From Lentilactobacillus parabuchneri DSM 5707 = NBRC 107865 (GTDB lineage Bacteria > Bacillota > Bacilli > Lactobacillales > Lactobacillaceae): DNA of 64,000 bases. Below are positions 1-64,000 of this stretch, piece after piece. The position numbers and the translations under genes are program-made. The notes beneath the pieces are model-generated. The model was not told where the DNA came from and did no database searches. It was given only the letters and a program-made list of their open reading frames with translations. The stretch lies in contig NZ_AZGK01000007.1 in the NCBI RefSeq assembly GCF_001435315.1, positions 1 through 64,000 on the forward strand, read 5' to 3'. How positions within the stretch are numbered: position 1 is the stretch's first letter; each line of letters begins with the position of its first letter.

Positions 1-163
1 TCGCTTTTGACAACTATTTAATATTATCAGATTTTCCATTTTAAATCAAGTTGTTTTTTGCTGAATTTTTAAAATTCGAAGCGCATAGAAACTTGTTTGG
101 ATATTTGACAACGAAAAATATTTTACCAATTTGTGATACCCAGGTCAAGGACTTTCTTTCAAA

Positions 164-544
164 TCATTCAAAAAAGATTCTCGCATCGCTTAACCACTGC
201 TTTTTGCTCCGCGCAATCGACTTAAATCCCAAACTAAGCTGATAATTGGTCCAATAATGAATCTTCCTTGGCTTAAATCCCCTGGCGTGGAGAAGGACCG
301 AATAATTAACCGAGGTTGTTCTCGTCGACAAACTGATCTTGCCAGAATACTCATCAATATCAATAATGAGTGCGTTAACCGGCTGACCTACTTTAAATAA
401 CCGATAAATGTCAGCCACATAGCCCGAATGGCATTCCGATATATGGATCAACCCCTGTTGGTGTTCACCTATATCGACAAAAACGCCGTAAGGCTGAATT
501 CCGGTTACCACTCCCGAAACCTTCATTCCTACCTTTAGGTTCAT
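164..544 (-). CDS. S1 RNA-binding domain protein, CvfD/YugI (general stress protein 13) type
   Basis: A 126-residue protein with one S1 domain over about residues 1-75. The S1 fold is visible in VGMKVSGVVTGIQPYGVFVDI and GLIHISE, followed by a short basic tail. Single-S1 proteins of this size in Firmicutes (YugI/GSP13, CvfD) bind RNA or ribosomes and act as post-transcriptional regulators or cold/stress proteins; that role is carried over from the family. The ATG has AAGGG about 8 nt upstream. A TACAAT -10 lies upstream, and the gene is divergent from the DedA gene. No partner gene is adjacent. The family call is firm; the exact role is not. Confidence 0.8.
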   Translation of the reverse strand: MNLKVGMKVSGVVTGIQPYGVFVDIGEHQQGLIHISECHSGYVADIYRLFKVGQPVNALIIDIDEYSGKISLSTRTTSVNYSVLLHARGFKPRKIHYWTNYQLSLGFKSIARSKKQWLSDARIFFE

Positions 545-573
545 CTGATCATCCCTTTTTTAAACTGTTAACA

Positions 574-602
574 ATTGTATCGTGAATGCCGTAAATACAC
601 AA
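574..602 (-). promoter_or_regulatory. Probable sigma-A promoter of the S1-domain gene
   Basis: On the minus strand TTGTGT (-35), a 17-nt spacer and TACAAT (-10) lie about 30 nt upstream of the ATG at 544. The -35 is only half consensus, so this is a plausible but unproven promoter. Confidence 0.45.
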
Positions 603-696
603 CAAAGCTTATTTTTTGGTAAAGGCCCTAAAAGAACGCGATATTTTGTAAAGAAATTTGGTACAATCAACTATAAATTTTGAAAGGAATGATTTC

Positions 697-1341
697 TTGA
701 GTACCCTTATCGATTTTATATTACACATTGATGACCACTTGATTAACATTGTTAATACTTTTGGAAGCTCAACATACTTAATCCTATTTGCGATCATCTT
801 TATCGAAACCGGAGCGGTTATCTTCCCATTTCTCCCTGGCGACTCGTTATTATTCGCAGCGGCTGCATTATCTGCTAACGCCACCTACGGATTAAACATC
901 GGAATATTTGTCGTCATCTTTCTTGCCGCTTCGATTGGCGGAGATTCACTGAACTTCTTCTTTGGAAACAAGTTTGGCGAAATCATTCCCCGGCATCGAG
1001 TGCTAGGCAAATTTATAAAAGAAAAGGACCTGGCAAAAGCCCGCGAATTTTTTAACAAATATGGGGCCATGGCAATCTTCTTTGGTCGATTCATCCCAAT
1101 TATCCGGACCTTAATCCCATTTGTTGCGGCAACGAGTGACTTTCCATACAACCGATTTATTAAATATAATCTATTTGCCTGTTTCAGCTGGGTCGCAATT
1201 TGTTGTGGTGCCGGCTACTACTTCGGTAACATTCCGGTTGTTAAGGACAACTTCTCAATGGTGATCATCGGAATTGTCGCAATCTCCTTGCTCCCTGCTG
1301 TGATTGGTTACCTTAAGACAAAATTTGCATCTTCCAAGTAA
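697..1341 (+). CDS. DedA family membrane protein
   Basis: A 214-residue polytopic membrane protein of the DedA/SNARE-associated family. These proteins act in the cytoplasmic membrane and are implicated in undecaprenyl-phosphate or phospholipid flipping. Visible family signatures are an acidic re-entrant segment (FIETGAVIFPFLPGDSLLF), GGDSLNFFFG and the arginine-containing RFIPIIRTLIPFVA. I chose the TTG at 697, not the upstream TTG at 658, because GAAAGGA sits 8 nt before it and a TACAAT -10-like box (662-667) would lie inside the longer reading frame. It is followed by tRNA-Ser and looks monocistronic. Substrate not inferable. Confidence 0.85.
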   Translation: MSTLIDFILHIDDHLINIVNTFGSSTYLILFAIIFIETGAVIFPFLPGDSLLFAAAALSANATYGLNIGIFVVIFLAASIGGDSLNFFFGNKFGEIIPRHRVLGKFIKEKDLAKAREFFNKYGAMAIFFGRFIPIIRTLIPFVAATSDFPYNRFIKYNLFACFSWVAICCGAGYYFGNIPVVKDNFSMVIIGIVAISLLPAVIGYLKTKFASSK

Positions 1342-1388
1342 ACCTAATTTACATTCAGAATAACAATTGATATAATAAAATCTGTTGT

Positions 1389-1476
1389 GGTGAGTTGGCA
1401 GAGTGGTAATGCACCGGACTCGAAATCCGGCGAACCGGCTAATACCGGCGCGCAGGTTCAAATCCTGTACTCACCT
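1389..1476 (+). tRNA. tRNA-Ser (anticodon CGA, codon UCG)
   Basis: An 88-nt class II tRNA. The acceptor stem pairs GGTGAGT with ACTCACC. The anticodon stem CCGGA/TCCGG encloses loop CTCGAAA with anticodon CGA at 1421-1423. A long variable arm (pairing of ACCGG and CCGG) fits serine. The T-arm is GCAGG-TTCAAAT-CCTGT. The CCA end is not encoded. The base after the acceptor stem (position 73) is T, where bacterial serine tRNAs normally carry G. Confidence 0.95.
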
Positions 1477-1489
1477 TAATAACAGTGAG

Positions 1490-1523
1490 GGTTCCATCGA
1501 CATTTGTCGGTGGAACTTTTTTT
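1490..1523 (+). terminator. Rho-independent terminator after tRNA-Ser
   Basis: GTTCCATCGACA and TGTCGGTGGAAC pair (one G-T) around a two-base loop and are followed by seven T residues. Confidence 0.85.
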
Positions 1524-1563
1524 ATTGTCAACGATGACCGCGTCACAGCTGAGCCATTTTGGA

Positions 1564-1608
1564 TAATAAAAAAAGCTCGTTCGCGTTGATAGACGCAAAT
1601 GAGCTTTA
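1564..1608 (-). terminator. Terminator of the apt operon
   Basis: On the minus strand AAAGCTCATTTGCGT pairs with ACGCGAACGAGCTTT and runs into a T-rich tract, directly after the apt stop codon. Confidence 0.8.
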
Positions 1609-1611
1609 ACA

Positions 1612-2130
1612 TTAATATTTCAGCAAAGTAAAGAAATCGTAGTCCTTTACTTTCTCACGACCTTTGAGATCAGACAATTCAATCAAAAATGCGGTCCCAA
1701 CAACAATTCCGCCCAGCTTTTCAACCAGTCGAATTGTTGCATCAATGGTCCCACCAGTGGCTAAAAGGTCATCCGTGACCAAAACCCTTTGACCGGGTTT
1801 AACTGCGTTCGTACGCAAATAGAGAGACGATTTGCCGTATTCCAGTCCGTAACTCTCTTCAATAGTTTCTCCTGGCAGCTTATTTTTCTTCCGAGCTGGT
1901 GAAAATCCAACTCCAAGTTTATAGGCAACCGGACAGCCGACGATAAATCCACGGGCTTCAGGGCCAACAATCATTTCGACATTGCGTTCTCTGGCAAAAT
2001 CAACAATTTTATCGGTGGCAGCACGGTAAACCTCACCGTTTTCAAGCAATGGTGAAATATCTCTAAACAAGATTCCGGGTTCCGGAAAGTCCGGATATGA
2101 AGCAATATATTTTGAAAAATCGATTGACAT
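1612..2130 (-). CDS. apt: Adenine phosphoribosyltransferase
   Basis: A 172-residue type I phosphoribosyltransferase converting adenine and PRPP to AMP in purine salvage. The PRPP-binding loop [11 protein letters not shown] is intact, and the family signatures [14 protein letters not shown] and GPEARGFI are present. I prefer the ATG at 2130: AGGAAG lies about 8 nt upstream and the product begins MSIDFSKY, the usual length. An upstream ATG at 2151 overlaps the recJ stop and has no good ribosome binding site. It is the last gene of lapA-recJ-apt and is followed by a strong terminator; recJ-apt adjacency is common in Firmicutes. Confidence 0.96.
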
Positions 2131-2147
2131 AGTCTTTCTTCCTTTCA

Positions 2148-4478
2148 TCAAACACCCAAACTGTCCTTAACGAATTGAACAAACTCATGCGTATCAGAGA
2201 CCAGTAACTTTTTCTCAGTGAGCAATTGTTCTTCCCTCAAGTGATAACTGGGTGCCGACTTTAAATCGCGCGCAGCATAATTGGGATTGAGATTAATAAT
2301 CCGATCCTGAATGGTGATAAAATCCAGTTCCAAGAAAACCTGAACCATAAAAATAATTGTTCGAGCTGATAGGTGCAAGTGTTCTGAAATTTGTTTTAAC
2401 TGCGTTGCAATATTGATATTTGCATGCTCTTTAATGAACCTAAATAGTTTAGCATAAGAATGTCGATCTGGCATCCCTATTTTTGAGACTAACTGTTTTT
2501 TGTACAAATAAAGAATTGTCGTCTGTGGATGAATAACGCCTAAGACCTTGACCAGATCAGCCGTAGAATCCGGGCAGTCGACAATGTAAACTTTGCCCTG
2601 ATCAAGTGTTTTAAGCTCATTTTGATCATACATCACCGCTTGAGATTCCGCTGATAAATAGTGCTTTAACTGGTCTCGAACTTTCTCATGGAAAAACACG
2701 TACGTTCCAGAATTGGCAAACATCTGCTGATGTAATTGTCTGGTTCGCCGATCCACAACTGGTGGCAATGCTTCCCGCATGTCGTCAACCATGAGCTGAA
2801 CGGTCGTATGATTATTCCAGGTGTTCTCTCCAACCTCACCGACGACTTCCAATTGAGATGCACCCTGCTCCAATTCTGAAGCAAATTCACCCTTACCAAA
2901 GGCAATCGCAGTTAAGCGGTTTTGCCCGGCGACCAACGAAAATTTAAGGTGGTCTTTGGTCTTGCCCAACGTTTTGATGTCTGAAAGACGGTCGTACTTG
3001 AGCTTAAAAATTGGTTTGGGATTATCCTGACCAAACGGTGCTAAAGCTTTCAACTGATCACATAGATCCGTAGTGGCCTTTGAAACCGGTAAGACCGCTG
3101 AAATTTCCAGCTGCGGTTTAACTGACAAATCCAAATGCTGTTGCTTGGCGGCCGCTTCCAGCTGATCCTTTAATACACCAATTTTATCCTGCTTAATCGT
3201 TAAACCAACCGCTGAGTGGTGACCACCAAATCCAACCGTCTGGCTGCGAATCGGATCAATTGCCTGAAACAGATCAAAACTGTCAACACTTCGACCGGAG
3301 CCCTTGACCTCATCGCTGCCATCAGCCCCCGTCATTACGAGAGTTGGTCGCTGATACTTATCAACCAGGCGGCTGGCAACAATGCCCAAAACGCCCTGGT
3401 GCCAGTTCTCGCCGACAACCACCAGAGTCGACCGATTTTTAATATCACCAGAGGATTCGACCGACGCCACCGCTTCACTATAAAACTGATCCACGAGCGA
3501 CTTTCGCAAATCGTTTTGCTGATTGGCAAATTTAGCCAATTCGGAAGCTCGATCCTCGTCAAATGTCGATAGCAGTTCAACACCAACTGTCGCATCTTTA
3601 ATTCGACCGAGTGAGTTCAACCGTGGGGCAATCCCAAAGCCAATATCCTGTTCGTCAAATTTTGAAAGATCAATCCCAGCTTCCTTAATGAGTGCGATTA
3701 GCCCAGGGCGCTGACTATTCTTAATCGCTTGAACGCCAAATTTGACGATGGCCCGATTCTCATCTCTCAGTGAAACAATGTCGGCCACAGTTCCGATCGC
3801 AGCTATGTCCAGCAAATCAGATGGAACATCATCCATTAGTGCCTGGGCAACTTTAAAAGCAACGCCGGCACCACATAAATCACCAAACGGATAGGCATTC
3901 CCATCAGCGTCTTTTACCCGTGGATGAATAATGGCAAAAGCATCCGGTAAAACTTCGGGCAAGGAGTGATGATCTGTTACCACAACGTCGCATTTTAACT
4001 GATTGGCTGCTGCAATTGCATCGTTCCCAGCCACCCCGTTATCCACGGTCACAATCAACGAAGTGCCCTTATCGATAATTGATTGAAATGCGGCAACATT
4101 TGGCCCATAGCCCTCGGAAAAACGATTGGGAATGTAATAGTCAACATCTGCTCCCAGGTCACTCAATGTTTCATACATAATCGTCGTGCTGGTAATACCG
4201 TCGGCGTCATAATCACCATAAACGGTGATGTGCTCACCGCTTTCCACTGCTTGTGAAATCCGATCAACACCTTTTTTCATATCATGCATTAAAAAGGGGT
4301 CATGAAAAGAGCTGACCGTTGGATTCATAAATGTCTCCGCCTCGTCAGCCGTTTTAACACCCCGTTGAACAAGCATTGTCGCAATAAACGGGTCGATTCC
4401 GGCATCTTTTGCCAGTTGATCGACCTGTGTGGTGTCGTTTACTTCATGAAATTGCCAGTCATACTTCGAATTGATCAT
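2148..4478 (-). CDS. recJ: Single-stranded-DNA-specific exonuclease RecJ
   Basis: A 776-residue 5'-3' single-strand exonuclease acting in recombination and repair in the cytoplasm. The DHH phosphoesterase motifs are visible: DYDADG at residues 89-94 and VTDHHSLPE near 167. The DHHA1 motif region ([11 protein letters not shown]) follows near 410, then an OB-type domain. A roughly 200-residue C-terminal extension is typical of Firmicutes RecJ, which is longer than the E. coli enzyme. The ATG has AAGGTAG upstream and lies 13 nt after the LapA-domain gene; apt follows about 18 nt downstream. All key motifs are intact. Confidence 0.95.
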
Positions 4479-4491
4479 TAAACACTCTACC

Positions 4492-4905
4492 TTACTTTTG
4501 AGATGATAACTTTTCTGTTAGTTTCGCAATTTCGTCTTCTAAATCACTGATCTGTTGGTCACGCGTTCCGATTTCCTGTTTACCATAAGAATTCTTCAGA
4601 CGGGTCTCCAGTGATTTTAAATTAATCGTCAGCTGTTTGATTTGGTCCTGTAACTCGTCTTGTTTCTGTTGACTTTCGGAAGCCAATTGCTTGAATTGGC
4701 GATTTTTCTTAACATTTTGAGTGGACGAAAACAGGAAAATGATGAGCGCACCGATCAGCAGACAAATTAATATCAAGAGCACTAACGGCATTTTGACGGA
4801 CGTAAAGCCAAAATTGACTGCCACGGATTCAAAATTCATCAATGCGAACACAGCAATGATAATGACTAAGACGATACTGATAATGGTGCCGACTTGTTTT
4901 TTCAT
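4492..4905 (-). CDS. LapA-domain small membrane protein with C-terminal coiled coil
   Basis: A 137-residue protein with two hydrophobic helices (about residues 6-27 and 40-62 in this start) and a cytoplasmic tail rich in Gln, Lys and Glu that is predicted to coil. It resembles LapA/DUF1049-domain proteins. In Proteobacteria that family assists LPS assembly, which cannot apply here, so function is unknown. I chose the ATG at 4905: AGGGGGG lies 9 nt upstream, and that box would be inside the longer GTG-initiated frame from 4923. It is cotranscribed with recJ and apt. Confidence 0.7.
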   Translation of the reverse strand: MKKQVGTIISIVLVIIIAVFALMNFESVAVNFGFTSVKMPLVLLILICLLIGALIIFLFSSTQNVKKNRQFKQLASESQQKQDELQDQIKQLTINLKSLETRLKNSYGKQEIGTRDQQISDLEDEIAKLTEKLSSQK

Positions 4906-4929
4906 TTGTGAATCCCCCCTCACAAATAC

Positions 4930-5871
4930 CTAGTTGTTTTTTTCAAAAGGTATGTCAATCACATCAAAGTCTTTAACGACTTTTGTGTTGTGAAACACAG
5001 TCTGAGCCTGCTTTTCAAGCTCATGGGCCATTTTACCGGTGTACCGTGCCGAAATATGATTTAACAGCAATAGTTTAGCACCGGCTTGTTTGGCAATCTG
5101 TGCGGCCTGCATATTGGTTGAATGGAAATAATTTCTTGCAAGCTTATTTTCACCCTTGCCGAAGGTACTTTCATGAACTAATGCGTCCGCATTTTGAGCT
5201 AATTTAAGGGCATTTTCGGTCTTTCGCGTGTCCCCGATGATTGTCACAATTCTTCCGGGTTGAGCCGGCCCAATCATCTGAGTGCCGTCAATGACCCGGC
5301 CATCATCCAAAGTGACGGTCTGACCCATTTTAAGCTTGCCGTAAACTGGTCCGGATGGAATGTGCAGCTCAGTCAATTTATCAACCATCAACTCACCTGG
5401 ATGATCGTGTTCAACGACACGATAGCCAAAGCTTGTGATACGATGTTCCAAAGGAGCGGCGTACACCGTAAATTTACTATCCTCAAAAATCTTACCGTCA
5501 GTGCCCTTGGGCAATTCATGAAAATTAATCTGATAGGATAGTCGGCTCTCTGAAATCTTTAAGCTGACGTTGACGTATTCCTTAATTCCTTGGGGCCCGT
5601 AAATGTCCAGTGGGGTATTGCCACCCTGAAACGAACGGCTACTTAACAGACCCGGCAAGCCAAAAATATGGTCGCCGTGAAGATGGCTGATAAATATTTT
5701 TTCGATTTTACGAGGACGAATCGTTGATCGTAAAATTTGATGTTGTGTGCCCTCACCAACATCAAATAACCATACCGAGTTAATTTCGTCAAGCAATCTA
5801 AGCGCCAAGCTTGAAACGTTCCGAAATTTCCCGGGAGAACCTGCTCCAGTACCTAAAAATTCAATCTGCAT
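4930..5871 (-). CDS. rnz: Ribonuclease Z (tRNase Z)
   Basis: A 313-residue metallo-beta-lactamase-fold endonuclease that trims tRNA 3' ends before CCA addition. The zinc motif HLHGDH is at residues 63-68. Further ligands lie in GDTRKT near 210 and in LNHISARY, and the HEST box follows the GDT segment. Length is normal for the bacterial long form. It matters here because at least one tRNA in the window (tRNA-Ser) does not encode CCA. It is 24 nt upstream of the LapA gene on the same strand and divergent from the gene at 6017. Confidence 0.95.
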
Positions 5872-6016
5872 TATTATCGTTTCCTTAATTTATAAAATCG
5901 AGTTGAAGGAAAATGACATTCGAAATCCATTATTAAAAATCGCGTCACTTCCCTAAAATCACTTTTCAATTGTATCATAATTTCGGTAAAATAATCACTA
6001 GGAGGGAGTTTGGAGC

Positions 6017-6304
6017 ATGAATTTGGATGAGTTTTATCGGGCAAGCGGGACACTAAATCCCAAGCTGACAATTTTAATTGCTGCGGGAAAACATTTTTTA
6101 CCAGTCAATGAATTAACAATTGATAAAGATTCCTTATTGTTGGGCAAAACATCCCAATCACACGGGGAATTTGCTACAATAACACTAGATCAGTTTATGG
6201 CTAGAACACGCCAACTCCCCATTACAACCGATTTGCGGACTTCAAACAACCACCAGTTGGTTTTTGGGTTTAGAATTGTTAATAAATCAATCGTATTTTA
6301 CTAG
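6017..6304 (+). CDS. Conserved hypothetical protein, 95 residues
   Basis: I do not recognise a family. The product is soluble, without a signal peptide or membrane helix, and begins MNLDEFYRASG. AGGAGGG lies about 10 nt before the ATG and a TAAAAT -10-like box lies further upstream, so expression is likely. Its stop is 11 nt before the lipoprotein gene, suggesting an operon. Codon use and composition look like the neighbours. No function is proposed. Confidence 0.65.
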   Translation: MNLDEFYRASGTLNPKLTILIAAGKHFLPVNELTIDKDSLLLGKTSQSHGEFATITLDQFMARTRQLPITTDLRTSNNHQLVFGFRIVNKSIVFY

Positions 6305-6315
6305 GGGATAGAATT

Positions 6316-7059
6316 ATGAAAATCAAAGGACTTTTACTATTATTCACTGCGCTGCTGGCGGTTGGATTGACTGGCTGTGGCGGCAGCAAAAGTAACCAGG
6401 CAAATGAAAAGAAATCGTTAAGTGCTGATATGTCAAACGACAGTTCAAGCTCATCTGCCAGTAGTACCAGTCAGTCACTAAGCAATTATCAATATAAGGT
6501 TCCAAAGCAAATCCAAAAAAGTGCCAATTACGTTAAGAATGGCGATTTGAGTAAAAAGCATCAATTTACCTTTGATCGGTTTGGTACCCGCCAACAGCTT
6601 GCGGACGTCATCAACCAACCGATCCACATTAAATCCGGCAACGTCAATTATAAAATTAATCAAGTCCGGGTTATCAAAAATACAGCAAAGACACCCGAGG
6701 CCAAAGCCGCTGCCAAACAAGTCTTGAATCTGCAAGAAATTCCAGACACCTATTACACGTTTGTCCTTAACTATACAGTGACCAATCATCATGATTTCAA
6801 AATTGCCCTCAACGGTGTTGATTACGTCAAAACCAATCAGGGACAAATCTTAACAACGCAAAATCAATTAACCGACTCTTCTGCCGGCAACAAGATTGGT
6901 GCTGACAGAGCCGTTAGCTTTGCCATGACCGGCTATTTGCATGACTACGCAGCTCATCCAGCAACTAAGTTATCGATCAAATTCGGACCAATTTACAACA
7001 CCCAACAAGAAAAGGTCGCAAGCGCGCCCAATTCGACTTTGATCGTTCATTTGAACTAA
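6316..7059 (+). CDS. Putative cell-surface lipoprotein with DUF4352-like C-terminal domain
   Basis: A 247-residue protein with a signal peptide and lipobox LTGC at residues 18-21, so Cys21 should be lipid-modified and the protein anchored outside the membrane. A Ser-rich linker spans about residues 35-60. The C-terminal part, with repeated beta-strand-like segments (TYYTFVLNYTVTNHH), resembles DUF4352/telokin-like domains, but this is a fold-level impression only. It is cotranscribed with the 95-residue gene and convergent with oatA. No catalytic motif is visible. Confidence 0.7.
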   Translation: MKIKGLLLLFTALLAVGLTGCGGSKSNQANEKKSLSADMSNDSSSSSASSTSQSLSNYQYKVPKQIQKSANYVKNGDLSKKHQFTFDRFGTRQQLADVINQPIHIKSGNVNYKINQVRVIKNTAKTPEAKAAAKQVLNLQEIPDTYYTFVLNYTVTNHHDFKIALNGVDYVKTNQGQILTTQNQLTDSSAGNKIGADRAVSFAMTGYLHDYAAHPATKLSIKFGPIYNTQQEKVASAPNSTLIVHLN

Positions 7060-7062
7060 TTA

Positions 7063-7121
7063 GAAAAGAGATTTGACTCATTTGCTCACACGAGCAAGAC
7101 GAGTCAAATCTCTTATTTTTT
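7063..7121. terminator. Shared bidirectional terminator between the lipoprotein gene and oatA
   Basis: AAGAGATTTGACTC pairs with GAGTCAAATCTCTT around an inner GCTC/GAGC hairpin. A T-tract follows on the plus strand and A-rich sequence precedes it. The right arm contains the oatA stop codon (7113-7115). Confidence 0.8.
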
Positions 7122-9050
7122 TTGGTTGATGTAGTTGTAAATCGACGTTGCAATTAAATGTGTATAGTGCACGTTTCCTCTTGGGTTCGGATGAACATTA
7201 TCGTTCCAGAACCAATCATTTTGATGATTACTATATGCGTGCCAATCAATAATATGAACATTGGAATGACGCTTGGCAGCCTTACGAATCGTGCGATTAA
7301 CTTCAGTTTCCCAATTTCTCGTTGGCACGTGGGTTGTTACCCAAAAGACTTGATGATCCTTGCCAATTGATTTGAGAACGGAATTAATTTGCTCAGGCGT
7401 CATTGGCGAATTTGTTCCCAGATTGATCAAAACATTTGGTGCCAAGTCCCCCTTACGCTTCAATTGGGTAAGAACATCCCCCGCCTGCCAGATTTGCCGG
7501 CCAACGGCAGCCGAAACGTAAGCATTAGTGAAGACATTTTGAAGATCATGACTGTTGTCAGCCAAAATAGAGTCACCGATTGCCGTTAACGGCTGCTGGT
7601 AAACGGTCAGATACTGACGCTTCGTCAACCCATAATGCTTGGCAATCTTATACTGCTTAACCGTTAGTTTCTTCTTAAGCAGCTTTTTCATTCGTTTGTC
7701 ATTGGCAGAAAGTTTCTTAGCCTTCTTTTGCTTAGCCAGAGCTGCTTTGTTATGCGCATTTGCCGTGCTCTCGTTTTTGGCAATATTTTCCTGCAAGACA
7801 TTTTTCGGATCTTTAGTCGGCGAAATGGCACTCCCATACACGGAAATCCCAATTAAGAGTAATGCTGGAATTAGCCATAACCGCTTCCAACCATACTCGG
7901 AGTCCCGTTGTACAAATTCATAAATCGATCGACCGAGATTCTTGTATCGATAGTGTCGAAGTGGTCGTTCAATATAGCGATACGACAGTTCACTAATGAC
8001 CATAATCAACGCAATTTCGACTAAAGCATTGATCAACGGATGCGCCGCGATGTCTTGAACTTTGATTTCATAAAAAATCATGACCGGGAATTGATATAAA
8101 TAAATCCCATAGCTTCGCGTTCCCATCCAAGAAAAGACTGGGTTCGTTAGCCACCTGTTCACATCAGCTCCCGGGTGGGCACACGCTGCGATTAAGGTCG
8201 TTGATGCAATCGCCATAATAAACATCCCACCCCGATAGGTGAAGGTGTTTTGACCGGATAATTCAAAATACAGGAAGGCCATGACTGCAATTGAGACGAT
8301 CCCAATGATATTCAACGTCCACCGAGACCGATTCGTAACCTTTTTCTTGAGGTGGGTTGACGGCCAGATGACTGCCAGCATCGCACCAAAAATAATTGAG
8401 AACATCCGCGTGTCAGTTCCGTAATAAACCCGATTTAATGTATCTGGGCCGGTGTACAAGAACCCCATCAGCAGGCCTGATAAAATTGCAAACACCAATA
8501 AAATGTTTGCGATCGATCGTCGTTTTTTGACAATTAATACCAGCGCGATCAAAAGCAGCGGCCAGATCAAATAATACTGGCCTTCAATTGAAAGCGACCA
8601 TAGATGTGTAAACGGTGATTCGCCGTTAAAACGATCAAAATAACTTTGTCCGTGGGCAATCTCCCACCAGTTATAGACATACAACATATTGGTCGTAATA
8701 ATCGACCGCAGATTTGTTAATAGCGAACGCTGAAATAACGTTATGTACGTGCCGGTTCCCACCAGCATGAACACGAGAGCAGGGTAAAGTCTTTTGAGTC
8801 TTCGGGCGTAGAACCCCCAGAAATCAATCCGGCCGTTTTGCTCCCATTCCTGCAACAAAAGATCCGTAATCAGATATCCCGAGACGGCAAAAAAAGTTGG
8901 CACCCCGAGATAACCACCTTGCAGCTTGTAAGGCAACAAATGATAGATAATGACACCGACGACTGCAAGTGCCCGAATTCCATCAAAACCGGATATATAT
9001 CGACTGTTTTTCAGGCGTTTTCCTAGTTTGTTTGTTTGAACTTGTTGCAT
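7113..9050 (-). CDS. oatA: Peptidoglycan O-acetyltransferase, OatA type (acyltransferase 3 + SGNH)
   Basis: A 645-residue two-domain protein. Residues about 18-400 form the acyltransferase-3 membrane domain (about ten helices) with R-A-L-A-V and YHLLP near the N-terminus. After a charged, Lys/Ala-rich linker, the extracytoplasmic SGNH esterase domain starts near 488: catalytic Ser494 in GDS, an Asn in LGTN, and Asp617/His620 in DNVHP. The enzyme transfers acetyl groups to the C6-OH of MurNAc and gives lysozyme resistance. Lactobacilli may carry OatA and OatB paralogues (MurNAc or GlcNAc), so the acceptor is uncertain. It is convergent with the lipoprotein gene. Confidence 0.85.
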   Translation of the reverse strand: MQQVQTNKLGKRLKNSRYISGFDGIRALAVVGVIIYHLLPYKLQGGYLGVPTFFAVSGYLITDLLLQEWEQNGRIDFWGFYARRLKRLYPALVFMLVGTGTYITLFQRSLLTNLRSIITTNMLYVYNWWEIAHGQSYFDRFNGESPFTHLWSLSIEGQYYLIWPLLLIALVLIVKKRRSIANILLVFAILSGLLMGFLYTGPDTLNRVYYGTDTRMFSIIFGAMLAVIWPSTHLKKKVTNRSRWTLNIIGIVSIAVMAFLYFELSGQNTFTYRGGMFIMAIASTTLIAACAHPGADVNRWLTNPVFSWMGTRSYGIYLYQFPVMIFYEIKVQDIAAHPLINALVEIALIMVISELSYRYIERPLRHYRYKNLGRSIYEFVQRDSEYGWKRLWLIPALLLIGISVYGSAISPTKDPKNVLQENIAKNESTANAHNKAALAKQKKAKKLSANDKRMKKLLKKKLTVKQYKIAKHYGLTKRQYLTVYQQPLTAIGDSILADNSHDLQNVFTNAYVSAAVGRQIWQAGDVLTQLKRKGDLAPNVLINLGTNSPMTPEQINSVLKSIGKDHQVFWVTTHVPTRNWETEVNRTIRKAAKRHSNVHIIDWHAYSNHQNDWFWNDNVHPNPRGNVHYTHLIATSIYNYINQKK

Positions 9051-9099
9051 TGAAATATTCCCTACCCTATATGTGTATTATGTTCCCCAATATTGTTGA

Positions 9100-10404
9100 T
9101 TACTCAACATACGTGAATGAGAAATCAAGGATTGAAACCGTATCCCCATCCTTGGCGCCCGCTTTGCGAAGCGCGTCGTCAATTCCCATTCCGTGCATTT
9201 GTCTTGCAAATCGGAGCATGCTTTGATCATGCTCTGTGTCGGTCATCTTAAACAACCGCTCAATTTTATCACCGGAAATAACCCATGATTCATATTCCTT
9301 ATCATAACTGATCTTGAAATCACTCGTGTCAGCTGGCTCGTAATCGTATGATTTGGTTGTGTCTTCCGGCTCTTCCATATCTGCCAGGCTGGTTGTATCC
9401 AGTAAATCGGCCGTCTTTCGAATCAAATCAGTCAGCCCGGTATGGGTAACTGAAGAAATTGGAAAGATTTCAGGAACGGTTTGGCCGGTTTGAGCCTGCT
9501 TCGCTAATTTTTGCTTAAAATCGGCCAAGTTGGCTTCCGAATCAGGCAAATCCATTTTAGTTGCAACAATGATTTGTGGTCGGTTTAAAATCCGTTCATC
9601 ATACTGACTCAATTCTTTATTAATCGCCAAATAATCTTCAAACGGATCACGGCCCTCAACACCCGACATGTCAACCAGGTGAAGAATAACTCGGGTCCGT
9701 TCAACGTGACGGAGGAATTGGAATCCCAATCCAACGCCATTTGACGCACCTTCAACCAATCCAGGCAAATCGGCCACAGCAAAATCACGGCCGTCATCTA
9801 ATCGGACCATCCCCAAGTTAGGAACCAGGGTGGTGAAATGGTATCCTGCAATTTTCGGCTTGGCACTGGTAATAACGGACAGTAAAGTTGATTTCCCGGC
9901 TGATGGAAACCCAACCAACCCAACATCCGCAAGAACTTTGAGTTCCAAACTCAGCGAGATTTCCTGTCCGGGCTCACCGTTTTCAGCAATTTCTGGCGCC
10001 GGGTTGGTAGGACTGGCAAAATGAATATTTCCTCGTCCCCCGCGACCGGCTTTGGCCACGACCAACTCCTGATCAGGCTTGGTTAGATCACCAATGACTT
10101 GACCCGTCTCTGTGTTGGTCACAGTTGTTCCCTCTGGAACTGGAATCACCAAGTCTTCGGCACTGCGGCCCGTCATTGATTTGTTCGCACCATTACCGCC
10201 ATTCTTGGCTTTAAACTTTCGATGATAACGAAAGTCCATTAAGGTATTCATGCCTGAGTCCACCTTAAAAATCACGTTCCCGCCACGGCCACCATCGCCG
10301 CCGGCAGGACCGCCGTTTGGAACATACTTTTCTCGCCGGAAGGCAACCATCCCGTTACCACCATTTCCAGCTTTTACATCAATTTTAACTTGATCAACAA
10401 ACAT
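9100..10404 (-). CDS. obgE: GTPase Obg/CgtA
   Basis: A 434-residue essential ribosome-associated GTPase in 50S assembly and stringent signalling. It has the glycine-rich Obg fold at residues 1-158, a G domain with G1 GFPSAGKS at 165-172, [10 protein letters not shown] (G3) and TKMD (G4), and a C-terminal OCT domain from about residue 350. All nucleotide-binding motifs are intact. A good promoter lies immediately upstream (10461-10489), so it is separately transcribed from uvrC. Confidence 0.97.
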
Positions 10405-10460
10405 CTTATCACCATTTCAAATTATTCCTAAGTCGTTAGTTACGTGTCCAGTACTCTAGC

Positions 10461-10489
10461 AGTATACCGAGTTTCTGACACTAGGTCAA
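10461..10489 (-). promoter_or_regulatory. Sigma-A promoter of obgE
   Basis: On the minus strand TTGACC (-35), exactly 17 nt, then TATACT (-10), 57 nt upstream of the obgE ATG. This is a near-consensus match. Confidence 0.75.
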
Positions 10490-10524
10490 AATAATCTGAT
10501 CATCCCAGTGTCTCCCACAGATAA

Positions 10525-12357
10525 TCAGTGCGTCAGCTTCTTATCCTGATAATTTGTGACTTTACGTTCTTCATCAATTTTACTTAATGAGAATTTGATC
10601 GTCTGGGCAACCGTTTCCGGAACTCCCAGCTTGCGAATATCCTCAACCGACGCATTGGAAATTTTCTTCAAAGAACCAAATTTACGCAGCAATTTATTTC
10701 GTGTCTTCGGACCGACCCCCGAAATGGAATCCAATCTCGAACTCAATGAGTTTTTAGTGTGCACCTTGTGGTGATAAGTGATGGCGAATCGATGGACCTC
10801 GTCTTGAATCCGCTGAAGCAAATAAAATCCCTGACTCTTCGGATCCAATTGCAGCGGCGTATCGTTATCGCCATAAAGCAAATCAGCGGTTTGGTGATGG
10901 GTATTTTTGACCATCCCACCGACTGGAATATCCAATCCCAACTCATTGACTAAAACATCCTTGACCGCATTCATTTGAATAACGCCGCCGTCCATTAAAA
11001 TTAAATCCGGCATCTCGGCGTGTTCCTTCAACAAGCGGGTATAACGTCGTCGAATAACTTCCTTAGTGCTGGCGGCTTCATCGGCATGATCGACCGTCTT
11101 TAATTTATACTTTCGATACAAATTTTTGTTTGGTTGGCCGTCCACGAATACGACCATCGCAGAAACCAAGTCCGCACCCTGAATATGGGAATGGTCAAAG
11201 GCTTCAATCTTGTGTCCGGGTGCAATCCCCATAGCATCGGTCAATTCTTTCATTGCACCGGTGGTCTTGCTCTCATCAAGCTCTAACAGCCTGAATTTTT
11301 CTTCCAAGACCACTTGGGCATTCTTACCCGCCATCTCCAATAGATCGCGCTTCTGGCCTCTCTGAGGGGTTCTAACGGGGACATCCTCGACCACATGACT
11401 AATCACATCGGTCGGCAGTGATTTCGGCACCAAAATTTCTTTAGGAAGAATTTGATTTTTTTGTTTATAAAATTGGGAAATGAAACTCACCATTTCCTCT
11501 TCGGGATCATCAATGATTGGAAACAGCCGCTTCTCACGTTTCATCAATCGCGATTGGCGAATGAAGAATACTTGAATCGACAACCAGCCTTTATCCATGT
11601 AGTAATTAAAAATATCCCGCGGTGTATTATCGTTAGAAATAATTTTCTGCTTCTCAACGGTAATCTCAATGTACTTAATTAAATCGCGAATTTCTGCAGC
11701 CCGTTCATATTCCATATTAGCGGCGGCCTTTTCCATTCGTGCCGTCAACATCTGTTTGGCGTGGGCAACGTTGCCGTTTAAAAACGATTTTATCCGCTTA
11801 ATTTGCTTGGCATAAGTCTCTTCAGGGACGACCTTAAAGCAGGCCCCCAGACACTGCCCCATGTGATAGTAGAGGCAGGGCCGGTTCTGAAATCCATTGC
11901 AGCGCCGCAGCGGATAAACTTTTTGTAAAAAGTTAACCGTCTCGTCCGCCGCATAAACGTTTGGATAAGGGCCGAAATAAAAACCGCCATCCTTGACTAA
12001 CGTGTTGACGATTTTAATTTGGGGGTCACGTTCATTGGTAATCTTAATGTATGGATAACCGCCGTTTCCCTGCTTCAACTTGATATTAAAGTATGGCCGA
12101 TGCTTTTGAATTAAGGTAATCTCAAGCAGGAAAGCTTCCTTATCACTTGAAACGACGATATATTCAAAGTCGGCAATTTCAGAAACCAGACGGGCAGTTT
12201 TGCCATCATGGCTACTTTTAAAGTAGGATCGAACCCGATTCTTCAGGTTCTTGGCTTTCCCAACATAAATAATCTTGCCATTGATGTTTTTCATCAAATA
12301 ACAACCAGGCATATCAGGCAGTAACGCCAGCTTATGTTCAATATAGTCGCTTGCCAA
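10525..12357 (-). CDS. uvrC: UvrABC excinuclease subunit C
   Basis: A 610-residue nuclease subunit of nucleotide excision repair. It has an N-terminal GIY-YIG domain (CYLMKN, KIIYVGKAKNLKNRVRSYF, about residues 14-90), a UVR segment near 200-235 that contacts UvrB, an RNase H-like endonuclease domain with FDHSHIQG near 380, and a C-terminal helix-hairpin-helix (SISGVGPKTRNKLLRKFG). The start is TTG at 12357 with AGGAGGG 7 nt upstream. It is monocistronic with its own promoter. All expected domains are present. Confidence 0.96.
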   Translation of the reverse strand: MASDYIEHKLALLPDMPGCYLMKNINGKIIYVGKAKNLKNRVRSYFKSSHDGKTARLVSEIADFEYIVVSSDKEAFLLEITLIQKHRPYFNIKLKQGNGGYPYIKITNERDPQIKIVNTLVKDGGFYFGPYPNVYAADETVNFLQKVYPLRRCNGFQNRPCLYYHMGQCLGACFKVVPEETYAKQIKRIKSFLNGNVAHAKQMLTARMEKAAANMEYERAAEIRDLIKYIEITVEKQKIISNDNTPRDIFNYYMDKGWLSIQVFFIRQSRLMKREKRLFPIIDDPEEEMVSFISQFYKQKNQILPKEILVPKSLPTDVISHVVEDVPVRTPQRGQKRDLLEMAGKNAQVVLEEKFRLLELDESKTTGAMKELTDAMGIAPGHKIEAFDHSHIQGADLVSAMVVFVDGQPNKNLYRKYKLKTVDHADEAASTKEVIRRRYTRLLKEHAEMPDLILMDGGVIQMNAVKDVLVNELGLDIPVGGMVKNTHHQTADLLYGDNDTPLQLDPKSQGFYLLQRIQDEVHRFAITYHHKVHTKNSLSSRLDSISGVGPKTRNKLLRKFGSLKKISNASVEDIRKLGVPETVAQTIKFSLSKIDEERKVTNYQDKKLTH

Positions 12358-12389
12358 AAAGCTCCCTCCTTTGAGATATTCATCTAAAA

Positions 12390-12418
12390 AGTATACATCG
12401 AATATATGTTTGCTTCAA
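12390..12418 (-). promoter_or_regulatory. Sigma-A promoter of uvrC
   Basis: On the minus strand TTGAAG (-35), 17 nt and TATACT (-10). The inverted repeat ATACAAC/GTTGTAT lies just upstream of the -35 and could be a protein-binding site. Confidence 0.65.
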
Positions 12419-12531
12419 GGATATACAACGCTTGCCGGTATTTTTGTTGTATGGGGCAAGATATCATCATAATGGTATTTTAAATCCTTAGTACAATGGT
12501 TTTCTGGTAATGAAACCAGCGCATTACGACA

Positions 12532-12576
12532 AAAATAACCGTCAACGACCAGATATCAAATCGTTGACGGTTATTT
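12532..12576 (-). terminator. Terminator downstream of the glutamine-type ABC transporter operon
   Basis: AAATAACCGTCAACGA and TCGTTGACGGTTATTT form a perfect 16-bp stem. On the minus strand it is followed by TTTTTG. Confidence 0.75.
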
Positions 12577-12662
12577 GCTTGTTTAAATCCCCACGACACT
12601 TGATTGTCAGGGAATCTCTCATGTTTCTAACACTTCAGTAGTCGGTTGTGACTGCATCCCGA

Positions 12663-13412
12663 CTATACATTTTGAATAATCTTTCCGATAAAGTCCTTTG
12701 CCCGATCATTTTGTGGGTGATCAAACAATTCAGTCGGCTTATTTCGTTCCAGAATATAGCCATCGGCCATGAACCAAACTTCGTCCGCAACTTCTTTTGC
12801 AAAGCCCATTTCATGAGTTACGACAACCATGGTCATCCCCTCTTTCGCCAGTTCATTCATAACCTCGAGCACTTCGCCGACCATTTCCGGATCCAACGCA
12901 CTGGTTGGTTCATCAAACAGCATCACTTCCGGGTTCATCGCCAAAGCCCTAGCAATGGCGACCCGTTGCTGCTGGCCACCTGACAAGCTGCTGGGATAAA
13001 CGTTGGCCTTTTCCTTGAGGCCCACCCGGTCTAACAGATGCATGGCAACTTTATCTGCTTCGGCGTCACTCATATGTTTGACTCGGATTGGGGCCAACTT
13101 AAGATTGTCAATGACCGTCATATTGGGAAACAGGTTAAAGCTTTGAAAAACCATTCCCATCCGCTCACGTAGGTTAATTAACTGTTTTTCGTCAACGTGC
13201 GTCAGATCGGTTCCATCAAACTTAACTTCACCTGCTGTCGGCTTTTCCAATAAATTCAAGCAGCGTAAGAAGGTACTTTTCCCGGCACCGGATGGCCCAA
13301 TGACACAGATCACTTCACCAGATTTTACGGTGCCATTAATGTCTTTTAAGATTTCATTGTCACCAAATTTTTTGCTGAGATGATTCACTTCAATTACTTT
13401 TTTATCCTGCAT
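12663..13412 (-). CDS. glnQ: Polar amino-acid ABC transporter ATP-binding protein (GlnQ type)
   Basis: A 249-residue ATPase of a PAAT-family importer. Walker [10 protein letters not shown] is near residue 38, the signature LSGGQQQR near 145, and Walker [14 protein letters not shown] follows; the H-loop is in VVTHEMGFA. It energises uptake by the fused binding-protein/permease encoded immediately upstream, whose 3' end overlaps this gene by 11 nt. The glutamine-type substrate is assigned by family only. Intact. Confidence 0.92.
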
Positions 13413-14871
13413 GTTTCATCTTCCCTTCATAGTAATTCAAAACCCGGGTTAACGCGAAGGTCATGACGAAGTAGAGAACCATTGCCACGAAGATCGGCAT
13501 GACCCCACGATACGTGTCGGCCCGGACGATATTGAGCTGGTAAATCAAATCAGTAACCCCGATGATCGAGACAATCGAACTTTCCTTAATCAACGAGATA
13601 AATTCATTTCCCAGCGCCGGCCAAATATTCTTGAAGGCTTGCGGCAAAATCACAAATCTCATTAGATCCCGTTTGGATAACCCAAGGCTGGCAGCGGCTT
13701 CCGTCTGCCCCTTGGCAACTGAATTAATACCGCCACGAATAATTTCGGCAACGTAGGCACCACTATTCAGTGACACGGCGATCATCCCTGAAATCAATGC
13801 CGGGATGTTAATGACCACCCCGATTCCGAAGTAAACGAACAATACCTGAACCATCAAAGGCGTTCCTCGAATAAATTCGGTATAACTGATTGCCAACCCA
13901 CGAAGCCACTTTTGCTTGGAAAAACGCATCAACGCCAGGATCACCCCAATCAATACACCGAAGAATGTCGACACAATCGAAATTAAGATTGTGTATTCGA
14001 CCCCTTTTGCGAAGTACTTCCAGTAATGAAACATTGAGGTGTTGACCGTGTTGACCTTCATGTACTTACCGGCACTTGCCAGATACTTATCAGTCAACTT
14101 CTGTTTTTGAATCTGATCGATACTCTTGTTAACAGCAGCAACCAAGCTTCCTGAACCCTTCTTAAAGGCAATTGCGGCGCCAACCTCGTTTTTGTTGAGG
14201 TGGTAGCCTGATGGAATCATCTTTAGGCTCGGATCATTTTTAACGTAGGCTTCAGCACTCGGCTTCTCAATTCCCAAAGCATCAATCTTATGGGTTTTCA
14301 GTGCCAACACCAGATCCGTCGACTTGTCCATCCCTTTAACGGTAGCATTAGGAATTTTCTTCTGGGCTAATCCATATTGGAGGGTTCCCGTTTGAGCCCC
14401 AATCTTGGCCCCTCTTAAATTCTTGACGCTCTTGTATTTATTAACATCACTTGAGTTAATTAAAAAGCTTTGGCCACCGGAATAATAGATCTTTGAAAAA
14501 TCAACACTTTGGCGACGCTCAGCCGTTGGGTTAATCCCGCCAATGGCCATGTCAGCTTTTCCGGTTTGGATTGCCACCAGCAGTGAATCAAAGTTCATGC
14601 TCTTAATCACCAGCTTGACGTGGAGGTCTTTGGCGACCTTTTTAGCGACGTCAATATCCATGCCGACAATTTGATCCTTGCCGTTTTTATTCACTTGAAA
14701 TTCGTACGGTGGATAATCCGGGCTGGTAACCATAATCAATTCGCCACGTTGTTTAACCCGCTGGAGCGATGTATCAGCAGCCGATGCCTGGTTGGCAAAG
14801 ACTGATGCAAAGGTAAATACTGCAATGAACATCAATGTTATCTGAATGATTGCTTTAAGACTCTTCTTCAT
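13402..14871 (-). CDS. Fused amino-acid binding protein and ABC permease (GlnPH type)
   Basis: A 489-residue fusion. An N-terminal signal sequence is followed by an SBP_bac_3 domain (about residues 30-255; starts near [17 protein letters not shown]) and then a His/Glu/Gln/Arg/opine-type permease domain with about five helices (from about 270) and the EAA loop [13 protein letters not shown]. Such fusions are usual in lactobacilli and streptococci. I chose ATG 14871, with a GAGGG-containing site just upstream, over ATG 14934, because the signal peptide begins MKKSLKA. Substrate is probably glutamine or a related amino acid; arginine cannot be excluded. Confidence 0.88.
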
Positions 14872-15010
14872 CAAGTTTCCCTCTTCCAAATTTATAATAA
14901 CCAATACATTACACCAAAAATATAGTTTATGCAATAAAAATCTGAAATAAGTCGTAATTATACATTATTCATTCATTTATACAAGCTTTTTAATAATCTA
15001 GCCAATAAGT

Positions 15011-15039
15011 GTGACTTTTAACATCAGATTTGCTATAGT
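15011..15039 (+). promoter_or_regulatory. Promoter of the 54-residue small protein gene
   Basis: GTGACT (-35), 17 nt and TATAGT (-10) preceded by TG plus one base (extended -10), about 33 nt upstream of the ATG. Confidence 0.6.
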
Positions 15040-15071
15040 TATGACGTAAAAGGGTAAGGAGATGAATCTGA

Positions 15072-15236
15072 ATGGCATTAAAGGTCAATCGCCAAAACGA
15101 TATGGATGCGATGTTCGGTAAGTTTGCTGAAATGGATCCAGAAGATAAAAAACGTGACAAGTTCTTGAAACATGATAAAAAAGACAAAGATAAAAAACGC
15201 CAGAATGAAAAACGGCCAACCAAAAAATGGTTTTAG
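15072..15236 (+). CDS. Small basic protein, 54 residues
   Basis: Starts at the ATG at 15072 with AAGGAG 10 nt upstream and ends at TAG 15236. It has its own promoter and is followed by a strong terminator, so it forms a complete small transcription unit. The product begins MALKVNRQNDMDAMFGKF. Its C-terminal half is almost entirely Lys, Asp, Glu and Arg, ending KKWF. Short proteins of this layout occur in lactic acid bacteria (possibly the SPJ_0845-like group), but that link is tentative. No membrane segment. Charge suggests nucleic-acid or ribosome contact, which is inference only. Confidence 0.7.
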   Translation: MALKVNRQNDMDAMFGKFAEMDPEDKKRDKFLKHDKKDKDKKRQNEKRPTKKWF

Positions 15237-15256
15237 TCAGACTGTGATTAGCCAAG

Positions 15257-15299
15257 AGGATACCGGTGAGTGAACTTTACTCGTCGGTATCCTTTTTTA
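15257..15299 (+). terminator. Terminator of the 54-residue gene
   Basis: AGGATACCG pairs with CGGTATCCT around an inner GAGT/ACTC stem and is followed by a run of T. Confidence 0.85.
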
Positions 15300-15328
15300 T
15301 GTCGATCAGTTTGAACGCAAAAAAGAAA

Positions 15329-15380
15329 AATACCACGATAATCCCAGATTCTGTTCTGGAATAGTCGCGGTATTATTTTT
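15329..15380 (-). terminator. Terminator downstream of argH
   Basis: On the minus strand AATACCGCGACTATTCC pairs (with mismatches) with GGGATTATCGTGGTATT and is followed by TTTCTTTTTT. Confidence 0.7.
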
Positions 15381-15439
15381 GAGGATCAAGTTGTTTAATG
15401 TCCCACTATTTGAATTAATTTTTTAGAAAATAAGCCTTG

Positions 15440-16822
15440 TTACTCACCAAGTTCTTGCTTGGCGTTTTTAATCTGCAGTCTCACCTGATCAAATCCAGTT
15501 CCACCCAGTGAGTGACGTCGTTCCACAGCAACCTCTGATTTAAGGTCATGGTAGACGTCTTCTTCAATTTTAGGAGAAGCAGCCTGGAGATCTGCCAAAG
15601 ACATGTCCTGGAGGTTCTGGTGGGTTTCTAGGCCCTTTAGAACCAACTGGCCAACAATCCCATGAGCTTCTCGGAATGGAATTCCCTTGGTTGCCAAATA
15701 ATCAGCCAATTCAGTGGCGTTTGAAAAATCATTTTCGGTGGCCGCCTTCATTCGCTCGACATTTGGTTTGGCTGTTTTGAGCATGCCGTTGAATACTTTC
15801 AAAGCAGGCAGCAACGTCTTAACCGTGTCAAAAGTCCCCTCCTTGTCTTCTTGGAGGTCCTTATTATAGGCCAAAGGTAACGACTTCATTGTCGACAATA
15901 GGCCAATCAGGTGGCCATACACCCGTCCGGATTTTCCACGAATCAATTCAGCCATGTCGGGGTTCTTCTTTTGCGGCATAATTGAACTGCCCGTCGTGTA
16001 GGCGTCACTTAATTCCAGGTACTTAAATTCGTGACTTACCCACATACTGATTTCTTCACAAAATCTGGATAAGTGCATCATCAAAATTGAACTGTTGCTC
16101 AAAAACTCCAGGGCAAAATCACGATCGGAAACCGCGTCCAGTGAGTTGGGATACACTTGGGCAAAGCCAAGTTCCTTTGCGGTGTATTCCCGATCAATTG
16201 GAAACGTTGTCCCTGCCAAAGCGGCGGCACCCAGCGGCAACATGTCCGTATGCTGCATATTAAAGACAAACCGTTCTTTGTCCCGCTTCAGCATTTGGTA
16301 GTAGGCCATCAGGTAATGACCGTAAGAAATCGGCTGGGCGTGCTGCAAATGTGTATAGCCCGGCATAATCGTTTCGACGTTTTTTTCGGCCATCTCGACC
16401 AGCGTTTTCTGCAAAGTCGTGATTTCATCAATGACTTTTGGCAGACGGTTTTTCAAATACAAATGAAAGTCAGTGGCGACCTGGTCATTTCGTGATCGGG
16501 CGGTATGCAGCTTCCCGGCAACCGGTCCGATTCGTTCGGTCAAAAGTGCTTCGATGTTCATGTGGATATCTTCATTTTCAACCGTAAATTCAAGCTTTCC
16601 GGCGTGTAAATCCTCACGAAGCCCAACGAGTCCGGCAACAATTTGATTCACATCGTCCATCTTCAAAATTTTGGTGTGACCCAGCATCTTGACATGGGCA
16701 AGTGAACCCTCAATATCTTCGTCGGCCATCAGTTGGTCAAACGAAATTGAAGCCCCAAATTGATCTACCCATTCTGATGCCTGCTGCTGAAAACGACCGC
16801 CCCATAATTTCTTTGTACTCAT
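15440..16822 (-). CDS. argH: Argininosuccinate lyase
   Basis: A 460-residue enzyme cleaving argininosuccinate to arginine and fumarate, the last step of arginine synthesis. The superfamily signature [12 protein letters not shown] is intact near residue 280, and [12 protein letters not shown] is visible near 108. Length is normal. The ATG immediately abuts the argG stop codon (TAAATG), so translation is probably coupled and the two steps from citrulline to arginine are coexpressed. A terminator follows. Confidence 0.97.
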
Positions 16823-18118
16823 TTATTTTTTAGCTCCCATATGTGTGGAATTTTTTTCCTGAACGGTTACCTTATCCTTCAATTGGGATTTGGTAACGGC
16901 TTTAACAAATTGAGAATTCTTATTTTTAAGGGCCACTTGTTGATAGACTTGAGTTGGAAGTCCCCACAATTTGATGAACCCTTTGGCTGCTTCCTGGTCA
17001 AATGAATCTGAGGAAGTGTAAGTTGCCAAATCTTTGTCATAAAGAGACGAATCTGATTTACGACCCAGTACCATGACGTTGCCCTTGAACAACTGCAACT
17101 TAATCACACCGTTGACAACTTCCTGGGACTTGTCGATAAATGCCTGAATGGCATCCATCAGAGGCGAGAACCAAAGGGCGTTATAGACCATCTCACTCAA
17201 TTGTTTTTCAACGGTTGGTTTGAAGTGCGCAAGGTCTCGTTCAAAGGTTAGGTCTTCAAGTTCCTTGTGCGCTTTCAACAAAACAGTTGCCGCTGGGGCT
17301 TCGTAGACTTCACGAGATTTGATCCCAACCAAACGGTTTTCAATATGATCAATTCGGCCGACCCCATTTTCACCGGCAATTTCATTTAGTTCTTGGATGA
17401 TTTCTGAAAACTTCATCTTCTGGCCATTCAGCTCAGTTGGAATCCCCTTTTTAAAAGTGATTTCAACTTCGGTTGGCGTGTCTGGTGTATTCTCAATTGG
17501 ATTGGTAATTGCAAATGCATCTTCTGGTGCGCTTTGCCATGGGTCTTCCAAAATACCGGCTTCGTTGGCACGGCCCCAAATATTGGCATCAATTGAGTAA
17601 GGTGAGTCCAAATCAATTGGAATTGGAATATTGTGGTCCTTGGCATATTCAATTTCCTGCTCACGTGACCAGTGCCAGTCACGAACTGGACTGAGGACTT
17701 CCAATTGTGGATCCAAGCCATGAATGGCAACTTCGAAACGAACCTGATCGTTTCCTTTACCAGTACAGCCGTGGGCAACCGCAACGGCGTGCTCTTGATG
17801 GGCAACTTGAACCAGCGTCTTGGAAATGAGCGGACGTGATAAAGCGGAAATGAGTGGGTACGAGCCTTCATACATGGCGTTGGCCTTCAAAGCGACAGCC
17901 GCATAGTTGTCGGCAAATTCGTCCAAAGCATCAATCACATATGCTTTAACAGCGCCGACATTTAAAGCCTTTTGTTTAATGAAATCAAGGTCCTTGCCTT
18001 CACCAACATTAATACAGCAAGCCACAACGTCATAGCCCTTGTCCTTTAACCAGGCAATTGCAACTGAGGTGTCCAAGCCACCGGAATACGCTAAAATTAC
18101 TTTATTGTTTTCTGACAT
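16823..18118 (-). CDS. argG: Argininosuccinate synthase
   Basis: A 431-residue enzyme joining citrulline and aspartate with ATP. The N-type ATP pyrophosphatase loop AYSGGLDTS is near the N-terminus, and [13 protein letters not shown] near 117 is the family signature. The protein is about 20-30 residues longer than typical ArgG (about 400-410) because of a polar Lys-rich C-terminal tail of unclear purpose. It is the first gene of argGH; a candidate ARG box lies about 100 bp upstream, so ArgR control by arginine is likely. Confidence 0.96.
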
Positions 18119-18214
18119 ATATATTCCCTCTTATTTTCTAAAAAATTCAATGTATAGAGATTAACACCTATATTCATAAAATGCAACTGTTTTTGCGTTT
18201 TATTCATTATTAAT

Positions 18215-18228
18215 CGAATTATTATTCT
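18215..18228. promoter_or_regulatory. Candidate ARG box (ArgR operator) upstream of argG
   Basis: The sequence contains GAAT-AATA-ATTC on the minus strand, matching the core of the ARG-box consensus TGAATWWWWATTCA except at the two outer bases. Additional TGAATA half-sites lie closer to argG, near 18171-18177 and 18202-18207, as expected for clustered ARG boxes. Confidence 0.5.
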
Positions 18229-18313
18229 GATTATGCAGAATTTGGCCAAATACCCGAAAATATGCAGAAAAGAGCGTCGACCAAATAGCGGTTCGACTGA
18301 GGAATAATTGAAA

Positions 18314-18357
18314 CAAAAAAAGGCGGAACAAAACATTTCGTCTTGTCCCGTCCGCTT
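18314..18357 (-). terminator. Terminator of engB-mazG-like unit (GGGACAAA-type hairpin)
   Basis: On the minus strand GGGACAAGAC pairs with GTTTTGTTCC around GAAAT, with extra GCGG/CCGC pairing, then seven T. Its loop side resembles the hairpin at 24674-24712. Confidence 0.75.
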
Positions 18358-18385
18358 GTAAATTGGCCTTAATCTATTTTGTGCA

Positions 18386-18697
18386 TCATAAGTTAACTTG
18401 GTTGACCCCACCGGATTGGCTTGGGTAACGCTTCTCCAATCGTGCAATATTTTTAGTGGCAACTTCGTCAAAGGGAATGTCGGCCCACTCGGAAATTTGC
18501 GATAAATACCATAAAACGTCGCCCATCTCTTTTACCAGTTGATCATGGTCAAGTTTTTGACTTTGGAAAGTGTACTTACGAATTAAGTCCGCAACTTCGC
18601 CGGATTCACCGGTCAGTCCCAAGGCACAATTTGTCAGGACTTGTTCATTCCCCATTAGTGTACGGTTAGCTGCTTTTTGGTACTCATCAAAATTCAT
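18386..18697 (-). CDS. MazG-like nucleotide pyrophosphohydrolase
   Basis: A 103-residue all-alpha NTP pyrophosphatase of the MazG/dUTPase-2 superfamily. The metal-binding ExxE...ExxD pattern is present: GESGEVAD near residue 30 and [10 protein letters not shown] near 58. Such proteins hydrolyse (d)NTPs to monophosphates and are thought to remove non-canonical nucleotides; the substrate here is unknown. Its ATG overlaps the engB stop by 4 nt (ATGA), so translation is coupled. It is a single-domain MazG, shorter than E. coli MazG, as usual for this type. Confidence 0.8.
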
Positions 18698-19281
18698 CGT
18701 TTCATTCTCCCCTCAATCCAACGCCAAACATCGTTCTTACCTGTTTTGGTTAGCGCGGAAAATAGAATTAACGGTTCATTGGAATCAAGTTGTAAGGTCT
18801 TCTTGATTAATGATTCCTGCTTGTTCCATTTGCCGCCGGAAATTTTGTCCATTTTGGTTGCAACAGTTAAGATCGGAATATTGTAATACTTCAGCCAATT
18901 GTGCATCGACACATCATCATCCGTTGGCGCATGGCGACCGTCAACGAGGGCAATCACACCCCTCAACTGTTCACGTTTAGTCAAATAAGTTTCAATCATT
19001 CTCCCCCATTTTTCTCGACTGGCTTTAGAAGCTTTGGCATAGCCGTACCCTGGGACATCCACAAAGTACAGCTTGTCTTCAATATTGTAGAAATTCAGGG
19101 TTTGGGTTTTCCCCGGTTGACTTGATGTTCGCGCAAATTTATTTCTGTTGATTAAAACATTGGTTAGTGAAGATTTGCCAACATTTGACCGACCAACCAA
19201 CGCTATTTCTGGAAATTGAGTATTTGGATATTGTTTTTCTGCGACAGCACTGATCGTAAGGTCGACGTTATGAACCTCCAT
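18694..19281 (-). CDS. engB: Ribosome biogenesis GTPase EngB/YsxC
   Basis: A 195-residue TrmE-Era-like GTPase needed for 50S subunit assembly. G1 is GRSNVGKSS near residue 30, G3 DVPGYGYA near 74, G4 TKMDK near 141, and G5-like FSALT near 174. AAGGAG is well placed before the ATG. It follows clpX on the same strand, the classic clpX-engB arrangement, but a terminator-like hairpin lies between them. Confidence 0.95.
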
Positions 19282-19312
19282 GAAACCACTCCTTAAGTGA
19301 ATAAAAAATATT

Positions 19313-19366
19313 GAAATAAAAAAAGAAATCTGACAGTAAGCTATCTAAAGTTTACATCAGATTTCT
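19313..19366 (-). terminator. Terminator downstream of clpX
   Basis: On the minus strand AGAAATCTG and CAGATTTCT form a stem around a long loop and are followed by TTTTTTT. Confidence 0.65.
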
Positions 19367-19371
19367 ACGAA

Positions 19372-20619
19372 TTACGATGCTTGATTTAAGATTAGTTCCG
19401 GTTCCTTATGGTCGGTTACAGTCTCTGGCGTAATAATGACCTTTGAAACATCATTTCGGCTTGGCAAGTCAAACATAATGTCTCGCATAACGCCTTCAAT
19501 GATTGAACGCAATCCACGAGCACCCGTATCACGGGCGATTGCCAACTGCGCCATTTTTTCCAGGGCACCAGGGGCAAATTCAAGTTCAGCACCATCAAGC
19601 TCAATCAACTTTTTATATTGTTTAACCAAGGCATTCTTAGGCTCAGTCAAAATTCGAACCAAGTCGCTTTCATCAAGCTTATCCAAAGCAGTCAGAATTG
19701 GCAGACGACCGATGAATTCTGGAATCAGTCCAAACTTCAGTAAATCTTCTGGAATAACTGCCTGCATGATGTTCTTAGGATCCACTTCAGCAGCTTCGTC
19801 TGAATTGGTCCCAAAACCGATTGTCTTGTCGCCAAGACGGCTCTTAACAATCCCTTCGATTCCATCAAAAGCACCACCAACAATGAACAAAATGTTGGTT
19901 GTATCAATTTGAATAAATTCTTGTTGTGGATGCTTTCGTCCACCCTGAGGCGGAACGTTAGCAATCGTGCCTTCAAGAATCTTCAGAAGTGCTTGTTGAA
20001 CCCCTTCACCAGAGACGTCACGCGTAATCGAAACGTTTTCGGACTTCTTGGCAATTTTATCGATTTCGTCGATGTAAATAATCCCATGCTCAGCACGCTC
20101 AACATCGTAGTCGGCATTTTGCAACAGCTTGAGAAGAATATTTTCCACATCTTCTCCAACGTAACCGGCTTCTGTCAGCGTGGTTGCATCCGCAATCGCA
20201 AACGGCACGTTCAAGATTTTGGCTAACGTTTGGGCCAAGTAAGTCTTTCCTGAACCGGTTGGGCCAATGATACAAATGTTACTCTTTTGGAGTTCCAAAT
20301 CGTCATCAGGTTCACTGATCATCTCATTAACGCGCTTATAATGGTTATAAACGGCAACTGATAGTGTTCGCTTCGCATTTTCTTGACCAATCACAAATTC
20401 ATTTAACTTATCTAAGATTTGTGCAGGTGTCAAAACCTTCAGCAGATCTTCTGAAGTTTTCTCCGGTGCAAGTTCTTCATCAATGATTTCCTTACATAAA
20501 TCAATACATTCGTTACAAATATAAACGCCAGGACCGGCAACAATTTTTTTGACCTGATCCTGTGTTTTTCCACAAAACGAGCAAGTAATAGGCCCGCTTG
20601 ATTCATTGTCTTCAAACAA
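19372..20619 (-). CDS. clpX: ATP-dependent protease ATP-binding subunit ClpX
   Basis: A 415-residue AAA+ unfoldase that feeds substrates to ClpP. It has an N-terminal C4 zinc finger (CSFCG ... CNECIDLC), Walker A GPTGSGKT, the pore loop GYVG, Walker B IYIDEIDK and sensor-2 GARGLRSI. I prefer the TTG at 20619: GGAGG lies about 9 nt upstream and the protein then begins MFEDNESS, as in other ClpX proteins. The GTG at 20628 has the same box almost touching it. The tig-clpX order is conserved. An intact IGF-type loop region is expected but not examined in detail. Confidence 0.96.
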
Positions 20620-20724
20620 ATTATTCACTCCTCCATCCGGGATGGACTTTTAGTACAATTCTATTAATCAACTAAGTGTAACTTTACCATATAACAGGTA
20701 AAAAGCAATTAGAAGGCCTCGCCT

Positions 20725-20757
20725 TAAAAAAAGACCCGTCAATGACAACGGGTCTTT
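20725..20757 (-). terminator. Terminator of tig
   Basis: On the minus strand AAAGACCCGTTG and TGACGGGTCTTT form a hairpin followed by a T-run. Confidence 0.85.
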
Positions 20758-20773
20758 CAATTAGGTTAATAGA

Positions 20774-22102
20774 CTATTTTTCTGACGATTCTTCTGATTC
20801 ATCAGAAGCTTTAGCTTTAGCATCCTGCTTAGCTGAATCAACGATCAAGTCAATTGCTTGCTTGATTGCGATATCATGCTTCAACATGTCGTCAGTAAGC
20901 GCACTGCGGACAGCGTCTTCCTTCATGCCATATTGTTTAGCAAGGTTTTTAACTTCAGCCTTGACGTCGTCTTCAGAAGGATCAATCTTTTCTGCAGCAA
21001 CGATTGCTTCAAGAACCAAGTTAGTCTTAACTCGCTTTTCGGCACCATCGGCGAATTGCTTCTTTAAGTCGTCTGGTGTTGTTCCAGTCAACTGGAAGTA
21101 CATATCCTGGTTGATACCTTGTTGTTGCATACCAGCCAAGTATTGATCCATTTGTCGTTGGATGTCCTCATCGATCATGGCTTGAGGAATGTCCTTAACT
21201 TCAGCATTGTCGGTTGCTTCACTGATAGCAGCATCCTCAATTGCTTCACGAGCTTCGTTCTTCTTTTGATCCTTGAGATCATCTTTAATCTTTTCTTTCA
21301 ATTCATCAAGGCTGTCAACGTCTTCGTCAACGTCCTTGGCAAAGTCATCATCCAACTTAGGTAATTCCTTCGTCTTAACTTCATGAATCTGAGTCTTAAA
21401 GATTGCGTCCTTGCCAGCTAAATCTTTAGCTTGGTAATCTTCAGGGAACGTTACTTTAACTTCCACTTCATCATCAGCCTTGTGACCAATTAATTGGTCT
21501 TCAAAACCTGGGATAAATGAGTTAGAGCCCAATTCCAATGAATGGTTTTCGGCCTTACCACCATCAAATGGCTTGCCGTCAACAGTTCCTTCAAAGTCGA
21601 TAACAACTGTATCGCCCTTTTCAGCAGCCTTGCCTTCTTTAAGAACTAATTCGGCTTGGCTTTCACGTTTCTTCTCTAATTCAGCGTCAACGTCTTTTTG
21701 GTAAACACGGGTGTTTTGCTTAGGAACGCTCAAGCCCTTGTAATCGCCAAGCTTAACTTCAGGCTTAACGGTAACATCAGCTGAAACAACCCAAGGCTTA
21801 CCCTTTTCCATTGACTCAACGTTAATTTTTGGTTGGTCAACTGGTTCGATCTTGGTATCTTCAACAGCCTTTTCGTATGCGTCAGGCAGAAGAATGTTTA
21901 AAGCATCTTCGTACAATGCTTCTTCACCATACATCTTAGTGAAGATCTGACGAGGAACCTTTCCCTTACGGAAGCCAGGTACCCGAATGCTGTTCTTGTT
22001 CTTTTTGAATGCACGATCTAATCCTGATTTAATTGAATCTGTACCAATTTCGAATGTTAATTTTCCATCATTGGTACCTTTCTTTTCCCATTTTGCAGAC
22101 AT
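20774..22102 (-). CDS. tig: Trigger factor
   Basis: A 442-residue ribosome-bound chaperone and peptidyl-prolyl isomerase. The ribosome-docking signature [10 protein letters not shown] is near residue 44. The FKBP-type PPIase domain spans about 150-245 ([19 protein letters not shown]). The C-terminal chaperone arms end in a Lys/Glu/Ser-rich tail. GGAGG precedes the ATG. It lies between tuf and clpX, each separated by terminators, so it is probably its own unit. Confidence 0.96.
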
Positions 22103-22215
22103 CTTTTTTCCTCCGAGACCAAAAGAATTTTTACAATTTCATAATTGCATAACATTGTTATTTTAACGTATTAATCATAAAATGTAAAATTAATTTCAAG
22201 TGAAACCCAATAAAT

Positions 22216-22249
22216 GAAAAAAGCTGCGAGGATTGCTCCTCACAGCTTA
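22216..22249 (-). terminator. Terminator of tuf
   Basis: On the minus strand AAGCTGTGAGGA pairs with TCCTCGCAGCTT and is followed by TTTTT. Confidence 0.85.
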
Positions 22250-22271
22250 GGTATGCTATTTACGAAGGAAA

Positions 22272-23459
22272 CTAGTCCTTAACGTCACTAACAACACCGG
22301 CACCAACAGTATGACCACCTTCACGGATGGTAAACTTAGTACCCTTTTCAATGGCAACTGGCTTCGTTAATTCAACTTGGAATGTAACGTTATCACCAGG
22401 CATAACCATTTCTACGCCCTTTTCCAATTCGATAACACCGGTAACATCGGTAGTATGGAAGTAGAATTGTGGACGATAGTTTGAGAAGAATGGCGTATGA
22501 CGGCCACCTTCTTCTTTAGTCAAGATATAAACTTGACCTTCGAATTCTTTGTGGGTTTGGATTGAACCAGGTGCTGCAAGAACTTGTCCACGGACAACTT
22601 GATCACGATCGATACCACGAAGAAGAACACCAACGTTATCGCCGGCTTGACCTTCGTCAAGAGTCTTACGGAACATTTCCAAACCAGTAACAGTTGACTT
22701 CAATGGTTCATCGTTCAAACCAACAATTTCAACTTCGTCACCGACTTTAACAGTACCACGATCAATACGACCAGATGCAACAGTACCACGACCAGTGATA
22801 GTGAAGACATCTTCAACTGGCATCAAGAATGGTTTGCTGTCGTCACGTTCTGGAGTTGGAATGTATTCATCAACAACATCCATTAAGTCAAGGATAACTT
22901 GTTCTTGTTCCTTGTCGCCCTCAAGTGCTTTAAGAGCTGAACCACGGAGAACAGGAATATCATCACCAGGATAATCGTATTCAGAAAGTAATTCACGAAC
23001 TTCCATCTCAACCAAGTCAACTAATTCGTCATCATCAACTAAATCAGTCTTGTTTAAGAATACAACGATGTAATCAACACCAACTTGGTGAGCAAGCAAG
23101 ATATGTTCACGAGTTTGTGGCATTGGACCATCAGTTGCGGCAACAACCAGAATAGCACCATCCATTTGAGCGGCACCAGTGATCATGTTTTTAATGTAAT
23201 CAGCATGTCCTGGGGCATCGATATGGGCATAGTGACGCTTTTCAGTTTCGTATTCCACGTGAGCAGTGTTGATAGTTATACCACGTTCACGTTCCTCTGG
23301 AGCTGCATCAATATCAGCATAGTCTTCAGCCTTAGCGAGACCCTTTGCAGCCAATACTTTGGTGATAGCAGCAGTCAAAGTAGTTTTCCCATGATCAATA
23401 TGGCCAATAGTACCAATATTTACATGGGGTTTTGTTCTTTCATAATGTTCTTTTGCCAT
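22272..23459 (-). CDS. tuf: Elongation factor Tu
   Basis: A 395-residue translational GTPase delivering aminoacyl-tRNA to the ribosome. G1 [10 protein letters not shown]3 DAPGHADY and G4 NKTD are intact, and domains 2 and 3 follow at normal length. AGGAGG lies upstream of the ATG. Codon use is strongly biased to a few codons, as expected for a very highly expressed gene. A near-consensus promoter lies about 120 nt upstream with a second -10 nearer. As is common in lactobacilli, tuf stands alone, not in the str operon. Confidence 0.98.
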
Positions 23460-23579
23460 TAATGAAACCTCCTGTTGTTTTCAAGAATTACATCAATTCG
23501 CATCAATGCATTTCTAAGTGTTATTATACTACATCTTCTGGAAAAGACAAAGTAGTCAATTTTCGAAGAATCCTTAAGT

Positions 23580-23608
23580 ATTATATCTATAAGAGAATTG
23601 TTTGTAAA
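23580..23608 (-). promoter_or_regulatory. Main promoter of tuf
   Basis: On the minus strand TTTACA (-35), 17 nt, TATAAT (-10). A second TATAAT at 23523-23528 with a weak -35 could give a tandem promoter. The transcript leader from the upstream promoter would be about 110 nt. Confidence 0.75.
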
Positions 23609-23640
23609 CAGATTCCATCTATTTTCCGAAAATAATTTTG

Positions 23641-24570
23641 CTATATGAGATCAATTTTAATCTCTTCGTCATAGATTTTGGTAATCCATGAAAGCATCAA
23701 CTGCTCCTGATCGTTGTCTGGCTTGATCATATCGCCAAACGAACGGGCAATAATTGCTTTGGCCCAAAATTGAGAATCCGTTATGACTTTATCGAAAAAT
23801 GGGTAAATATAATTGCCTTGAGTGAATAGTTCTTTTTCAAGCAGCTCTAATTTGATCGGATCATCAGTTGCAAATTGTTTCTCGATCGCCTGCAAGACAC
23901 CCACAAAAGACTCATATTGATCCAATGGTTTCAATTCGCCGGTTCTAATCGTGTAGGTTTTTCCGTCAAGCCAAACCATGTCAAAACGATACTTTAAGTC
24001 AATTCGGACAAGCTGCAGCAAAACTTGTGTCTTGACCACCTGCCAAACAAATGGATCGGACATGATTGCCCTAGCTGCGCGGACGTATTCCTTTAAAGGC
24101 AGCGTAACTGACGACTGCACAGCCTGCACCTGCTCAGCCACACTCAGCGCGCCAATATGCGCAAAATGTCGAGAAGCTTGCTGCAACTTAGCCGAATTGT
24201 CCGTCCGGTAGGCTGATTCAGCTTGCTCAACCTCATGTGTCCAAGCGTCGTGCAAATCGGTCTTCGCTGCCGTCACCGCTTCACGTGCCAGCATAAACGA
24301 GTTACTCTTCAAAAAGATCTTAAAAGCGTCTTTCAAATAATCAGGTTGATTAAAAAACGATTCCTGAAAGGCCAGGATAATCGCTTTAGCCTCTTCGTAT
24401 CGCTTTAAATAAAATAGTGCAACGGCGTGCAGGTCGTTAACGGCAATTGAATCAGGATACTTGTTAAGTAAATGCTCAGTCTTATTTAAAACTTGTTGAT
24501 ATCTTTGATCGGCAAGATCCTCTTTGGCACTCATGAAAATAACCTGGTCATTTTTTTGAAGTTCAGACAT
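23641..24570 (-). CDS. TPR-like repeat protein of unknown function
   Basis: A 309-residue soluble, all-helical protein. The N-terminal half shows tetratricopeptide-like spacing (RYQQVLNKTEHLLNKYP, AVALFYLKRYEEAKAI). The C-terminal half is not recognisable. No signal peptide or membrane helix. It lies between RNase J2 and tuf on the same strand, which suggests a link to RNA metabolism or translation, but TPR scaffolds are too general to assign a partner. A ribosome binding site (AAGGTGG) precedes the ATG. Length and composition are ordinary. Confidence 0.65.
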   Translation of the reverse strand: MSELQKNDQVIFMSAKEDLADQRYQQVLNKTEHLLNKYPDSIAVNDLHAVALFYLKRYEEAKAIILAFQESFFNQPDYLKDAFKIFLKSNSFMLAREAVTAAKTDLHDAWTHEVEQAESAYRTDNSAKLQQASRHFAHIGALSVAEQVQAVQSSVTLPLKEYVRAARAIMSDPFVWQVVKTQVLLQLVRIDLKYRFDMVWLDGKTYTIRTGELKPLDQYESFVGVLQAIEKQFATDDPIKLELLEKELFTQGNYIYPFFDKVITDSQFWAKAIIARSFGDMIKPDNDQEQLMLSWITKIYDEEIKIDLI

Positions 24571-24601
24571 TTTTGGTCCACCTTTAAATTTTAAGACTAT
24601 C

Positions 24602-24712
24602 GGACAAACAGCGGTTGGCTGATTAGGCTGGAACTGCTAGTTAGAGCATCACTCAGCCAAGTATGATCAACCTAAAAAGGCCGGTGCAAAACATTTGGTT
24701 TTGTCCCGGTCT
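24602..24712 (-). terminator. RNase J2 terminator with alternative outer pairing (GGGACAAA-type element)
   Basis: The hairpin at 24674-24712 (minus strand GACCGGGACAAAAC pairing with GTTTTGCACCGGCC, then TTTTT) is a terminator directly after rnjB. Further on, TTGGCTGA/TCAGCCAA (24615-24622 and 24653-24660) forms a second arm, and GGACAAA (24602-24608) could pair with TTTGTCC (24700-24706) as an alternative closing stem. Confidence 0.65.
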
Positions 24713-24721
24713 CTTGCGTCA

Positions 24722-26437
24722 CTAATTGTTTTCGTTTGCCCTTTGCTTTTTCTTTGAACGCTTATGATGCTGGTTAACTTCCATAATAACGGGAAGAATA
24801 ACCGGGTGACGTTTGGTTTGCTTGTAAAGATAATCGCTGAGGTCTTCACGGACATCCTGTTTCAAATTACTCCAGTCAAATTCTTTATGCTCGAGGTTAT
24901 TAGAAACCGTCTTTTCAATAATTCCAGCAGCATCCTTCATCAGATCCTTGTTGGCCTTAACGTAAACAAATCCTCGAGACGTCAACTTAGGCTGCGCAAC
25001 AATCCGCTTTTTCTTACGGTCAATCGTTACAACTGCCACAAAAATACCATCTTCGGAAAGGACCTTACGATCACGAAGCACAATGTTTCCAATGTCCCCA
25101 ATTCCGATACCGTCAATCATCGTATCAGCCAAATCAACACCCTTGCCTAAATGAATGTCATCTTTGGAAACTGAAATGATATCACCCTTGGCGGGAATAA
25201 CGATTTGTTCATCCGTATAACCAATTTCTTTTGCCAATTGGGCATTCGCTTCAAGAAGCCGATATTCGCCTTGAACCGGGATAATGTATTTCGGATGCAA
25301 TAAGTTCATCAATAATTGCAGATCCGCTTGACTTGCATCCCCTGATGAATTCATCTCATCTGAAATCATCTTGACTTCGCCATCTGCGCGATAAACCATG
25401 TCTCGGGTCTTGGCGACCGTCGTTTCCATCGCAGTTGATGGCGTCGTCGTGATGAAGACCAAATCCTTTGGTTCAATATTAATATCACTTTGTTCCTTGT
25501 TAGCCATCCGCTGAATCGCTTTAATTGGCTCACCCATTTTACCAGTCTGAATAATGACAACCTTGTCAGGCGCCATCTTTTTCAATTCATCAAGCGACTC
25601 AATTAAAAGGTCATCTTCCGGTAATTTTAAGGTATTCAAGCGCATTGCGGTTTTGACAATCCGTTCCAAATCGTGGCCGGTTAAATAGACGCGTCGGCCT
25701 GTTTTGGCAGCCGCATTGAAGACCTGTTGCATTCTCAAAATGTTGGAAGCAACGCTGGCCACAATAATTCGGCTGTCTTGATAGTTAAACGTATCATAAA
25801 TGTATTCGGAAATTTGCTTTTCAGAAGCACTTGGCTTAGGATTTTCTGCGTTGCTTGAATCGTCAAGCAAGGCCAAGACACCCTCATCGCCAAGTTGTGT
25901 CAGTGCCGAATAGTTAGTCTGGTACAGCGGGGCAGCGGTCTGGTCAAACTTAAAGTCGCCAGTGTAAACAATGGCGCCCTCTGACGTGTGCAACGCCACA
26001 CCCAGTGATCCGGGGATTGAATGAGTGGTCTTGAAAAAGGTCACCTTGCAATCCTCAAAGTCAATTTCGCTTCGATCACTGACAACGTGAAAATCGTCAA
26101 AGTTCTTAATTTGGTCTGAATCTGCGACATCCAATTTAGCCAGCTCAATGGTCATTTCGGACCCAAAAACCGGCACATCGAACTTATTCAGGAAGTATGA
26201 AATCGCACCAATCGAATCTGCGTGACCGTGCGTCAAAAATACACCGACAATTCGGTCCTTATTTTCTTCCAAATAGCTAAAGTCAGGGATAACAACGTCA
26301 ATTCCCAGAAGTTCATTTTCAGGGTATTTTAGCCCACAGTCTAAAATATAGATACCACCATTAATGTCGACCGCGTACATGTTCTTGCCGTTTTCGCGGG
26401 CGCCACCAATCGCCATTATTTTGATTTCGTTTTTCAT
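24722..26437 (-). CDS. rnjB: Ribonuclease J2, degenerate active site
   Basis: A 571-residue RNase J family protein (metallo-beta-lactamase plus beta-CASP). The metal motif is HGHADS instead of HGHEDH. The later HTSGHG and HGEYR motifs read NSSGDA and QGEYR. The RNase J1 in this window (46221-47909) keeps all of them. J2 paralogues with weak catalysis pair with J1 and act structurally, so I assign J2 by these losses and by its place beside rpsO. GAGGTG precedes the ATG. A terminator separates it from rpsO upstream. Confidence 0.9.
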   Translation of the reverse strand: MKNEIKIMAIGGARENGKNMYAVDINGGIYILDCGLKYPENELLGIDVVIPDFSYLEENKDRIVGVFLTHGHADSIGAISYFLNKFDVPVFGSEMTIELAKLDVADSDQIKNFDDFHVVSDRSEIDFEDCKVTFFKTTHSIPGSLGVALHTSEGAIVYTGDFKFDQTAAPLYQTNYSALTQLGDEGVLALLDDSSNAENPKPSASEKQISEYIYDTFNYQDSRIIVASVASNILRMQQVFNAAAKTGRRVYLTGHDLERIVKTAMRLNTLKLPEDDLLIESLDELKKMAPDKVVIIQTGKMGEPIKAIQRMANKEQSDINIEPKDLVFITTTPSTAMETTVAKTRDMVYRADGEVKMISDEMNSSGDASQADLQLLMNLLHPKYIIPVQGEYRLLEANAQLAKEIGYTDEQIVIPAKGDIISVSKDDIHLGKGVDLADTMIDGIGIGDIGNIVLRDRKVLSEDGIFVAVVTIDRKKKRIVAQPKLTSRGFVYVKANKDLMKDAAGIIEKTVSNNLEHKEFDWSNLKQDVREDLSDYLYKQTKRHPVILPVIMEVNQHHKRSKKKQRANENN

Positions 26438-26556
26438 GTTTCACCTCAAAAATTTAATTATGCTTTTTTACGTTCGTTTTCAGCTTCTTTTAGTTTAACA
26501 TATTTTGTATGGAAACCGAATTTTTCAATGAATATTGCTGATTCTTAAGCTATGTA

Positions 26557-26590
26557 TAAAAAAAGGAACGGAAATTATCCGTTCCAAAAA
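26557..26590 (-). terminator. Terminator of rpsO
   Basis: GGAACGGA and TCCGTTCC pair around AATT, flanked by A-rich sequence on one side and T-rich on the other in the minus-strand reading. Confidence 0.85.
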
Positions 26591-26598
26591 ATTCAATA

Positions 26599-26868
26599 TT
26601 AACGACGAAGACCAAGGTCTTTGATCAATTGACGATAACGGGTAACATCCTTGTTACGCAAGTATGCTAATAAGTTACGACGATGACCAATCTTCTTCAT
26701 AAGTCCACGTTGTGAATGATAGTCCTTACGGTGTGTCCGCATATGTTCGTTCAGTTCGTTGATATCTGCAGTCAAAACTGCGATTTGAACCTCTGCTGAA
26801 CCCGTGTCGCCTTCATGACGGGCGAACTTGCTGATAATTTCATTTTTCTTTGTTTGTGTAATTGCCAT
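26599..26868 (-). CDS. rpsO: 30S ribosomal protein S15
   Basis: An 89-residue protein binding the 16S rRNA central domain. Family sequence is clear ([34 protein letters not shown]). AAGGTGG lies upstream of the ATG. A leader of nearly 100 nt separates it from a good promoter; S15 represses its own translation through such leaders in several bacteria, so autogenous control is plausible. Confidence 0.98.
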
Positions 26869-26968
26869 AATATATAACCACCTTTAATTTTTTTGACGCC
26901 ATCAACTGAGTCAGCGGAAGTGGTACCCGACAGACTAAGTCGAAGGTCTTGTACAACACACAAAAATT

Positions 26969-26997
26969 AGTATAGCGGATTTTTGTGAAGAATACAA
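26969..26997 (-). promoter_or_regulatory. Promoter of rpsO
   Basis: On the minus strand TTGTAT (-35), 17 nt, TATACT (-10), about 100 nt upstream of the rpsO ATG. It is divergent from the rpsT promoter. Confidence 0.65.
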
Positions 26998-27028
26998 GTC
27001 AATCACTGACATTCATGGCGACTATGGG

Positions 27029-27057
27029 TTGCAATCAGCCCCTGGTTTTTGTATAAT
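27029..27057 (+). promoter_or_regulatory. Promoter of rpsT
   Basis: TTGCAA (-35), 17 nt, TATAAT (-10), about 55 nt upstream of the rpsT ATG. Confidence 0.7.
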
Positions 27058-27113
27058 GATGCTTGTTGAAATTTAATAATTTTTACTTAGAATAATACTC
27101 GGAGGTGAATCAA

Positions 27114-27368
27114 ATGCCAATTATCAAATCTGCTATCGAACGTGTTAAAACTAACGAAAAAGCACAACGTCGTAATGCTGCTCAACTCAGTGCATACAGA
27201 ACTGCTGTTAAGAAGTTCCAAAAGGCACAAGTTGCTGGTTCTGACGATGTTAAAGACTTATACATTAACGCAATCAGCGCAATTGATCGCGCAAAATCAA
27301 AGGGCTTAATCAAAGCTAATAAGGCTGCTCGTGACAAGTCACGTTTAACTTCAAAGTTAGCCAAATAA
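27114..27368 (+). CDS. rpsT: 30S ribosomal protein S20
   Basis: An 84-residue basic helical protein of the 30S subunit ([17 protein letters not shown]; Lys/Arg-rich throughout). I use the ATG at 27114 because GGAGGTG ends 6 nt before it; the in-frame GTG at 27105 lies within that box. It is divergent from rpsO and convergent with holA; rpsT next to holA/comEC is a conserved Firmicutes neighbourhood. A clean terminator follows. Confidence 0.97.
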
Positions 27369-27378
27369 AACCTTTCTG

Positions 27379-27406
27379 AGTTGTTAGTTTCCTAACAACT
27401 TTTTTT
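27379..27406 (+). terminator. Terminator of rpsT
   Basis: AGTTGTTAG and CTAACAACT pair around TTTC and are followed by seven T. Confidence 0.9.
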
Positions 27407-27413
27407 GTACACA

Positions 27414-27462
27414 AAAAATGGGGCTGAACCAAAAGTGTTGAACTTTTGACTCAGCCTCTTTT
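27414..27462. terminator. Bidirectional terminator between rpsT and holA (GGCTGAGTCAAAA-type)
   Basis: GGCTGAACCAAAAGT pairs with ACTTTTGACTCAGCC. TCTTTTT follows on the plus strand and CCATTTTTTG on the minus strand. The arm sequence recurs at 35859-35898. Confidence 0.8.
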
Positions 27463-27521
27463 TGGCGTTTCCATATTATTAGCCTGAAGTGTGCGACAAA
27501 TTCTGCGTTCAAAACGTCTTT

Positions 27522-28547
27522 TCAACTAACCTGCTTCATAAACTTAAGAACAAACAATTCGAATAGCAACTCCGGTGGCCGACTCGTCGATTTCATTTGT
27601 CGCTCAGTGTCCACTAAGCCAATGTAGGCATCTCTGAGTTGATTGTAGCTAAAGTGCTTAACAGTTTGTATTGCCAACTTGATACGATAAGGGTGAACTT
27701 TTAAAGTTGAAGCCAAGTTACCCTGCGCGTACCCATGCTTTTGGAGAATCATGACCTGAAGCAGTAAACGGAACTGCTGGATTAAAACGGCATTAATCCG
27801 GATTGGCTCATCGTTTTCCAGCAACAGTTGATGGTAAATATCCATCGACTGCTTGGGATCCTTCCGCAAGACGCTGTTCACCAAATCAAATACATTTTGT
27901 TCCATCGACCGGCTAACCAACCCATTAACCGATTCAACATCAATAATCTTTGTTTCATTATTATATAAAATCAGCTTGGGTAAATCGCTCATCATCGAGG
28001 TTAGCTTACCACCAGTCAATTCGACCATTCGATCCAGAGCATCTGAATTAATGGAAAACCCCTGATCGGAAATTTTATCAGTCACTAATTTTTTGATTTC
28101 ACTTTCACGTAAATTTCCAATTTCAATGGTTGTAGCGACTTTTTTGAGTGCCTTGGTGACCTTTTTGCGGGAATCAAGCTTATCATACGGTGCAAAAATG
28201 ACCATGACTGTCGATTCTTCCGGGTGTTGAAGATAGTCCAAAAAATCATCGGTATTTTGTTCGAGCTTGGACTTAACCCTCATCCCCGTTAAAAAGAATG
28301 GTCGATTGACTATGACCAACCGTCGTTCACCAAAAAACGGTACAGAAATCGCGTCCTCTACCGCAGTTGAGATAGTGGTGTCTTCCATGTCATAATTACC
28401 AATATTCATTGACCGTTCGCTATCAGGAATCAGTCTAATAAATGCTTCTTTAATTTGTTGGGAAAGATATTCCTGATCCCCCAGGATTAAATAAACCGGA
28501 TCAGCCGTCCCTTTATTCAGTTGTTTGATTAATTGAGAATAATTCAT
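27522..28547 (-). CDS. holA: DNA polymerase III subunit delta
   Basis: A 341-residue clamp-loader subunit that opens the beta clamp. The N-terminal AAA-like region contains VYLILGDQEYLSQQIKEAF, and the conserved helix region KLTSMMSDLPKLILY follows. Length matches Firmicutes HolA (YqeN). Its ATG overlaps the comEC stop by 4 nt, so it is translated from the com operon transcript at least in part. It is intact. Confidence 0.93.
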   Translation of the reverse strand: MNYSQLIKQLNKGTADPVYLILGDQEYLSQQIKEAFIRLIPDSERSMNIGNYDMEDTTISTAVEDAISVPFFGERRLVIVNRPFFLTGMRVKSKLEQNTDDFLDYLQHPEESTVMVIFAPYDKLDSRKKVTKALKKVATTIEIGNLRESEIKKLVTDKISDQGFSINSDALDRMVELTGGKLTSMMSDLPKLILYNNETKIIDVESVNGLVSRSMEQNVFDLVNSVLRKDPKQSMDIYHQLLLENDEPIRINAVLIQQFRLLLQVMILQKHGYAQGNLASTLKVHPYRIKLAIQTVKHFSYNQLRDAYIGLVDTERQMKSTSRPPELLFELFVLKFMKQVS

Positions 28548-30799
28548 GATCCATTCCCTTCGTCACCACTCAAAACGGTCTCAAAATGACCCACATTATG
28601 TCGATATACATATCTTACCATACCCTGATTTTGAGTATTAAACATCTTAATGTTGTGCTGTTTCAATAACGTCACGGTTTCTTCATTTGGATGATGATAA
28701 CGATTGTTTCGTCCAGCAGAAATCAAAGCAATTTTAGGATGCAGCTGACTGATAAATTTTGGATCGGACGACGTCTTACTGCCATGGTGTCCAACCTTGA
28801 GTACATCGGCAGTTAAATTGGGATGTCTGGCCAGTGTATCCAATTCTCCAGGGCGGTCCAGATCACCGGTAAACACCCAATTAAGGCCACCTTTACGCGT
28901 TGCTAAAACCATTGAATCGTGATTTTCACCCTTACCTGGCAAATAAGGATGATAAATGGTCGCCGGCAAGCCCGGAACACGCATTTCATCATTGACACAA
29001 ATTAACTTGGTTGATTGCTTGCGATTTGAAATTCGATTCATGAAGCCGGGATTCTTATCCATTCCTAAAGGAATCAAAATCCGCCGAACGTTCATTTCTT
29101 CAATGAATGCGGGTAAATCCCCGCAGTGGTCCGCGTCTTGATGACTGACACACATGTTGTCAATCCGTGAGACCCCAATACTTTTCAGATAGTTGATCGA
29201 TAACCGCTTTGCCTGATAATCCCGACTTTCCTTCTGCCAGGGCTGCGAATTGAAATGAACCTTTCCGCCAGTATCAATTATCGTGATGTTTTGATTAAAC
29301 GGTTCACGAATTAAGAAGCTGTCACCCTGACCAATGTCAAACATCGTCACTTCTCCATGTAACGGAAAGTGAATCACCATAAACGTCCCGACATACAGAC
29401 ATGCAAGCCCAAGCGCCACATATTTAACCGCTCGCCGGCTCACAATGACTAATAGAAATGTTAAGATGAGCATCATTAATACGATCCAAAAAGCCGGTTT
29501 CCCGAAGACGATCAGTCCGGGTAGCCCACTAATCCAATTCAAGCTGTCGTTAAATAGGTGCAGCAACCATTCCACTGGTGTGACCAGCCAGAGACTAAAC
29601 ATCCCAACAATAACGCCAAGTATGACCAAAGGAAATATTACTTTGCCGAATAGTGGTAAAACAATCAAATTGACCGCAACGCTTAAAAAATGCCATTCAT
29701 AAATATGAAATAACAAGATTGGAACTGTCAACAAATTCAATAAAATCGTCTGTTTAAAATACGTTAGCTTTTCGGATACAATCAATCCCAACGCCAATAA
29801 ATAGCTTAATTGAACACCCATCAAAAACATAGCTTCCGGTAAAATCATTAGGTTCAGCATCAATGACAAGCTCCAAATGTCGAGCTTGGATAAGTTAATC
29901 CTAAATAATCGGTTTAAAATTGCAATAATCGCCATCATGACCGCTCGCAGTAAGCCCGGTGAACCGCCCGAAAAAATAAAGTACCCACCCAAAAGCGTAA
30001 TGGAGATAACGGCCTTTTTAAACCGGGAAAGTTCTAATATTGCCAGTAGCTGATCAACAATTGTCAAAAAATAAGCAACGTGCATCCCCGAGATGCTAAA
30101 GACATGCAGTAGTCCCAACTGTTTAACGCCAGCCATCTCATCGAAAAAATGAGTTGGCCGATAACCACTGATCAACCCCGTTGCGTAAAGAGACAGCGTC
30201 TTGGGCAAGTGGTCACAATACTGATTAAACCGGCTGCGAAGCATATGAATCCGATCAATTAAAGACAAGTGGACGGGTGGCCCCATTATCGTCAAATTCT
30301 CTGCGATAAAGGCCTTTTGAATCTTTTGATGATGGTAATAACGATTCATATCAAATTGGTTAACGTTAGTCGTAGGCAAAAAATGATCCAGTTTCCCACT
30401 CATTTTTGCGTTAATCGGCTTAATACTGTGTTGCAAAAGTTCCTGTTGACCTTTGGACTTTAACCGACAATAAAACACGTATTTCTGCTGTTGTCCGTCT
30501 GGTCGACCAATAAAGCTTAAACTGGCCCCATTGACCTTAAGCGTATCCGGATACAGCTTAACTGTCCATGTCACCGGTGTCTCGGGTTGAAACTGGTGTT
30601 GATGCCTATCCAGTTGTAAATGAGTGATCAAACAAACGCCGGCAAAGAGGGTCCCAGCTACTAATGAACCCACAAGGATGGTCGGGTTTTTGACCAAGAT
30701 GATTCTAATAAACAAGACAGCAAGCAGCACAATGCCAATCAGACGATTGCCATAAAACACCACGCCGAGTCCCAACATCACCATCGCCGGGAAAATCAA
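28544..30799 (-). CDS. comEC: DNA internalization competence channel protein ComEC/Rec2
   Basis: A 751-residue polytopic protein forming the membrane channel for single-stranded DNA uptake. It has an N-terminal DUF4131 region, a competence domain with many helices (about 205-480, containing HVFSISGMHVAYF) and a C-terminal metallo-beta-lactamase domain with DIGQGDSF, HQDADHCGDL and GHHGSKTSSD. It appears full length, without frameshift. The start is uncertain: TTG at 30799 or an internal ATG, neither with a convincing ribosome binding site, so coupling with comEB 17 nt upstream is likely. Confidence 0.92.
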   Translation of the reverse strand: MIFPAMVMLGLGVVFYGNRLIGIVLLAVLFIRIILVKNPTILVGSLVAGTLFAGVCLITHLQLDRHQHQFQPETPVTWTVKLYPDTLKVNGASLSFIGRPDGQQQKYVFYCRLKSKGQQELLQHSIKPINAKMSGKLDHFLPTTNVNQFDMNRYYHHQKIQKAFIAENLTIMGPPVHLSLIDRIHMLRSRFNQYCDHLPKTLSLYATGLISGYRPTHFFDEMAGVKQLGLLHVFSISGMHVAYFLTIVDQLLAILELSRFKKAVISITLLGGYFIFSGGSPGLLRAVMMAIIAILNRLFRINLSKLDIWSLSLMLNLMILPEAMFLMGVQLSYLLALGLIVSEKLTYFKQTILLNLLTVPILLFHIYEWHFLSVAVNLIVLPLFGKVIFPLVILGVIVGMFSLWLVTPVEWLLHLFNDSLNWISGLPGLIVFGKPAFWIVLMMLILTFLLVIVSRRAVKYVALGLACLYVGTFMVIHFPLHGEVTMFDIGQGDSFLIREPFNQNITIIDTGGKVHFNSQPWQKESRDYQAKRLSINYLKSIGVSRIDNMCVSHQDADHCGDLPAFIEEMNVRRILIPLGMDKNPGFMNRISNRKQSTKLICVNDEMRVPGLPATIYHPYLPGKGENHDSMVLATRKGGLNWVFTGDLDRPGELDTLARHPNLTADVLKVGHHGSKTSSDPKFISQLHPKIALISAGRNNRYHHPNEETVTLLKQHNIKMFNTQNQGMVRYVYRHNVGHFETVLSGDEGNGS

Positions 30800-30816
30800 C
30801 CAGTTTTTTAAAATAA

Positions 30817-31293
30817 TTAGTCAGACAAATAGGATTGAAATGGCACTCTGTCCATGTCAGATTGAGTCAACTTAATTTTGTGGAGTTCAATATTCTTCAG
30901 TTGAATCAGCTTTTGTGCATAGTCGTTATTATGATAATTTCTGAGGTAATTAATTTTGGTAATTCCAGCCTGCAGCAACATTTTCGTACACTGAAGGCAC
31001 GGAAAATCCGTGACGTAAATTTCAGCATTATCCGTACTTTCGCCGAACTTGGCACATTGAAGAATTGCATTCATCTCGGCGTGAATCGTTCGGACGCAAT
31101 GGCCATCTTCCAAATAACAGCCAACATCAATACAATGGTCGTCACCTGCTACTGAACCGTTATAGCCTCCGGCAATGATTCGTTTATCGCGGACAATCAC
31201 TGCACCAACTGATAAACGCTCACATGTGCTTCTGGAGGCCAATAACACAGCCTGCATCATAAAATATTGGTCCCATTTTATTCGTTTATCCAT
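30817..31293 (-). CDS. comEB: ComE operon protein 2, dCMP deaminase family
   Basis: A 158-residue zinc-dependent deaminase converting dCMP to dUMP. The zinc motifs HAEMNAIL and PCLQC are intact. It lies between comEA and comEC as in Bacillus, although it is not required for DNA uptake there. I chose the second ATG (31293) because AAGGTGG is 7-8 nt upstream of it and nearly touches the first (31299). Confidence 0.92.
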   Translation of the reverse strand: MDKRIKWDQYFMMQAVLLASRSTCERLSVGAVIVRDKRIIAGGYNGSVAGDDHCIDVGCYLEDGHCVRTIHAEMNAILQCAKFGESTDNAEIYVTDFPCLQCTKMLLQAGITKINYLRNYHNNDYAQKLIQLKNIELHKIKLTQSDMDRVPFQSYLSD

Positions 31294-31344
31294 TTTCATT
31301 CCACCTTCTATGAATTAAATCATATCTCAATTTGTCGTTTTGAG

Positions 31345-32079
31345 CTACACACAAATTGAAGATTTAAGATTCGCAAAGGTTTTCTCACCAAATCCTGGGA
31401 CTTCTTTGAGTTCTTCAATATTTTTAAACTGTCCATGAGCTTGACGGTATGCAATAATTTGGTCTGCCTTTTTGTCACCAATACCTGAAAGTTCCTGCAG
31501 CTTGGTCTTATCAGCGGTGTTTAAATTAATCTGTTGGCCAGAATCTGCTGTTGCGGACGATGCCATTTCCGTCGCACCCGCATCGGTGGTTGAGTCGGCA
31601 GCATCGGCTGGTGTGGCTGCAGGAGTGGTTGTCGAGGTCACCGGCGACCCCTTTTCTCCTCTAATGGGAACGTAGATTACCTGTTGATCCGTTAATTTTT
31701 GCGCCAGGTTGATCTTTTTCTTGTCCGCTGATCGATTGTAGCCTCCAGCCAAATCAATGGCGTCTACCACCCGCATATTGGCGCTCACTTGGTAGACGCC
31801 GGGATTTTTAACTGCGCCTTTGACATCAACGTACATCTGTTGATTACTTCCAGAGGCCACCTGCTTGGGCTGCTCCGAAGTACATGCCGGCGTCGAAGTG
31901 GTCTCTGACGTCGTCGAGGAACTCGAAACGGCCATTTGTGCGTCTTCAGCCGTGTCTGCTTGGCCCCCATGATTCATCAGCATCCCACCGATTACAAACA
32001 TAAAAATAACGATTACGGCAACTAAGCCAATCAAAATTTGATAAAGATAGTCATCAATAAACTCACGTATCCTATTCAT
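31345..32079 (-). CDS. comEA: Competence DNA receptor ComEA
   Basis: A 244-residue membrane-anchored DNA-binding protein. One membrane helix (about residues 14-34) is followed by a Ser/Thr-rich linker and an SLBB domain (VDVKGAVKNPGVYQV). A second low-complexity linker of Ala/Thr/Asp leads to the C-terminal helix-hairpin-helix pair (INLNTADKTKLQELSGIG, VPGFGEKTFANL), which binds DNA. GGGAGG precedes the ATG. It is the first gene of comEA-comEB-comEC-holA. Confidence 0.94.
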   Translation of the reverse strand: MNRIREFIDDYLYQILIGLVAVIVIFMFVIGGMLMNHGGQADTAEDAQMAVSSSSTTSETTSTPACTSEQPKQVASGSNQQMYVDVKGAVKNPGVYQVSANMRVVDAIDLAGGYNRSADKKKINLAQKLTDQQVIYVPIRGEKGSPVTSTTTPAATPADAADSTTDAGATEMASSATADSGQQINLNTADKTKLQELSGIGDKKADQIIAYRQAHGQFKNIEELKEVPGFGEKTFANLKSSICV

Positions 32080-32109
32080 ACTGTGCCTCCCTTCTAAGAA
32101 TTAGATACG

Positions 32110-32136
32110 AAAAAAAGGATTAGAATCTCTAATCCC
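32110..32136 (-). terminator. Terminator of the PDZ protease gene
   Basis: On the minus strand GGATTAGA/TCTAATCC with a 3-nt loop is followed by seven T. Confidence 0.85.
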
Positions 32137-32144
32137 TTCAAAAT

Positions 32145-33188
32145 TTATTTATTTGATTGTTTTTCCAAAACAGAAACTGCCTGAGCGAAGGTCTTAATTG
32201 GAATCACCTTCATATTGGGGGCATATTTTTTGGCGGTTTCCTTCGCCAATTGATAGTTGGTCTTATGGCCTTCTTCATACTTCAACACAGATTTAGTTGG
32301 TTTGACATAGGGTGCCAAGAAGATTTTAGCCCCGTGTCTTTTAGCAGTAATGACCTTTTTATCAATCCCACCAATTTCGCCGACGTTACCAAGGCCGTCA
32401 ACGGTCCCTGTCCCGGCAACCTTCTGTCCGTGGCGCAAATCTTTATTGGTTAACTGACTGTAAATCTGCAGTGAGAACATCAATCCACCTGATGGGCCAC
32501 CGACTTGTCCCGGATTGACTTTGATCGGAATCCCCGGCTTAACTTCCACATCATCCGTTAAGGTAATGCCAATTCCGGCCCGGTGTTTGGAAATCATTCC
32601 AAGCGGTGCGGTGGCCTTTTTGATCTTACCATTGCGCTTGTACGTAACCGTTAATTTCTCGCCGTATTTTTGTTTCTTAACGTACTGAATAAAGCCGTTG
32701 GCGCTCTTGAACTTGTGGCCGTTTAACGCCACGACGACGTCACCGACTTGCAGCTTGTTCTTGAAATTGGACTGTTTCATCAAGCTCATAACGTAGATGC
32801 CGGCATACTTAATTCGGACCCGTTTGTGGGCATAATGATATGCCGTATAAATGGCACCGTTAATTGAACCGTCCATATAGATCTTTTGAACCTTCTCATA
32901 AGCCTTCATGTTTTGGCCGCCAGTGACGTCTTCTTCCGGCTCAATTGAGTAATATGGGCTCATCTTGGCGTACAGATAGGTAAAAGGGCGTGCCTGGGCA
33001 ATACTGACCGACATTAACATAAATTGGCCTTTTTGCTTGTCAGGGTGGTCCTTGATATTCACAATTTTGCTCAGATTCGAAGCGTCCCCGGGACCTTCAA
33101 TATAACTTGGTAACGGCCATAACGAGCCAACAGCCACGAAAAGGAAAATGGCAAACCAAATCAGATATTTTTTCGTGCTTTTTTTCAT
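32145..33188 (-). CDS. PDZ-domain Lon-type serine protease, SepM/YlbL family
   Basis: A 347-residue membrane-anchored protease. One N-terminal helix (about 9-25) is followed by a PDZ domain (about 120-205, KLQVGDVVVALNGHKF) and an S16 Lon-like protease domain with Ser in GGPSGGLMF and Lys in GIDKKVITA. In streptococci SepM processes a competence pheromone; in Bacillus YlbL has other roles. Its position directly upstream of comEA is conserved in Firmicutes and need not mean competence function. Both catalytic residues are present. Confidence 0.87.
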   Translation of the reverse strand: MKKSTKKYLIWFAIFLFVAVGSLWPLPSYIEGPGDASNLSKIVNIKDHPDKQKGQFMLMSVSIAQARPFTYLYAKMSPYYSIEPEEDVTGGQNMKAYEKVQKIYMDGSINGAIYTAYHYAHKRVRIKYAGIYVMSLMKQSNFKNKLQVGDVVVALNGHKFKSANGFIQYVKKQKYGEKLTVTYKRNGKIKKATAPLGMISKHRAGIGITLTDDVEVKPGIPIKVNPGQVGGPSGGLMFSLQIYSQLTNKDLRHGQKVAGTGTVDGLGNVGEIGGIDKKVITAKRHGAKIFLAPYVKPTKSVLKYEEGHKTNYQLAKETAKKYAPNMKVIPIKTFAQAVSVLEKQSNK

Positions 33189-33215
33189 CAGTTAACCACT
33201 CTCTCAACAATTATT

Positions 33216-33695
33216 TTATTTAGCATACTTGGCAGCAAGCGCTGCTGCAACTGATTTTGGGACGAATTTCGAAACATCGCCGTGGAACTTGGAGATTTCT
33301 TTGATCATGCTCGATGAAAGGTCCCGATAATTGGCCGCAGTCGGCAAAAAGACCGTCTGAATCCGGTCATCAAGCTTTTCGTTTAGCCCTGCAATCGACA
33401 TTTCGGTATCCAAATCCGCACTGCCGCGGACGCCGCGAACCAATACGGTTGCGCCCAGTTGTCGGGCGAGATTGACGGTTAATTCTTCAGAAGTGATCAC
33501 TTCGACGTTATCCAATTGCTGAAGTGCCGCTTTCGCAAAGGCCGCCCGTTCATCCGTGGTAAATAATGCGTGCTTATGGGTATTAATGCTGATTGCGACA
33601 TAAACCTGGTCAAAAATTCGAGAAGCCCGCTGAATCACGTCAACGTGTCCAAATGTAATTGGATCAAAACTTCCGGCATACAATGCTTTTGTCAT
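33216..33695 (-). CDS. coaD: Phosphopantetheine adenylyltransferase
   Basis: A 159-residue nucleotidyltransferase making dephospho-CoA from phosphopantetheine and ATP, the penultimate step of CoA synthesis. The nucleotidyltransferase motif is FDPITFGHVD near residue 10 (T/HxGH type), and the second motif ISSSMIKE-like segment reads DLSSSMIKEI. Its ATG overlaps the rsmD stop by 4 nt; the rsmD-coaD pair is widely conserved. Confidence 0.95.
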   Translation of the reverse strand: MTKALYAGSFDPITFGHVDVIQRASRIFDQVYVAISINTHKHALFTTDERAAFAKAALQQLDNVEVITSEELTVNLARQLGATVLVRGVRGSADLDTEMSIAGLNEKLDDRIQTVFLPTAANYRDLSSSMIKEISKFHGDVSKFVPKSVAAALAAKYAK

Positions 33696-34258
33696 TCGTC
33701 ATTCCCCATTTGAAAGTCATAGATTGTCAAATTCGTTAAACCATAATTTTTTTGCTTAATTGCCTTGAAGCCGGTCATGGTCTCGGGCAGTTCGGTGTGA
33801 TTATCTGTCTCACAAACGACGATCGCCTGTTCATTGAGAAGATCCAAGTCCCTTAACGAAGCTAAGGTTGCCACAATTTGTTGCAATTTGTAAGGTGGAT
33901 CCAAGAAAACCATATCGAACTTTTCATTTTGGGCAGAGAAATCCTTTAACACGGCTTCTGCACTGCCTTTAATCACATCAAATTGGTCTTGTGCGTGGAT
34001 TTTTTCAATGTTTTCCTTAATGGTTTTGATCGCCTGATATTGACGATCCACCAGTACGGCTTTGTCCATTCCTCGAGAAACCGCCTCAATTCCCACGGCA
34101 CCCGAACCGGCAAACAAATCCAAAAAGACGCCGCCGTGATAGTACGGCCCCGTCATGCTGAACAAAGATTCCTTTACTTTATCGGTTGTTGGCCGCGTTT
34201 TATCACTTTTAACCGGATTCAAGCGGATTCCACCATATTTTCCTGATACAATTCTCAT
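33692..34258 (-). CDS. rsmD: 16S rRNA (guanine966-N2)-methyltransferase
   Basis: A 188-residue SAM-dependent Rossmann-fold methyltransferase. SAM motif I is LDLFAGSGAVGIEA and the catalytic motif is LDPPY near residue 119. The N-terminal KSDKTRPTTDKVKESLF is a family signature. It modifies 16S rRNA during 30S assembly. It overlaps coaD by 4 nt and follows ylbG by 14 nt. Confidence 0.94.
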   Translation of the reverse strand: MRIVSGKYGGIRLNPVKSDKTRPTTDKVKESLFSMTGPYYHGGVFLDLFAGSGAVGIEAVSRGMDKAVLVDRQYQAIKTIKENIEKIHAQDQFDVIKGSAEAVLKDFSAQNEKFDMVFLDPPYKLQQIVATLASLRDLDLLNEQAIVVCETDNHTELPETMTGFKAIKQKNYGLTNLTIYDFQMGNDE

Positions 34259-34272
34259 GTGCTACCTCAACT

Positions 34273-34557
34273 TTAATAATCTTCATCAGCCGTGTCATCA
34301 TCGTCATCAAGGTCCTTCTTACCTTCAACCTCTTGGACAAGTTCATTTAAATGCGATGGCACGACTTGTTTGACATAATTTTGAGCGGACAACTTGTTCA
34401 TAATCTCCTCGCGATCAGCCTCGTTGACATAAAGCAAGGCATAGCGCATCCGCTTTGATACATAGTATAGTCTACCGTAAGACTTAAGGTTTCTAGAATG
34501 CCTAATCGAGTGCAAATAAACGATTAACCCGGTTGTTGGTTGAATGTCTAATGCCAT
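34273..34557 (-). CDS. DUF2129 / YlbG family protein
   Basis: A 94-residue small protein of the YlbG family. Function is not established; conserved position is beside rsmD and coaD. The core (GLIVYLHSIRHSRNLKSYG) is followed by a strongly acidic tail. I chose ATG 34557 with AAAGGAG about 8 nt upstream; a longer frame from 34587 would overlap ftsW. Cytoplasmic, no membrane helix. Confidence 0.85.
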   Translation of the reverse strand: MALDIQPTTGLIVYLHSIRHSRNLKSYGRLYYVSKRMRYALLYVNEADREEIMNKLSAQNYVKQVVPSHLNELVQEVEGKKDLDDDDDTADEDY

Positions 34558-34573
34558 ACGCACATCTCCTTTG

Positions 34574-35755
34574 TTATTGTCTGACAACTTTCAGTGCTTT
34601 TTTGGCAATTCGCTGGCGACTGCTGATGTTTAGCACAACCCCCAAGCAAAATGAAAGTGTTAAAATACTTGACCCACCGTAGCTGATGAATGGGAAGGTC
34701 ACCCCAGTGATTGGCAGAACTCCCAGGACACCACCCATATTAAAGAACGTTTGAATACTCATGTAAGTTGCGACACCATAGCAGATCAGGCTTTGGTATG
34801 GGCTGTTACTGCGAACCCCAATTTGAACGGTTCTCAAAATGATCACCGTTAATAATGCCAAGACCAAAAATGCCACAATTGCGCCCAACTCTTCAGTCAG
34901 AATTGACATGATGAAATCAGTGTTGGGTTCGGGGAGGTAACCTGTTTTTTGAACACTATTGCCAAGCCCCACTCCAAACAAACCGCCATTGCTAATTGCA
35001 TAATAGGAGTTCACAACTTGCTGTCCGGTTCCCTGGGCGTGACCGAAAGGATTTGTAAATGCAACGATCCGTTGCAGTTGATAGGACCCGGAAAAGCTAT
35101 CGGATTTTGCCATCGGAACCAGGATAAATTCAAATGCCAAAACAGCTGCAGCAAGACAACCATAAATGATCGAGAGTGCTCGCCTCCAAGAAAAGCCGCT
35201 GCAATTAAACAGGATGAATGCAATTGCCAGATTAATCGCAGCCCCACCGGAATCGGGTTGTTTGAGGATCAAGGCAATCAGGACAGCTGTAAAAAACAGT
35301 GGCCATTTCATCTGTTCCCACCAGTTGCGGACTGATAAGGTGATTTCCGGTTGCCCCTTGTCGATCGCGTCAGCTAACCAAATAATCAAAAAGAACTTCA
35401 CAAATTCGGCTGGCTGAATGTTAACTGGGCCCAGGTGAATCCACCCGGCTGCCCCGTTAATGGTCTTGCCAACTACCAATAGACCGATCAACACGACAAT
35501 AAAGAGGGCCAATAATGATTTTAAAAATTTGGGCTTCCGTAAATACTTCATGTTCATGGCAGCCATAACCAACACAATGATGACACTTAGAATCACAAAA
35601 ATCAGCTGCTTAATTAAATAACTAAGTGGACTACCACCGTTTTGAAGGCCAATGTTTGCACTGGCAGAATACACCATGACGATGCCAATGACAGACATGA
35701 TTAGATACGGCACAAAGATAACATAGTCCAGATTTTTTAAACGTTCTTTCCCCAT
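34574..35755 (-). CDS. ftsW: FtsW/RodA/SpoVE family peptidoglycan glycosyltransferase
   Basis: A 393-residue SEDS protein with about ten membrane helices. SEDS enzymes polymerise lipid II with a cognate class B PBP. Family signatures: AEFVKFFLIIWLAD, GGLFGVGLGNSVQK, and the C-terminal PITGVTFPFISYGGSS. I favour FtsW over RodA from the ylbG/rsmD neighbourhood, but sequence alone does not settle septal versus elongation role. ATG 35755 (MGKERLKNL) is preferred over the frame start at 35776. Confidence 0.85.
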   Translation of the reverse strand: MGKERLKNLDYVIFVPYLIMSVIGIVMVYSASANIGLQNGGSPLSYLIKQLIFVILSVIIVLVMAAMNMKYLRKPKFLKSLLALFIVVLIGLLVVGKTINGAAGWIHLGPVNIQPAEFVKFFLIIWLADAIDKGQPEITLSVRNWWEQMKWPLFFTAVLIALILKQPDSGGAAINLAIAFILFNCSGFSWRRALSIIYGCLAAAVLAFEFILVPMAKSDSFSGSYQLQRIVAFTNPFGHAQGTGQQVVNSYYAISNGGLFGVGLGNSVQKTGYLPEPNTDFIMSILTEELGAIVAFLVLALLTVIILRTVQIGVRSNSPYQSLICYGVATYMSIQTFFNMGGVLGVLPITGVTFPFISYGGSSILTLSFCLGVVLNISSRQRIAKKALKVVRQ

Positions 35756-35851
35756 TGGTCCAACTCCACTTTTCAATAATTATGTAGGTACATCGAACTA
35801 CATTATATCATAATTGAAAAAGGCAATATGAGTTGGAAAAATTCTTAAGAA

Positions 35852-35898
35852 AACAAAAAGAGGCTGAGTCAAAAACTTACGCTTTTGGCCCAGCCTCT
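35852..35898 (-). terminator. Terminator of typA (GGCTGAGTCAAAA-type)
   Basis: On the minus strand AGAGGCTGGGCCAAAA pairs with TTTTGACTCAGCCTCT and is followed by TTTTTG. Confidence 0.85.
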
Positions 35899-35919
35899 AA
35901 ATGATTAAATCAATTATTT

Positions 35920-37767
35920 TTAGTTATGACGCTTCTTTTTTGCTTCCTTCTCACGAGTGTTTGAGTTAAGAATCTTCTTTCTCAACCGTACGTTGTGAGG
36001 GGTTACTTCACACAATTCATCTTCATTCAAGAATTCAAGTGATTCTTCAAGTGAAAGATGAGTTGGTGTCTTAATCCGTGCCATGTCATCAGAACCGGCG
36101 GCCCGGACGTTAGTCAAGTTCTTACCCTTCGTGATGTTAACCGTAATATCATTCTCACGGTTATTTTCACCAACGATCATTCCTTCGTACACTTCAGTAC
36201 CTGGATCGATCAGTAATGTCCCACGGCTTTCAATACCCATCATTGCATAGGTAGTGGCTTTACCGGCGTTCATTGAAACAAGGGTTCCCTTGGTACGACC
36301 AGGATTCCAGCCCTTGATAACTGGCAAGTACTTTTCGAAAGTATGGTTCAAGATACCGTATCCACGAGTCAATGACAGGAATTCAGTTGAATAACCGATC
36401 AATCCACGTGATGGCGCCAAGAATGTCAGACGTGTCTGACCATTATCGGTCGTTTCCATGTTCTGCATGGTCCCTTTACGTTGTGAAAGGGTATCAATAA
36501 CTGAACCGGTATATTCATCTGGCGTATCGATTTGAACTGATTCAAATGGTTCGCACATCGTGCCATCAATTTCTCTGTAGATAACTTCTGGACGTGAAGC
36601 TTGTAATTCGTAACCTTCACGACGCAAAGTTTCAACCAGAATTGATAAATGTAATTCTCCACGTCCGGAAACAACCCATGCACCGGGTTGGTCCGTATCT
36701 TCAACTCGAAGTGAAACATCGGTATGAAGTTCATGCTTCAAACGATCTTCTAGTTGACGGGCAGTTACAAATTTACCATCTTGGCCAGCAAATGGTGACG
36801 TGTTGGTTGCAAATGTCATTTGTAGGGTTGGGGCATCAATTCTAAGAATTGGAAGTGGTTCCGGGTCCTTAGGATCAACAACGGTTTCACCAACGTTGAT
36901 ATCTTCCATACCTGAAACGGCGATCAAATCACCAGCCTTGGCGGAATCAATATCTTCCTTCTTCAAACCGAAGAATCCCATTAATTTGGTTACTCGGAAG
37001 TTCTGCTTTGAACCGTCAAGCTTCATAACAGTAACGCTGTCACCAACTTTGATGGTTCCACGGAAGATCCGGCCGACACCAATTCGACCAACGAAATCAT
37101 TATAATCAAGCATTGCAACTTGGAATTGTAATGGTTCGTCTGAGTTGTCGATTGGAGCTGGAATATCTTTGATAATGGTATCAAAGATTGGCTTCATTGT
37201 GTGCTCTTGCTTGCTGACATCAGGATCATAACTTGATGTTCCGTTCATTGCAGATGCATAAACAACTGGGAAATCAAGCTGTTCTTCATCGGCACCAAGT
37301 TCGATAAATAAGTCAAGAACTTCGTCAACAACTTCTTGAGGGCGGGCACCTTCACGGTCAACCTTGTTAATCACAACGATTGGTGTTAAGTGTTGTTCAA
37401 GCGCTTTTTTCAAAACAAAACGGGTTTGTGGCATGGTTCCTTCGAAGGCATCAACGACAAGTAAACACCCGTCAACCATTCGCATAATTCGTTCAACTTC
37501 ACCACCAAAGTCAGCATGTCCTGGGGTATCCAAGATGTTGATTTGTTTGTCGCCGTAACGAACGGCAGTGTTCTTCGAGAGAATGGTGATTCCTCGTTCT
37601 CTTTCAATAGCATTAGAGTCAAGTGCCCGATCCTCAATCTGTACATGTTGATCAAGCGTATCTGACTGCTTTAACATTTCGTTAACCAGGGTTGTCTTAC
37701 CGTGGTCAACGTGGGCAATAATGGCGATGTTACGAATGTCGTCGCGTGTTTTTAATTTAGTATCCAA
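35920..37767 (-). CDS. typA: Translational GTPase TypA/BipA
   Basis: A 615-residue EF-G-like GTPase that binds the ribosome and supports 50S assembly and stress growth. G1 AHVDHGKTT, effector region RGITI, G3 DTPGHADF and G4 NKVDR are intact; the EF-G domain III/V-like regions and the BipA-specific C-terminal domain follow. It is monocistronic with its own terminator. Length and motifs are normal. Confidence 0.96.
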
Positions 37768-37827
37768 GTCGTTTGCTTCCCTTCATTTAAATCAAACCGA
37801 ATGCTGCACACTTCATATTATTTGCAT

Positions 37828-37853
37828 AAAAAAACTGTGACAACCGTCACAGT
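37828..37853 (-). terminator. Terminator of the inositol-phosphatase family gene
   Basis: ACTGTGAC/GTCACAGT stem with a 4-nt loop followed by a T-run in the minus-strand reading, just after the stop codon. Confidence 0.9.
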
Positions 37854-37857
37854 CCGA

Positions 37858-38637
37858 CTATTTACTTACAATTGTAAGAATGTCTCGATGTGCATTTCGT
37901 GTTGCTAACAATACTGGAGTTGATGATAACACATTTAAACGTTGTCCGTCAATAGTTGTCATCTTTAAGCCGGCTGCCTCGCAGAGAATTCTCCCTGCAC
38001 CAAAGTCCCACGGCTTAAGGTAGGAAATATATCCTACCAGTTCACCTCGGAGAACCGAGACGATATCAATACCAGCACTTCCATAAATGCGCATCCCCAG
38101 TGACTGTTGGGCGATGTCCACCATATTATAATCATTGTGTAAGACCATCGGCCCGCTTAGGCCAATGAGTCCCTCTCTGAGCGGGGTGTCGACGATCTCT
38201 GGTAATGGATGCCCATTGTCGAAAACACCCAGGTCAGGGCCGCCTGAAAGCAAGTGTTTGCCAATTACATCCATTACGTATCCCAAAACGCCCTTACCGT
38301 CCTCATACAAGGCAACCATGATTGCAAAATGATTTCGTTGTTTAACAAAATTCATCGTGCCATCAATTGGGTCAATAATCCAGATTTTTCCGTCAGTTGA
38401 GTCAACTTTGTCGCCAAAGCCCTCTTCTCCAAGAATTTTGGCGTCCGGATCGAATTCACGAATCTTACCGACCAAAAACTTTTCATTTTGCTTATCAATG
38501 TTTGTGACCAGGTCTTTACGACTAGTCTTGGTATCCACCGTCAATCGAGTATCGATTCTTCTCAAAACATTGTCACGGGATTCGTGCAGCCATCCCCTGA
38601 CTGCCTTATCGATCGTCTTCAACTCATTAATTTCCAT
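37858..38637 (-). CDS. Inositol monophosphatase family protein
   Basis: A 259-residue lithium-sensitive phosphatase fold protein. Metal-binding motifs are visible: EEGFGD near residue 73, WIIDPIDGTMNFV near 88 and KPWDFGAG near 210. Substrate could be an inositol phosphate, PAP or another sugar phosphate; lactobacilli generally lack inositol metabolism, so the true substrate is unknown. I chose ATG 38637. It overlaps the 3' end of the UPF0223 gene by 11 nt, indicating coupled expression. Confidence 0.85.
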   Translation of the reverse strand: MEINELKTIDKAVRGWLHESRDNVLRRIDTRLTVDTKTSRKDLVTNIDKQNEKFLVGKIREFDPDAKILGEEGFGDKVDSTDGKIWIIDPIDGTMNFVKQRNHFAIMVALYEDGKGVLGYVMDVIGKHLLSGGPDLGVFDNGHPLPEIVDTPLREGLIGLSGPMVLHNDYNMVDIAQQSLGMRIYGSAGIDIVSVLRGELVGYISYLKPWDFGAGRILCEAAGLKMTTIDGQRLNVLSSTPVLLATRNAHRDILTIVSK

Positions 38638-38926
38638 TATGTGCCTCACGTACCTTTAAATTAACATTTTGTTCATCCTTGGAAGCCTTAATCACTTGAT
38701 AGGCGTTATATCCGGAGCGTTCCTCGAAGGCTGACTCCAGTTGCTTTTGTTCCATTTTACTCGGAACAATTTTTTGGAAACGCCGATAAGCCTCTAAAAA
38801 TTCTGAACGTTCAATCCCACTTGACTGCTCATAAGCTTGTTCAATTGTTTGAAAGAAGTTGACGAGATCGATAATTTCATCAACACTTAGCCCATCAATT
38901 AGGGGGTACTCATACCCATCAGCCAT
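38627..38926 (-). CDS. UPF0223 family protein
   Basis: A 99-residue protein beginning MADGYEYPLIDGLSVDEI, characteristic of UPF0223 (YktA-like) helical proteins of unknown function. GTGGAG lies just before the ATG at 38926. A TATAAT -10 at 38960-38965 lies inside the longer open frame that extends to 39022, which argues that the shorter protein is real. The pairing with an inositol-phosphatase family gene is conserved in Firmicutes. Confidence 0.82.
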   Translation of the reverse strand: MADGYEYPLIDGLSVDEIIDLVNFFQTIEQAYEQSSGIERSEFLEAYRRFQKIVPSKMEQKQLESAFEERSGYNAYQVIKASKDEQNVNLKVREAHNGN

Positions 38927-39080
38927 ATTCTCCACTCCGATCACGACTATGTTGCCTTTATTATATGATACATCTGAAGTTTGTGAAACCGAAAAGTTTT
39001 TGTTTCTGATGAACGCCGGCATTTATGAGGCACTAATTCTCAGCAAGTCCTGTTGCAGCCAGTTCCAATCCCGATAGCAT

Positions 39081-39123
39081 CAAGAAAAGGCACCCGTGAC
39101 AACAATTCATCACAGGTACCTTC
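39081..39123 (-). terminator. Terminator of the pdh operon
   Basis: On the minus strand AAGGTACCTGTGA pairs with TCACGGGTGCCTT followed by TTCTT. Confidence 0.7.
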
Positions 39124-39162
39124 TTTGATGCGCTAAGACCACTAGAGTCTCTTTGCGATATT

Positions 39163-40587
39163 TTAAATGTGGGTTGGGAATCCTAAACCAACATCTGCAG
39201 CTTCTTGAACTGGTTCGCTCAAGGTTGGGTGTGGATGAATGGTAAGGGCAATGTCTTCAACATTCATGTGACTGTTGACTGCCAAACTAAGTTCAGCAAC
39301 CAAATCACTTGCACCAGGACCAACAATTTCGCCACCAACGATTGTTTTATCGTCTTTGGTGAAAATCAAACGAACAAATCCATCAGCTTCGTCCAATGAT
39401 ACGGCACGAGCATTACCAGCAAATGGGAACTTCGAAGTCGACACTTCGATATCCTTATCTTTGGCTTGAGCTTGAGTCATACCAACGACAGCAATTTCTG
39501 GGTCTGAGAAGCAGACTGCAGGAACGCCAACATAATCGTTAGCAGTGTTTTCACCGGAAATAGCACCGGCAGCAACCTTGCCTTGGAAGAAGGCTTTATG
39601 AGCCAATGCAGGACCCGAAGCAATATCTCCAATTGCGAAGATATGTGGTGAATCAGTTCTGCCTTGGATATCAGTTTGAACAATTCCATGATCGTCGAGC
39701 TTAACCTTAGTATATTCAAGGCCAAGGTCGTCAGTATTTGGCCGACGTCCAACGGTTACCATGCAGTAGTCAGCTTTGATGGTTGTTTGTTTGCCATCTT
39801 CTTCGTACGTTACGGAAACGCTATTGTCATCTTGACTTGAAGAAATTGCTTTGGCACTGGTATGAATATCAACGCCCTTCTTCTTCAAGTTCTTAACAAC
39901 CAATGAAACCATATCTTTGGTGAATCCATTCAAGATGGAATCCAAGCCTTCGATGATTGTAACGTGAGAACCTAAGTTAGCATATGCACCAGCTAATTCG
40001 GTACCAACGTAGCCACCACCAATAACAACGAATTCTTTGGGAATTTCCGGTAAGTTCAAGCCACCGGTTGAGTCAATTACTCGGCCGTCAAACTTGAATC
40101 CAGGAATTTCAATTGGATGTGATCCACTGGCAATAATTAAGTTGTCGAACTGAATGGTCGTTCCAGTATCAGCACTCATGAATTGTTGTGGCCCTGTCGG
40201 CATAACTCGAAGTTGAGTATCGCTATCCAGAACAGCTTCACCATGAATTACTTCAACCTTGTGCTTGTTCAGCAGCATCTTAACACCGCTTGTCATACGG
40301 TCAACAACTTTCTTTTGCTTCCACTCTTGGGTTTTGGCAAAATCAATTGTTGCGGGTTGTGTTGTAATGCCATAGGTCGATGCGTCGTTTGCTTCTACCA
40401 AACGATGTCCAGCAGCGATCAAAGCTTTGGATGGAACACAACCAACGTTTAAACAAACACCGCCAAGTGTCTCTGATTTTTCAATCAGTGTAACTTTTTG
40501 TCCTAATTCGGAGGCACGGATTGCGGCAACGTAGCCACCAGGGCCAGCTCCGATAATTACTGTTTCTTTCTTTTCAACATCAGCCAT
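39163..40587 (-). CDS. pdhD: Dihydrolipoyl dehydrogenase (E3)
   Basis: A 474-residue FAD flavoprotein reoxidising dihydrolipoamide with NAD+. FAD motif IIGAGPGGYVAA, redox-active Cys45/Cys50 in GGVCLNVGCVPSK, NAD motif GGGYVGTELA, and the C-terminal HPHPTLSE with the catalytic His are intact. It ends the pdhABCD operon and lies 7 nt after pdhC. Confidence 0.97.
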   Translation of the reverse strand: MADVEKKETVIIGAGPGGYVAAIRASELGQKVTLIEKSETLGGVCLNVGCVPSKALIAAGHRLVEANDASTYGITTQPATIDFAKTQEWKQKKVVDRMTSGVKMLLNKHKVEVIHGEAVLDSDTQLRVMPTGPQQFMSADTGTTIQFDNLIIASGSHPIEIPGFKFDGRVIDSTGGLNLPEIPKEFVVIGGGYVGTELAGAYANLGSHVTIIEGLDSILNGFTKDMVSLVVKNLKKKGVDIHTSAKAISSSQDDNSVSVTYEEDGKQTTIKADYCMVTVGRRPNTDDLGLEYTKVKLDDHGIVQTDIQGRTDSPHIFAIGDIASGPALAHKAFFQGKVAAGAISGENTANDYVGVPAVCFSDPEIAVVGMTQAQAKDKDIEVSTSKFPFAGNARAVSLDEADGFVRLIFTKDDKTIVGGEIVGPGASDLVAELSLAVNSHMNVEDIALTIHPHPTLSEPVQEAADVGLGFPTHI

Positions 40588-40594
40588 TATTCGA

Positions 40595-41941
40595 TCATCC
40601 TTCCATCAACAGCATAGCTGGATCATGAAGCAATTGATTCATGTAGTTCAATGCGTTTTGTGCAAGGGCACCATCAATTAATCTGTGGTCATAGCTCAAT
40701 GAAAGTTTCAACATGTTACCAACTTTGATTTCGCCATCTTCTGGATCAACGTATGGTTCCTTGGCAATCTTACCAACACCTAAGATAGCAACTTCTGGTT
40801 GGTTGATAACTGGAGTGAACCAGCCACCACCGATTGAACCAACGTTACTAATGGTAATGGAGCCGCCCTTCATTGTATCTGGGCCAAGCTTGTTATCATA
40901 TGCGGCTTGGGTATTTTCAGTGATTTCCTTGGCAATTTCAAACATACCCTTGGAGTCGGCATTCTTAATGTTTGGTACATACAAGCCATGATCAGTGTTA
41001 GTTGCAATACCAACATTGAAGTAGTGCTTGTAAACGATTTCTTGAGTCGTGTCATCAATTGATGCGTTGAATTCAGGATATTTCTTCATTACGGCAACCA
41101 ATGCCTTTACGATGTAAGGCAGGAATGTCAAATGAATATCTTGATCTGCAGCGGCTTGCTTGTACTTCTTACGGTTTGCCATCAAAGCACTAACTTCAAC
41201 GTCATCAAATGAGGTTACGTGAGGGGCAATATCTTTGGATGTCCGCATGGACTTCGCAATGATTTTACGCATTGGAGACATTGGTTCACGTGTCTCAAGA
41301 TCAGGCTGGTCAGACTTCCAAGCTTTAATTGCTTGACCAGCAGCCTTAGCTTCGCCAGCAGGTGCGGCAGCGGCAGCAGCTGGAGCTGCGGCTGGTGCTG
41401 CAGGTGCAGCAGCTGGATTGAAGTTATCAATATCAGCCTTGGTGATTTGACCATGGTTTCCTGTTGCGGGAACCGCGGTAATATCAACGCCTTTGTCACG
41501 TGCGTATTGACGTACGGAAGGCATTGCTTTGATAATTGCGTTTGGATTTGAAGCAGCCGGTGGTGCTGTTACTGCTGCAGGAGCAGGTGCAGCCGGAGCA
41601 GCAGGTGCTGGAGCTGCGGCTGGTGCTGGTGCGGCAGCTGGAGCAGGTGCAGCTTCTTCTTTTGGTGCTGCAGCAGGCGCAGCATCGTCTGGTGAATCAG
41701 GAGAACCATCATCAATGACAACTAAAACGTCGCCTTTTTCAGCGGTTTCCCCCTCCTGCTTTTCAATACTCTTAATGGTTCCGGCAACTGGAGATGGCAT
41801 TTCTTGGACAGACTTGTCGTTTTGAATTTCTACTAACGGATCGTCTTCCTTGACCACATCGCCAACCTTAACGTCCCAGGTCGCGATTTCACCTTCAGTA
41901 ATACCTTCTCCCATTTCTGGTAGTTTAAACTTATAAGCCAT
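40595..41941 (-). CDS. pdhC: Dihydrolipoyllysine acetyltransferase (E2) of pyruvate dehydrogenase
   Basis: A 448-residue E2 core protein with a single lipoyl domain (Lys43 in QNDKSVQEM), an Ala/Pro-rich flexible linker (about 90-137), a peripheral subunit-binding domain (about 140-175, [12 protein letters not shown]), a second Ala-rich linker, and the catalytic domain with His419/Asp423 in DHRLIDG. It transfers acetyl groups from lipoate to CoA. The linker DNA is internally repetitive. Confidence 0.96.
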
Positions 41942-41976
41942 GGGATCTAACTTCCTTTCTCTTAAAAATTAGAATT

Positions 41977-42954
41977 TTAGTAGTTTAAGATTTCTCGTAC
42001 TTTAGCTTCAATATCATCAGCATTTGGAAGCCAGTAATTTTCAGCCATAGCGAATGGGAAGATACTGTCAGGTGCGGCAACACGGCCGATTGGTGCATCC
42101 AATGACATAATGTCTTTTTCAGCAATGTCTGCAGCAACTTTAGCGCCGGCACCGGTCATCTTCTGTGCTTCTTGTGCGATCACTACTTTATGAGTCTTGT
42201 CGATTGAAGCGAAGATTGTTTCATCATCAATTGGTGATAATGAACGTAAATCGATCACTTCAACTGAGATGTTCTCTTTTTCTAATTTATCAGCTACTTT
42301 GAGTGCTTCGTTAACTTCGGCACTGTAAGCAACAACGGTAATGTCAGATCCTTCGCGAACAACGTTAGCCTTGTCTAGCGGAACAGTGTAGTGGCCATCT
42401 GGGACTTCATCCTTCATTGAACGATAAAGCTTCAGGTTTTCCATGAATAGAACCGGGTCGTTGTTTTCAACGGCTGAGATAACCATTCCTTTGGCGTCAT
42501 ATGGGTTGGCAGGCGTTACAACACGTAATCCTGGGATACCTACGAACAAGCCTTCCATTGAGTCCCCGTGAAGTTCAGCGGTATGAGTACCACCACCAAA
42601 TGGGGTTCTGATCGTGATTGGCATTGAAACATCACCTGAGAAACGGAATCGGTTACGTGACATTTGACCGCCAATTGAATCTACAGCTTCCATTGTGAAT
42701 CCCATGAATTGAATTTCCGGGATTGGACGCCAGCCAGTCAATGCAAGACCGATTGACATTCCTAAAATTCCTGATTCTGCAAGTGGGGTATCGAATACTC
42801 GATCTTCACCATATTTGTCTTGCAGTCCTTCAGTGGTACGGAACACACCACCGTTTTTACCAACATCTTCACCAAAAATAAGAGTCTTCGGATCGTCTTG
42901 TAATACTTGGTCAAGTCCGTTGGTAATTGCTTTAATATATGTCATTTTAGCCAT
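41977..42954 (-). CDS. pdhB: Pyruvate dehydrogenase E1 component, beta subunit
   Basis: A 325-residue subunit forming the heterotetrameric thiamine-diphosphate E1 with PdhA. Family sequences include FGEDVGKNGGVFRTTEGL, the conserved FDTPLAESGI and HTAELHGDSMEGLF. Separated from pdhA by only 2 nt and from pdhC by 35 nt, so the operon order is A-B-C-D. The complex makes acetyl-CoA from pyruvate. Confidence 0.96.
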   Translation of the reverse strand: MAKMTYIKAITNGLDQVLQDDPKTLIFGEDVGKNGGVFRTTEGLQDKYGEDRVFDTPLAESGILGMSIGLALTGWRPIPEIQFMGFTMEAVDSIGGQMSRNRFRFSGDVSMPITIRTPFGGGTHTAELHGDSMEGLFVGIPGLRVVTPANPYDAKGMVISAVENNDPVLFMENLKLYRSMKDEVPDGHYTVPLDKANVVREGSDITVVAYSAEVNEALKVADKLEKENISVEVIDLRSLSPIDDETIFASIDKTHKVVIAQEAQKMTGAGAKVAADIAEKDIMSLDAPIGRVAAPDSIFPFAMAENYWLPNADDIEAKVREILNY

Positions 42955-42956
42955 GA

Positions 42957-44078
42957 TTACTTCGACTCCTTTGCTTCGAATTTCTTAATGTCATCTGCAA
43001 CATCTGGGGTAGGAACTTCAAATGTGTGCTTCAAGAAGTCACTAACCTTTTGAGTAGGAGCAGCTTCAGCTTCCTTCATTGCATCTTTGAATTCGTCCTT
43101 GTATTGAGCGACTAATTTGTCTTCTTTGTCTTGATCCCAAAGTTTCTTCTCAGTCAGGACTTTTCTCAAACGAATTAATGGGTCTCGGTCAAACCATGGT
43201 TTTTCTTCTTCCTTAGTACGGTAACGACTAGGATCATCACCAGCGGAACTGTGGGCACCGAAACGATAAGTCAATGTTTCAACTAATGCTGGACCATTGC
43301 CTGCAGTTACGAAGTCACGAGCTTCTTTTGCAACCAGGTATGTTGCAAGAATATCCATTCCATCAACTTGAACACCTGGAACACCGGAAGCAACACCCTT
43401 TTGAGCAAGGGTTTCAGCAGCAGTCTGAGTCTTACGTGGAACTGAAATTGCCCAGCCGTTGTTTTGAACGAAGAATACTTCTGGAGCTTGGAATGAACTG
43501 GCAAAGTTGATTCCTTCATAGAAGTCACCCTGTGAAGTACCACCATCACCGGTAAATGTGTAAGCAATGGTATCCTTCTCACCATTCTTCTTAATTCCCA
43601 ATGCGGCACCTGCTGATTGAACGTATTGGGCACCAATAATAATTTGTGGAATAAATGCACGTACACCGCGTCGTACGAAGTCATAAGCCTGATAGTGACC
43701 CTTTGACCATAAGTAACCCTCTTTAACGGTTGCACCGTGTTGGATTAATTGTGGAAGATCACGATATGCTGGGAATAGGTAGTCTTGTTTCTTCATTGCG
43801 TGTTCGATCCCCATTTCTGAGGCCTCTTCACCGAAAGTTGGAGCATAGAAACCTAATCGACCCTGACGCGAAAAGTTCATTGTTTGTTCATGCAATGCAC
43901 GTTCCCAAACCATCTTTTCCATCAGTGTAACTAGTTCGTCATCACTGAACCGGTCAAATAATTCTTGATTTACTATTTTACCGCTTTCATCAATAACTTG
44001 AACTGGTTTCTTAAATGGATCGCTCATCGTTGATTTGATTTTGGCAAAATCAACAACATGCTTACTCTTTGCTGCCAT
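42957..44078 (-). CDS. pdhA: Pyruvate dehydrogenase E1 component, alpha subunit
   Basis: A 373-residue TPP-binding subunit. The TPP/Mg motif GDGGTSQGDFYEGINFA ending in NNGWAIS is near residue 175-220, and the phosphorylation-loop-like RFGAHSSAGDDPSRY is present. I chose ATG 44078 with GGAAAG about 8 nt upstream. First gene of pdhABCD. A promoter at 44150-44178 and a cre-like site further upstream suggest control by carbon source. Confidence 0.96.
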   Translation of the reverse strand: MAAKSKHVVDFAKIKSTMSDPFKKPVQVIDESGKIVNQELFDRFSDDELVTLMEKMVWERALHEQTMNFSRQGRLGFYAPTFGEEASEMGIEHAMKKQDYLFPAYRDLPQLIQHGATVKEGYLWSKGHYQAYDFVRRGVRAFIPQIIIGAQYVQSAGAALGIKKNGEKDTIAYTFTGDGGTSQGDFYEGINFASSFQAPEVFFVQNNGWAISVPRKTQTAAETLAQKGVASGVPGVQVDGMDILATYLVAKEARDFVTAGNGPALVETLTYRFGAHSSAGDDPSRYRTKEEEKPWFDRDPLIRLRKVLTEKKLWDQDKEDKLVAQYKDEFKDAMKEAEAAPTQKVSDFLKHTFEVPTPDVADDIKKFEAKESK

Positions 44079-44149
44079 AGATAACACTTTCCTTTCCTAA
44101 AAAGCTAGACTTGTGATGTACAAACAGATCACTTCTAAACCACAACTCA

Positions 44150-44178
44150 AATTTAGCATTTTTCAGCTCCGTTTGCAA
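44150..44178 (-). promoter_or_regulatory. Probable promoter of the pdh operon
   Basis: On the minus strand TTGCAA (-35), 17 nt, TAAATT (-10) preceded by TGC (extended -10). About 70 nt upstream of the pdhA ATG. Confidence 0.55.
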
Positions 44179-44240
44179 GCCCTTTCATTGCTGTGAAACC
44201 AACTTTTTTGAATTATTTTTTCTTTTTTGTAAATCAGGCT

Positions 44241-44254
44241 TGAAAACGCTTGTC
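44241..44254. promoter_or_regulatory. Candidate cre (CcpA) site between pdhA and def
   Basis: TGAAAACGCTTGTC matches the cre consensus TGWAANCGNTNNCW at every position but the last two. It lies about 100 bp upstream of the predicted pdh start point. Confidence 0.4.
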
Positions 44255-44366
44255 GCAGTAAAGTTTGTGAAATTCAGTGAAATAAAACAGGATAGTTTTT
44301 TTCTTAAATTTAAGATAGAATAGATTAGATAAGCAAATGTTAAAAATATTTTCGGAGGTCTTTGGC

Positions 44367-44933
44367 GTGTTTTTAATGAAGGATATTGTACGAGATGGAG
44401 ATCCGGTTCTCCGCAAACAAGCTCAAAAAGTAAAATTCCCACTCAGCGACCAGGATAAAAAGTTGGCCCATGACCTCATGGAATACCTTGAAGTCAGCCA
44501 GGATCCGGAACGTGGTCAAGAGTTGGGATTGCGTGCCGGCGTTGGTCTCGCCGCACCACAAGTTGGCGTCTCAGAAATGATGGCGTCCGTCTTAGTTCCA
44601 AGTGAAGATGAAAATGAAAAAGATAAACCGGTTTTCAAGGACGTGATTATCAACCCGGTTATTGTGTCGAATTCTGTTCAAAGAGGCGCCTTGACTGAGG
44701 GTGAAGGTTGTCTTTCAGTTGATAAGGACATCCCCGGATACGTTCCCCGAGCGGCCAGAATCACCTTGAAGTATCAAGACGTTGACGGAAAAGAACATCA
44801 GATCCGTCTCAAAAATTATCCGGCAATCGTTTGTCAGCATGAAATTGACCATCTGCACGGGACGTTATTTTATGACCATATCAACAAAGAGAATCCATAC
44901 GCAAAAACAGACGATGAAATATTCATCTATTAA
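44367..44933 (+). CDS. def: Peptide deformylase
   Basis: A 188-residue metallo-enzyme removing the N-formyl group from nascent proteins. Motif 1 [10 protein letters not shown], motif 2 EGCLSV and motif 3 QHEIDHLHG are intact; the insertion before motif 2 marks it as type II, as in Firmicutes. I prefer the GTG at 44367: GGAGG ends 8 nt upstream and the product begins MFLMKDIV. An ATG three codons later has the box 17 nt away. Monocistronic with a very strong terminator. Confidence 0.96.
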
Positions 44934-44938
44934 CAATC

Positions 44939-44990
44939 AAAAGCGTGACCGGAAACAGCTCAGTAAGCTGTTTCCGGTCACGCTTTTTGT
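44939..44990 (+). terminator. Terminator of def
   Basis: AAAGCGTGACCGGAAACAGCT and its exact complement form a 21-bp perfect stem around CAGTA, followed by T. Confidence 0.92.
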
Positions 44991-45143
44991 TTTAAAACTA
45001 TGATTTTATTGAGCTTAGTTGAAAGTAATTGCTTTGTGAACCAACTACTAATGAACTTTTTGTAAGTAAGTGTTTATTTTTCATTTGATTTGAAAAAATC
45101 AACTTCGTGAAGAGTCGAATAAACGTCAAACTGACTTTTATTT

Positions 45144-45338
45144 TCATAACGAGGTTTTTTCATTAACGGCTGCAGGATCAGAAATATCCACCGGCATCTG
45201 GATATGAATGAATTTCGGCATTGTGGCAAGCGTAAAAATCAGCATGCCAAAAAGTATCGCAACAACCAACAATGACGACAAAAAAACAGTTGGGATCGTA
45301 TCCGATTCCAACTGCTCAGTGAAGACGCTTAAGGTCAT
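45144..45338 (-). CDS. Putative small single-pass membrane protein
   Basis: A 64-residue open frame with a convincing membrane helix (IPTVFLSSLLVVAILFGMLI) and an acidic C-terminus. It begins 23 nt inside the end of the upstream gene (45316-45810) and lacks a clear ribosome binding site, so it may be translationally coupled, or start at an internal TTG. Helix-plus-polar-tail composition makes chance unlikely, but no family is recognised. Confidence 0.45.
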   Translation of the reverse strand: MTLSVFTEQLESDTIPTVFLSSLLVVAILFGMLIFTLATMPKFIHIQMPVDISDPAAVNEKTSL

Positions 45339-45810
45339 CCACGTATTCGATTGTGGTGGTATTGATCAAATAGGCCACGTCAAAGTGAACCCGATCGTCA
45401 AGCTGCCACATGTCGGTCACAATAAATGCCGGCCGATCCGCCTGGTCTGTGTGCGCGTGCATGTGGTGAGCGTCACCATACTCAGCCAACGCATCCGCCA
45501 ATGCCTGCTTGAACACCGGAATGGAATCGGTGACTTTATTAAACGGCAAATGGTATTCGAAGGCCATGACGCCCCTGCCCCAGACTTCAGCAATGTCTTC
45601 TGATTTAAAGTCGCTTTCATCAAATGGTAATAAGCTTTTTTGATCAACCAACTTATTAATAGAAGTTTTAACTGCTTCATTTGCAATCCGCTGTGCTAAT
45701 GCGAGCCGTTTTCTGCCTGGCCTGGTCACAAATAAGTAATGGATCAGGTTATAAACAGCAAAGGCTGCAATTAGACCAATAATGATTTGAATAATTAAGT
45801 CAATGTTCAT
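45316..45810 (-). CDS. Hypothetical membrane-anchored protein, 164 residues
   Basis: Not recognised. An N-terminal hydrophobic segment (about residues 4-22) is followed by a basic stretch (RPGRKRLALAQRI) and a soluble domain of about 130 residues with several His/Asp/Trp residues (HHMHAHTDQADRP). I chose ATG 45810 with GGGG 8 nt upstream. It is divergent from rpoY and overlaps the small membrane ORF downstream. The basic residues after the helix predict a cytoplasmic domain. Confidence 0.65.
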   Translation of the reverse strand: MNIDLIIQIIIGLIAAFAVYNLIHYLFVTRPGRKRLALAQRIANEAVKTSINKLVDQKSLLPFDESDFKSEDIAEVWGRGVMAFEYHLPFNKVTDSIPVFKQALADALAEYGDAHHMHAHTDQADRPAFIVTDMWQLDDRVHFDVAYLINTTTIEYVDDLKRLH

Positions 45811-45895
45811 AACGGGACCCCATTTCATTTCATTAATTCAATTTTACCATGCATTCGCGATTGTCGATTACTTTCGCGTTTATATACTTATTTTT

Positions 45896-45937
45896 TATAA
45901 TATGGTAAAATGTTGTTATTAGTTGTGTTTTCACAAC
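45896..45937 (+). promoter_or_regulatory. Promoter and leader hairpin of rpoY-rnjA
   Basis: Two -10 candidates are seen: TATAAT (45896-45901) and TAAAAT (45906-45911, extended by TGG). A perfect hairpin GTTGTG-TTTT-CACAAC (45922-45937) would lie at the transcript 5' end, followed by an untranslated leader of about 65 nt. Confidence 0.45.
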
Positions 45938-46002
45938 CACTTGTCCGTAAGGAAACCTCGAGTTTCTGCAAAAAAATTAATGGATTTTAAAGGAGTTTTT
46001 TT

Positions 46003-46224
46003 ATGATTTGGAAGGTTTTATATCAACCCAGCAAGAAACAAAGTCCTCGCCGGGAAACAACGCTGTCACTCTATGTCGAGGCCGACACCGAAGTTGAAGC
46101 GCACGCACTCGTAGAAGACAATACCGATTACGAGATTGAGTTCATCGAACCCTTACAGGGTGAACACTTAGCGTACGAACAAAAAGATCCTGATTTCAAA
46201 ATAACGGAGTTTAATACTAAATGA
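46003..46224 (+). CDS. rpoY: RNA polymerase epsilon subunit
   Basis: A 73-residue protein of the RpoY (DUF1447, YkzG) family, a small accessory subunit of Firmicutes RNA polymerase. The sequence begins [19 protein letters not shown] and ends ITEFNTK, typical of the family. AAAGGAG precedes the ATG. Its stop overlaps the rnjA ATG by 4 nt, the conserved rpoY-rnjA arrangement linking RNA synthesis and decay. Confidence 0.93.
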
Positions 46225-47909
46225 AAAAACTAAACGTCAAAAATAACGAAGCAGCTATCTATGGCGTTGGTGGTCTGGGCGAAATCGGTAAAAACACTTA
46301 TGGGATCCAATTTCAAGACGAAATTATCCTGATCGATGCAGGAATTAAGTTTCCTGAAGATGATCTTTTAGGTGTCGATTACGTCATTCCGGACTATCAG
46401 TATCTAGTGGAAAACAAGGACAAAATCAAAGCATTGGTGATCACCCACGGTCATGAAGACCACATTGGCGGTGTCCCATATTTGATGAAAGTTTTAAATG
46501 TCCCGATTTACGCTGGACCGCTTGCGATGGCGCTTATTAAGAATAAATTAGAAGAACACGGCTTACTGAATTCTGTCGAGTTACACGAAGTCAGTGACAA
46601 GTCTGTGCTGAAGTTCCGAAAAATGAAGGTTTCGTTTTTCAGAACCACCCACTCAATCCCAGACACCGTCGGGGTTGCCGTTCATACGCCGGTGGGTGTC
46701 ATCGTCGAAACTGGTGATTATAAATTCGACCTCACACCAGTGACCAACCAGCCGCCTGATCTCCAAGAAATGGCCAAATTAGGTGCTGAAGGTGTCCTCT
46801 GTCTCATGTCCGATAGTACAAACGCTGAACGACCAATTTGGACCAAGTCTGAAAAGTGGGTCGGCAATTCTATCGCCCATATTTTCGATAACATTAAAGA
46901 CAGAATCATCTTTGCAACCTTTGCCTCGAACATTTCACGGATTAAAACTGCTTGTGACAATGCGATGGCTCATGGCCGAAAAATTGCCGTATTTGGTCGC
47001 AGTATGGATGCTGCAATCGTCAATGGCCGCGAACTGGGGTACTTGGATATTCCAGACGATGCCTTTGTCGATGCGCATGAACTACAGTCACTGCCTGCCA
47101 ATAAGACACTGATTCTTTGTACCGGATCTCAAGGTGAACCAATGGCCGCCCTTTCACGGATTGCCAACGGAACCCACCGCCAGATTTCGATTCAACCAGG
47201 CGACACGGTTATTTTTTCAAGTAACCCAATTCCTGGAAACACAACGAGTGTCAATAGTGTCATCAACAAGCTTGAAGAAGCCGGCGCAAATGTGATTCAT
47301 GGCCGGGTCAACAACATTCACACTTCCGGTCACGGAGGCCAGGAAGAACAAAAGCTGATGCTTCGCTTAATGAAGCCTAAGTTCTTCATGCCAATTCATG
47401 GTGAGTATCGAATGCTCAAGATTCATACCGAATTAGCTGAGCAGTGCGGGGTTCCGCTGGATCACAGCTTTATCATGCAAAACGGTGATGTACTTGCCCT
47501 TTCAAAAGATACGGCCAGAATGGCTGGTCACTTCACTGCTGGTGATGTTTATATCGATGGCAGTGGAATTGGTGATGTGGGCAACCTTGTTCTAAGAGAT
47601 CGTCAACTTCTTTCAGAAGAAGGAATTGTAGTCGTTGTCGCCACCATCAACTTGGACCACCAGGAAATTCAGTCTGGTCCGGATATCCTTTCACGAGGAT
47701 TTGTTTACATGAGAGAGTCCGGCGAGCTTTTGGACGAAGGCCGCAGAAGAGTCTTTAAGACCATCCGCAAGTCAATGAGAGCAAAGAAGGCAACTGAGTC
47801 TTCTATTAGAAATGCTGTGATTGACGACTTGCAGGAATTCTTGTACACCAAGACTGAACGCCATCCGATGATCTTACCAATGTTAATCATGAATGGTGGT
47901 CAAAAGTAG
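46221..47909 (+). CDS. rnjA: Ribonuclease J1
   Basis: A 562-residue metallo-beta-lactamase/beta-CASP RNase with 5'-3' exonuclease and endonuclease activity, central to mRNA turnover and rRNA processing. The catalytic motif HGHEDHIGG is intact, as are TTHSIPD, GDYKFD, HTSGHGG and HGEYRML. Translation is coupled to rpoY. It contrasts with the degenerate RNase J2 at 24722-26437, so this is the active subunit. Confidence 0.96.
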
Positions 47910-47932
47910 ATTTTGTTAGTTATTAATCAGAG

Positions 47933-48046
47933 AGTGGGACAAACGGTTTTTTGATCCCAGAACTTAAGCCCAGCAATCGATTATTCCTGGTTTTGGAATG
48001 ATTGGTTGCTGGGCTTAAGTGGCAAGAAACAGCCGATTGGCCACTC
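47933..48046 (+). repeat. Structured intergenic element with nested inverted repeats
   Basis: An outer stem GAGTGG (47933-47938)/CCACTC (48041-48046) can enclose two hairpins. The first is GGGACAAA/TTTGATCCC (47936-47959; it competes with part of the outer stem). The second is a 15-bp perfect stem ACTTAAGCCCAGCAA (47962-47976)/TTGCTGGGCTTAAGT (48006-48020), extended by 11 further pairs including G-U to a 7-nt loop. There is no clear T-tract. It may be the rnjA 3' end, a structured RNA or a small repeat element. Confidence 0.6.
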
Positions 48047-48110
48047 CCTTTCTCTACATATGTATTTAGTCAGTTGGTTACTTTCAGCAAAGTTGGGAGC
48101 ATCGTCAGAA

Positions 48111-49067
48111 ATGGAATACTTTATTATTATGAACTTGTGTGCTGGCGGAAATAATGGGCAGAAAATCTGGCCTCAAATCAAGGAACAACTAAAAGCTGCA
48201 CACGCCTCCTATCAAGTTGTCTTTACGGAGTATACCGGCCACGCCGTTCTGTTAACGCAACAACTGCTTTCCAGAATCGATGCCACCCATGTAACTGACG
48301 CCGTCATCATCGCCGCTGGAGGAGATGGAACATTACACGAGACGCTTCTAGGCTGCAAACGTTACTATCACGACCACGCATCGGACCAGCAAGTGCCCAT
48401 TGCTTTTTTGCCAGTTGGATCAGGGAATGATTTTGCACGGGCGGTCAAGCTGCCCCGCCACTGGCAGCAGGCACTCAATAATATTTTAGCCTGCAAACAA
48501 GCAACCATGATCAATGTCGGCCATTATATCGACCTTGATAACCAGATTGATGGCTTCTTCACCAATAATTTTGGAATTGGGTTTGACGCAACGGTCGTTC
48601 ATCTTGCCAACCATTCTTCACTAAAACATCATCGTTTTTGGGGGAAATTTTCATATATAGCGTCTATATTGAATGTCATCATCAATTTCAAAAGCTTCCA
48701 AGCCGATATTCAGCTAGATTCAAACCAGCAGCTAACCTTTAAAAAGACCTTTTTGCTGACGACGACAAATATTCCTTACTTTGGCGGTGGCATCGACATT
48801 GTGCCCGACGCATCGGTCTTAGATCCGAATTTGGATCTGGTCATTGTTGAAAAGCCGAGCCTGTGGCAATTGATTTTATTCATATCTATGCTATTTTTAA
48901 AGAGACACTTGCGGCTCAAATTCATCCACCATTTCAATCAAAAACAATTGGTCGTCCATACACAAGACGATCGGTTGGGTCAAATTGATGGTGAGGAATT
49001 AGGCGAACGGACTTATCATATTAAGTTCGACACCGTTAAGTACCCCTTCTGGATCGGCCACAATTAA
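48111..49067 (+). CDS. Diacylglycerol/lipid kinase family protein
   Basis: A 318-residue DAGK-catalytic-domain protein. The nucleotide-binding motif GGDGTLHETLLG and PVGSGNDFAR are intact, and the C-terminal IDGE is present. Related enzymes phosphorylate diacylglycerol or other lipids (DgkB, YegS, BmrU); the substrate is not determined. I start it at the ATG at 48111. The open frame runs upstream to 48006, but that part lies in the large hairpin and is unlikely to be coding. The next gene starts 32 nt downstream. Confidence 0.87.
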   Translation: MEYFIIMNLCAGGNNGQKIWPQIKEQLKAAHASYQVVFTEYTGHAVLLTQQLLSRIDATHVTDAVIIAAGGDGTLHETLLGCKRYYHDHASDQQVPIAFLPVGSGNDFARAVKLPRHWQQALNNILACKQATMINVGHYIDLDNQIDGFFTNNFGIGFDATVVHLANHSSLKHHRFWGKFSYIASILNVIINFKSFQADIQLDSNQQLTFKKTFLLTTTNIPYFGGGIDIVPDASVLDPNLDLVIVEKPSLWQLILFISMLFLKRHLRLKFIHHFNQKQLVVHTQDDRLGQIDGEELGERTYHIKFDTVKYPFWIGHN

Positions 49068-49099
49068 CCATTCAGAAATTCTAACTATGAGGTAATTTC

Positions 49100-50059
49100 A
49101 TGTATTCAACAAGCTACCTACTCTTTCAATCGTTAACAGCTGTTGCCCTGGGTGACGCACTTGGGTTTCCAATCCAACACGAGAAACGCACGAACTTGTT
49201 TGATGACCCGATCAGGGAAATGGTCGACCATCGCGTCATTGATGTGCCAGCTGGCACCTGGTCCGACAACACGTCGTTATCAATCGCGTCACTGGTAAGC
49301 TTGACCTTTGGATACAATTTGTACGACCTCATGACCCGTTACTCACAGTGGTTTCACTTTGGGGACTATACCCCCTTCAATCATTCTTATGGGAGTGACT
49401 GCACGACAATTCAAGCAATTAAACGCTTCGATGCCGGCACCGCCCCTGAGCTTTGCGGTTCGACTTCTCCGGACTGTGATAACAATACGACTTTAAAACG
49501 GCTGATGCCACTGGCGTTTTTCATCCTAACCAAAAATCCTCACTACCAATTTGATGGTGAATCCGCCCAATTAATTCATTCTTACACGGCTACGACCAAC
49601 CGAACCCCCAAAAGTTTTGTTGCCGCCGGCTTGCTGACAAACGTGATTATTAGGCTCATTCAAAATCCCAACAAATACGCCATGCTAAGGGCTGTCAAAG
49701 AAGTCCTGGACTATTACCGCTCCCAGCCCGAATACGCCGCTCAGGTGCCGTTTTTCGAGCAATTAGAGGAGTCTCATTTCCTTCGACAGTCGAGCACGAA
49801 AATCACAGCTTCAGAAGATGTCGTTGATACCTTAAATTCTGTTTTTTGGTGCTTGATGAACTCCGAGCAATATAACGTCGCTGTGTCCAAGGCGGTCAAC
49901 TTTGGCAGCGATGCAGCGACGATCGGCTCGATCACGTCAATGTTGGCATCACTCCTGTATGCCCCAGTGACATTCCCGGAAAGTTGGTTAGCCAAGCTCC
50001 AGGGAAGACACCAAATCAAAATTGCCGTCTCGGTAGCATTATTATCGGATTATTTTTAA
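49100..50059 (+). CDS. ADP-ribosylglycohydrolase-like protein with altered metal motifs
   Basis: A 319-residue DraG-fold protein. Family landmarks are visible: ALGDALGFPI at the N-terminus, GTWSDNTSL at about 51 and NFGSDAATIG near 268. Active enzymes have W-T-D-D-T and GGD-x-D-T; here they read WSDNT and GSDAAT, so an Asp is Asn in the first and the second Asp of the last is Ala. The GNGSxMR-type segment is also changed (NNTTLKRLMPL). It may be inactive or have different chemistry. Likely cotranscribed with the lipid kinase; a strong terminator follows. Confidence 0.75.
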   Translation: MYSTSYLLFQSLTAVALGDALGFPIQHEKRTNLFDDPIREMVDHRVIDVPAGTWSDNTSLSIASLVSLTFGYNLYDLMTRYSQWFHFGDYTPFNHSYGSDCTTIQAIKRFDAGTAPELCGSTSPDCDNNTTLKRLMPLAFFILTKNPHYQFDGESAQLIHSYTATTNRTPKSFVAAGLLTNVIIRLIQNPNKYAMLRAVKEVLDYYRSQPEYAAQVPFFEQLEESHFLRQSSTKITASEDVVDTLNSVFWCLMNSEQYNVAVSKAVNFGSDAATIGSITSMLASLLYAPVTFPESWLAKLQGRHQIKIAVSVALLSDYF

Positions 50060-50067
50060 AACCGCAA

Positions 50068-50120
50068 TAAAGGCCTGGTACACCTCCCCCTCAATGGGGA
50101 TGATGTTACCAGGCCTTTTA
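50068..50120. terminator. Terminator after the ADP-ribosylglycohydrolase-like gene
   Basis: AAAGGCCTGGTA and TACCAGGCCTTT pair, enclosing CCCC/GGGG; T follows. Confidence 0.85.
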
Positions 50121-50170
50121 TCATGCCAAGGTGTCCATACGCCATAAGTATTTGATGCATTCGACCAAAA

Positions 50171-50205
50171 ACAAAAAAGCCTCACCGCAATGCGGATCGA
50201 CTCTT
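50171..50205 (-). terminator. Terminator of the 72-residue gene
   Basis: On the minus strand a CCGC/GCGG hairpin with flanking AGTC/GGCT pairing is followed by TTTTTTG, just after the stop codon. Confidence 0.65.
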
Positions 50206-50213
50206 GTTTTAGA

Positions 50214-50432
50214 CTAATCCTCTGAAGCATCCATTGCTTCAAGGATCATATTTAACTGCATGCATTCTTGATTCAGCTGCTTCATTTCGTTCCCAAATTG
50301 TGGGTTAATGACCTCAGTCGTGTTTGAATCTTTTGCGATTGACTTAATCTTACTTGCTTCTTCAGACTTCAATTGATCAAGCTTTGAGGATGCCTCTTGG
50401 TATTCTCTAAGAATTTCTAACTTGTTACTCAT
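50214..50432 (-). CDS. Small helical protein, 72 residues
   Basis: A short, hydrophilic, Glu/Lys/Leu/Gln-rich protein with heptad-like spacing (MSNKLEILREYQEASSKL; MKQLNQECMQLNMIL), so a coiled coil is probable. AAAGGGG lies about 10 nt before the ATG and a terminator follows, so it is a self-contained gene. No family is recognised and no partner is evident. Confidence 0.6.
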   Translation of the reverse strand: MSNKLEILREYQEASSKLDQLKSEEASKIKSIAKDSNTTEVINPQFGNEMKQLNQECMQLNMILEAMDASED

Positions 50433-50621
50433 CGCTTAAAACCCCTTTGAACGTAAAATGTTAATTTCCGTAAAATCAAATCCAATATCTAACGCAGTCA
50501 TGTTATTAAATTTTTAACATTTCCTGCTAACGACTGGATATACTACCAGATAAAATCCAAGAAAGCAATACTTTACTAAAAAACAATCCTCATAGATGGA
50601 TCAAACTAATCATTTTCGCTG

Positions 50622-51542
50622 TTATGACTTATATTCATTTTCAATTTCTGCGGCCGTTGGAATCGATGGTAAGGCGCCTAAACGCTGAACCGTAATTGAT
50701 GAAGCCTGCTGAGCGTACACCAGGGCCTCTTCAATATTTGACAAGTCCTGATTAACTTTTGAACTAAAGGCGCCAATAAACGTGTCTCCGGCGGCAGTTG
50801 TATCCTTAGCCTGGACCTTGAATGCCGGCACAAATCCACTGTCTGAAGGGGTGTGATAGTAGGCCCCGCGATCACCAACGGTAATAATTAAATGAGCAAT
50901 GCCCATCTGCGCAAATTTATCAGCATTGGCATCCATCGAAGCGGTGTCATTGACTTCAATTCCGGTCAAAGTCGCACTTTCAGTTTCGTTTGGAACGATC
51001 AGATCGGTCACTTCCAGTAAGCCATCAATGATCTTTGAAGCGGGCGCCGGATTCAAAATGGTTGTCACGCCATGTTTTTTAGCAAGCTTGAATGCTTCAT
51101 ACGTGACCTCTTGAGGGGTTTCAAATTCGGAAATCAGGATATCAGCACTTTCGATTAAGGATTCGCTCTTCGCAAGCATCCCCGTCTCCATCGCTTGATT
51201 GGCACCACCGTACACCATAATGCTGTTTTGCCCCTGACTGTCCAGCAGAATGACCGCCGACCCGGTTCCGTGAGCTTGATCGACAGCTACGTGGTCCGTG
51301 TTAATGCGATCATTTTTCAACGCGTCAATCATAAACTGACCGTTGCCATCGTCGCCAACCTGACCAATAAAGCTGGTGATCGCTCCTGAACGAGCAGCAG
51401 CGACCGCTTGGTTGGCACCCTTGCCACCCGCAGAATTGGTTTTGCTTCTGGCACTAATCGTTTCACCCGGTTTGGGCATCTGGTCAATGTGCAGTGTTGT
51501 GTCAACGTTTAAGCTTCCAAGTACAACCACTTTATTTGTCAT
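50622..51542 (-). CDS. rbsK: Ribokinase
   Basis: A 306-residue PfkB-family sugar kinase phosphorylating ribose to ribose 5-phosphate. The N-terminal signature GGKGANQAVAAARSG is at about residue 40 and the C-terminal signature DTTAAGDTFIGAF with catalytic Asp near 250. It follows rbsR by 87 nt and is probably cotranscribed from the rbsR promoter. No rbsD or ribose transporter gene is adjacent. Confidence 0.93.
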   Translation of the reverse strand: MTNKVVVLGSLNVDTTLHIDQMPKPGETISARSKTNSAGGKGANQAVAAARSGAITSFIGQVGDDGNGQFMIDALKNDRINTDHVAVDQAHGTGSAVILLDSQGQNSIMVYGGANQAMETGMLAKSESLIESADILISEFETPQEVTYEAFKLAKKHGVTTILNPAPASKIIDGLLEVTDLIVPNETESATLTGIEVNDTASMDANADKFAQMGIAHLIITVGDRGAYYHTPSDSGFVPAFKVQAKDTTAAGDTFIGAFSSKVNQDLSNIEEALVYAQQASSITVQRLGALPSIPTAAEIENEYKS

Positions 51543-51629
51543 AGTTTAGTCCCTCTAAATCCTTTAATGTAGTGTGTTAAAACCTTTAACTAAATTCTAT
51601 CAGAAATCAGATTATTTAACAACTGGGTT

Positions 51630-52640
51630 TCATGAACTTAACTTTTGAACACTTTGTCGTTCCACCAGATGAACCGGCAGCGATACTTTTTGAATCGGCT
51701 GGTCGGTATTTTCGATTCGGTTAATAATCATCTGGGCAGCATGGGTTCCCATCTCAAAAGCAGGCTGGTGAACCGTCGTCAACTTGGGATAAACATATTC
51801 ACCCAAGTCAATGTCATCGTAACCAACAACTGAAATGTCATCGGGAACCGTAAGCCCCGCCTCTTTAATACCACGATACAAGCCAATCGCAATTTCATCG
51901 TTAATGCCAAATATCGCGGTGGAATGATTTTGCAGCGCTTGCGAGGCCGCATCATAGCCGCCCTTTTTGGTGAGGGCTGTTTGGATAATATTTTCTTCAG
52001 GAATTGGTGTGCCGTTCTTCTCAAATCCGGCCAAAAATCCCTGAAGTCGTTCCTGTAGATTTAAAGTCGGCTTTTCTGCACACACAACCGTGACGTTGGT
52101 ATGCCCATTTTCAATCAAATAGTCGGCTAATAAACCGCCACCCAGTTGATTATTGGCCTCGACCCGATCGCCTTTAACCACTGGCGCCTGGTCAATCAAA
52201 AGATAGGGAATCCCGTTTTGCTTTAAAATGTTATCAATGTAATTAATGTCAGACACCGCTGAAGCGATTATCATGCCGTCTGCGGCCCGTCTAACAGATT
52301 CGAATAAGTAGTGCGACTCTTGTTCCTGACTGTTGTTAGAGCCAAAAATAAGCGGTATATAGTCCTGCTTAATTGCCTCAGCTTCAATTCCACGCAAAAA
52401 CCGGCTGAAAAACGGGTTATTAATATTGGGAACCAGTACCCCGATAGTTCGACCACTTTTCATAATTAGGCTTTGAGCGTTAAAATCCGGCACGTAACCC
52501 ATTTCCTTCTGCAGTTGCTTGACCTTTTCAACGGTCTTACTGCTGAAACGAGCTGATTTTCCGTTAAGGATCTGTGAGACCGTCGTTACAGAAACGTTGG
52601 CCCGAGCGGCTAAATCTGTTATTGTCACTTTTTTCGTCAT
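51630..52640 (-). CDS. rbsR: LacI-family transcriptional regulator, probable RbsR
   Basis: A 336-residue repressor: N-terminal helix-turn-helix TITDLAARANVSVTTVSQIL, hinge helix region, then a periplasmic-binding-protein-like sensor domain (GRTIGVLVPNINNPFFSRF). I chose ATG 52640 (MTKKVTITD) with GGAG about 8 nt upstream over an earlier start at 52658. Position before rbsK and a central-CG palindrome over its own promoter point to a ribose-responsive autorepressor. The effector is inferred, not shown. Confidence 0.88.
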   Translation of the reverse strand: MTKKVTITDLAARANVSVTTVSQILNGKSARFSSKTVEKVKQLQKEMGYVPDFNAQSLIMKSGRTIGVLVPNINNPFFSRFLRGIEAEAIKQDYIPLIFGSNNSQEQESHYLFESVRRAADGMIIASAVSDINYIDNILKQNGIPYLLIDQAPVVKGDRVEANNQLGGGLLADYLIENGHTNVTVVCAEKPTLNLQERLQGFLAGFEKNGTPIPEENIIQTALTKKGGYDAASQALQNHSTAIFGINDEIAIGLYRGIKEAGLTVPDDISVVGYDDIDLGEYVYPKLTTVHQPAFEMGTHAAQMIINRIENTDQPIQKVSLPVHLVERQSVQKLSS

Positions 52641-52679
52641 CGTCATTTCTCCATTCACAGATAACTGTCTTCTAAGTTG

Positions 52680-52713
52680 ATTATACCAAAAAAATAGCGT
52701 TAAACCGGTTTAA
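52680..52713 (-). promoter_or_regulatory. rbsR promoter overlapped by a LacI-type operator
   Basis: An extended -10 TGGTATAAT on the minus strand (-10 at 52680-52685) lies about 40 nt before the rbsR ATG. The perfect 14-bp palindrome TTAAACCGGTTTAA (52700-52713), with the central CG of LacI-family operators, covers the -35 region, where binding would block RNA polymerase. Confidence 0.6.
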
Positions 52714-52733
52714 TCCCAATTTAACGCTATTTC
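52688..52733 (-). terminator. Terminator of the aldo/keto reductase gene
   Basis: On the minus strand AAATAGCGTTAAA pairs perfectly with TTTAACGCTATTT (13 bp) and is followed by a T-run. Half of the LacI-type palindrome forms the loop and right arm. Confidence 0.8.
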
Positions 52734-52768
52734 AAGTTAATTATTTAATGTAAAATGATAACTCGCGG

Positions 52769-53758
52769 TTATTCCTTAACGATCTTATCGATCTGCTCGA
52801 GTTCATCAGAAGTGAAATCAAGGTTCGAAAGCGCCTTTAAGTTGTCTTCCAAGTGGTTGATCTTGGAGGCGCCGGTCACAACACTGGCAACCGTCTTATC
52901 ATGCAACAACCATGCCAATGACATCTGGGCCAAATTTTGACCACGGTTCTTGGCAATTTCGTTAAGTTGATTTAATTTTGTAACCAGTTCATCTTTGCCA
53001 TGCTTGATGACAAATTCGTTACTCCAATGAATCTTAACGTCATCGTCCATTCCCTTGAGGTACTTATCTGTCAGTAAGCCTTCTGCTAACGGACCGTATG
53101 CAACCAGCGCTTTATGATTCTGGCTGAGTGTGTCTAACAGCCCATCGTCTTCGATGCCGCGATTTAGCATGTTGTATGAAGCTTGGTTGACCACAAATGG
53201 TGTGTGGAGTTCTTTGAAGTAGTTAATAATCTCAGCAGTTTGCTTGGCATTATAGTTTGAAATCCCAATGTAGAGCGCTTTTCCTGAACGAACAATTTCG
53301 TCAAGTGCTTCGGCAGTCTCTTCAAGGCTGGTCTCTGGATCAAATCGATGACTGTAATAAATATCGACATAATCCAAGCCCATCCGCTTCAAGCTGCCGT
53401 CCAGCGCGTTGACCAAAGTCTTCTTGGAAGAAAAGTTACCGTAAGGACCAGGCCACATATTGAAGCCAGCCTTGGTGGTAATCACCAACTCATCACGATA
53501 AGGTTTCAAATTTGCGCGGTAAACTTCACCAAACATTCTTTCAGCTGCCCCGGCACTGGGACCGTAGTTATACGCATTGTCAAAGCTAAAGATTCCTAGG
53601 TCAAAGGCCTTCAAAATGACTTTCTCGCTGTCACCGTAATTGGCGTCATCGCCAAAACTGTGCCACAATCCAAATGATAATGCCGGTAACTGAAGTCCAG
53701 AATTACCTGCCCTTCGTACCACTGCGTTTTCATAACGATCGTCATTTGCCTTATACAT
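52769..53758 (-). CDS. Aldo/keto reductase, YghZ/Kv-beta-like
   Basis: A 329-residue NADPH-dependent oxidoreductase of the AKR superfamily. The catalytic tetrad is visible: Asp and Tyr in FDNAYNYGP, Lys in TTKAG and His in YYSHRFD. The N-terminal RRAGNSGLQLPALSFGLW resembles YghZ, the L-glyceraldehyde-3-phosphate reductase. I chose ATG 53758, with GAGGTGG upstream, over the GTG at 53770. It starts 26 nt after prs on the same strand and is probably cotranscribed with it. Confidence 0.88.
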   Translation of the reverse strand: MYKANDDRYENAVVRRAGNSGLQLPALSFGLWHSFGDDANYGDSEKVILKAFDLGIFSFDNAYNYGPSAGAAERMFGEVYRANLKPYRDELVITTKAGFNMWPGPYGNFSSKKTLVNALDGSLKRMGLDYVDIYYSHRFDPETSLEETAEALDEIVRSGKALYIGISNYNAKQTAEIINYFKELHTPFVVNQASYNMLNRGIEDDGLLDTLSQNHKALVAYGPLAEGLLTDKYLKGMDDDVKIHWSNEFVIKHGKDELVTKLNQLNEIAKNRGQNLAQMSLAWLLHDKTVASVVTGASKINHLEDNLKALSNLDFTSDELEQIDKIVKE

Positions 53759-53784
53759 AAATTCAACCACCTCGTAAAATATTT

Positions 53785-54744
53785 TTATCTACCAAACAGC
53801 TTCCCAACTGATTTGTGATTATGAATCAAGGAAATTGCTTCGCCAAACAAATTGCCGACAGGAACAACTTCCAGCTTTTCAAACTGATCGGCCTTGGAAA
53901 TGCTGATAGAATCTGTCACGATCACTTTTTTAATTGGTGAATCTTGGAGTCGTTGTTGCGCATCCCCTGAAAATACCGCGTGGGTCGCCACAGCAAAGAC
54001 ATCCGTCGCGCCGGCCTTTTTGAGGGTCTCTGCTGCAATCGTCAATTTGAAGGCGGTATCGATCATATCGTCGACGATAATTGCCCGTTTGCCATTCACG
54101 CTCCCAATCACTGATTCAGGAACCGTTGTTGAATCCTCAGGTGAACGGTTATCGATAATTGCAATTGGGGCACTGAGCAGTTCAGCAAACTTCCGCGCTC
54201 TGGAAACACCCGTATGATCAGGAGAAACCACCACGACGTCTGAACTATTGTGTTCAGTGACAAAATAATGGGCCAACAGTGTGTCCGCCTTAAGATGGTC
54301 AACGGGAATGTTGAAGAACCCCTGAATCTGATCGGCGTGCAAATCAAGTGCAACCACACGGTCAACGCCGTCCATTTCCAAGAAAGAAGCCACTAATTTA
54401 GCTGTAATTGGTTCTCGGGAACGGGCTTTTCGGTCAGCTCTCGAATACCCATAGTATGGGATGACCACGTTAATCGACTTGGCACTTGCCCGGCGAACAG
54501 CATCAACCATGATCAGTAACTCCATTAAATTCGAGTTGACGGGATCGGAAACGGATTGAATGATATAGACTTCGTCACCGCGGATACTTTCGTCAACGCT
54601 GATTTTAATTTCATCGTCACTGAACTTTTCAACGGTCGCTTTACTGAGTGGGACACCGACTGCTTTACTAATTTCCTCAGCCAAGTGGCGGTTGGAATTC
54701 AAAGAAAATAATTTAAGATTGGGATGCGTGTTTGATTCGGCCAT
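53785..54744 (-). CDS. prs: Ribose-phosphate pyrophosphokinase paralogue with atypical PRPP loop
   Basis: A 319-residue PRPP synthetase (ribose 5-phosphate + ATP to PRPP + AMP). The flexible loop region [29 protein letters not shown] with the catalytic His, and [11 protein letters not shown] are conserved. The PRPP/ribose-phosphate loop reads [12 protein letters not shown], where the usual form is DDxIDTAGTxT or DTGGT, so the Gly-Thr is Phe-Lys. Lactobacilli often hold two prs genes; this is probably the divergent copy. ATG 54744 follows GGAGG by 5 nt. An extended -10 TGGTAAAAT lies about 40 nt upstream. Confidence 0.85.
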
Positions 54745-54828
54745 GATATCCTCCAAGTATTCTTCTTTACCAATATAGTTAAATTTTACCATATTTTGAC
54801 ATGATGATTGTAAGATTTCGCCGTTAAG

Positions 54829-57294
54829 TTAGGATTTCATAAAGTCTTTCGGCGAGACGTCCGCCATGCCAATCATCGGATCGATGACGTTTTGATTGAT
54901 GACATCGGTCGTCAAATGATCCGGAAGGCCGGTCGCTTGTGAGCCGGTTGAAGACGGATCATCTGCTTGGACCAAATCATCGTCTGGATCAACACTGTCA
55001 GAAGGCTTGTCCCCAACAACGCCAATCGTATCGACGAGTCGTTTGACCAGACTGGTTTGTCGGTTAACCGATACGCTTTTGACGCACTGTTCAAAAGCTT
55101 CTTTTTCACCCAGCATAATTAAGAAATCACTGGCACGGGTTACCGCGGTATACAGCAGGTTTCGCTGCAACATTCGTGAAAACTGCCAGACGATCGGCAA
55201 AATCACCATCTTGAACTCACTACCTTGTGCCTTATGAATTGACGTACAGTAGGCCAAGGTAAATTGGGTCCACTCATTATTCTCATAAGTGACCTCAGTT
55301 TCATCAAAATCAATGGTAATTTTGTTCGGGGCTTTTTGGCCCTTTGGCGCTTCCATCCCGACGATGATACCGAGGTCCCCGTTGAAAACATTGCGTTCGG
55401 GATTATTAACCAGCTGCAAAACTTTATCGCCAATCTGGTAAGTATGATCGCGAATCGTCACCGACTTTTTGGACGACTTTTGATCCTGCCAGACATTTTG
55501 GACAATGTCATTAATTCGATCAATGCCGGCCCGGCCGCGATACATTGGTGCCAACACTTGGACATCCATCAAACCAAAGCCCTTTTGCCTGGCCCGATTA
55601 GTGACCTGTTCAATCACGGAGCCAATTTGATTTTCGTTGCAGGGAATAAAGGATCGATCCGATTGATTATCCGTAAAGTTCGCCGACAAATGCCCGCTGT
55701 GAATATCATGGGCCAATTGAATGATCGACGAGCCGCTTTCCTGTCGATAAATCGTATCAAGTTGCATCGCCGGAATTTGTTTGGAGACAAGCAAATCGTG
55801 GAAAACCTGTCCGGGACCAACTGATGGCAGCTGATCTTGATCCCCCACCAACACAACCTGCATGTGGTTGGGGATGGCTCGAACCAGTGAGCGGAAGAGG
55901 TAAGTGTCAACCATCGACATTTCGTCAATAATCAACAAGCTGCCCTCAATATCTTTGGTTCCGGTCACATCGTTAGACTCCCGACCATTGAGTCCCAACA
56001 ACCGGTGAATGGTGCTGGCCGGAAGTCCGGTGGATTCGGTCATGTGTTTGGCAGCCCGGCCAGTTGGGGCCGCCAAGACAATTGGAAACGGCTTATCTTT
56101 ATAGGCGTTGATATCCAATGAATACTCATGAAGGCGGGCATAGGTGTTGACAATCCCATTGATGATGGTTGTTTTCCCTGTCCCCGGGCCACCCGTCAGG
56201 ATAAACACCGGCGACTGAATGGCCTGAATGATCGCAGCGACTTGAGAGTCGTCATAATTAATATCGAATTTTTTCTCAACGACTCGAAGTTGCTTTTTAA
56301 TCGCGTCTTCTTTGAGCTGATCCTCATCGTCCTTATTTTTAATGACCCGATTGAGATGATCGGCAATCTGGACTTCCGCGTTATACAAGCGGGTTAAGTA
56401 AATCCGGTTTTCTTCGCCAATCACTTTACCTTCTTTAGCAAGGGCCACCAAACTGGCAGCGAGCTTTTTGCCGGAAATCTGTTGTTCGGAGTTGTCTTCC
56501 AACACACTTGAAGCCATCTCAATCAAGGGCTGAGTCGTGGTGTAAGTATCGCCATTTTTTAAGCAGAGTTCATTAATCGCGTACATCAAGCCGGCCCGAA
56601 TCCGTTCGTCGGAATCGGGAACCAAGCCCAATTTAAGGGCAATCGCGTCGGCCCGTTTAAAACTAATGCCGTCAATATCTTCAACTAACTGGTAAGGATT
56701 GTTGGCGATGATTGTCAACGCGTCTTCATGGTATTTTTGATAAATCGAGGACGCAATCGCACTGGAAAAGCCATAGCTATTGAGGCCCACAATGACTTTT
56801 TCCAACCCATCGTCAGAATCAAGATTATCGATAATGGCCGAACGTGACTTAGGGCTAATCGGAACGTCTTCCAACACCCGGCTGTCCGCCGTGATTTTTT
56901 CAATTGCGTCATCACCCAGGGCATCCACGACCCGTTCGGCGGTTTTTTTACCAACCCCTGGGAATCGATCTCCCGAAAGATACTTGATGACGCCCTCTTG
57001 AGTGGTCGCAATTAAGCTTGAATAATTGGTCGCTTGAAATTGCTTGCCATACCGGGGATGGTCAACTAACTTTCCCATAAAATGATAACTATTTTCTTCA
57101 ACCAAATCCCCGAAACTGCCAGTCACGACGATCTCGTCTTCCGGCCAATTAATATTGGTATCCGTAATTTCGACCAAAACCACTTTATAAAAACTGTCGT
57201 TACTCGAAAAGAAGATCGCCTTTAAGCGGCCATCAACGTATTGTGGTTCGTTATTATTTTGTTGTGAACCAAATAAATCCATTGCCTGATCCAA
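54829..57294 (-). CDS. recD2: RecD2-type ATP-dependent DNA helicase
   Basis: An 821-residue SF1B 5'-3' helicase not associated with RecBC. It has an N-terminal OB-like region and helix-hairpin-helix (FPGVGKKTAERVVDALG, near 110), Walker A LTGGPGTGKTT near 365, Walker B DEMSMVD and the C-terminal UvrD-like motif AYCTSIHKAQGSEF. An acidic tail follows. RecD2 limits mutation and supports fork progression in Bacillus. It starts with TTG at 57294, with AAGGAGG 6 nt upstream. Confidence 0.94.
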   Translation of the reverse strand: MDQAMDLFGSQQNNNEPQYVDGRLKAIFFSSNDSFYKVVLVEITDTNINWPEDEIVVTGSFGDLVEENSYHFMGKLVDHPRYGKQFQATNYSSLIATTQEGVIKYLSGDRFPGVGKKTAERVVDALGDDAIEKITADSRVLEDVPISPKSRSAIIDNLDSDDGLEKVIVGLNSYGFSSAIASSIYQKYHEDALTIIANNPYQLVEDIDGISFKRADAIALKLGLVPDSDERIRAGLMYAINELCLKNGDTYTTTQPLIEMASSVLEDNSEQQISGKKLAASLVALAKEGKVIGEENRIYLTRLYNAEVQIADHLNRVIKNKDDEDQLKEDAIKKQLRVVEKKFDINYDDSQVAAIIQAIQSPVFILTGGPGTGKTTIINGIVNTYARLHEYSLDINAYKDKPFPIVLAAPTGRAAKHMTESTGLPASTIHRLLGLNGRESNDVTGTKDIEGSLLIIDEMSMVDTYLFRSLVRAIPNHMQVVLVGDQDQLPSVGPGQVFHDLLVSKQIPAMQLDTIYRQESGSSIIQLAHDIHSGHLSANFTDNQSDRSFIPCNENQIGSVIEQVTNRARQKGFGLMDVQVLAPMYRGRAGIDRINDIVQNVWQDQKSSKKSVTIRDHTYQIGDKVLQLVNNPERNVFNGDLGIIVGMEAPKGQKAPNKITIDFDETEVTYENNEWTQFTLAYCTSIHKAQGSEFKMVILPIVWQFSRMLQRNLLYTAVTRASDFLIMLGEKEAFEQCVKSVSVNRQTSLVKRLVDTIGVVGDKPSDSVDPDDDLVQADDPSSTGSQATGLPDHLTTDVINQNVIDPMIGMADVSPKDFMKS

Positions 57295-57323
57295 GCTGAT
57301 CCTCCTTCAAATAGCTAATGTGC

Positions 57324-58067
57324 TCAATCGTCTTTCTTATCCTTATTAAGTTGAATGACTTTTTCAATATCCTTTAACTTTTCCTGGCCGCGATTAAAGT
57401 AATCGGGATCGGCACGCTTCGCCTTTTCAAAGTAGGGTTCAAATTCCTCGCCATTAACCATTGCAACCAGGCCACGGTTAAAATTCGCCTTGCCATTGTC
57501 GGGTTGCGTTTTTAAAACGATATCGTAAAATTCACCGGCTTGGGCAAAGTTCCCCAGTGCCAATAGGTTGTCACCAATCATTTGGTTGACGTCTGGGTCA
57601 TTATGATGTGAACTTTGCGCAGATAAGGCAAAAACCATCGCCCGTTTGTTATCCCCTTTTGCCATGTAGCTTTGGGCTAACATAATATAAGCTTCGCCTT
57701 GAAGCTTCTTATCGGCAATTTCTTGAAAAATCTTAATGGCCTTATCGTATTCTGCCGCCGCATAATAGACATTTCCGAGGCCAAACTTCAAAGTATCCTG
57801 AACGTCTTGCGTGGCCTTATCAAATAAGCCGAGTGCCTTCATTAAAAGTTCTTCGGCCTGTTCATAATCCTTTGCTTCAACCAGAAAAGTCGCTAAATCA
57901 TAGTAATTGTGGTAATTATCCGGATCCTGATCAACTTTTTTGACCAGCTCATGAATAGCCGCCTTGGCCTTTGCTTCTTCAGCCTCACGTTTCTTAGTAT
58001 AAATACGTTGATTCTCTTGATTTTTTTCTTGTAACTTTTTAATTTTATCAGAATTATTATTTGCCAT
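57324..58067 (-). CDS. Tetratricopeptide repeat protein
   Basis: A 247-residue soluble protein. After a Lys/Glu/Asn-rich coiled-coil start, several TPR units follow from about residue 50 (YYDLATFLVEAKDYEQAEEL, NVYYAAAEYDKAIKIF, MLAQSYMAKGDNKRAM, GDNLLALGNFAQAGEFY). TPRs mediate protein contacts; the partner is unknown. It sits between recD2 and the phosphatase gene with short gaps (about 30 and 8 nt), so probably one operon. Confidence 0.8.
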   Translation of the reverse strand: MANNNSDKIKKLQEKNQENQRIYTKKREAEEAKAKAAIHELVKKVDQDPDNYHNYYDLATFLVEAKDYEQAEELLMKALGLFDKATQDVQDTLKFGLGNVYYAAAEYDKAIKIFQEIADKKLQGEAYIMLAQSYMAKGDNKRAMVFALSAQSSHHNDPDVNQMIGDNLLALGNFAQAGEFYDIVLKTQPDNGKANFNRGLVAMVNGEEFEPYFEKAKRADPDYFNRGQEKLKDIEKVIQLNKDKKDD

Positions 58068-58075
58068 ATGCTCAC

Positions 58076-58732
58076 CTAGACCAAATCTGTTGGGTCCAAT
58101 TTTTTATTTAAATAGCTGGTATCATTCCAGTCTAACAACTGATAGGTTTTCCCCTGGTCGTTACTCTGCAAAATCGTGGTGCTGGTGTTGGCCAAACCGC
58201 CACGCTTTCTCAGGTCCGGTAACGGGACTCCCAGCAACGCATTGATTTCCGCATTCAATGCGGCGCCATGAGAGACGATCATCACGTTGTCGTCTGGATA
58301 ACGGTTGACAATGGCAGTGATTGCCGGCGTCATCCGATTAATGACGTCTTGGTAGCTTTCACCACCAATTTCACCCGGCTGATACAAATCCGGATGATTG
58401 CGAAAATCTTCGAATTGCTTGGGGTAGGTCCGCTTCACGTCGTCAAACTTTTGGCCTTCCATTTTTCCAAGGTGGAATTCTTCCAGTCTTGAAAGAAGTG
58501 AAATGTTGGCGTGCTTCTTAAGTTTGCGATTAATTCGGGCAGCCGTCACTCGCGCCCGTTTGATGGGGCTTGAATAAATATGGGCAAACGTGACTTTTTG
58601 AAAATATTTTCCTAATGCTTCCATTTCGGCATAGCTTTGGGGAAGCAGCGGTGAATCCCCGCCAGCACCTTGATAGCGGCTTTCAAGATTCCATTCCGTT
58701 TTACCGTGTCTAACAAAGTACAGTTTAGTCAA
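58076..58732 (-). CDS. Histidine phosphatase (phosphoglycerate mutase-like) family protein
   Basis: A 218-residue branch-1 histidine phosphatase. The catalytic RHG motif is in LYFVRHGKTEWN at the N-terminus, and the second His in IVSHGAALN near 155. Length and the absence of typical dPGM elements favour a phosphatase over a glycolytic mutase; the substrate is unknown. The start is TTG at 58732, with GGGAGG about 8 nt upstream. First gene of an apparent operon with the TPR gene and recD2. Confidence 0.87.
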   Translation of the reverse strand: MTKLYFVRHGKTEWNLESRYQGAGGDSPLLPQSYAEMEALGKYFQKVTFAHIYSSPIKRARVTAARINRKLKKHANISLLSRLEEFHLGKMEGQKFDDVKRTYPKQFEDFRNHPDLYQPGEIGGESYQDVINRMTPAITAIVNRYPDDNVMIVSHGAALNAEINALLGVPLPDLRKRGGLANTSTTILQSNDQGKTYQLLDWNDTSYLNKKLDPTDLV

Positions 58733-58889
58733 TTTTCTTTCCTCCCAAACGGTTTTAGCTTCTTACATTATGACAGGAAAGGGCCATGATTTCAAAACTG
58801 AAAATAAATTTCTTAATAAATTTGGCTTTCATGAATTGTTTCCAAAGTCGTTGGTGCGAGATGTTATCGAAAAATAACCCAACCCAAAA

Positions 58890-58920
58890 TAAAAAAGTTG
58901 ACGCAATCGTCAACTTTTTT
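58890..58920. terminator. Terminator of mnmA
   Basis: AAAAAAGTTGACG/CGTCAACTTTTTT hairpin with a CAAT loop; it can act in both directions. Confidence 0.9.
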
Positions 58921-58922
58921 CA

Positions 58923-60062
<1,140 letters not shown>

Positions 60063-60126
60063 TCAATTAGATTCTGGAGAATCCACGAGTTGAAGGTCGT
60101 AATTTCCAGTAAATTTAATAATAACG

Positions 60127-60160
60127 CATTCTTGAAATGAATGCTACTTATTGTAAGTAG
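60127..60160 (-). terminator. Possible terminator of the histidine operon
   Basis: On the minus strand after hisC, two short hairpins follow: CTACTT/AAGTAG and GCATTC/GAATGC, the latter with GTTATTATT behind it. The T-tract is poor. Confidence 0.35.
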
Positions 60161-60163
60161 AAA

Positions 60164-61243
60164 TTAGCTGCCAAGAAATTCTTCAATCAGGCTTTGAACA
60201 GCTTGGTTGTCTTCCGGCTTGCCGATGGTAACGCGCAGCCAGTCCTGGCGTAAACCGTTCCGAAGTAAATAACCGTGTGCCAACAAATATTGATGAAGTT
60301 CATCTGCATCCCCACCTTTAACCTGAAAGAAAATGAAGTTCGTGGCCGAATCATAAAATGGCAGTCCCGCTTTAATCAAGAAGTGCTCCCATTTTTGGCG
60401 CTCAGAAATAACCTGTTTGACTGTTGACTGAACAAACGATTGGTCCTTAAAAGCAGCCGTGGCGGCAATTTCTGCAAAAGTGCTCAAATTGTAAGGCAGC
60501 CGAACCGCTTGCAGGTAGCCGATTAACGGTTCCGAACAAACCGCAAAGCCAACCCGGAAGTTGGCCAGGCCGTACGCTTTGGAAAAAGTCCGAAGCACCA
60601 CCAAATTACGGAACTGATGCGTCAACCCGATCACAGAATCATGTGCGTTGCCGGTAAAATCAATATAGGCTTCATCGACAATCACCGTCACTGTTTCAGG
60701 AACGTTTTCTAAAAAGGACTGGATCAGGTTTGGACCCAAGAACGTGCCGGTCGGATTATTAGGATTACAGAGCCAAATCATGCTGGTTTTGTCAGTGATT
60801 TCATTTGCCAACGCGTTTAAATCAATCCGGCCGGATTCATCCAGCGCGACCGATTTTAACGTCGCCCCCTCAATTTGGGAGTGCAAGGCGTATTCTGAAA
60901 ACGTTGGCTCCGGATCCAGAACTTCGTCACCCGGTTTCAAAATGACCCGGCATAATAATTCAATGATCTCGTCCAGGCCGTTGCCAAAAATCAGCTGCTG
61001 CTCACTGATATCAAACTGCGAAGCAATGATCGACCGGAGTTCAGCAGCATTGCTATCCGGATAAAGGTTGGCGTCTTCATAGTGCCACTTGTCCAACGCC
61101 TTGGCCACATCAGGTGACGTCCCAAACGCATTTTCGTTGGCCGATAGTCGGACCAGCTGCTTTAAGCCCACCTTTTCTTTCAATTGAGCCAACGTCAACT
61201 CCGGAATGTAGGGCTTTAAGTGTTTAACGGCTTCTTTGACCAT
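60164..61243 (-). CDS. hisC: Histidinol-phosphate aminotransferase
   Basis: A 359-residue PLP-dependent class II aminotransferase converting imidazole-acetol phosphate to histidinol phosphate. The PLP lysine is in RTFSKAYGLANFRVGF, with CNPNNPTG and VDEAYIDF upstream. I chose ATG 61243, two nt after the hisE stop and 9 nt from AAGGAG, over the GTG at 61252. HisC at the 3' end of the operon is usual in lactobacilli. Confidence 0.95.
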   Translation of the reverse strand: MVKEAVKHLKPYIPELTLAQLKEKVGLKQLVRLSANENAFGTSPDVAKALDKWHYEDANLYPDSNAAELRSIIASQFDISEQQLIFGNGLDEIIELLCRVILKPGDEVLDPEPTFSEYALHSQIEGATLKSVALDESGRIDLNALANEITDKTSMIWLCNPNNPTGTFLGPNLIQSFLENVPETVTVIVDEAYIDFTGNAHDSVIGLTHQFRNLVVLRTFSKAYGLANFRVGFAVCSEPLIGYLQAVRLPYNLSTFAEIAATAAFKDQSFVQSTVKQVISERQKWEHFLIKAGLPFYDSATNFIFFQVKGGDADELHQYLLAHGYLLRNGLRQDWLRVTIGKPEDNQAVQSLIEEFLGS

Positions 61244-61245
61244 CC

Positions 61246-61566
61246 TCACCACTCCTTAATTTGTTTACGGTCCCGGGTGATGCTCTTCTTGCCTTCACGG
61301 CTGGCTAACTCCTGCTTAATCTGATCAGGGGTAATGCCGCGTTCCGCCATCAACACCTCAACGTGGTAGGCCAAATCGGCCACTTCCAAAATAAAGTCCG
61401 GATCGGATGGGTTCTTTGCGGCAACCACCACCTCAGTGGCCTCCTCACCGATTTTCTTCAAAATCTTATCGAGGCCCTTGGTAAACAAATAATCCGTGTA
61501 TGAGCCTTTCTCGGGGTTATTTTTCCGCTCTAAAATTAATTGGTATAATTCGTCTAAATCTTGCAT
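61246..61566 (-). CDS. hisE: Phosphoribosyl-ATP pyrophosphohydrolase
   Basis: A 106-residue all-alpha NTP pyrophosphohydrolase performing the second step of histidine synthesis. The helical MazG-like core contains [13 protein letters not shown] and [20 protein letters not shown] precedes the ATG at 61566, which overlaps nothing and starts 1 nt after the hisI stop. In many bacteria it is fused with HisI; here the two are separate genes. Confidence 0.95.
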
Positions 61567-61567
61567 A

Positions 61568-61867
61568 CTATTCCTCCTCGTTTGCAACAGGTAAAATTGT
61601 TCGGTAAAAGCAGCTGGTGTGCCCAGTATGACAAGCCGGGCCAGCCGGGATGACCTTCATTAATAACGTGTCTTCATCACAGTCAATGTCAATTGAGACA
61701 ATCTGTTGGGTGTTACCGCTGGTTGCCCCCTTGTGCCACAGCTCTTTTCGACTTCCTGACCAAAACCAGGTTTGTCTGGTTTTGAGGCTCAAATTAAAAC
61801 TTTCTTCATTAACATAAGCCATCATCAAAACCTGTTTGGTCCGATCATCAATGACAATCGTCGGCAC
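61568..61867 (-). CDS. hisI: Phosphoribosyl-AMP cyclohydrolase (start codon uncertain)
   Basis: The third enzyme of histidine synthesis, opening the adenine ring of PR-AMP. Zinc/metal ligands are visible in [10 protein letters not shown] and ACHTGHTSC. The first usable standard start is GTG at 61867, giving a 99-residue protein ([12 protein letters not shown]). However, the in-frame codons just upstream spell [12 protein letters not shown], matching the conserved N-terminus of HisI, without any ATG, GTG or TTG before the hisF stop. An AAGGGG box lies before that segment. See findings. Confidence 0.9.
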
Positions 61868-61899
61868 TAATCCATCCGGGTACTTTTCAAAATTTGGTG

Positions 61900-62658
61900 T
61901 TAACGTACGATCACCCCTTTTGTTCTTAAATCCTGTTTGACTTGTGGAATTGTCAGTTCGCCAAAATGAAAAACTGACGCTGCCAGCGCCCCATCGACAT
62001 CTGTTTTGGCAAAGACTTCCGAAAAATCATTGATTTGGCCACAGCCACCGGAAGCGATAACCGGAACGTTGACGGCGGCCGTTAACTGCTGGTACAAGGC
62101 AATGTCGTAGCCGCTTTTGGTGCCGTCCTTATCCATGCTGGTGACTAGGAGTTCACCCGCACCGCGCCGGACGCCTTCTTTGGCCCACTCGATCGCATCC
62201 AAATCAGTTTGCTTGCGGCCGCCGTTAACGTAAACATCGTAGCCTTGTCGAACAGGATTCCATTTGGCATCAATGGCTAAAACAACACATTGGGCGCCAA
62301 ATTTTTCTGCCCCTTGGGTAATGAGGTCTGGATCACTGACCGCCGCGGAATTAACTGCCGTCTTGTCGGCGCCTGCCTTGAGTAAATTCTGCATATCGTC
62401 AACGTTGTGAATCCCGCCGCCAACGGTCAGGGGCATAAAAACCTGACTGGCGACTTCTTCAATCGTTGCCACAATCGCTTTTCGTTTCTCGTTGGTTGCG
62501 GTGATATCCAAAAAGACCAATTCATCAGCCCCCTGCTTTTGATAAGCAGCCGCAATTTCGGTGGGGTCACCGACATCTTGCAAATTGACAAAGTTGACGC
62601 CTTTTTTAACTCTGCCGTGATCAACGTCCAGGCAGGGAATAATTCGTTTAGCCAACAC
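61900..62658 (-). CDS. hisF: Imidazole glycerol phosphate synthase cyclase subunit
   Basis: A 252-residue TIM-barrel enzyme; with HisH it makes imidazole glycerol phosphate and AICAR. Catalytic Asp residues are in [13 protein letters not shown] (near 11) and LAIDAKW (near 129). It starts with GTG at 62658, with GGAGGTG 7 nt upstream, and overlaps the end of hisA by 11 nt. Confidence 0.96.
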
Positions 62659-63376
62659 GGGCGTTCACCTCCGCTAATGTTTGTAAGGGTAAGTCTCCAG
62701 TGGCCATGGCCTTGCCGACAATTGCGGCTTTAATGCCGGCCGCTTCAAGTTGTTGTAAATCCGCCACGTTTCGAATACCGCCCGAAGCAATGACGGTGAC
62801 TTCTGGAAATTTCACTTGTAACTGGCTTAATTGCGCCGTGTTGGGGCCCGACATGGTGCCGTCACGGGAAATGTCGGTGACAATAAAGGTCTCAACTCCA
62901 AACGCAGCCATCGAGGCCATCAGCGAAGCCATTTCCACCTGGCTTTGTTCCAGCCAACCGGAGACGGCGACCTGGCCATTTTTGCCATCAATTCCAACGA
63001 CAATCTGATCGGCACCAAACTGGTTAATCGCCGATTGAACCAGCTTGGGGTCGTTCAATGCGGCTGACCCCAGGATGACCCGGTCAACGCCGGACGTCAG
63101 GTAGGCATTAATCTGAGACATTGAGCGAATCCCGCCGCCAACTTCAACCTTGAGGTCGGTTTGCTCACAAATCTGCTCAATGATTGTCCGATTGACTGGT
63201 CGGCCGGACTTGGCCCCATCCAAATCGACTAAATGAAGGTTGGTCAGTCCCGCCTGTTCAATGCTGACGGCTTGTTCAACCGGAGATTGACTGATGACGG
63301 TTGTTTGTTTGAAGTCCCCTTGATACAGGCGGACGCTTTGCTGATTTTTCAAATCAATTGCGGGAATAATCTGCAT
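62648..63376 (-). CDS. hisA: ProFAR isomerase
   Basis: A 242-residue TIM-barrel isomerase acting on N'-(5'-phosphoribosyl)formimino-AICAR ribonucleotide. Catalytic Asp residues are in [12 protein letters not shown] (near 8) and [14 protein letters not shown] (near 127). I chose ATG 63376 (MQIIPAIDL), with AAGGAG 10 nt upstream, over the TTG at 63382. The start lies 23 nt inside the end of hisH, indicating coupled translation. Confidence 0.95.
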
Positions 63377-63980
63377 TTTCAACCAACTCCTTAAATTTCG
63401 TTAAGCCTGCAAGTCCAACCGTTCCACTTTTTTCGGGGTGAAATTGCATGCCGATCACATTTTCTTTACGGACAATACTGGGGATGCTTACCCCGTAATC
63501 AACGGTGGCGAGGATATTAGCCGAATCCGTTTTGGCATAGTAGGAATGAACGAAGTAGCTGAACTGGTTATCAAATACGTCTGCCAACGGGTCTGCTTGC
63601 GTGACTTGATTTTGATCCCATCCCATATGGGGAACCTTAACGCCCAAATTATCGGGAATTGCAACGACTCGCCCTGGAATCAGGCCTAGGCCGTCAGTTT
63701 GGCCAAACTCGTCACTTGTTTCAAATAAAACCTGCATCCCCAGGCAAATGCCGAGAATCGGAATTTTGGAACTGGCGGCTTCTTGAATCACCGTCACCAG
63801 GCCACGTTCTTTTAATGACAACATGGCTTTTTTAAACGCACCCACGCCTGGTAAAATCAGGCCGTCTGCACTTAAAATTTGTCCCGGATCCGCACTTAAA
63901 ACACTTTCAACTCCCAGATAATCCAACGCTTTTTTTACGTTTCGCGTGTTTCCGGTGTCGTAATCAATCACAACAATCAT
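63354..63980 (-). CDS. hisH: Imidazole glycerol phosphate synthase glutamine amidotransferase subunit
   Basis: A 208-residue class I glutamine amidotransferase supplying ammonia to HisF. The nucleophile Cys is in GICLGMQVLFE near 80, and the catalytic His/Glu pair in GMQFHPEKSG near 185. AGGGGG precedes the ATG at 63980, so the gene is complete at the window edge. Upstream his genes (for example hisB, hisD, hisG) are expected just beyond. Confidence 0.95.
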   Translation of the reverse strand: MIVVIDYDTGNTRNVKKALDYLGVESVLSADPGQILSADGLILPGVGAFKKAMLSLKERGLVTVIQEAASSKIPILGICLGMQVLFETSDEFGQTDGLGLIPGRVVAIPDNLGVKVPHMGWDQNQVTQADPLADVFDNQFSYFVHSYYAKTDSANILATVDYGVSIPSIVRKENVIGMQFHPEKSGTVGLAGLTKFKELVENADYSRN

Positions 63981-64000
63981 TAGATAACCCCCTTGGTTGA

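Follow-up and report, generated by a model that had tools for sequence, protein, structure and literature searches.

What is the near-palindromic stretch that separates rnjA from a putative lipid kinase gene, and why does it stand there? An earlier note had described a hairpin of 26 bp at this place and had offered three readings, namely a stable RNA, a processing signal for RNase J at the end of its own transcript, and a dispersed repeat. Here, the window denotes the whole stretch of DNA analysed (64,000 nucleotides), and all coordinates refer to it. A covariance model (R1), built from 19 copies found by BLAST (alignment A2), placed the element at 47931-48044, close to the interval reported before, and matched the window at this sole place, on both strands. 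As shown below, the rnjA hairpin almost certainly belongs, as a single copy, to a family of dispersed, structured repeats in the Lactobacillaceae. The parts of the locus are:

46221-47909, + strand: rnjA (RNase J1-like; gene name from the earlier note), a 562-aa ORF with its TAG stop at 47907-47909.
47931-48044, + strand: the repeat element, a full-length, partly decayed copy (covariance model R1, 108.9 bits, model positions 1-115).
47934-47947, + strand: 5' arm of helix P1, pairing with 48032-48044 (consensus structure via alignment A2; in the minimum fold).
47948-47951, + strand: bulge between P1 and P2, TTTT here and GTTT/GGTT in the family (unpaired positions 18-21).
47952-47958, + strand: 5' arm of helix P2, TGATCCC, with its partner at 48025-48031 (alignment A2).
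47959-47961, + strand: internal loop, AGA side (conserved positions A29, G30, A31).
47962-47987, + strand: 5' arm of helix P3, the 26-bp stem described before (sequence, minimum fold, consensus).
47988-47994, + strand: apical loop TGGTTTT (sequence and minimum fold; G59 conserved in the family).
47995-48020, + strand: 3' arm of helix P3 (sequence, minimum fold, consensus).
48021-48024, + strand: internal loop, GGCC side, GGCA here (positions G91, G92, C93, C94).
48032-48044, + strand: 3' arm of helix P1 (alignment A2 and consensus structure).
48045-48054, + strand: weak pyrimidine tract TCCCTTTCTC, directly 3' of the element.
48111-49067, + strand: downstream lipid-kinase-like gene (putative; name from the earlier note), ATG at 48111, MEYFIIM..., with the ORF listed from an upstream TTG.

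The element starts 21 nt 3' of the rnjA stop codon and is 114 nt long in this copy, its inner part being formed by the 26-bp hairpin. Most of what had been described of this hairpin is confirmed by the sequence: 47962-47976 and 48006-48020 are exact reverse complements, 11 further pairs (three of them G-U) carry this 15-bp inverted repeat to the 7-nt loop at 47988-47994 and thus to 26 bp in total, GAGTGG (47932-47937) and CCACTC (48041-48046) are both there and complementary, and a T-tract is absent, as CCCTTTCTCT comes directly after the stem. The minimum fold is predicted at -59.4 kcal/mol compared to -28.5 +/- 3.6 in shuffles (z -8.5), and none of 200 shuffles was as good. On the other hand, the side hairpin GGGACAAA/TTTGATCCC that had also been proposed can be drawn, yet lies outside the predicted minimum fold, and instead of a branched fold the family consensus is one stacked hairpin. 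The side hairpin appears because the GATCCC strand, which pairs with a far-side GGGATC across the family, has lost this partner in the rnjA copy, where GGGATC has decayed to GCAAGAAACAG and, as judged by eye, 4 of the 7 pairs with 48025-48031 remain. This copy also lacks the tail GTTTCRGCTARRTAA and the downstream terminator, which many Lentilactobacillus copies have.

That the hairpin is a dispersed repeat was borne out by copies in its own genome, the genus and the family, detected by both BLAST and the covariance model. The 114-base query gave 27 BLAST matches in the own genome, corresponding to 22 places after manual merging, and matched 12 of 59 other relatives, every one a Lentilactobacillus. 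With the model, 49 matches at E <= 0.01 were obtained in the own genome among the best 150 candidates, which come to approximately 31 places after manual merging of opposite-strand duplicates; in a near-palindrome, one copy can count on both strands in model searches. Within the genus, 17 of 24 Lentilactobacillus genomes, own included, match the model at E <= 0.001, and the seven without such matches are all <= 2.1 Mb. Matches on both strands among the best 150 candidates numbered 134 in genome G015, 132 in G016, 117 in G010, 116 in G005, 107 in G004, 101 in G006, and one in G009. At the level of the family, matches at E <= 1e-6 among the best 12 candidates per genome were obtained in 76 of 301 genomes, which represent 16 of the 40 genera of Lactobacillaceae searched. 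A search of Rfam 15 at the gathering score returned only a tRNA for the window and no match for 10 loci with copies, and no description of this repeat was found in the literature, with subscription journals mostly beyond the search's reach; the family is apparently undescribed. Plasmids and phages gave no match to the window copy, and plasmids none to a copy from another genus.

Two observations at the margins of the family may be added. The G015 locus L221 is matched by eight plasmid records from other genera of the Lactobacillaceae (73.6-96.3% over 39-110 bases), only at query 186-295 and not in the hairpin; the position of this stretch is that of the downstream terminator, so that the terminator type may itself be dispersed. 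In addition, a sister subfamily that starts with AGTGAGC, has GGAGCTGTCCTA-like ends and is often tandem (L067:1697-1936, L069:1721-1960, L172, L251) gives weak matches to the same model, and for several of these copies the upstream ORF is on the opposite strand.

Across the family, three helices stack into a single long hairpin, P1 with 14, P2 with 7 and P3 with 26 pairs, with a GTTT/GGTT bulge between P1 and P2, an AGA/GGCC internal loop between P2 and P3, and a TGGTTTT-like apical loop. The tail GTTTCRGCTARRTAAYA commonly lies 3' of the hairpin and is followed in many Lentilactobacillus copies by a terminator like GAGGCTGAGNCAAAAG..CTTTTGTCCCAGCCTC; in a strict scan, a terminator was located within 200 nt of 23/98 copies compared to 6/98 and 7/98 in two controls. 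Possible GAGNNTGGGACAAAAG/CTTTTGTCCCAGCCTC ends are seen in some Lentilactobacillus copies and are absent in G015 and in most copies of other genera. Type A copies carry an extra small module inside the 3' side of P1. In G015 and in other genera, some full copies are extended into tandem arrays by one or more extra 3' halves, each with a GTTTCGGCTARGTAA-like tail and, by eye, still complementary to the single 5' half; such arrays occur at L253, L257, L259, L261, L265 and L266 (~1501-1800, in the element's orientation) and in several G015 copies, e.g., L195, L224 and L233.

Alignment of the copies revealed paired changes, and RNAalifold drew the three-helix hairpin. Alignment A2 derives from a manual choice of BLAST hits (A1) by removal of L020, which is truncated, and of five copies of type A. 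In its 19 copies, which were found by BLAST but are the same sequences from which the structure was read, 90.4% of 883 cells are paired compared to 80.5% when shuffled and 27.7-44.0% when slid, and two-sided changes were observed in 30/47 pairs compared to 12.2 in shuffles. Two further sets are mostly model-found and hence biased toward the fold that the model embodies: in 69 copies of exactly 115 nt (four type A copies being left out of the pair counts), 93.5% of cells are paired compared to 70.5% shuffled and 34.7-44.2% slid, with P2 paired in 97.9% of cells, while in a MAFFT alignment of 19 copies from outside the genus (18 family-search loci, 13 of them from one genus, g37, plus one Secundilactobacillus locus) RNAalifold recovered the same fold with 39/45 pairs changed on both sides and pairing kept. 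Two-sided pairs reached 41/47 in the 69 copies, yet also 25-32 when slid, and thus discriminated poorly; it was the percentage paired that discriminated. The existence of the family and its fold is solid, and the changes of the two arms together strongly suggest that the fold is under selection.

Unpaired positions are held constant as well. Among the 69 copies, the bulge keeps G18 in 69, T20 in 66 and T21 in 67, with position 19 variable; the AGA side keeps A29 in 67, G30 in 68 and A31 in 69, and the GGCC side G91 in 65, G92 in 69, C93 in 67 and C94 in 59, whereas in the apical loop G59 is kept in 65 and positions 58, 60, and 61 vary. Together with the strong covariation, these constant bases support the structured-RNA option raised earlier, as far as aligned copies can. 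The P3 arm (columns 39-51) shows an identity of 0.56 within and 0.37 between genomes, and P2 plus the loops 0.90 and 0.81, respectively; since P3 identity is higher within genomes than between them, the copies suggest bursts or homogenisation within species.

Whether the fold is selected as RNA or as DNA is the next question. REP elements with TnpA and attC sites are hairpins that a transposase or recombinase recognises as DNA, and the present fold could likewise be selected as a single-stranded or cruciform hairpin for such an enzyme, in which case copies would stand at gene ends only because they are harmless there. The near-palindrome, with its model matches on both strands, is consistent with this, and so is the look of the tandem arrays, whose 3' halves complementary to one 5' half resemble, by eye, products of replication. 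The earlier argument that G-U pairs rather than mismatches in the helix hint at selection on RNA holds in part: in A2, G-U exceeds A-C by 62 to 19 cells, but 27 of these 62 lie in two pairs, without which the count is 35 to 19, and the eight host-genome copies without those two pairs give 14 G-U to 15 A-C, a balance that again fits selection as DNA. A count of 122 to 25 in 65 model-picked copies comes from a model that itself favours G-U. The G-U excess moderately favours the sense strand, and strand-biased deamination could contribute to it; as proof of an RNA role the asymmetry was rejected as too weak.

The position of the copies relative to genes bears on the same question. Gene context was counted from ORFs of at least 80 aa called by a simple script, around high-scoring copies of G000, G005, G006, G015, and G016 plus one G022 copy, and the resulting set of 98 copies holds one per place from 197 model matches after dropping duplicates, opposite-strand matches and the weak match L016:1171. 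Of these, 48 lie between convergent genes, 25 are sense and 19 antisense between co-directional genes, five are in divergent gaps and one is undetermined; 73/98 stand behind a same-strand ORF. Adding 18 of 21 new other-genus loci from the family search (116 copies) gives 88 behind a same-strand ORF, 75 of them within 60 nt of its stop, and 28 with an opposite-strand ORF upstream. The median gap from stop to copy is 8 nt for convergent and 6 nt for co-directional copies, and 13 of the 88 begin inside the TAG stop itself (start at -2). Gaps of at least 30 bp used for comparison were convergent, divergent, and co-directional in numbers of 5/5/23 in the window, 28/29/37 at the 15 closest rnjA loci and 7/28/37 for the other gaps in element loci, the last excluding gaps with listed copies, which lowers its convergent share; divergent gaps thus make up 5/33, 29/94 and 28/72 compared to 5/98 for the copies.

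Selection of the fold as DNA, with location by harmlessness alone, can account for part of this pattern: scarcity in divergent gaps fits purifying selection, and the 19 antisense among 44 copies between co-directional genes are not predicted by a purely sense 3'-UTR role. However, the pile-up of starts at the stop codon goes beyond what harmlessness needs, only one strand defines the constant unpaired bases, usually that of the upstream gene, and neither the own genome nor G006 has a Y1 transposase. We take this explanation seriously, although we think it is probably not the right one.

At the rnjA locus, occupied and empty sites can be compared between species. RnjA has its best matches, 98% identical, in Lentilactobacillus otakiensis and also L. 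kefiri (tblastn), and 13 of the 15 closest loci (14 titled Lentilactobacillus and one Lactobacillaceae MAG) have no copy at the site. L. otakiensis, L. kefiri, and L. sunkii have a plain terminator there, with flanks similar to those around the window copy, while in L. rapi a full copy sits inside the arms of a plain terminator and in L. dabitei (L067) a 5' piece only is followed by other sequence. In the last ~100 bases before 5850 of L067, the copy breaks off in the P3 5' arm at a sequence that starts with GGCTCTTCGTCAACTG and resembles the end of an insertion sequence, perhaps an ISL3-like one.

A regulatory or processing element specific to rnjA would explain why the element stands 21 nt behind the rnjA stop and why L. 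rapi has a copy at the same site, but many unrelated genes are followed by copies and most of the closest rnjA loci do without one. The proposal of an RNase J processing signal on its own transcript finds no support in view of the same two observations, and we regard an rnjA-specific role as extremely improbable. A long but ordinary intrinsic terminator of rnjA is suggested by the terminators of close relatives at the same place and by the closing stem GAGTGG/CCACTC with CCCTTTCTCT behind it; yet the T-tract is absent here, the other copies examined have GTTTC-like tails instead of T-tracts, and termination would need neither the conserved internal loop nor the bulge, which makes this reading very doubtful.

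Seven further orthologous sites (S1-S7) were found by eye to be occupied in some genomes and empty in others, the empty ones mostly having a plain terminator that a short spacer separates from the stop codon. At S1-S4 and S6, the terminator of the empty genomes was not recognised by eye 3' of the sense copies, and near-identical terminators accompany copies of one genome at different sites. At S1, opposite-strand copies of G006 and G022 adjoin a plain terminator, the G022 copy at S6 is antisense, the terminators of empty genomes at S7 resemble the copy's own, and in L. parakefiri a copy stands directly behind an intact terminator. Loss of the native terminator sequence is a judgement by eye between species that are far apart and whose terminators drift fast. 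The distance between these species is also too large for their sites to reveal a target-site duplication or an exact excision, and neither was seen.

What might move the element was approached through four enzyme families. The Y1 transposase (PF01797) is absent in G000, G006 and G008 and occurs in 3/15 genus genomes searched (G005, G010, and G011). G006, a genome of 2 contigs and completeness 100 with 101 matches, lacks Y1 (PF01797), IS1182 (PF13751), reverse transcriptase (PF00078) and IS110 (PF02371) alike. The Y1, IS1182, reverse-transcriptase and IS110 families were rejected as the mover, since none of them tracks the element across genomes.

Of these, the IS1182 family deserves discussion, as the repeat could be a MITE that depends on the transposase of IS1182-family insertion sequences. 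The related IS1272 reportedly replaces target stem-loops without duplication (PMC5678879), and replacement of this type would explain why native terminators are often not found at copies and were not recognised behind most sense copies examined. Moreover, one IS1182-family insertion sequence of the genus has inverted-repeat ends GAGGCTGGGACATAAGTCCC, which resemble GAGNNTGGGACA at the start and GTCCCAGCCTC at the end of Lentilactobacillus copies, a Lentilactobacillus IS1182-type element having GAGGCTGGGACA ends, and of the five genomes out of 24 with the IS1182 transposase (PF13751), own genome included, four (G000, G004, G005, and G016) carry 46-132 matches. In contrast, the fifth, G009, has PF13751 but one match, and PF13751 is absent from G006, G010, G015 and G022, which carry 51-134. 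Furthermore, the GGGACA start is lost in G015 and most other-genera copies, and S7 terminators without any copy also bear ACAAAAG/CTTTTGT, so that the likeness of the ends may be convergent. We therefore consider descent from IS1182-family elements quite unlikely. Separately, IS1182-family insertion sequences in L324 (~168-1863) and L321 (~1388-3184) have inverted-repeat ends like GAGGCTGGGACATAAGTCCC and GGGGCTGTGACATAAGTCCC, and these resemble common terminators of these species (GAGGCTGGGACAAAAG..).

On balance, we favour, with modest confidence, a non-autonomous mobile 3'-UTR element that is selected to fold, its mobility and RNA role being what we infer from the copies. The element would spread in a MITE-like manner and insert into or next to terminator hairpins or replace them, and an inserted copy would then be transcribed as 3' UTR, where the hairpin may form the end structure of the transcript and a barrier to 3'-5' decay, often bringing a terminator along. 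The constant AGA/GGCC internal loop and the GTTT bulge could be read by a putative protein. At rnjA, the copy occupies the position of the plain terminator of close relatives and is at the beginning of its decay, with P2 largely lost. An RNA-level mechanism at the 3' end has in our view a little less than an even chance, which the copies that adjoin a retained terminator have lowered. A more far-reaching version, a portable 3' UTR shared across the Lactobacillaceae, would have a mobile RNA module home to gene ends, sometimes to the stop codon itself, and displace the native terminator, such that many unrelated mRNAs receive a common 3'-end structure read through the internal loop by one putative protein, and might even let it move via the 3' end of an mRNA; this we find unlikely as a whole.

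If the favoured reading is true, dozens of mRNAs, perhaps about 100 in some species, would share a covarying 3'-end structure that is gained and lost between species, and a mobile element would be rewriting transcript ends genome-wide. Sister species with the same gene, with and without the element, would then offer a natural experiment on 3'-UTR function in lactobacilli. The element could also serve as a marker family for Lactobacillaceae genomes, and among repeats missing from Rfam 15 it would be one with clear covariation.

Several known systems invite comparison. REP elements are dispersed hairpins at gene ends, far shorter than the lactobacillus element; the arrangement of REP/BIME with RAYT (TnpA-REP) is alike in the dispersed gene-end hairpins and differs in that the Y1 transposase is absent here from the own genome and G006. 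Intrinsic terminators share with the element the place behind the stop codon, but are unlike it in that it measures 115 nt, has no T-tract of its own, conserves unpaired motifs and has homologs across genera. ERIC is an imperfect palindrome with internal insertions, to which the type A module may be compared. RU-1 is 127 bp long, has many intergenic copies and is MITE-like (PMC2759123). With IS1272/IS1182, the likeness lies in the hairpin target that is reportedly lost on insertion (PMC5678879), for which the rnjA site and the seven further sites may be compared; unlike the element, IS1272 carries its own transposase, and the distribution of the IS1182 family does not follow that of the element. 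Likened by description, the ERIC/RU-1 (IRU) repeats of Enterobacteria are similar to the present family in size, many intergenic copies and MITE-like character. Hence, the family resembles ERIC/MITE elements in kind, and is set apart from them by another phylum, by starts at the stop codon, by the terminator positions of relatives that it occupies and by its constant internal loop.
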